From Verrucomicrobia subdivision 3 bacterium UBA7542 (lineage in GTDB: Bacteria > Verrucomicrobiota > Verrucomicrobiia > Limisphaerales > UBA11358), in contig DLMG01000067.1 in NCBI GenBank assembly GCA_002479245.1, positions 1 through 23,538 of the forward strand: 23,538 nt of DNA, read 5' to 3'. The notes under the pieces are model-generated. The model ran no database searches. It was not told where the DNA came from and saw only the letters and a program-made list of their open reading frames with translations. A program made the translations under genes and the position numbers. Shown here piece after piece: positions 1-23,538 of this stretch (the stretch's first letter is position 1; each line of letters opens with the position of its first letter).

Positions 1-100
1 GCGGCCAAAGGCCGCGTTGGGTTAATCCGTGGTTAAAAATCCTGGCGTCTTCGCGGCTTCGTTGTTCAACCCGGTTTCCCAGTTAAAGTTTCCTTCCAGG

Positions 101-1504
101 TTACGGCACCAGCAAACGATAGAACCGCTGCGGGTCCGGCCCGATGGAATCGGCAGCGGACATGACGGCGTTGGTCGCGGTGATGGCGCTCCCCAAATTA
201 CTCCAGTTGCCTTGAGCCAGATTCGTGCGGTATTGCAGTTGATAGACCGCACTGACCACTGCGCCCCAGGTGAACGTCACCGTGCCGCCCGTTCCGGTCA
301 CCGATTGCAACACCGGCGACGGCACGGTGATGGGGATGGTGTAATCAGCCACCACGGGCAGGTGATCGCTCGCGTTGGTGAGGTCCAGGTAAAGTTGTGC
401 TGCGCTGATAAAAACCGGCCCGTTCGTCACGAGACGATTGTTCAACGCAGTATTGGTGCCGGAATTCACGCTGCCATAGTAGGGCGTCATGCCGTTGTTG
501 CCAAACACGTGGTACGTTCCGGGAACCAGCGCCAGCCCGCCCGCAACGCCGAAATAAACATTGGTTGTCACCACCTGCAAATCATCGCGGTATTCGAGTT
601 CGTAACTGTCTTCCGAAAGCATGACGAGAATGTTTGTGTCGGTGGTGCTGGTGCTCCAGTTGATATTTGGATTGTTCGTCGGATTCAGCGGATCAATGCC
701 TTGTCCCTGATGAATGCCGTTCGGGGCGGTGTTGGACAAAATCGTCTGATACATCGCCTCGCCGCTGTTGTCCACGTTGTAATCGCCCACGTAAAGCACC
801 CGGGCACTGGCGGGCAAATAGTTCGCTTCATCGTTGCGGATAATAGTCGCCTCCTCTTGACGATAGAATTCATTGGTGGCTTCCACTCCCGAAGCGCTCG
901 ATTTGTAATGGCTCACATACACGTAAAACTCGTTCGTGGCCGTGGGTGTCATCCCGGTCGGCGCGAACTCGTAGCGCATCACCTCGCGATATTCACCGCT
1001 GGTTGAACCCAGATTGCCAATGCCGCCCGGCGGATCCACCGGCACGGACGCGAGCAATTGCAGCGTCTTCGCGTTGTAAACCATTGCGTTCGGGCCGTTG
1101 CCACTGCCGTTGTTACCGCTGCCACCGAATTGCGTCGCCTGATAAGTGCTGTTGGAATACATCCCCGCGACGCCGTAAAAAGAATTCAAGCCAGTCACAA
1201 TCGGCACGACGGTGATGGGATTGGTCGTCGTCTCCTCCAACGCCAGGATGTCCAGCGGCTGCGCCGGATCGTTGCCGACAATCTCCTCGCCGATTCCTTC
1301 CAACACGCCGCCTTGCTGCACCGTGCCACCGCCGGCAGGAATGATCAAACCCGGCCGCGCAGCGGTATAACCGCCGGTGTCCGCTTCAATGTTGTAGGTG
1401 ACGATGCGCAGGGTCCGGGTTTGGGCCGCAGCGACTGGTGAAATGTCGAAGACCGCGCCGAGGGCGATGCAGCCCAGAACAAAATGGATTGTGACTGTTT
1501 TTAT
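101..1504 (-). CDS. Secreted endonuclease/exonuclease/phosphatase-fold protein
   Basis: Probable exported member of the EEP (DNase I-like) superfamily, which cleaves phosphodiester or phosphomonoester bonds with a metal. Numbered from the proposed start at 1504, the EEP signatures appear in order: TLRIVTYNIE (Asn38), ILALEE (metal-ligand Glu90), YVSHYKS (His199), VGDYN (Asp241, Asn243) and SDHLP (Asp380, His381). Residues from about 395 to the end form an FN3-like tail ending RFYRLLVP, a style of C-terminus also seen in the 828-aa repeat protein of this window. The first ordinary start in frame is TTG at 1348, but that start would delete the Asn motif and the export signal. The frame stays open to a stop at 1535-1537 and encodes a hydrophobic signal peptide ending near VAAAQ. 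No ATG, GTG or TTG lies in that stretch. An ATA at 1502-1504 would give a typical (M)KT start. The fold is clear; the substrate is unknown. Confidence 0.8.
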   Translation of the reverse strand: MKTVTIHFVLGCIALGAVFDISPVAAAQTRTLRIVTYNIEADTGGYTAARPGLIIPAGGGTVQQGGVLEGIGEEIVGNDPAQPLDILALEETTTNPITVVPIVTGLNSFYGVAGMYSNSTYQATQFGGSGNNGSGNGPNAMVYNAKTLQLLASVPVDPPGGIGNLGSTSGEYREVMRYEFAPTGMTPTATNEFYVYVSHYKSSASGVEATNEFYRQEEATIIRNDEANYLPASARVLYVGDYNVDNSGEAMYQTILSNTAPNGIHQGQGIDPLNPTNNPNINWSTSTTDTNILVMLSEDSYELEYRDDLQVVTTNVYFGVAGGLALVPGTYHVFGNNGMTPYYGSVNSGTNTALNNRLVTNGPVFISAAQLYLDLTNASDHLPVVADYTIPITVPSPVLQSVTGTGGTVTFTWGAVVSAVYQLQYRTNLAQGNWSNLGSAITATNAVMSAADSIGPDPQRFYRLLVP

Positions 1505-1575
1505 TGGACTGCTTTCTGGTTGGTTGCCGGTCGGCTATATGATACCCCCGGCCCGGCCCAAATCAAGGAAATACC

Positions 1576-1613
1576 CGCGTATAGCGGCGTGGCCGCCACG
1601 CGGCTTTACGCCG
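1576..1613. repeat. Palindromic repeat family A, copy 1
   Basis: Imperfect palindrome beginning GCGTATAGCGG and ending GGCTTTACGCC. Related copies lie at 8096-8134 (opposite orientation), 17211-17260 (variant) and 17286-17322. It sits in the non-coding region upstream of the EEP gene. Confidence 0.75.
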
Positions 1614-1620
1614 AAAGAGG

Positions 1621-1693
1621 GCCGAAAACCGGCATCCGAAACCCGAAAGAATTTATTCGGAATTCAGGATTCGGCATTCTTTCGGTTTTCGGC
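1621..1693. repeat. Nested inverted repeat downstream of the lipoprotein gene
   Basis: Perfect 11-nt arms GCCGAAAACCG (1621-1631) and CGGTTTTCGGC (1683-1693) enclose a second pair, GAAAGAAT (1645-1652) and ATTCTTTC (1676-1683). It lies between the 3' end of the small lipoprotein gene and the 5' side of the EEP gene, so it may act as a transcription barrier. It has the composition of a dispersed repeat more than of a classic terminator, as no T-tract follows. Confidence 0.6.
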
Positions 1694-1752
1694 CTTCGGC
1701 CTTCGGAATTTTCCCGCGTCACCCGTCACCCGTCACGTGTCACCCCTCCGGC

Positions 1753-1974
1753 CTATTTGTTCCCGAGCAGCTTCGCTTTCTGAGCTTCGTATTGGTCGGC
1801 CGAAATGGCTCCGGTGTCCTTGGCCCGCTGCAGGTCAATCAACTGCTGGCCGACGGTGGGGTTCTGGTACTGGGCTTCAGTCTTGGCGCCGCCGCCGAGA
1901 TGCAATTCCAGGCAGCCGGTGAGCAACAACACGGCGGTCAACGCCATCGAGGCGGAAATGAATAATTTCTTCAT
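1753..1974 (-). CDS. Small SHOCT-like lipoprotein
   Basis: A 73-residue exported lipoprotein. The first 21 residues are a signal sequence ending in the lipobox LLTGC, so Cys21 should be lipidated after signal peptidase II cleavage. The C-terminal 28 residues (LIDLQRAKDTGAI followed by DQYEAQKAKLL) match the short SHOCT pattern: a leucine helix, a Gly-Ala-Ile turn, then a second helix with a Glu and Lys-Leu-Leu. SHOCT segments are usually small oligomerisation or tethering modules. The ATG at 1974 is the only start that gives the signal peptide. The gene stands between the EEP gene and the DUF2950/DUF3300 pair on the same strand, about 84 nt from the DUF2950 stop, so it could share their transcript. 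No enzymatic role is implied. Confidence 0.8.
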   Translation of the reverse strand: MKKLFISASMALTAVLLLTGCLELHLGGGAKTEAQYQNPTVGQQLIDLQRAKDTGAISADQYEAQKAKLLGNK

Positions 1975-2058
1975 AAAGCGACTTTGTTTGGAAGGCGATT
2001 GGTTCGATTCAACTTGACGGTTCCAACCCTGAACAAGATGGCCGGGGCTGTCAAGTTT

Positions 2059-3024
2059 TCAGCGTGCCGGAGTCCAGGTGTCATCCGGGTCATAAGTGGT
2101 GATGGCCTTGGCGGTTTTCGCGGTCTTGGATCCGAGGTTCTTTTGATAAACCCTGCCCTGTTGATTGACGATGAAGGTCATCACACCCGCGTTGCCCCAT
2201 TCGGCCGGCCAGGCGACGAGCGCAAATCCGGCAATCATGCGGCCGTTGATGATGTAATTATACTTGCCGCCCGGCGCGTGTTTTCCCTGGCGGGTCAGGA
2301 TTTTGAAATAGTAGCCGTGATAAGGCGCCTGCTCGTCATTCAGCATTGTGGCCGTGCGCTGATAACCTTCCACGCGCGCCTGCGCGACGAGCGGTCCCAA
2401 TGGACTCAATTCTTCGCCCGGTTGATTCGTCGGCCAGAAAAGGCCGTCGTGGGTGCCGGGCGTGCTGCGCAGGAACTGCGCGTAGGCGAGCACTCCGTCT
2501 CCCAGGCGATCCTGGCCGGCATATTCGCGCTGCGCCTCCACATACGCGTTGCAGACATTAATCGCACCCATTTCGTCCCTGCCGATGCGGCGGGCGAGAA
2601 TCTCTTCCTTGCCCGCTGCGGTGTCGAAGAACCATTGCCCGTCCTGTTTCACCAGCGGAATGGGAAACGGCCAGCCGTCCGCGCCGATTTCCAGCGTGAC
2701 GTTGGAATCCGAGTTGGTGATCAACTGCGTCTTTTCCGTCAGGTGTTGGACAAACATTTTATATTCCTCGGTGGCCTGGACGGCGTCGGGCGAAATCAAA
2801 TCATGTCCTGCCGGGCCAAAAATCGAATGCAGGGCATTGGTGTCATGATTCATGGCCGCCGCCACCAAAGCATTGACGGCGTCGTTCGGTGAATTGAAAG
2901 CCTGCTCCTCTGACGCAGAAACACAAACTGGCAGTGCCAAAACCAGTCCAAACGCCACCGTCTGAGCCTGACGCCACCATTTGAGGAAGTTCATTTTCAT
3001 CGGCAATATATTTTTGAAAATCAT
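2059..3024 (-). CDS. DUF2950 family exported protein
   Basis: A 321-residue protein with an N-terminal signal sequence ending near VCVSA. Three in-frame ATGs (3024, 3000, 2994) could start it; none has a strong ribosome binding site, and the signal peptide fits best from 3000. The diagnostic DUF2950 core lies at residues about 240-298: FKILTRQGK, then APGGKYNYIINGRMI, GFALVAWPAEWGN, GVMTFIVNQ and VYQKNLG, followed by the usual YDPDDTW ending. DUF2950 genes commonly neighbour DUF3300 genes. Here the DUF3300 gene lies immediately upstream with a 12-nt gap, so both are probably one operon. The molecular function of the family is not established; an envelope or periplasmic role is inferred from the signal peptide. 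Confidence 0.9.
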   Translation of the reverse strand: MIFKNILPMKMNFLKWWRQAQTVAFGLVLALPVCVSASEEQAFNSPNDAVNALVAAAMNHDTNALHSIFGPAGHDLISPDAVQATEEYKMFVQHLTEKTQLITNSDSNVTLEIGADGWPFPIPLVKQDGQWFFDTAAGKEEILARRIGRDEMGAINVCNAYVEAQREYAGQDRLGDGVLAYAQFLRSTPGTHDGLFWPTNQPGEELSPLGPLVAQARVEGYQRTATMLNDEQAPYHGYYFKILTRQGKHAPGGKYNYIINGRMIAGFALVAWPAEWGNAGVMTFIVNQQGRVYQKNLGSKTAKTAKAITTYDPDDTWTPAR

Positions 3025-3036
3025 GGGAGTAAAAAA

Positions 3037-4197
3037 TCAACGCCTATTACCACCACCGCGGCCACCGCCACCGCCACCGCCGCCACCACCGCCGCCGCCG
3101 GAGGGCATCGCCGGCGCCGACCGTGTGGCCGGCTCGGAATGAGTGGTCGTCTGCATGCTCTGCTGGCCGCGATCGCTATAGGTTCTTGTGTCGCGCGAAC
3201 TTTGGATGCCGATGAACGCGCCGGTTGTTTCCGGCCGGCTGACTGGTGCATAATGTTCAACTGGAGCCGGCGTGGGTCGGGTGACCGGCATCGAAGCCCG
3301 GGTTGCCGGCGCTTCCGGCCGGGCCGCCGGGGCTGGTGTCCGTCGCGGTGCCGCTGAATCAGAAACAGACCGGCCTACCGTGGCCACCACGGGTTGGTTA
3401 TGGGGAACGCCATAGCCCCGGTCGCCACGATTCACCCCGACAGCGCCCGGATGATTGCCGGGACGCCAGACCGTCGTGTGACCTGTGTCCCGCTGACGTG
3501 CAGGCTCACGCCACCAATTGGACGGACGCGGATGGTCGCGACCCCACGCAATGAGATTGTGGTGCCCCCAGTCAAAATCGCAATTCAGCCACAACCCAAT
3601 CGGCCAGCCGATGCCGAAGGTGATAAAGGGCGAGCCATAATCGGTTTGATAATAAACCTGGTCCGGTTGATAAACCGGCACATAAATCACCTGCGGGTCA
3701 GCCGGAACAATTTCAATGGCGCCACCGTCATTAATCACCTGTTGCTGCGGTGTGGATTGCAGGTTGCCAAGATTATTTGCCGACGTGCGCAACCGTTGGA
3801 TGGACTCCATCACGTCCTGCTGTTGATTAAGAAAAGCCTGTCCCAGTTCCGTCGTCCAATTCAAATTATCATCCATCCATTTCAAAACATTGGGGTACCG
3901 GGCCAGGGCCTGGACACTGGGATCCCACGGCTGCTGGTCAATCTGGTTGGGGTCGCCGCCGCCGCTGAGATAACGGTCGGCCAGCACGATTTGCGTGGGC
4001 AAGGTGGACGCCGGCAGGATTTGGGCAATCAACGGGTCGGGATAAAGCGCAATCGGCCCCAGCAACTGGTCAAGCTGCGCTTCGGCCAGCGGTTGATAGG
4101 CGGCCACCGGGGGCGGAACCGCCATCTGTGCCCGCACGGACAGGGCCGTGCCGGTGAACACACACAATAAAACAACGATTTTAAGCAATGACTTCAT
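3037..4197 (-). CDS. DUF3300 family exported protein with poly-glycine tail
   Basis: A 386-residue protein with a signal sequence (cleavage near SVRAQ, residue 24) and a DUF3300 domain at about residues 35-185. The family hallmarks are visible: LLGPIALYPDPLIAQILPAS, then VLADRYL, WDPSVQALARYP, LKWMDDNLNWTTELGQAFL and IYVPVYQP. After residue about 190 comes a Trp/Gly-rich region, then a Pro/Ala/Arg-rich low-complexity stretch. The protein ends with 14 consecutive glycines followed by an Arg/Gly tail. It is the first gene of a pair with DUF2950 downstream. Its function is unknown. The disordered basic C-terminus suggests interaction with the cell envelope or with polyanions, but this is inference. 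The ATG at 4197 is well placed for the signal peptide, although no clear Shine-Dalgarno is seen. Confidence 0.9.
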   Translation of the reverse strand: MKSLLKIVVLLCVFTGTALSVRAQMAVPPPVAAYQPLAEAQLDQLLGPIALYPDPLIAQILPASTLPTQIVLADRYLSGGGDPNQIDQQPWDPSVQALARYPNVLKWMDDNLNWTTELGQAFLNQQQDVMESIQRLRTSANNLGNLQSTPQQQVINDGGAIEIVPADPQVIYVPVYQPDQVYYQTDYGSPFITFGIGWPIGLWLNCDFDWGHHNLIAWGRDHPRPSNWWREPARQRDTGHTTVWRPGNHPGAVGVNRGDRGYGVPHNQPVVATVGRSVSDSAAPRRTPAPAARPEAPATRASMPVTRPTPAPVEHYAPVSRPETTGAFIGIQSSRDTRTYSDRGQQSMQTTTHSEPATRSAPAMPSGGGGGGGGGGGGGRGGGNRR

Positions 4198-4370
4198 CCG
4201 GAAACTCGTAAAATTTGACCATCATTATCAACAGACGCAATTGCAGCCTGACAGATTACATCAAAAAATCAAAATGAATTCGGATTTTACAATTGAACAA
4301 CCAGGCAACCTGAAACCTTTTACACGAATTACGCGAATTCACACGAATTTCCGAAAACCCGGGCACACCA

Positions 4371-4490
4371 ACCGCAAAGGGCACAAAGAACGCAAAGATT
4401 TCACGGCCGGCGGACTATAATTCTCCCTCTCCGCGCTGGGGGGAGGGCCGGGGTGGGGTGCTCTTCAAATTCTTGTCACCGTCACGTGTC
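4371..4490. repeat. Composite intergenic repeat cassette, copy 1
   Basis: A block of about 120 bp that recurs nearly identically at 15979-16100. It joins three motifs in the same order: a CGCAAAG-type direct repeat, a CTCCCTCTCC...GGGGAGGG palindrome (4421-4459), and a GTCACC/GTCACGTGTCAC tract. The gap between the DUF3300 and GH5 starts (4198-4711) contains this block, the hairpin at 4561-4614 and no convincing gene. Confidence 0.8.
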
Positions 4491-4560
4491 ACATTGAAAT
4501 ACCTTGCATGACGGCGGGTGGCGCAAAGGTTTTCACCCGGGCGCATCCGCGCACGCCTCC

Positions 4561-4614
4561 GTAGCGGCAGCCATTGCTGGCTGCCGTATCGCCCGGACTT
4601 CTGCCTGCCGCTAC
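4561..4614. repeat. Two-tier hairpin repeat
   Basis: The outer arms GTAGCGGCAG (4561-4570) and CTGCCGCTAC (4605-4614) are perfect reverse complements. Inside them GGCAGCC and GGCTGCC form a second stem around ATTGCT-like loop sequence. It is intergenic, about 100 nt upstream of the GH5 gene. It is probably a mobile palindromic repeat. Confidence 0.65.
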
Positions 4615-4711
4615 AGATCGGGGGCAGTGCCACTTCGCCTACTCTACCTATTCACCCATGTAAAATCATTTTCAACTTGATCCTGGATCGGTGAGTTGCA
4701 TAACGTCCGCA

Positions 4712-5812
4712 ATGATGTTGAACCACAAATTTTCAAAGGGATGGTTTTGCGTTTTAACGGGGTTTATGGCGAGTGTAATTGTTTCCACCGGTCTTTCGGC
4801 AGCGCCACTTCCACTCAAGGTGGCCGGCAATCAATTGCTGAATAGCAACGGCCAACCCGCCCGTTTGCGCGGCGTCAATTGCGCCTCCCTGGAATGGTCC
4901 AGCGATGGCGACGGTCATATTCTCAAGACCGTTGAGGTGGCGGTGAAGGATTGGCACGCCAACCTCATTCGCCTGCCGTTGTCGCAGGATCGTTGGTTCG
5001 GCAAGGCGCCCGAACAAAAGGATGGCGGCGCCGGCTATCGCGCGCTCGTCCGGCAACTGGCCGATTTCTGCTCAACCAACAACGCCTATATCATTCTTGA
5101 CCTGCACTGGTCCGACGCCGGTGAGTGGGGCAAAAACATCGGCCAGCATAATTTGTCCGACACCAACAGCCTTGCCTTCTGGAAGGACATCGCGCCGGTT
5201 TACAAAGACAATCCCGCCGTGCTGTTCGATCTCTACAACGAGCCGTCGCATATCAGTTGGGACCAGTGGTTCAAGGGCGGCCGGATAACCGAAACCATCG
5301 AGCATACGAACACCACGTTGACTTATGAGTCGGTGGGCATGCCGGCGCTCGTGAATGCCATCCGCTCGACCGGGGCGAAGAATGTGATTGTGGCAAGCGG
5401 CATCAACTGGGCCTACGAAGTTGATGGCATCCTGGAAGGGCGCCAACTGTCCGATCCCACCGGCAACGGCGTCGTCTATGCCGTTCATCCCTATCCGCAC
5501 GAGTACAAAGGACGCGGCCGCGAAACGATTGCCCAGTGGACTGCGCGCATGGAACCTTTCGCCCGGAAACTCCCCATTATTGCGACGGAATTCGGTTCCA
5601 TGGAATCCAAGTGGCCTTTCCCCAAGGCATGGAATTACAACGATGAGAAATGGAATCAGGCGATGATTGATGTGCTGGAGGCTCACCACTGGAACTGGAC
5701 CGCCTGGGATTTCCACCCGGCTGCCTGGCCCTGCCTGATCTCGGATTGGGATTATACTCCCACACCCCGCTTTGGCATCTGCGTCAAGCAAGCTCTGGCG
5801 AAAAATCAGTAA
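4712..5812 (+). CDS. Secreted GH5-family glycoside hydrolase (cellulase-like)
   Basis: A retaining beta-glycosidase of the GH5 (cellulase A) family, predicted to act outside the cytoplasm on beta-1,4-linked glucan or a related plant polysaccharide. Numbered from the ATG at 4712, a signal peptide covers residues 1-31 (ends GLSAAP). The TIM barrel then shows RGVNCASLEW, ANLIRLPLS, IILDLHW (His132), the acid/base in DLYNEPS (Glu177), VYAVHPYPH, and the nucleophile in IIATEFGS (Glu293), followed by WNWTAWDFHPAAWPC near the end. All key catalytic residues are present and the length is normal for a single-domain enzyme. An upstream GTG at 4691 is possible, but the ATG gives a cleaner signal peptide. 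A second GH5-like gene follows on the same strand, which suggests a small polysaccharide-use cluster. Substrate specificity cannot be read from the sequence. Confidence 0.9.
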   Translation: MMLNHKFSKGWFCVLTGFMASVIVSTGLSAAPLPLKVAGNQLLNSNGQPARLRGVNCASLEWSSDGDGHILKTVEVAVKDWHANLIRLPLSQDRWFGKAPEQKDGGAGYRALVRQLADFCSTNNAYIILDLHWSDAGEWGKNIGQHNLSDTNSLAFWKDIAPVYKDNPAVLFDLYNEPSHISWDQWFKGGRITETIEHTNTTLTYESVGMPALVNAIRSTGAKNVIVASGINWAYEVDGILEGRQLSDPTGNGVVYAVHPYPHEYKGRGRETIAQWTARMEPFARKLPIIATEFGSMESKWPFPKAWNYNDEKWNQAMIDVLEAHHWNWTAWDFHPAAWPCLISDWDYTPTPRFGICVKQALAKNQ

Positions 5813-6230
5813 TGGGTCAGTTTGATTTTTCTGCGGGCAGGGCCGCGACCTGCACCGACGTCCGACGCCGGGCTATTGGCCTGCCGGGAACTCGATGAAG
5901 CACTGGGTCTGACCGTCCTGGGGGGAGGATCTGCTGAACGCGATCGAGGGCAGAAGCCATCTCCCGCGGAGTCAGGAATCCAGTCGTGGAGCGGCAAAAA
6001 AAGCTCGATGGCACTGGCCGAACTGATACTGGTTCCAAACCAGCCAATAAAAGCCGGGTCCATCCATCAATTTTTTGAACTGGGGAAAATCCACTTGGAT
6101 GATCCACCACCGAAAATCTGAAACCATGACCACTCACCGCGTGACACCTTCAAAACAACTGAAAACCAAGTGTCCGATGAAACCGCTTTTTTGTGGTCGC
6201 ACGATTGACGCACGGGCTATCCTCCGTTCC
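5813..6230. other. Intergenic gap between the two GH5 genes
   Basis: About 420 bp without a convincing gene. Short ORFs run on both strands, but none shows a start signal, a recognisable domain or a plausible composition. No strong hairpin or known repeat was noticed. Confidence 0.5.
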
Positions 6231-7733
6231 ATGAAAACCCGTTTTCTCCTTCTTTTTCTCGCGCTGACGGCGGTTTTGAGCGGCATCGCCACGGCTTCGG
6301 CGGTGGACACGAATTGGCCGATTATTCAACGGAAAGGAGATGCCCTGTACGAGGGCGCCAGGCCGTTCCGCTTTTTTGGTCTGGCGGCGCCGGACCTGCA
6401 CCAGAACGAATCGCAGTTCCTTCCCGGCGCCAGCAACCGGTTTCCCGACGAATATGAAATCCGCGACCTCCTCGGCGGTTTGCAGCGCGTGGGCGGGCGG
6501 GCGACCCGGATTTTCACGCTGTCGGTCATTTCGCCGAAGGACAACGGCCTTCCGGTTTACATCACCGGCCATCGCCAATACAACGAGGACGCGTTTCGCT
6601 GCCTCGACCAAATCCTCGCGCTGGGCCACGAGTACGACATCCGCATCATCATCCCGCTCATCGCCTCCCAGAGCTTTGGCAGCATTCGCGGGATTGACGA
6701 ATTCGCCGCTCTGGCGGGCAAAAACGGTACCAACTTCTGGACGGATGAGGGGTTGAAAGCCGACTACCGCCACCTGGTGGATTTCCTCGTCAACCGCCGC
6801 AACACGGTGAACGGCATTCTCTATCGGGACGAGCCGGCCATCCTCGCCTGGCAATTCGGCAACGAGTTCGGCAGTTATGCCGGTGACCGTAAGCTCAATT
6901 ACAACGAGTACGAGCCTCGCATCACCGCCTGGCAGCTCGAGATGGCCGCCTATTTCAAGAAAGTGGACCCCAACCATCTGGTGATTGACGCCGGCGGCGG
7001 CGACGTGAAGGCATTTATCGCCGACCCGAACATGGACATCATCAGCACCCACCTTTACGAATATTGGAACAAGCTGTCAGGAACGGAAACGAACCTCGGC
7101 CTGCTTGCCCACCAGCAGCGCGAGGAAACCAGGGGCAAGAAACCACTGATGGTGGATGAGTTCGGTCTGGGCTCCACGGAAAACCTGCGCAACCTCATGC
7201 GCGTCATCCGCGAGGAAGGCATCACGGGCGGATTGCTCTGGAGCATCCGCGGCCATCGCCGCGACGGCGGCTGGTACTATCACAACGAGGGCGGCACGCC
7301 GGTCAACTCCTACCACGTTCCCGGCTTTGCCGCCGGCTCTGCGTACGAAGAAACCCGGGTGCTCGATTTGCTCCGGCGCGAGGCCTGCGCCATTCGCGGG
7401 CTGCCCGTGCCGCCCGTCGAAAAGCCCGCGCCCGCGCCCGTGCTCTTCCATCGCCAAGGCGGATTTGTCTGGCGCGGTTCGACCGGCGCGGCGTGTTACA
7501 CCATGGAACGCGCGGAATCACCCGACGGCCCCTGGCTGGTCGCAGCGGTCGGACTGCCCGACTCCGTCGCGGCCGACGCAAAGAGCGTGGAAGAAAGCCG
7601 CGATCCCAATCCGATTATTCTTTGGTACGACGAGATTGCCCCGCCGGGCAAAGTCTTTTTCTATCGCATAAAAGGTCTCAACGCCGGGGGCGAGACCGGC
7701 TACTCCAACGTCGTCCGCGTTGTTCCGCGTTAG
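6231..7733 (+). CDS. Secreted GH5-like (mannanase-type) glycoside hydrolase
   Basis: A 500-residue exported hydrolase. The ATG at 6231 gives a classic signal peptide (MKTRFLLLFLALTAVL to TASA, residues 1-24). The frame is open further upstream, but that extension is charged and unlike a leader. The barrel starts at PFRFFGLAAPDLH and shows ATRIFTLS, RIIIPLIAS, ILAWQFGNEFGSY (acid/base Glu212), ISTHLYEYW and PLMVDEFGLG (nucleophile Glu310). The long loops and the GNEF motif resemble the beta-mannanase-like branch of GH5 more than cellulases. Residues about 405-500 form a beta-sandwich of FN3 or similar type (YTMERAESPDGPW to FYRIKGLNAGGETGYSNVV), probably an accessory or spacer domain. Family placement is fairly sure; the mannan substrate is inference. 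Confidence 0.85.
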   Translation: MKTRFLLLFLALTAVLSGIATASAVDTNWPIIQRKGDALYEGARPFRFFGLAAPDLHQNESQFLPGASNRFPDEYEIRDLLGGLQRVGGRATRIFTLSVISPKDNGLPVYITGHRQYNEDAFRCLDQILALGHEYDIRIIIPLIASQSFGSIRGIDEFAALAGKNGTNFWTDEGLKADYRHLVDFLVNRRNTVNGILYRDEPAILAWQFGNEFGSYAGDRKLNYNEYEPRITAWQLEMAAYFKKVDPNHLVIDAGGGDVKAFIADPNMDIISTHLYEYWNKLSGTETNLGLLAHQQREETRGKKPLMVDEFGLGSTENLRNLMRVIREEGITGGLLWSIRGHRRDGGWYYHNEGGTPVNSYHVPGFAAGSAYEETRVLDLLRREACAIRGLPVPPVEKPAPAPVLFHRQGGFVWRGSTGAACYTMERAESPDGPWLVAAVGLPDSVAADAKSVEESRDPNPIILWYDEIAPPGKVFFYRIKGLNAGGETGYSNVVRVVPR

Positions 7734-8393
7734 TCCGTTGGCAGAAAAACTGATTTAACGCAGAGCCGCAAAGAGCGCAAGGAGCGCAAAGAGCACAAAG
7801 TTTGATAAACCGCGAAATACGCGAAATACGCGAACAACTTTAAAAAGAAATTGTCCTGGATTCCTCTTGGCTGTTTGGTTCTTTCGCGTGATTTGCGTTT
7901 TTAGCGGTGAAATTTCTTTGTGTTCTTCCGCCTTCGTTTGCTTCGGCGCGACAAGCTGCGGTTAAGGCTGGTTGAGGGTTGAAAGTTGAAGGTTGAGAGT
8001 TTGACTCCGCAGTGCTAGCTCATAACATCGTTCCTTTCTGAAAAGATTTTTCACCACGGACCTGCCGCGACGGGCGCGAGCACGGCGGGTGGACACGGCG
8101 TAAAGCCGCGTGGCGGCCACGCCGCTATACGCGGATTCACACGGATCGGAAAGAGGGGAGCACCAGGCTTGACCCGAATTGCGCGAATTATCGCCAACTA
8201 AATTCGCGTCAATTCGCGAAATTCGCGTCTCGCCCTTGTCCGTGTTTATTCGTGTCCCTCCGTGGTTGAGGAAAAAGCTTTGCGGCTCTCTGCGTCCTCG
8301 GCGTCTCCCGCTCGCGTGTCAACGGAGCTGCGTTGAAGTCGTTTCCGTTGGGTTGCGGCTCCGCCGCGCTGTGTTCATCCGTGGTTAAAAACG
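7734..8393. other. Repeat-filled intergenic region
   Basis: No gene is supported here. The stretch is a mosaic of short interspersed repeats: a CGCAAAG-type tract (about 7758-7800), CGCGAAATA repeats (7808-7835), GGTTGAGGGTTGA-type repeats (about 7969-8000), a family A palindrome (8096-8134), and CGCGAATT/ACGGATT-type repeats (about 8134-8230). It ends with TTCATCCGTGGTTAAAA, which leads into the GATC-rich repeat at 8394. Confidence 0.7.
8096..8134. repeat. Palindromic repeat family A, copy 2 (inverted)
   Basis: Reverse-orientation copy of the element at 1576-1613, beginning CGGCGTAAAGCC and ending GCTATACGCGG. It interrupts a host repeat of the GTGGACACGG / ATTCACACGGAT type, so it is nested inside another repeat. 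Confidence 0.75.
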
Positions 8394-8481
8394 CTTGATC
8401 TGGATTGCTGATCTGTCAACCCCCTCGCGATGACTATCGGAGCCCGCTCGCGAAAACTTTCGGAGTTGATCCCAGCGTGCC
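8394..8481 (+). repeat. GATC-rich interspersed repeat (family B), copy 1
   Basis: Core CTTGATCTGGAT, GCTGATCTGTCAACC, CTCGCGAAAACTTTCGG, GTTGATCCC, carrying three GATC sites. Compared with the copy at 13241 it has an extra piece of about 20 bp. It ends by running into the GTG start of a methyltransferase fragment. Related copies lie at 11505, 11918, 13241, 16119, 17346 and 17536. Confidence 0.8.
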
Positions 8482-8917
8482 GAAAAAGTCCAAATCAGCC
8501 CAACGCCGACCGTTCTACAAATCCCCGCCACCCAAACCGGCCAGGCTCCAGTCCCCTGTCCACAGTCCGCAGTCCGCAGTCAAAAATCCAAAGCCAGACG
8601 CGCGTTCTTCGACTGGAGACCGTGGACACGAGACTTCGGACTTTTCTCATCCGCACTTGCTTGCCCCGTCGCACTTCACGTTGCGCGAGGATGGCTCGAT
8701 TGGAACGCCGGCCTCCGGCACGGCGTGTTCCACTGCATCCGAACGTGCTTCCGGCATCTTGCCGGAAGATCCATCTTCCAAATCAGTCAGACCTGCCAGC
8801 GAGACGCATGGCAGCACGTTGCCGCGCGTTGCCTTTTCCGACTCCGCGCGCGGCATCCGCCTCTACCACGGCAATTCCCTCGAGCTCCTCGACGCCATCT
8901 TTGCCGGGCCAATTTGA
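8477..8917 (+). pseudogene. DNA methyltransferase N-terminal fragment, copy 1
   Basis: The reading frame from GTG 8477 (VPKKSKSAQRRPFYKSPPPK) matches the fragment at 17574. It contains HPHLLAPSHFTLREDGSI and RGIRLYHGNSLELLDAI, the region just before the catalytic DPPY motif in N4/N6 site-specific DNA methyltransferases. It stops right after LLDAIFAGPI and never reaches DPPY, so it cannot be active. Compared with copy 2 it lacks 36 nt between two TCGACGCCATC direct repeats, leaving one copy at 8889-8899. Between LREDGSI and RGIRLY there is an in-frame insert of about 48 codons, also present in copy 2, that contains the hairpin CTTCCGGC/GCCGGAAG (8748-8768). It follows directly after a GATC-rich repeat. 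It is a dead duplicate, not an alternative gene. Confidence 0.75.
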
Positions 8918-9080
8918 ATTTTTTTGTGAACCGCCGGCAAAGTCGGCTAATTCGTAAACTTCCAGGACGAGTTTGTCCGATAATTCGCACCTTCAATGGT
9001 CCGAGCGGCGCCGCGCCAGTTTTGCCCACAACCAGCAGGCTGATGAGCGTGGGTGAGTTGTATATTTCTCATCATTCGCC

Positions 9081-11243
9081 TTACGGTGCCGGGCCCACGT
9101 AATAATATCCGCCACTGTGGATTACCGCGTTTGGATCGTTCCAGTTCGTGCTTGGGTTTTGTGAGGTGAGCAATATATATGGCAACTGGGCAGTCCAGCT
9201 TGTGAGGTTATACGAAACATACACGGCGTAGTATCCCGGCGGACCGCTAACCGTGACGGTGAAACCATTAGTACCATATTGCCCGGGAAGAATAGCCGAC
9301 AACACACTGCCCAAAATCGCGCCTTCGCCTCCGACCGCAATGAATTGATTGTTCCCGAAAGTATAACCGAAAGCCACGGCATTCAACGAATTTGGCGCCA
9401 CAAAGGAAGAGGGTGTCCAGTTGACGCCATTCGTAGAGACCAAGATGGCAGCGCCGGATCCGTTGTTGCCTGTGACGGCCGCGAACAGGCCATTGGCGAA
9501 GGATACGGCGTTTAAATTGGCCGTCGTTCCGGAAGTTTGCGCGTACCAACTATTACCATCTGAGGAAGTGAAGATAACTCCCCCCGAGCCGACGGCCACG
9601 AACAGCTTGTTGCCGAAGGTGACGCCATTGAAAGTGTCCGATGACGGCGGGAGGGAAGCGGAAGTTGCCGGGTTCCAAGTCATGCCATCAGCGGAAATGA
9701 GAATGGTTCCCGCCGAGCCGACGGCTACAAAGAGCGGCGTGCCGGACAGGGTGCTGCCGTAGGTTGCGGCATTCAGCGAGGCGCCTGCAGCTTCAAGGAA
9801 TGCGGAGGGACTGAAATTCCACGCGGGTAGCACGGTTAGATTGGAAGACCAGACGACCCAGCCCTGGTTGCCCACCGCCACAAACAAAGGCGTGCCGGCG
9901 GCGTTCTTTCCGTAAGTGATGCCGTTCAGCAAATAATTTGAAATGTAATTCGTCGTCCAGACGACGGCATTCGAAGAGGAGATGATGACACTGTCCCAGC
10001 TATAGAGGTAGCCAGGGGTGGTGTTGACCGTCGCCACAAAATAATTCACACCTGTGGAATTTTTACCGAAGGCAAGACCATTGATAAACGAGTCATAGAA
10101 CTTAACCTCATTATCGATCGAGGGATCAGTATCCAACTGCCAGTTAAAGCCATCCATGGAAGTGAGGATGGCCGGTGCCTGGAAATTTCCGGCTCCGCCC
10201 GCCACAAATAAAGGCGTGCCGGCATAGGTCGTGCCAAAGACAACGGCTTTCAGCGAACCCGTGGTCACGGATGAGTTGATCACGTTCCAGTTGTTCGTAC
10301 CAGTTGTTGAATTGGCGATCGTGCTATTAGGGCCCACGCTCACGAAAGTGCTGCTGCCATCATAGGCAATGGCATTAAAAAGCTCATAGACAGTGAATCC
10401 GGCCCAAGCTTTTCCGTCCGACGAAGTGAGAATCTCGGGGTAGTAAGTGGCGGTATTCACCGCCACAAAATTGCCATTGGCATACACCACACCGTTCCCA
10501 AAGTAGCTCTCGGTGGTTATGCTCCAGTTCACGCCATTCGTCGAAAAAAGAAAGGTCCCATTTCCCACCACCACGAATCCTTTGCCGGGTTGATAGGTGA
10601 TGCCATTCAGCGCAGCCGACGTCCCGCCGATGAATTGCTGTGTCCAACTGCTTCCGGTTGTCGAAGTAAAAATTTGGCCGCTGTCATCCACCGCCACAAA
10701 CATGCTGTTGCCATAGGCAACGGCGTTCAAATTCTGCGCCCCTGACGGAGTCGCACCTGCTTGCCAGGAACTGCCGCCATCGAGAGAATACCAGACCACG
10801 CCGAGGGTTCCGACGGCCACAAAATTCCTGGCGCCGTCGGTGGCAACGGCGAGGAAGCCGCTGGTGCCAACCCAACCGGTGAACGGAAACCAGTTGATGC
10901 CGTCGGATGAGGTCAGAATCACATTCGTCGTCCCAGTGGCCGCATCTGCCCCCACCGCCACAAATAGTGTCGGGTCAGGACTGTAAGCAACCCCGGACAG
11001 GGAGCAGTTGGGTGGCGCCACCTGTTGTTCCCAGTTGATGCCATCCGAAGAGGTGACGATGGTGCTGTTCGCGCCCACGGCTACGAACAGACCCTTGCCG
11101 TAGGTGATGGCGTTTAATTGATTGCCCGTCGGCAGGGGATTGCGCCACGTCCAGATGTCCAGCGGACCGGCGGTGGCAACCGGCGCCAGAGGGACGGCCA
11201 GGATCGCGAGTGCGATCGGAATCAATGAGCGTAATGTTTTCAT
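9081..11243 (-). CDS. Large secreted repeat protein, predicted beta-propeller
   Basis: A 720-residue protein with a signal peptide (MKTLRSLIPIALAILAV to ATAGP, about 26 residues). The body contains 13-14 tandem units of about 48 residues, each with the pattern LFVAVG, then T-I/V-L-T-S-S-D-G-x-N-W. Examples are TIVTSSDGINW, VILTSSDGINW, TILISADGMTW and VIFTSSDGNSW. The S-x-D-G-x-x-W core resembles the Asp-box/BNR repeat of sialidase-like and Ycf48-like propellers. The C-terminal 70 residues (NGFTVTVSGPPGYYAVYVSYNLTSWTAQ) look like a non-repeat beta domain. No PEP-CTERM or LPXTG signal is seen. It is probably released or loosely surface attached. No catalytic site is recognised, so a binding or structural role is only inferred. 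An AGGAAAA lies 13 nt before the ATG. Confidence 0.85.
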   Translation of the reverse strand: MKTLRSLIPIALAILAVPLAPVATAGPLDIWTWRNPLPTGNQLNAITYGKGLFVAVGANSTIVTSSDGINWEQQVAPPNCSLSGVAYSPDPTLFVAVGADAATGTTNVILTSSDGINWFPFTGWVGTSGFLAVATDGARNFVAVGTLGVVWYSLDGGSSWQAGATPSGAQNLNAVAYGNSMFVAVDDSGQIFTSTTGSSWTQQFIGGTSAALNGITYQPGKGFVVVGNGTFLFSTNGVNWSITTESYFGNGVVYANGNFVAVNTATYYPEILTSSDGKAWAGFTVYELFNAIAYDGSSTFVSVGPNSTIANSTTGTNNWNVINSSVTTGSLKAVVFGTTYAGTPLFVAGGAGNFQAPAILTSMDGFNWQLDTDPSIDNEVKFYDSFINGLAFGKNSTGVNYFVATVNTTPGYLYSWDSVIISSSNAVVWTTNYISNYLLNGITYGKNAAGTPLFVAVGNQGWVVWSSNLTVLPAWNFSPSAFLEAAGASLNAATYGSTLSGTPLFVAVGSAGTILISADGMTWNPATSASLPPSSDTFNGVTFGNKLFVAVGSGGVIFTSSDGNSWYAQTSGTTANLNAVSFANGLFAAVTGNNGSGAAILVSTNGVNWTPSSFVAPNSLNAVAFGYTFGNNQFIAVGGEGAILGSVLSAILPGQYGTNGFTVTVSGPPGYYAVYVSYNLTSWTAQLPYILLTSQNPSTNWNDPNAVIHSGGYYYVGPAP

Positions 11244-11504
11244 AATATTTTTCGTTTTCCTGGCCGCGCCGCGAGCCGCGGCGTTGGGCTGCCAGCGGCG
11301 CGGGAGCGGTGTTTTGCCGGATTATTTTCGTGGAATGCGGAGTAAAATTTTCAAAAAGCTTTAGTGTTCAGTTCGTCTTACTAATATAATTCCATGCCCT
11401 TATATTAACTTTTACGCCTCGCCCAATTGAAATGCAAGTAAAAAATCGCGCCAGCTTTTCGTCATATGGGCCTTGGCGTCCTCCGCGTCTTGGCGGTTAA
11501 AAAC

Positions 11505-11526
11505 ACTTGATCTGACTCTTGATTCG
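11505..11526 (+). repeat. GATC-rich repeat (family B), short copy
   Basis: Only the 5' part of the family (CACTTGATCTGACTCTTGAT) is present. It is preceded by the CTTGGCGTCCTCCGCGTCTTGGCGGTTAAAAA repeat tract that often accompanies this family. It lies in the 11244-11642 gap, which otherwise holds a GC-rich imperfect palindrome near 11263-11285 and no gene. Confidence 0.6.
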
Positions 11527-11642
11527 ATGTTCGGTTTTCCCCCGCCGCCTTGTCGCCGGTTGCCGTTGACGAACACCGGCTGCGGGCCTAGCATGGCGTT
11601 GGCAGACACGTCGCGGGCAAAACACGGATCATTGGTCCAACC

Positions 11643-11912
11643 ATGAATCCAATGTCTGAACAACCAAAAACGGCACTGCGGGACAATCTCTTGAGCCTGG
11701 TCCGGCGCTGTCCCGTGGAGGTGTCCAACCCCAAAGATTGCCCCCTGTTCGGCATCCGTAAACTGGGACCCACAAGACACCTGCGATGGTTTAATAATCT
11801 GACCGAAGATGATTTGGTTTATCTGAACGCTTACCACTGCATTTGTGCGCAGCTAAAATTGCAATCGCGCTCCGGCCAAAATCCGCGTCCATCCGTGTCC
11901 ATCCGTGGTTAA
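11643..11912 (+). CDS. Small hypothetical protein, C-terminus extended by a repeat
   Basis: An 89-residue frame starting ATG at 11643 (a second ATG is at 11652). Its middle (CPVEVSNPKDCPLFGIRKL, then RWFNNLTEDDLVYLNAYHCICAQLKL) has the look of a compact, conserved cytoplasmic helical protein with a Cys pair and a Leu-Thr-Glu-Asp-Asp-Leu helix. I do not recognise a named family. The last 15 residues or so (SGQNPRPSVSIRG) are encoded by an interspersed repeat of the TCCGTGTCCATCCGTGGTTAA type, which also supplies the stop codon. The native C-terminus may therefore have been replaced. No clear ribosome binding site is seen. It is probably a real gene, but the annotation is tentative. Confidence 0.5.
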   Translation: MNPMSEQPKTALRDNLLSLVRRCPVEVSNPKDCPLFGIRKLGPTRHLRWFNNLTEDDLVYLNAYHCICAQLKLQSRSGQNPRPSVSIRG

Positions 11913-11917
11913 AAACG

Positions 11918-11967
11918 CTTGATCTGGATCGCTGATCTGTCAACCCGCTCGCGAAAGCTTTCGGAGC
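11918..11967 (+). repeat. GATC-rich repeat (family B), copy
   Basis: Starts CTTGATCTGGATCGCTGATC and contains the perfect palindrome CGAAAGCTTTCG. It directly follows the TCCGTGGTTAAAAACG tail of another repeat and runs into a CGCGACA...TGTCGCG hairpin (about 11971-11993). It lies between the small hypothetical gene and the PEP-CTERM propeller gene. Confidence 0.75.
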
Positions 11968-12157
11968 TCGCTCGCGACACCGACTTTGTCGCGTGCTCGC
12001 GGAAACGGAGTTTATCGGAGTTATTCACCGGTCATTGTGAATAAGTTTGAGGAGACATAGGTTTCAACCGTGGTAAAATCCCCGACGTAATAATCAGAAG
12101 AGAATCCGCTCCGTCATCCAGTCGGGCGGGCCAAACATTCAGAAAGGTTAGACGACT

Positions 12158-13075
12158 ATGAACTCCATATTTTCGAGGTCCATGATTTCCACGTTGCTGC
12201 TCCTGTCTTTGGGGCTGGCCGCCTCGGCGCCGGGACAAATCTACGTGGCTAATTATGCAAGTGGCACCATTGGCGAGTACACGCTTACCGGGCAGACAAT
12301 AAATGCATCATTCATTACCGGTTTGAGTGCCCCGACCGGCATGGCTGTGTCCGGCGGTTATTTGTATGTAGCGCAAGAGAATGGCACCATCCGCAAATAC
12401 ACCACTTCGGGGACGCTGGTGAATGCCTCACTGATTACCGGTTTGTACGGCCCTTGGGGCATAGCCATATCCGGCAACGATCTGTTTGTGGCCAATGGCG
12501 GCGGCGAGTCGAGCACCATCGGGGAATATACCACCTCCGGAGCCACACTGAACGCATCGCTGGTGTCCGGTCTGGGCAATCCCACCGGACTGGCGACGGA
12601 CGGGAATTATTTATATGTGACTTGTTGGCACACCGGCAATGTCGGCATCTATACGACTTCCGGAACCGCGATAAACACGTTCGGTGCCCCGGGGGAGTAT
12701 CCCGGAGGTATCGTGCTGGATGGAAACGGACACCTGTACGTGTCTACCCTGAATGGAGTCGGTGAATACACCACCGCCGGGACGCTCGTGAATCCTTTGC
12801 TCATTTCCGGCGGCTACAACAGCGGCGTCGGCATTGGGCTGGATGGCAGTGGCCATCTGTTCTGGGCGGATAATTACGGCGGTGCGGGAGGGAATGTCAT
12901 TGGTGAATACACGACCAGCGGACAATTGATAAACGCTTCCTTCATTACCGGATTGAGCAACCCCGTTTCCATGGTGGTCGTGGTGCCGGAACCGTCCTCG
13001 TCGGTTTTGGTTCTGGTCGGCCTGCTCGGTTTGATTTTCAAATCGTCATTCCGGCATGGGGTGCCCAATCAATGA
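12158..13075 (+). CDS. PEP-CTERM sorted beta-propeller protein
   Basis: A 305-residue exported protein. A signal peptide covers residues 1-26 (to SAPGQ). About six YVTN/NHL-like repeats follow with the pattern GEYTTSG, N-A-S, GL, P-x-G, L-Y-V, which suggests a small propeller. The C-terminus is a complete PEP-CTERM sorting signal: VPEPSS at residues 276-281, a hydrophobic segment at 282-296 and a basic tail (KSSFRH). Such proteins are recognised by exosortase at the membrane and usually end up in the extracellular matrix. No exosortase gene is in the window. A leader AGAAAGG lies upstream of ATG 12158 and also precedes the other PEP-CTERM gene. The binding partner is unknown. Confidence 0.9.
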   Translation: MNSIFSRSMISTLLLLSLGLAASAPGQIYVANYASGTIGEYTLTGQTINASFITGLSAPTGMAVSGGYLYVAQENGTIRKYTTSGTLVNASLITGLYGPWGIAISGNDLFVANGGGESSTIGEYTTSGATLNASLVSGLGNPTGLATDGNYLYVTCWHTGNVGIYTTSGTAINTFGAPGEYPGGIVLDGNGHLYVSTLNGVGEYTTAGTLVNPLLISGGYNSGVGIGLDGSGHLFWADNYGGAGGNVIGEYTTSGQLINASFITGLSNPVSMVVVVPEPSSSVLVLVGLLGLIFKSSFRHGVPNQ

Positions 13076-13240
13076 TTTTTCATAGCTGCCAAAAGTCACA
13101 AAAATTGAACCGCGGATGACACAGATGACGCGGATTAAAGCCGGAGGAATTGTCTGAAGAAAAAATCCATGTTCATTCCGCCGTCCGCCGAAGCCTCGGC
13201 GAAGGCGGAAGACCCGAGACCCAAAACGCTCGCGTTTTCC
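13076..13240. repeat. Mosaic of short repeats after the PEP-CTERM gene
   Basis: Contains an ACCGCGGATGACACAGATGA-type repeat (about 13110-13135), an imperfect palindrome CCGCCGTCCGCCGA...TCGGCGAAGGCGG (about 13179-13208), and AAAACGC/GCGTTTT arms (13223-13238). The last could fold as a hairpin downstream of the convergent genes. Confidence 0.6.
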
Positions 13241-13309
13241 CTTGATCTGGATCGCTGATCTGTCAACCCGCTCGCGAAAGCTTTCGGAGTTGATCCCGGC
13301 GTGCCGAAG
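13241..13309 (+). repeat. GATC-rich repeat (family B), most complete copy
   Basis: Carries four GATC sites: CTTGATCTGGATCGCTGATC, then GTCAACCCGCTCGCGAAAG, CTTTCGGAGTTGATCCCGG and GTGCCGAAGAAA. The last triplets (GTG CCG AAG AAA) equal the first codons of the methyltransferase fragments at 8477 and 17574, but no such gene follows here. Confidence 0.8.
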
Positions 13310-13359
13310 AAAACGCTAGCCAAGCCCAGGCCATTCGCATGGTTGAAGCGGGTGCCACG

Positions 13360-15846
13360 CTAATTCGCTTGCAGACGGAAGAACTTCGTCGGGGTGCTGA
13401 AGGTGTTCGTGTACGGACTGGTGGCCCCGGGCACATTGGTGTAAACACCAGTCACAAGGGTGGACGCCTGGAGGAAAAATACCGATGCCGGATCGGTCCA
13501 GCTCAACACCACGGCATTGGCGATGCCTCTGATATTGAGCGGGATGGGAACAACCGAAGATAGTGACAGCGAGAAGACCGTTCCATGACCTGAAAGACCG
13601 CCGCTCTCTGTGGTTCCGTAGAGCGTGCTGCCCGATAATACCAACGTCGTGTTGGGATTCGCCCCGTCGCTGCCACCGGTGAAATTCTTCAACACGGTGA
13701 AATTGGTGCTTGCGATATCCAGCTGGAAAACGGCTCCCTGGTTCGAACTGCCGCCATACGCCATTATTCCATAAAGCGTCCCGCCCGACAGCAACAGGTC
13801 GCCCGGGCCAGCACCATTGGGGCTGGTGCCTGCAAAGGTGTGGAGCACGGTGAAGCCGCTGCGGTCGGTGTTGATCTTGAACACGGTTCCCTGTCCGCCG
13901 CTGCCGCCATGATACGCCGTCCCATACAGAACATTGTTCGACAAAACCAAAACAGTACCCGGATTCGCCCCGTCGCTGCCGCCGGTGAAACTGTAAATAT
14001 TGGTATAGTGGCTGCCGTCGGTATTGACCTGGAACAAATTTCCCGCACCCGTGCCGCCATCCTGGGTCGCTCCGTAGAGGATGTTGCCCGACAGTACCAA
14101 TCCCGCCGTTGGAATGCTGCCATCAGTGCCGTTAAAACTGTAAATATTCGTATAGCCCATGCCGTCGGCGTTGATCTTGAACACCGACCCGTAACCATTG
14201 CCGCCCTGCCCCGTCGTCCCATAAAGCGTGCTGCCCGATACCACCAGGGCCGCTATCGGCGTAGCGGGGTCGGTGTTGGCGAAACTGTATATATTGGTAA
14301 AACCGGTGCCGTCCGAATTCATCTTGAATACCGTTCCAAATCCGCCCGTGCCACCGTATCTGGTTGTGCCATAAAACGTGCTGCCGGACAACACCAGAAC
14401 CGCCCGTGGGTTTGCCCCGTCCGGATTGATGCCGCCTGAATCCTCAATTGAGAAATCCTTGATCTCAGCATAGCCGCTGCCGTTGGTGCCAATCTCGAAC
14501 AACGTGCCGTTGCCGTTCGTGCCCCCATACACGGTCGTTCCGTAAAGCGTATTGCCGGACAAGGCCAGGCCCGTCTGCGGATCCGCCGCGCCGCTGGTCC
14601 CGGCAAAAACGCAAAGCGCAGTCGGGCTGGAGCCGTCGGTGTGGACACTATAAACCACGCCATTGCCGAGACCCGGCATTCCGCCAAGTCCCGTCACCCC
14701 GTAAAGCACACCGCCTGACAACACCACGCCGCCGGTCGGCCCCCAACCATCAGCAGCGTTCAAGCTGACAACCGTCGCGAAACCGCTGCCATCCGTGTTG
14801 ATCTTGAACACCGTCCCAAAAGGCAGCGGTCCACCCTGGTACCCGCCATTCGCGGTCGTTCCATAAAGCGTGCTGCCCGAAAGCACCAGTTCCCCAATGG
14901 AATCGAACCCGTTAGTGTCGGTAAAACTGTAAAGATTGGTGAAGTTGTTCCCGCTGATGTCGATTCGGAACACTGTCCCGTCATCCGAGCCATCCCCGCT
15001 GTCGCCGTTCGGCGTCGTTCCGAAAAGCTGGCCGCCGGACAACACCAATCCGGCGGCGGGATAGGCCCCGTCCGTGCCACTGCCGCTAAAAGGGTGTAGC
15101 GGGTTGAAACCGGTGCCGTTCGTGCTGACGCTGAACACCGTCCCGGCGCCGAAATCGCCGCCATTCACGGCCGTTCCATAAAGCGTGCTGCCCGATAGCA
15201 GCAATCGCGCCGCCGGGTTGGCTCCGTCGCTGCCATTCGTGAAATTGTAAATATTCACAAAACCCATGCCGTTCGTGTTCACCCGGAATATCGTCCCGTT
15301 GGCTCCGGTGCCGCCATTCTGCGTCGTCCCGTACAAAACACCGTTCGACACGATCAACGCCGCCGCCGGATTGGCGCCGTCACTGTTGGTGCTGGTATTG
15401 ATATCCAAGGCCGTGAAACTTTTCAGCACGGCAAAGCTGGTGCCGTTGGTGCTCAGGCTGAACACCGTCCCGTTGCCCCCGCCGCCTCCATTCATCGTCG
15501 TGCCAAAGAGCGTGCTGCCGGACAGGACAAGCCCGGCGTGGGGTGTCGCGCCGTCCGTATTCGTGCCCGTTGACACATCGACCATGGAAAAACTCTTGAT
15601 GATGGTGAAAGCCGTGCCGTTGGTCTGGACGCTGAACACAACACCCGCTCCACCGGCCCCGCCATCCGTGGTGACGCCGTATAACGTGCCATCGGGTCCC
15701 TGCACCAGCGTCCCCCAGGCATGAAATCCGGTCGCATTGATATTGGGATTAAAAGTCTTGAGGACGGTGAAGGTTTGCGCCCCGGCCCCGGCCGCCAGCG
15801 CCAGCACCGCCGTCATCAGGCACAGTTGTTTTGTGGTCATGTTCAT
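13360..15846 (-). CDS. Large secreted protein with 14 TIGR03803-type repeats
   Basis: An 828-residue protein with a signal peptide (to AGAGAQ, residue 24). It has 14 tandem units of about 50 residues centred on LYGTT-x-x-GG-x-x-G-x-GTVF followed by TNG-x-x-F. Examples are LFGTTMNGGGGGNGTVF, LYGTTQNGGTGANGTIF and LYGTTESGGLSGHGTVF. This is the repeat known from Gloeobacter and Verrucomicrobia proteins. Two units are degenerate (LYGVTGLGG and LYGIMAYGG). The C-terminal 70 residues (PIPLNIRGIANAVVLSWTDP to KFFRLQAN) form an FN3-like module ending FFRLQ, similar in style to the tail of the EEP protein. It is probably exported and either cell-surface or released. No enzyme motif is seen. AAAGGAA lies about 9 nt before the ATG. 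Confidence 0.9.
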   Translation of the reverse strand: MNMTTKQLCLMTAVLALAAGAGAQTFTVLKTFNPNINATGFHAWGTLVQGPDGTLYGVTTDGGAGGAGVVFSVQTNGTAFTIIKSFSMVDVSTGTNTDGATPHAGLVLSGSTLFGTTMNGGGGGNGTVFSLSTNGTSFAVLKSFTALDINTSTNSDGANPAAALIVSNGVLYGTTQNGGTGANGTIFRVNTNGMGFVNIYNFTNGSDGANPAARLLLSGSTLYGTAVNGGDFGAGTVFSVSTNGTGFNPLHPFSGSGTDGAYPAAGLVLSGGQLFGTTPNGDSGDGSDDGTVFRIDISGNNFTNLYSFTDTNGFDSIGELVLSGSTLYGTTANGGYQGGPLPFGTVFKINTDGSGFATVVSLNAADGWGPTGGVVLSGGVLYGVTGLGGMPGLGNGVVYSVHTDGSSPTALCVFAGTSGAADPQTGLALSGNTLYGTTVYGGTNGNGTLFEIGTNGSGYAEIKDFSIEDSGGINPDGANPRAVLVLSGSTFYGTTRYGGTGGFGTVFKMNSDGTGFTNIYSFANTDPATPIAALVVSGSTLYGTTGQGGNGYGSVFKINADGMGYTNIYSFNGTDGSIPTAGLVLSGNILYGATQDGGTGAGNLFQVNTDGSHYTNIYSFTGGSDGANPGTVLVLSNNVLYGTAYHGGSGGQGTVFKINTDRSGFTVLHTFAGTSPNGAGPGDLLLSGGTLYGIMAYGGSSNQGAVFQLDIASTNFTVLKNFTGGSDGANPNTTLVLSGSTLYGTTESGGLSGHGTVFSLSLSSVVPIPLNIRGIANAVVLSWTDPASVFFLQASTLVTGVYTNVPGATSPYTNTFSTPTKFFRLQAN

Positions 15847-15978
15847 GAGCAGGTTCCTTTCACATCCAGCGTTGAACGCGGAATTTCTGGTTGATTAAGC
15901 CAACTTCATGAATTCATTAGTAGCACGAAGCGGAACCCTGGTCGAGTTTAAATAAACCTCAAAATCCCAGACGCCTCA

Positions 15979-16100
15979 ACCGCAAAGAGCGCAAAGAACA
16001 CAAAGATTTCACGGCCAGCGGACGATAATTCTCCCTCTCCGCGCTGGGGAGAGGGCCGGGGTGAGGTGCTCTTCAAATTCTTGTCACCCGTCACTTGCCA
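15979..16100. repeat. Composite intergenic repeat cassette, copy 2
   Basis: Nearly identical to 4371-4490, with the same order of motifs: CGCAAAG direct repeats, a CTCCCTCTCC...GGAGAGGG palindrome (16029-16067), then TTGTCACCCGTCACTTGCC. It lies between the divergent 828-aa and lipoprotein genes. The whole gap (15847-16372) is otherwise repeats. Confidence 0.8.
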
Positions 16101-16118
16101 CTTGCCACTCTCAAAATG

Positions 16119-16165
16119 CCTTGATCTCAGAGTGTGATCTGATCAATTGATCTCGCTCGTGCCGT
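16119..16165 (+). repeat. GATC-rich repeat (family B), variant copy
   Basis: CCTTGATCTCAG, TGTGATCTGATCAATTGATC, CTCGTGCCG. It includes the perfect 12-bp palindrome GATCAATTGATC and four GATC sites. It is followed by GGTTGAGGGCTGAGAGTTGA repeats (16177-16208) and by an inverted pair of GGATGGAAGATGG / CCATCCTCCATC tracts (16217-16280). Confidence 0.7.
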
Positions 16166-16372
16166 TTGCGGCAGAGGTTGAGGGCTGAGAGTTGAGGGTT
16201 GAGGGTCGTTGCGGCGAGGATGGAAGATGGAAAGTAGAAGATGGAACAAAAACGCCATCCTCCATCCTCCATTCTCCATCTGCCGGGCCCGGCAGTCAGC
16301 GTGCCTTCCAATGTCTCCACGCTTGTCGTTTTCCTCTGGACATGTAACCCGGTGCGGAGCAAATTCAAAATC

Positions 16373-17209
16373 ATGAAAACTAAAAATCTCCTTGGCTTTG
16401 CGTTGTTCATAACCATCACGGTTCTATTGTCCGGTTGCGGAAAAACCAATACGAATCTGGCATCGGAGAATGCAGACCTCAAAGCGCGCCTGCAAAAGCT
16501 TGAATCGCAACTTCAAGCGTCCAAAAGCCCAATTGCGTCGCAAGGGGCACAAGGGTCGGAACAGGCTTCCCCCCAGGACTTTAAAAGCCAATTGGATGAA
16601 GCGCAAAAAAAGGCCGAGGCGGCCGCAGATGAATTGAAGTCTGTAAGCAGCCAGGTCGAAACCCAAAAGGCGAAAATTGATCAATTGATGAGTGACCTCT
16701 CCAATGCTCAACAGGCCAGGGAAAAAGCCGAGCAGGCCTTGAAGCTATACCAGGACAAGGCGGCCTCGGCGATCAAGGAATTCAAAGCGCTGCGGAGCAC
16801 CTTGGACGACAAAACGGCGAAACTCGATGGCTACCATCAAAATTATCTGGCAACGCAAACGGCAGTGATAAAACTGGTTGACGCGCTTCCCGAGTCCCAA
16901 GTCAGGCGGGCGATTTTGGGCGTTCTGGCCACGCTCACGCGCGTCAACGACACCTGGGAAACCGCCGCCCTGCAAATGCAGGAACGGACCAGAGCAGCCA
17001 AGGCCGATTATGACAAATTTGTGGACTTCGGCGGACTCGGCCCGAACGACGATGTGGTCAACATGGGCAAAACCAAGATTTTGGCGCCCGCGGAGCAGGA
17101 GAATGCGGCGACGGCGTCAAGGCGCGACCAACAAATGGTTTCATTTGAAAAGGATATAGACCTGGGAATAAAAAATCTTCAGGATTTGGTGAGCGGACAA
17201 AGAACCTGA
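16373..17209 (+). CDS. Coiled-coil lipoprotein
   Basis: A 278-residue lipoprotein. The ATG at 16373 gives MKTKNLLGFALFITITVLLSGC, a signal peptide with lipobox LLSGC, so Cys22 should be lipidated. An open frame extends to 16241, but that part is encoded by interspersed repeats and is not a leader. Residues about 28-165 are strongly heptad-like and rich in Ala, Gln, Lys and Glu (ENADLKARLQKLESQLQ, then QLDEAQKKAEAAADELKSV), a long coiled coil. The C-terminal part (YLATQTAVIKLVDALPESQ to DLGIKNLQDLVSG) is mostly helical. I do not recognise a named family. It is probably an envelope-anchored protein with a periplasmic coiled coil. A family A palindrome starts two bases after its TGA. Confidence 0.8.
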   Translation: MKTKNLLGFALFITITVLLSGCGKTNTNLASENADLKARLQKLESQLQASKSPIASQGAQGSEQASPQDFKSQLDEAQKKAEAAADELKSVSSQVETQKAKIDQLMSDLSNAQQAREKAEQALKLYQDKAASAIKEFKALRSTLDDKTAKLDGYHQNYLATQTAVIKLVDALPESQVRRAILGVLATLTRVNDTWETAALQMQERTRAAKADYDKFVDFGGLGPNDDVVNMGKTKILAPAEQENAATASRRDQQMVSFEKDIDLGIKNLQDLVSGQRT

Positions 17210-17210
17210 G

Positions 17211-17260
17211 GGCGTAAAGCCGCGTGAAGCTGCGCCACGCGGCCACGCCCCTTTACGGGG
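17211..17260. repeat. Palindromic repeat family A, variant
   Basis: Begins GGCGTAAAGCCGCGTG two bases after the lipoprotein stop codon and ends CCCCTTTACGGGG. The arms differ in their distal parts from the other copies. Its position suggests it may act as a transcription terminator or mRNA 3'-end stabiliser, although no T-run follows. Confidence 0.65.
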
Positions 17261-17285
17261 TTGAGTGAAAAATCCATGTTCATCC

Positions 17286-17322
17286 GCGTATAGCGGCATC
17301 GCCGCCACGCGGCTTTACGCCG
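17286..17322. repeat. Palindromic repeat family A, copy 4 (nested)
   Basis: GCGTATAGCGG...GGCTTTACGCCG inserted in a host repeat that reads TTCATCCG before it and GTGTCCATCCGTGGTTAAAA after it. The insertion point is equivalent to that of the copy at 8096-8134. Confidence 0.7.
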
Positions 17323-17345
17323 TGTCCATCCGTGGTTAAAAAACA

Positions 17346-17410
17346 CTTGATCCGATCCGCCTTTCTGATCAACCCGCTCGCGAAAGCTTTCGGAGTTGAT
17401 CCCGGCGTGC
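17346..17410 (+). repeat. GATC-rich repeat (family B), copy
   Basis: CACTTGATCCGATCCG, CTGATCAACCCGCTCGCG, AAAGCTTTCGGAGTTGATCC, GGCGTGCCC. Four GATC sites and the palindrome CGAAAGCTTTCG are present. It breaks off at GTGCCC, after which a different low-complexity sequence begins. Confidence 0.75.
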
Positions 17411-17428
17411 CCTTCTGTTCAGTTATTT

Positions 17429-17527
17429 CGAGGACGAGGACGAGAACGAGGACGAGGAGGATGATCACAGTGACGTTGGATGTTTCCCCTTTTGCTCATG
17501 TCACCTGTCACCTGTCACCTGTCACCT
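17429..17527. repeat. Low-complexity tracts
   Basis: Two simple tandem tracts: GAGGAC-type hexamers (17429-17463, with one GAGAAC unit) and four copies of GTCACCT (17500-17527). Neither resembles a CRISPR array, because there are no unique spacers. Confidence 0.75.
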
Positions 17528-17535
17528 TAAAATGG

Positions 17536-17580
17536 CTTGATCTGGATCGCTGATCTGATCAATTGATCCCGGCGTGCCGA
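17536..17580 (+). repeat. GATC-rich repeat (family B) fused to methyltransferase fragment
   Basis: CTTGATCTGGATCGCTGATC, TGATCAATTGATCCCGG, then GTGCCGAAGAAAGCC, which is the start of the methyltransferase fragment at 17574. Five GATC sites lie within about 35 bp. Confidence 0.75.
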
Positions 17581-18251
17581 AGAAAGCCAAACCAGCCAAA
17601 CGCCGAGCATTCTATAAATCTCCGCCGCCAAAACCGGCTTGGCCTCAGTCCCCGGTCCACAGTTCCGAGTCCAAAGCCCAAAGCCCAAAGAAAGTTCTGC
17701 GTCCCCCGACTGTGGACTCTGGACGGGCGACTTCGGACTTTTCTCATCCGCACTTGCTTGCCCCGTCGCATTTCACGTTGCGCGAGGATGGCAGTATCGG
17801 AACGCCGGCCTCCGGCACGGCGCGTTCCACTGCATCCGAACGTGCTTCCGGCATCTTGCCGGAAGATCCATCTTCCAAATCAGTCAGACCTGCCAGCGAG
17901 ACGCATGGCAGCACGTTGCCGCGCCTTGCCTTTTCCGACTCCGCGCGCGGCATCTGGCTTTATTGCGGCAACTGCCTCGAACTGCTCGACGCCATCGCGG
18001 CCAAATATCCCGACGGCCGGTTCGACGCCATCTTTGCCGACCCGCCTTATTTCCTGCCTGCCGGGCCGTAGCTTCTGAGCGAAGGCCGGTCCAATGGCGG
18101 TATCACCTGCCACGCGGGCAAAATGGTGAAGGTGGATAAAGGCGACTGGGACGTCTCGCGCGGACCGGAACTGAACCACGAATTCAACGTGGAATGGCTG
18201 CGACGCTGTCAGCGCGTGCTCAAGCCCAACGGCACCATTTGGCAAAACTGA
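17574..18251 (+). pseudogene. DNA methyltransferase N-terminal fragment, copy 2
   Basis: The frame from GTG 17574 encodes VPKKAKPAKRRAFYKSPPPK, then HPHLLAPSHFTLREDGSI, RGIWLYCGNCLELLDAI and YPDGRFDAIFADPPYFL. IFADPPYF is the catalytic motif IV of an N4/N6 DNA methyltransferase. A 33-nt insertion (18057-18089), bounded by GCCGGGCC and GGCCGG, adds 11 codons including TAG (18069-18071). The same frame then resumes with SNGGITCHAGKMVKVDKG, DWDVSRGPELNHEFNVEWL and CQRVLKPNGTIW. It ends abruptly after GTIW in a TTAACGCAGAGGCGCAGAG-type repeat. The SAM-binding and C-terminal parts are missing, so it is inactive. It shares an in-frame cassette of about 48 codons with the copy at 8477. Confidence 0.85.
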
Positions 18252-18252
18252 T

Positions 18253-18290
18253 TTAACGCAGAGGCGCAGAGGCGCAGAGTGCGCAAAGGG
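18253..18290. repeat. GCAGAG/CGCAAAG-type intergenic repeat
   Basis: TTAACGCAGAGGCGCAGAGG followed by CGCAGAGTGCGCAAAGG. The same AAAACTGATTTAACGCAGAG junction occurs at about 7746-7765 after the second GH5 gene. It truncates the methyltransferase remnant and abuts the 3' end of the restriction endonuclease gene. Confidence 0.7.
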
Positions 18291-18298
18291 AAAACAAG

Positions 18299-19606
18299 CT
18301 AACGGAGGGAGAACCGTTGTTGCCTTTCCTGAACTGCGCCAGTGGCAGTTTGCAGCCAGCGTAGCCATGCCAGCACTGTCGCCGCCCGGCGACCCGGCGT
18401 GGAATTGGCAATAGTTGAATTTCGCGCGATGAACTTTGCGATTTCCGTCCTACCGATGCCGCGATCACCCGCCTTGGCTGACAGTTCCAGCGCCGTCCGA
18501 ACCGGTGGAAACTGCGCCAGCAAACCCGCGAGCAATTGGCGGCGCTCATCTGCCGGACGATTCACATATTCACGGCCCAAGTCGGTAAGCTGATAGACGT
18601 GGCTGCGTTTGTCCTGTGACACCAAGCCAAGAAATTCTGCCGCCTGCCGGTAGTAGCTGCTCTGGCGCGGGTCAAACCGGTAATGCACCGCCAACTTGCT
18701 CGATGTGTTGATGCCTTGCTCAACCAGCAACGGAATTTCCGCAACGCGCCAGAATGAATCTGCCTGTGGCACGTCCCACAACCGTGCATCCGCCCGGCGT
18801 CGGACATGCGCACGCAGCAATTCCTCCACAGTCAAACGCTGCCGGACTGGCTCGACGAGGAAATTTTCGCTTCGCGTGAGCCGCAATGACTGGTATTGGG
18901 CGTCGTCTGCAAACTCGTATTCCCAAAACTTGTAGAGCCGTCGCCCGGAAATTTCCTCCGAGCAGAAAAACCACGGACGAATCTGCTTGGCTGGAATTTC
19001 AATACGCCACTTCCGATAAGGGTAGAACAGCTGCCGAATGATGAAGTCTGGCGGCTGGCCAACCTTTGCTTCGATCAACACGATGTCGTCCCGTCCCTCG
19101 CAACCGGAATCGACTTCTACTTGTACGCCAGCTTTGACATGAATTGGTCCAACTTTCCCAACAGAGAAATCAATGGTCGGCAGTCTCTTCCTGCCTCGAA
19201 TCGTTTGCCGCAAACCTGTAACACGAGCGAATTTCTCGAAGAGGCCGATATTGTAGCAATAGTCGAGATGTTGCATCTCACTGTCTCCGACGTTGAGAGT
19301 CACAAATTCGAAATCAAGCTGTGGTCGGAACACCGTCGGAGGCTCGGGCAGACGCTCAAGTTTGTGGAATCCATTTCCGCGCACGAGAACGTATTCACCA
19401 TTTTTGATTGGCAGAATGAAATACCCATGCCGCCGCAAAGCGGCAGGAACGTCTTTCGACGAATCCATCTTTGCCATCAAACGAAGTTCGTTGCCAGTGA
19501 CTGATTCAATGTCTGTTTTGGTTAACACCACCAAATCAGAAGAAATATCCACTCGTTCTTGCACGAGTTTTTCCCAAGCAGCTTCAAATGGCATGATCAT
19601 CGGCAT
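18299..19606 (-). CDS. Predicted type II restriction endonuclease (PD-(D/E)XK)
   Basis: A 435-residue protein, the probable restriction partner of the adjacent Dam-like methyltransferase. The start is set at ATG 19606: it lies 4 bp after the methyltransferase stop, and a GGAGGA inside that gene's last codons is correctly spaced before it. The N-terminal region (residues 1-100) includes KDVPAALRRHGYFILPIKNGEY and LVRGNGFHKLE. The catalytic core shows VQVEVDSGCEGRDDIVLIEAKVG, giving Asp166 and Glu179-x-Lys181 of a PD-(D/E)XK nuclease, followed by QLFYPYRKWR. The C-terminal 150 residues look like winged-helix DNA-binding modules (YRQAAEFLGLVS to VYQLTDLGREYV, and IGRTEIAKFIARN to AATVLAWLRWLQ). 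Its recognition sequence cannot be read; GATC is only a suggestion from the methyltransferase family. Nothing looks truncated. Confidence 0.85.
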   Translation of the reverse strand: MPMIMPFEAAWEKLVQERVDISSDLVVLTKTDIESVTGNELRLMAKMDSSKDVPAALRRHGYFILPIKNGEYVLVRGNGFHKLERLPEPPTVFRPQLDFEFVTLNVGDSEMQHLDYCYNIGLFEKFARVTGLRQTIRGRKRLPTIDFSVGKVGPIHVKAGVQVEVDSGCEGRDDIVLIEAKVGQPPDFIIRQLFYPYRKWRIEIPAKQIRPWFFCSEEISGRRLYKFWEYEFADDAQYQSLRLTRSENFLVEPVRQRLTVEELLRAHVRRRADARLWDVPQADSFWRVAEIPLLVEQGINTSSKLAVHYRFDPRQSSYYRQAAEFLGLVSQDKRSHVYQLTDLGREYVNRPADERRQLLAGLLAQFPPVRTALELSAKAGDRGIGRTEIAKFIARNSTIANSTPGRRAATVLAWLRWLQTATGAVQERQQRFSLR

Positions 19607-19610
19607 AGTT

Positions 19611-20678
19611 TCAATCTCCTCCAGCGAGAACAACGACCTCGTTGATTGCTCCGCGCTTTGAGCCGTCACAGTTAATTGCGCGGCGCGCTTTAACTGTGTA
19701 AACCTTAAAGCCACGATACAGCTTGCGGATGAATTCTGCGTCAGAGTTGGAAAGCATGAGCCGAACGCCACGCCTGCTGGCGTCAGCAAAAAGGGCTGCG
19801 AGTTCCTGCTGCTCACCCATTCCAAAATCTTCTTTCGTGTAGGAAGTGAAGCTCGCGGTTAGCGAAATCGGATGGTAAGGCGGGTCAACATAAACGAAGT
19901 CGCCACGCCGCGGTTCATTCAGCGTGTCACGGAAATCCTGCGTTGCTAGGTGAACGCCTTCCAATATCCAACTTGCCGCCAAAATGTTTTCCCGGTCGTA
20001 GAGGCCTGGATTCGTTTGCGAGCCAATGGGGACGTTGAATTCGCCACGGCCGTTGACGCGCCAGAGACCGTTGAAGCAGGTCTTGTTAAGGAAAATCATG
20101 CGGGCGGCACGTTCAACCACTTCGGCTTTGGGCAAATGATGCCAACTGCGGACGAGATAGTAGTAACGCTCGCGGTCGGCCCGGAATTCCGCGAGGTGTT
20201 CATCGAGCCGGCGCATCAATGGTTTAGGATGGTCACGAACGGCGATGTAAGTGTTGATGAGTTCGTCGTTGTTGTCGCGCAGGAAGGCGCGCATCTGTGG
20301 GAAACGGTGTTTGAGGTGAAAGAACACCGCGCCGCCGCCAATGAACGGCTCAAAATAACGCTCTACGCGGTCGGGCAGAAATTCGTCAAATTGTGCGAGA
20401 AGTTGCGACTTGCCGCCTACCCATTTGAGAAACGGCTGCGGTTCAACCCGACCCACCGGCGGAATTCCGGCGATGGCGAAATTGACCTGGTCGTCGCCTA
20501 AGCGCTTGCGTCGCGGTGACGTGGACTTAAGCGGGTGAACGATTTCGGAAAGGGACCAAATTGGATCGGGGATCTTACGGCGGATTTTGTAGCGTGCCTT
20601 TGGATCGGATCTCTGATCTGAGCGCGCTGCTTTGGCGGCCCTCGTTTCAGGACGTGTCCGCCGAGATTTGCCCGACAT
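19611..20678 (-). CDS. Dam-family N6-adenine DNA methyltransferase
   Basis: Transfers a methyl group from SAM to adenine in DNA and would protect host sites from the coupled endonuclease. D12-class (Dam-like) motifs are all present: PFLKWVGGKSQLL (83-94), EPFIGGGAVFF (SAM-binding motif I, 110-120), DNNDELINTY (135-144), FLNKTCFNGLWRVN, FNVPIGS and the catalytic DPPY at 265-268. The only in-frame ATG, GTG or TTG start before the core is ATG 20678. This leaves a basic N-terminal extension of about 80 residues that Dam proteins normally lack, part of it encoded by a GATC-rich repeat (20598-20624). Translation is coupled to the endonuclease: the stop lies 4 bp before its ATG. The gene is divergent from the XRE regulator, with an inverted repeat in between. 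GATC specificity is plausible but unproven. Confidence 0.9.
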   Translation of the reverse strand: MSGKSRRTRPETRAAKAARSDQRSDPKARYKIRRKIPDPIWSLSEIVHPLKSTSPRRKRLGDDQVNFAIAGIPPVGRVEPQPFLKWVGGKSQLLAQFDEFLPDRVERYFEPFIGGGAVFFHLKHRFPQMRAFLRDNNDELINTYIAVRDHPKPLMRRLDEHLAEFRADRERYYYLVRSWHHLPKAEVVERAARMIFLNKTCFNGLWRVNGRGEFNVPIGSQTNPGLYDRENILAASWILEGVHLATQDFRDTLNEPRRGDFVYVDPPYHPISLTASFTSYTKEDFGMGEQQELAALFADASRRGVRLMLSNSDAEFIRKLYRGFKVYTVKARRAINCDGSKRGAINEVVVLAGGD

Positions 20679-20713
20679 TCGACTGGATCGATCCAGATCG
20701 GCAAAACAGGATC
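20564..20713. repeat. Cluster of nine GATC sites
   Basis: Nine GATC tetramers in 150 bp, starting at 20564, 20571, 20603, 20608, 20615, 20686, 20690, 20696 and 20710. About 0.6 would be expected with equal base use. The cluster covers the 5' end of the methyltransferase gene and its promoter side. It includes a piece similar to the family B repeat (GGATCGGATCTCTGATCTGA) and the perfect palindrome CTGGATCGATCCAG (20683-20696). Confidence 0.85.
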
Positions 20714-20720
20714 AAGCACA

Positions 20721-20742
20721 AACATTCGATATGTCGAATGTT
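20721..20742. promoter_or_regulatory. Inverted-repeat operator between XRE and methyltransferase genes
   Basis: Perfect 9-nt arms AACATTCGA (20721-20729) and TCGAATGTT (20734-20742) with a TATG spacer. It lies 31 bp before the XRE start and about 42 bp before the methyltransferase start, where a controller protein of a restriction-modification system would bind. The ACATTCGA half-site recurs at 20675-20682, overlapping the methyltransferase start codon, and at 21023-21030, just after the XRE gene. Confidence 0.8.
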
Positions 20743-20773
20743 CGCCGCGTCCAAAATCGGGTTTGCTAGTTTA

Positions 20774-20995
20774 ATGGCTCATGCCGGCAACCATCGGGAG
20801 ATCGTGGGGAGGAACATCCGCGCCTACCGAACCGAAGCGGGTCTGACGCTGGAAAAATTGGCTGAAAAGGCGGAATTGAGTTGGCCTTACCTTTCTGAAA
20901 TCGAGCGCGGGCGTGAGAACATTTCACTCGATAAACTCGCCCAATTGGCGCAAGCACTGAATGTGACGTTGTCCAAACTTGTTGAGAACGCCTGA
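20774..20995 (+). CDS. XRE-family regulator, probable R-M controller protein
   Basis: A 73-residue single-domain helix-turn-helix protein from ATG 20774. The core EIVGRNIRAYRTEAGLTLEK, LAEKAELSWPYLSEIERGRE and NISLDKLAQLAQALNVTLS is a standard Cro/C1-type HTH with the ERG turn, ending in KLVENA. Its small size, its divergent position relative to the methyltransferase-endonuclease operon and the palindrome in the shared intergenic region fit a C-protein that times restriction after methylation. The open frame continues upstream to 20561, but that part overlaps the methyltransferase start and the operator, so the ATG at 20774 is preferred. Direct evidence of binding is not available from sequence. 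Confidence 0.85.
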   Translation: MAHAGNHREIVGRNIRAYRTEAGLTLEKLAEKAELSWPYLSEIERGRENISLDKLAQLAQALNVTLSKLVENA

Positions 20996-21044
20996 AAGTA
21001 AGTAAATTGGGGTCACATCTCGACATTCGACAAATTTGGCTGAT

Positions 21045-21146
21045 GGCAAACGGAACATCAGACCGAAGATACGCCAGCAGCTTCAGGAACTTCGCGACCG
21101 GAATTTACTTTTGCACATCGGGCGCGGCGTCTGGCGGCTGCCGTGA
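21045..21146 (+). pseudogene. DpnI/Dam-replacing endonuclease C-terminal remnant 1
   Basis: A reading frame with no start encodes RNIRPKIRQQLQELRDRN followed by LLLHIGRGVWRLP and a TGA at 21144. This is the end of the winged-helix domain of DpnI-type (Dam-replacing) restriction enzymes, and it parallels NVRPKIRQQLQILRDTG and LLIHVESGRWRLP in the remnant at 21462. Upstream, the frame quickly loses similarity and meets a stop at 21003. Only about 33 codons survive. It lies directly behind the XRE gene. Confidence 0.7.
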
Positions 21147-21168
21147 GGTTGAACCAGTTCTGGTGAGT

Positions 21169-21444
21169 TCATTGTGGATTCTCCTCGAGGCCGGTCAGCA
21201 ACGTTTCGAGTTCCTGCCGGCGCGGTTCCAGACTTTTCCGCACGGCAAACTGATTCAACCGGTAAATTCCCCAGTAAAGCAGGGTCACAAACAGTGCCAC
21301 CACCCCGGCAATCATTGCCGCAAAACCTGGATTCCGCGCGTGCAAGGCCGAATGGCCGATGAAAATTCCCACCGCCGCCGCAAACGGCAGCAAATACCAC
21401 CAAAAGACATTTCTCATAAAGGGGTCAGTCCTCACTTTTGACAT
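21169..21444 (-). CDS. Small two-helix membrane protein
   Basis: A 91-residue protein starting at ATG 21444, preceded by GGAGAAGG at suitable spacing. An alternative ATG is at 21417 (MRNVFWWYLLP). Two hydrophobic segments are evident: FWWYLLPFAAAVGIFIG and FAAMIAGVVALFVTLLYWGI. A basic then acidic cytoplasmic tail follows (RKSLEPRRQELETLLTGLEE). I do not recognise a named family; the tail looks like a short coiled coil. It sits between the two DpnI-type remnants, convergent with the first and divergent from the second, so it may belong to an older arrangement of the locus. Function is unknown. Confidence 0.7.
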   Translation of the reverse strand: MSKVRTDPFMRNVFWWYLLPFAAAVGIFIGHSALHARNPGFAAMIAGVVALFVTLLYWGIYRLNQFAVRKSLEPRRQELETLLTGLEENPQ

Positions 21445-21628
21445 TTTTCAGCCTTCTCCCCGGTTAGACGTGCTCAACGCCATCCGCGAAGACCGGACAC
21501 CAAATCTGCTCCTGATGCGCTACGCCCTGGCTACCTGGGAAGTTCGCGACCTGCTCCTGATTCCTTCGTTCATGTTTTCAGAGTCAGCCGTCATCAAGCG
21601 GAAGCCGCTGGCGGCGACCGCGCGCCGC

Positions 21629-21664
21629 GTCCACCCTCCGCAGTACTTGCTACGGAGGACGGGC
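21629..21664. repeat. Palindromic insert 1 in the DpnI-type remnant
   Basis: CCTCCG (21635-21640) and CGGAGG (21653-21658) form a stem. It separates the coding pieces ...ATARR and AGWVGCN, which are adjacent in intact relatives, and shifts the frame. Confidence 0.7.
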
Positions 21665-21684
21665 CGGCTGGGTGGGCTGCAATA

Positions 21685-21703
21685 CCCCGTAAAGAACACG
21701 GGG
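21685..21703. repeat. Palindromic insert 2 in the DpnI-type remnant
   Basis: CCCCGT (21685-21690) and ACGGGG (21698-21703) with a 7-nt loop. It follows AGWVGCN and introduces a stop in that frame. Confidence 0.7.
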
Positions 21704-21768
21704 CAGGTAGCCCATTGCACCGCATCGCGCCCGAAGCCCGCATCCCCATCGTCACGACAGTGGCAAAG

Positions 21769-21848
21769 TGTGGAACAGGCATCCTGCCTGTTTCTGTTTC
21801 CGAAACCGATGCCGCACGCGGAGAACACAGGCCGGAGGCCTGTGCCAC
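21769..21848. repeat. GTGILPV-type mobile palindromic element, in frame
   Basis: Two hairpins, ACAGGCATCCTGCCTGT and ACAGGCCGGAGGCCTGT, flanked by GTGTGGA and GCCACA. In the reading frame it encodes CGTGILPVSVSETDAARGEH and RPEACAT, inserted between TTVAK and TPPEEVR. The element is in frame and free of stop codons. Confidence 0.75.
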
Positions 21849-21966
21849 ATTGATCACCCCGCCGGAAGAAGTCCGCGCGCAGTTCCGTCGCGTCAAACCG
21901 CTCGGCCAAATCAAAGCCAAAGAACGCGGCTGGACACTCGACGTGTTGAACATCGTGCGACGGCTG

Positions 21967-22014
21967 TCCCTCACCCAGCCTGCCGGCCACCCTCTCCCAT
22001 CCGATGGGCGAGGG
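21967..22014. repeat. CTCACCC-type palindromic element, in frame
   Basis: Related in style to the CTCCCTCTCC...GGGAGGG palindromes at 4421 and 16029. It encodes SLTQPAGHPLPSDGRGT between NIVRRL and FTNDEVY, which join directly in relatives. It is the second in-frame insert in this remnant. Confidence 0.65.
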
Positions 22015-22177
22015 ACTTTCACCAACGACGAGGTTTATGCTCACGACCGTGAATTGGAGCGGCTTCATCCGGATAATCGAAATGTCCGGCCCAAAATCCG
22101 CCAACAACTCCAAATTCTCCGCGACACAGGGTTGTTGATTCATGTGGAAAGTGGCCGCTGGCGTTTGCCGTGAATTG

Positions 22178-22423
22178 CTAACTTAGTTCCCTGCCGGTGG
22201 CAACCTGGCCGGGCTGTAAAAAGGTTTTGATGAGTTCGCCTTCGCCGCAGACGGTCATGCCGGGAAATTTCTTGAACCATGGATCGTCCGGCACTTCGGG
22301 TTCGGTGCGGAGCCAATTCGCCAACAACCCAAGTTGATCGGCGGAAATGTTGCGGCGGCTGACACGGTCAAGCAAATGATCGAGGAGGTGTGGCGGAAGA
22401 TTGTGGCGCCGAATTTGCGGCAT
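22178..22423 (-). CDS. Small conserved-looking hypothetical protein
   Basis: An 81-residue protein starting ATG 22423. It begins with basic helical sequence (MPQIRRHNLPPHLLDHLLDR) and has a Leu-rich middle (SADQLGLLANWLRTEPEVP). It ends in a compact motif, WFKKFPGMTVCGEGELIKTF, followed by LQPGQVATGREL. The motif composition suggests a real folded protein, but I cannot name the family. Its start lies 2 nt after the stop of the 79-residue gene, so the two are almost certainly co-transcribed. Downstream it converges with the DpnI-type remnant. A toxin or growth-regulation role is possible from the paired organisation, but unsupported by a known motif. Confidence 0.75.
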   Translation of the reverse strand: MPQIRRHNLPPHLLDHLLDRVSRRNISADQLGLLANWLRTEPEVPDDPWFKKFPGMTVCGEGELIKTFLQPGQVATGRELS

Positions 22424-22425
22424 GG

Positions 22426-22635
22426 CTATTCGCCGTAAAAGCCACGGTGGATTTCCTCGCGCAATTTTTGGACTTCAGCGGGATTGTCAGAGTCCGCCAT
22501 TCGCTGGGCGAGTTCGGACAATTTTTCGCCGGATAATTGACGCTCTCGCGCCAGTTCCACGGCGAACCGGATGACGCGCGATTGTTCGGCGGGAGACAAC
22601 TGCTTGATTTCATCAATGACGGCGGTTGCGGTCAT
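22426..22635 (-). CDS. Small antitoxin-like helical protein
   Basis: A 69-residue protein from ATG 22635 (MTATAVIDEIKQLSPAEQSR), with an alternative ATG at 22665. It is almost all helical and charged: VIRFAVELARERQ, KLSELAQRMADSDNPAEVQK and LREEIHRGFYGE. The N-terminal pattern (TAVIDEIKQLSPAEQSRVI) is typical of many small antitoxin-like or putative regulatory proteins that precede a partner gene. Here the partner is the 81-residue gene that starts 2 nt after its stop. No Shine-Dalgarno is evident at either start. Assignment as an antitoxin is only a hypothesis from size, composition and gene order. Confidence 0.7.
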   Translation of the reverse strand: MTATAVIDEIKQLSPAEQSRVIRFAVELARERQLSGEKLSELAQRMADSDNPAEVQKLREEIHRGFYGE

Positions 22636-22730
22636 GTTCAAAAGATACTGGAAATTCCGCCTCATTCAAATGCATTTTTCAAACCCTTCCGCCTTCACCC
22701 CGTTTTGGCGCGACAAGGCGGGTTTTGGTT

Positions 22731-23435
22731 TCAACTCAAAATGGGGAGCGCGACCGTCCCGGTCGCCGTTCGGAACGCCCTCTGCTTGTAAAACAGCATT
22801 GAGAGAAGCAAGCCGACGCCAACCAACGCTAGGGTTCCAGGTTCAGGGACAGGACTTACCTGCATGCTGACCTGGGGCACGAAGAGATTCGGGTAGGCCG
22901 GGAAACCGGCGGTCCTGCCATCCCAGGCGCTATTGATCTGCAACAAACCGGACGACTCGGTGTAGGGAATAATCGGCAGGCCGCCAGAATTGCTGGGGGG
23001 CACAAAGAAGGTGCCGCTGTTGAGAAGGCCGGAGAAACCAATGCGGTACTCATCACCGGAAAGCAACGTCGCCGAGATGGGAAGCGTTATCGTGCCGCCG
23101 GTCAAACTACCCTGAGCTGAAGCGATGAGTAACTGCGTGTTGGAGTCGTAAATCACCGCTTCGGCCAATCCGCTCCCGCCGATTCCGCTCAGCGTCATAG
23201 AGCTGACAGCCAGATTTACCGGAGATAAGACGGTAACGTCCACGGCGCGCGTTTCGTTGTAACTTTGACCCGCGATAAATGAACCGCTGGTTCCCGAATC
23301 CATGTAAATGGTGGTGGCGGCGGCCAGGCCTGTGCCAGCAACGAAGATCGAGATGGCGACGCAAAACTGCGGAAGCACCTTTGCGCCCGGACCGCGGTAT
23401 TTTCGAGTTTGATGAACGGACATATAAGTTTTCAT
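22731..23435 (-). CDS. PEP-CTERM sorted exported protein
   Basis: A 234-residue exported protein. The leader is long (signal region to about AAAT, residue 41, with FCVAISIFVAGTGLAA as the hydrophobic core). Residues about 42-190 form a beta-rich domain (TIYMDSGTSGSFIAGQSYN to YRIGFSGLL) that resembles the unnamed beta-sandwich domains common in PEP-CTERM proteins. The sorting signal is VPEPG at 196-200, hydrophobic segment LALVGVGLLLSMLF and basic KQR. Unusually, 15 more residues (AFRTATGTVALPILS) follow; they are encoded by a GCGACC/GGTCGC palindromic repeat. AGAAAGG lies before the ATG, as in the other PEP-CTERM gene. Confidence 0.9.
   Translation of the reverse strand: MKTYMSVHQTRKYRGPGAKVLPQFCVAISIFVAGTGLAAATTIYMDSGTSGSFIAGQSYNETRAVDVTVLSPVNLAVSSMTLSGIGGSGLAEAVIYDSNTQLLIASAQGSLTGGTITLPISATLLSGDEYRIGFSGLLNSGTFFVPPSNSGGLPIIPYTESSGLLQINSAWDGRTAGFPAYPNLFVPQVSMQVSPVPEPGTLALVGVGLLLSMLFYKQRAFRTATGTVALPILS
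22750..22766. repeat. Palindrome at the 3' end of the PEP-CTERM gene
   Basis: GCGACC (22750-22755) and GGTCGC (22761-22766) with a 5-nt loop, part of a longer interspersed element. It lies inside the reading frame and encodes part of the extra tail after the sorting signal. Confidence 0.7.
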
Positions 23436-23479
23436 TCTGATTGCCTTTCTGATTAAGATGACCTTGTACTCCGATTCCC

Positions 23480-23511
23480 CTTCCTGTCGATATTTAGTTA
23501 TCCACAGGAAG
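23480..23511. promoter_or_regulatory. Inverted repeat upstream of the PEP-CTERM gene
   Basis: CTTCCTGT (23480-23487) and ACAGGAAG (23504-23511), perfect 8-nt arms with a 16-nt AT-rich spacer, 45-76 bp upstream of the ATG at 23435. Spacing and position fit a dimeric regulator site or promoter-proximal operator. No regulator is identified. Confidence 0.45.
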
Positions 23512-23538
23512 CGGGTCGAATTGACTCAAGTTAAACAT

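Follow-up and report, generated by a model that had tools for sequence, protein, structure and literature searches.

When several unrelated palindromic elements lie in the remains of a single gene, the question arises whether they landed in a gene that was already dead or whether some of them had been carried by it while it still worked. This question is raised by a stretch of 23,538 nucleotides from the Verrucomicrobia subdivision 3 bacterium UBA7542 (the window; contig C127 of the genome referred to below as G000, which comprises 4.4 Mb and is about 70% complete), in which the C-terminal two thirds of a broken DpnI-type (Dam-replacing family) gene with four insertions occupy positions 21462-22173 of the forward strand. 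The remnant exceeds the curated cut-offs of both profiles that define the DpnI/Dam-replacing family, namely PF06044 (profile positions 85-139, E-value 1.7e-12, 47.8 bits against a cut-off of 26.7) and PF17726, DpnI_C (positions 20-69, E-value 2.5e-18, 66.4 bits against a cut-off of 23). About 84 N-terminal residues of 255 are absent, and the missing stretch includes the D..(E/Q)xK motif (residues 53-66), so that the catalytic domain is incomplete and we classify the window copy as a remnant and not as an enzyme; the gene is dead.

The remnant was mapped by a block-by-block comparison with a position profile derived from 167 DpnI homologs, with the insert-free homolog P0040 providing the residue numbering; dynamic-programming alignment of DNA to protein, which was also tried for the mapping, chained noise across whole contigs, and the profile blocks were used instead. 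Five DpnI blocks were found in the correct order on the forward strand, separated by four gaps of +34, +25, +87 and +39 nt, with insert boundaries that are accurate to a few bases. The first block belongs to the catalytic domain (residues 86-136; 21476-21628, or from about 21470 in a looser alignment), and it is followed by RAGWVGCN (residues 136-143; 21660-21683), by LHRIAPEARIPIVTT (residues 146-160; 21715-21759), by the segment that joins the catalytic domain to the winged helix (approximately residues 161-200; 21847-21966), and by the DpnI_C winged-helix block with the stop codon (PF17726 positions 20-69; 22015-22173). Upstream of about position 21470 no DpnI block was detected by the profile, apart from a separate tail remnant described below.

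The first gap (about 21629-21662, net +34) contains a hairpin repeat of the form GTCCACCCTCCGC..TACGGAGGACGG, and the second (about 21687-21711, net +25) a hairpin CCCCGTAAA..ACACGGGGCAGG, which is of the CCCCGTAAA..GGGGCAGG type; both shift the frame, and the former lies outside the three loops, A, B and C, that are introduced below. The third gap (about 21760-21846, net +87, loop B) contains a palindromic repeat that we call GTGILPV-type, and the fourth (about 21967-22014, net +39 versus the reference, loop C) a palindromic repeat CTCACCC..GGGCGAGGG; both preserve the frame. All four are given in the forward-strand orientation. The preliminary description of this DNA had proposed that four unrelated elements, two of them in frame, interrupt a dead DpnI-type gene, and the block map bears this out.

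The surroundings of the remnant add a puzzle of their own. On the reverse strand, a gene for a Dam-family adenine methyltransferase (19611-20678; TIGR00571, 275 bits against a cut-off of 114.85; DpnM structure 2dpm, E-value 3.1e-60) is adjoined by a gene with profile matches to DUF6996, DUF6997 and DUF7226 (18299-19825), the product of which is a possible partner nuclease. On the forward strand, a profile match identifies a helix-turn-helix regulator (HTH_3; 20774-20995, start codon chosen by eye), and directly behind it lies the tail remnant of a second DpnI_C domain (about 21051-21146; PF17726, E-value 5.5e-8). A related genome, G025, exhibits the same arrangement as window positions 18299-20995 (L061, 243-4074; its DUF6997 and HTH neighbours were matched to the window by eye), and there, according to neighbourhoods compared by eye, an open DpnI gene takes the position of the second tail remnant, beside a Dam-family methyltransferase. 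DpnI and Dam both acting on GATC should be lethal, hence the G025 copy may be inactive, altered or silent; the occurrence of a DpnI-type enzyme next to a Dam methylase is puzzling, unless the activity of either has been lost or altered. We also observed a short stretch resembling TCAG(T/C)CCTCACTTTTGACA near the remnant (21425-21443) and again on another contig of the same genome (L009, contig C336, about 345-365), which is possibly another repeat.

The inserts are palindromic, dispersed, multi-copy DNA, dispersal having been searched for hairpin 1 and for the GTGILPV and CTCACCC elements. Among 40 scored candidates each, hairpin 1 yielded at least 26 and the GTGILPV element at least 32 matches in their own genome, and the CTCACCC element yielded 10, the window being included in all three counts. 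Full-length GTGILPV matches number 2 of 32 (the window and contig C336), the rest being single arms of 24-40 nt, some of which are the two arms of one element. In the aligned copies the flanks differ from copy to copy (the hairpin-1 alignment comprises 24 rows, 4 of them misplaced near contig starts). As DNA, the GTGILPV element (z -4.5), the CTCACCC element (z -3.3) and hairpin 2 (z -2.0) are predicted to fold better than shuffled sequences, and hairpin 1 within its flanks folds no better than shuffles (z -0.3). A 23-nt relative of hairpin 2 occupies the same place in a broken DpnI copy of contig C336, and broken DpnI copies from two genomes contain further relatives. Visual inspection of the window inserts, and of the GATAA sites described below, revealed no target-site duplication, with boundaries uncertain by a few bases. 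The block map and the dispersed matches together support the view that several unrelated palindromes have used one gene as a landing site.

Whether such elements tolerate, or are tolerated in, coding sequence is another matter. With a chance of one third for each, two in-frame inserts out of four are expected with a probability of about 0.41, and tolerance of coding insertion is therefore not demonstrated by the window alone. The GTGILPV insert is stop-poor, with all six frames open (reached by 0 of 500 mononucleotide shuffles), and the C insert of another genome, G022, is somewhat so (18 of 500 shuffles reach it). The idea that inserts are stop-free by design was rejected, as 7 of the 9 tested inserts were ordinary in comparison with mononucleotide shuffles.

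We collected homologs by two protein searches, one with an insert-bearing protein from G022 and the other with the insert-free P0040; the best 120 of several thousand matches from each gave 167 different homologs, some of them cut or N-terminally short. DpnI itself is rare here, PF06044 being matched in 14 of 320 genomes of the order; of the 49 genomes of the genus, 7 have a match to PF06044 and 9 have one to DpnI_C. Relative to P0040, the 167 listed homologs carry 138 inserts of at least 8 residues, of which 134 are confined to three loops: 23 in A (residues 101-106), 48 in B (156-164) and 63 in C (197-206). The remaining four are at residue 44, at residue 60 (twice) and at residue 141, and nine further inserts are shorter than 8 residues. 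Since the aligner split the B insertions of P0012, P0029 and P0119 in two, B is occupied in 45 proteins, and 131 of 135 occupied sites are in the loops. At least one insert is present in 88 of the 167 listed homologs and none in 79, so that what had been taken for a rare snapshot is common in the family. The pattern is not an artefact of the insert-bearing query: among the 120 proteins listed for P0040, 42 have inserts, and 48 of their 50 inserts are in A, B or C. When insert presence is mapped by parsimony onto a tree of the core sequences (161 of the 167 homologs; 6 were dropped for too few columns), 15, 26 and 39 changes, gains or losses, are required at A, B and C, 80 in total. Inserts were not sorted into families, as single-linkage clustering of their peptides placed 103 of 116 in one cluster; unrelated peptides occupy one and the same site in different homologs, and the position within each loop shifts by several residues.

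The window's own inserts have counterparts in these open genes. The peptide of its C insert is also found at loop C of P0026, a complete protein of 268 residues, and of P0010, which is devoid of approximately the first 41 residues and has, in addition, the insert at residue 141 listed above, near hairpin 2 of the window, a point against the explanation favoured below; GTGILPV-like inserts are found at loop B of P0031 (complete) and P0038. Open full-length genes with three in-frame inserts each are present in G022 (360 residues) and G025 (357 residues), the two insert-bearing open genes covered here at the DNA level, and G032 has an open DpnI gene without any insert of at least 8 residues. Sequences matching the three G022 inserts are dispersed in G022, G000 and G060 and, in smaller number, in G025; by hand count, insert B recurs at 12 and insert C at 14 other places of G022 outside its contig C34.

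These observations bear on the possibility that the loops belong natively to DpnI, as insertions that vary naturally, and do not derive from mobile DNA, a possibility that would agree with their wide distribution in the clade and with their appearing nearly always at three places. The preliminary description had regarded intact homologs with the same inserts as conserved sequence as a sign of native loops, and half of this is borne out: open homologs do have inserts at both of the places concerned and, in P0026 and P0010, the same C insert. That conclusion nevertheless does not follow: we reject native loops because the insert DNA is dispersed in its own genome and because 79 of the 167 homologs are insert-free, and unrelated peptides at one site, as well as the interruption of unrelated genes by the same repeats (see below), speak against them too. 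We regard this explanation as most improbable.

An AlphaFold model of the G022 protein, for which 75 of the 167 homologs supplied the alignment, places the inserts in turns, with a pLDDT of about 50 for the inserts themselves. A lies between strands 95-105 and 146-156, in the turn of a catalytic-domain β-hairpin. B separates strand 197-201 from helix 249-264, ahead of the helices leading into the winged helix, and C follows the first helix of the winged helix, between helix 267-285 and strand 309-311. As the five models disagree (mean pLDDT 76.6, 64.8, 61.8, 54.9 and 53.9), we use the broad placement alone. The closest solved structures are those of DpnI (E-value 6e-22), with which the family shares its fold (PDB 4esj and 4kyw; P0040 versus 4esj, E-value 1.7e-63). 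In contrast to its homologs, which have Q, the protein in 4esj has E in the E-L-K stretch, which we take to have a catalytic role, and the part with the catalytic motif is the one that the window copy has lost. In the alignment of 75 sequences Q64-L65-K66 is invariant and D53 nearly so, and the cores of the two three-insert genes from G022 and G025 differ by a dN of 0.125 and a dS of 0.664. To judge from open frames, conserved residues and this one dN/dS value, the insert-bearing homologs are probably working genes, with the G025 copy beside its Dam-family methyltransferase as a possible exception.

The same pair of genes illustrates another explanation, according to which recombination among DpnI copies accounts for most of the spread of inserts and true insertions are few. 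Insert A is identical between G022 and G025 at 118 of 126 positions, versus 81% for the core, and the tract in which it is embedded is more similar than the remainder of the gene; we make no claim of a recent spread of insert A between the two genomes, since the surrounding tract is likewise more similar. Several broken pieces in G000, G060, G022 and G025, some of which share inserts, also fit this explanation. The many unlike peptides at each site and the 80 changes on the tree, a number that recombination itself can inflate, argue for repeated insertion, and we find it rather unlikely that recombination is the main route.

The broken copies serve as a control for the open ones. They are numerous in G000 and G060, and G022 and G025 also have broken pieces in the vicinity of their open genes. 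In two species several of them are spaced along one contig (L009 on G000:C336, and L045 and L046 on G060:C66 and C49), and some of these have the same or almost the same inserts, which gives the impression that the dead copies themselves had been multiplied. Inserts of at least 18 nt were counted in stretches of G000, G060, G022 and G025 and in one locus of G182, stretches of G001, G009, G010, G030, G064 and G065 being excluded. Altogether 43 inserts in 16 position clusters were mapped in broken copies of G000, G060 and G022; the G025 stretch contained no insert detectable with the profile blocks. Loop A has none, B has 3 (2 in frame) and C has 6 (5 in frame). Outside the three loops, 12 of 34 inserts are in frame, which is the third expected by chance. 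The share of A, B and C differs between open and broken copies with a Fisher p of 4.6e-24, a raw value that overstates the difference because the rows are related by descent; some broken copies share inserts in this way, and there are fewer events than rows.

Because landing in broken copies is broad, we attribute to selection the confinement of inserts to three loops when the gene is open. The alternative, that the loops are hot spots at the level of DNA, where elements recognize a target, has some appeal in one family: CCCCGTAAA..GGGGCAGG elements directly follow GATAA in several broken copies from two genomes, at residues 224 and 229, and their sequence context suggests that this family may have a target preference. 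Residues 224 and 229, however, are outside A, B and C, and neither the shifting of positions by several residues within each loop nor the 16 clusters in broken copies fits a fixed target, so that hot spots appear to us quite improbable as the source of the three-loop pattern.

It could also be supposed, most nearly in line with the snapshot of the preliminary description, that all four palindromes of the window entered a gene that was already dead, and that two are in frame by luck. Two of four in frame is an ordinary outcome, as calculated above, and broken copies do contain many inserts outside the tolerated loops. Yet both in-frame inserts of the window sit exactly at B and C, the insert sites of open homologs; inserts of broken copies are in frame in 7 of 9 cases at B and C versus 12 of 34 elsewhere; and the C insert is common to the complete, open P0026. 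We consider this scenario unlikely. More plausibly, the B and C inserts entered a working gene, or resemble those that enter one, and the hairpins belong to decay; the former two probably date from the working life of the gene and the hairpins are probably later, although for the window copy this order of events is what we infer.

The explanation that we favour, and hold to be very likely, is that the window contains a decaying DpnI-type copy from a family in which REP-like mobile palindromes have landed time and again, with their survival in the loops determined by selection. Elements would insert roughly anywhere in the gene. As long as the gene is in use, selection would remove all insertions except those that are stop-free, a multiple of three in length and located in one of three turns; once the gene is dead this filter would be gone, and inserts would accumulate elsewhere without a preference for frame. 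The inserts at B and C would most likely derive from a working ancestor, and both frame-shifting hairpins, like the loss of the N-terminal third, would date from gene death or later. The likely movers would be RAYT-type Y1 transposases, which are present in the genus.

The same repeats are found in frame in other genes of G000. After merging of arms, 62 matches with loci correspond to 57 places, 34 of which are spanned by an open reading frame (ORF) of at least 150 amino acids, and 27 correctly placed ORFs among these were scanned against Pfam. In 12 of the 27, a single family match runs across the element: AlaRS, a GlnRS-like protein, IleRS, PurL, a protein kinase, an RlmI-like methyltransferase, an RluA-type pseudouridine synthase, the NUDIX part of MutY, DUF2157, an aminotransferase, the large subunit of exonuclease VII and a DnaE-like protein; alaS, glnS, ileS, purL and a dnaE-like gene are thus among the genes with in-frame repeats. 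In 6 more, domains of one gene are found on both sides of the element, namely in PurM, HrpB, an Mfd-like helicase, UbiD (L085, where the element sits between two UbiD domains) and a DinG/YoaA-like helicase (two matches). The remaining 9 have no family match, a one-sided match or an ambiguous fusion (L104). In the HrpB helicase gene (L157, 638-3613, G000:C366) four tandem GTGILPV-type units stand in frame. The suggestion that some elements tolerate coding insertion is hence upheld, by the open DpnI homologs and by these genes that stay open, and not by the window itself.

Whole transposases have been found in similar positions. G000 has 12 matches to Y1_Tnp (RAYT/IS200 family), some of them partial, and in-frame stretches of whole RAYT genes are embedded in genes for the DinG/YoaA-like helicase (G000), PriA (G000, G022 and G025) and AlaRS (G060). 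All five stretches reach the Pfam cut-off for Y1_Tnp and match NF047646 with E-values of 1.3e-15 to 1.2e-23; the one in AlaRS alone passes the NCBIfam cut-off of 80 bits, the other four scoring 57-77 bits. Within the helicase gene (G000:C272; L152, 481-3546) the RAYT (NF047646 E-value 3.9e-18, 65.7 bits; Y1_Tnp 29.6 bits against a cut-off of 23) is flanked by matches to the GTGILPV query at 2033-2121 and 2780-2804, the one locus at which we found such flanking, and it is a candidate autonomous source of the GTGILPV repeat. On visual inspection, many copies of this repeat have GTGG at their outer ends, an observation that concerns the GTGILPV type alone. Mobilization of these repeats by RAYTs would be consistent with this arrangement.

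PriA of this genus (L153, L154, L155 and L158-L187) has one variable loop, which could be measured in 24 of 31 loci: it contains a RAYT motif in 6, is 21-80 residues long in 13, some of these longer loops including GTGILPV-like words, and is at most 20 residues long in 5. The six RAYTs form two groups, with cross-group pairs 32-46% identical over 83-116 columns, and two groups so distant imply at least two insertions into one loop. One loop of AlaRS accommodates a RAYT in G060 (L156, 397-3948, G060:C33) and a GTGILPV palindrome in G000 (L077, 2-2443). A database search with the G060 AlaRS returned at least 120 proteins, many of which are named 'alanyl-tRNA synthetase/REP element-mobilizing transposase RayT' in their source; the RAYT HxH motif is present in the loop of 58 of the 79 measurable proteins among those listed, a fraction favoured by the RAYT-bearing query.

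In-frame palindromes in coding sequence are not without precedent. The Rickettsia palindromic elements (RPE) and the protein-coding palindromic repeats of Wolbachia, described by Ogata, Claverie and co-workers (PMC2229807, PMC3733652), are likewise short and dispersed, and they stand in frame within numerous genes, conserved ones among them, whose proteins tolerate them. They belong to another phylum, and the likeness is one of description and not of sequence comparison with RPEs; the present case differs in that many element types use the same loops of one family and that insert-free, insert-bearing and dead copies exist side by side. Intragenic REPs are known from several bacteria including the Verrucomicrobium Opitutus terrae, and in two Xanthomonas species recB carries different REPs at roughly one and the same position (both in the relevant part of PMC3733652). 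The GTAG/CGTC-tagged REP and RAYT systems described there also comprise verrucomicrobial palindromes inside DNA-repair and other genes, and the majority of the GTAG-20 repeats of O. terrae have GTGG in place of GTAG, by eye just as many GTGILPV copies here start with GTGG; unlike our data, that part of the paper reports neither repeated loop use across a gene family nor a whole in-frame RAYT in a housekeeping gene. A literature search among open-licence papers yielded none on loop inserts of DpnI or on a RAYT inside AlaRS. The recurrent use of loops and the embedded RAYTs thus look new, and in-frame palindromic elements were already known.

A broader interpretation, which we put forward tentatively and with somewhat less than even confidence, is that the REP palindromes and RAYTs of this lineage are chiefly in-frame guests in a few permissive loops of working, often essential enzymes, comparable to inteins but without splicing. 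If so, imprecise loss of the guest would kill the host gene, the loop that carries no more than a palindrome in one species would carry an entire transposase gene in another, as alaS and priA exemplify, and the DpnI relic of the window would represent a host that has died, with the filter lifted. The family amounts to natural insertion mutagenesis, which shows at what positions a restriction enzyme can accommodate 8-80 additional residues, and the presence together of insert-free, insert-bearing and dead copies separates the sites of landing from the sites of survival. For annotation it carries a warning that AlaRS and similar families in this group contain transposase domains, and it offers a concrete system for the persistence of REPs and RAYTs in compact genomes by residence inside essential genes.
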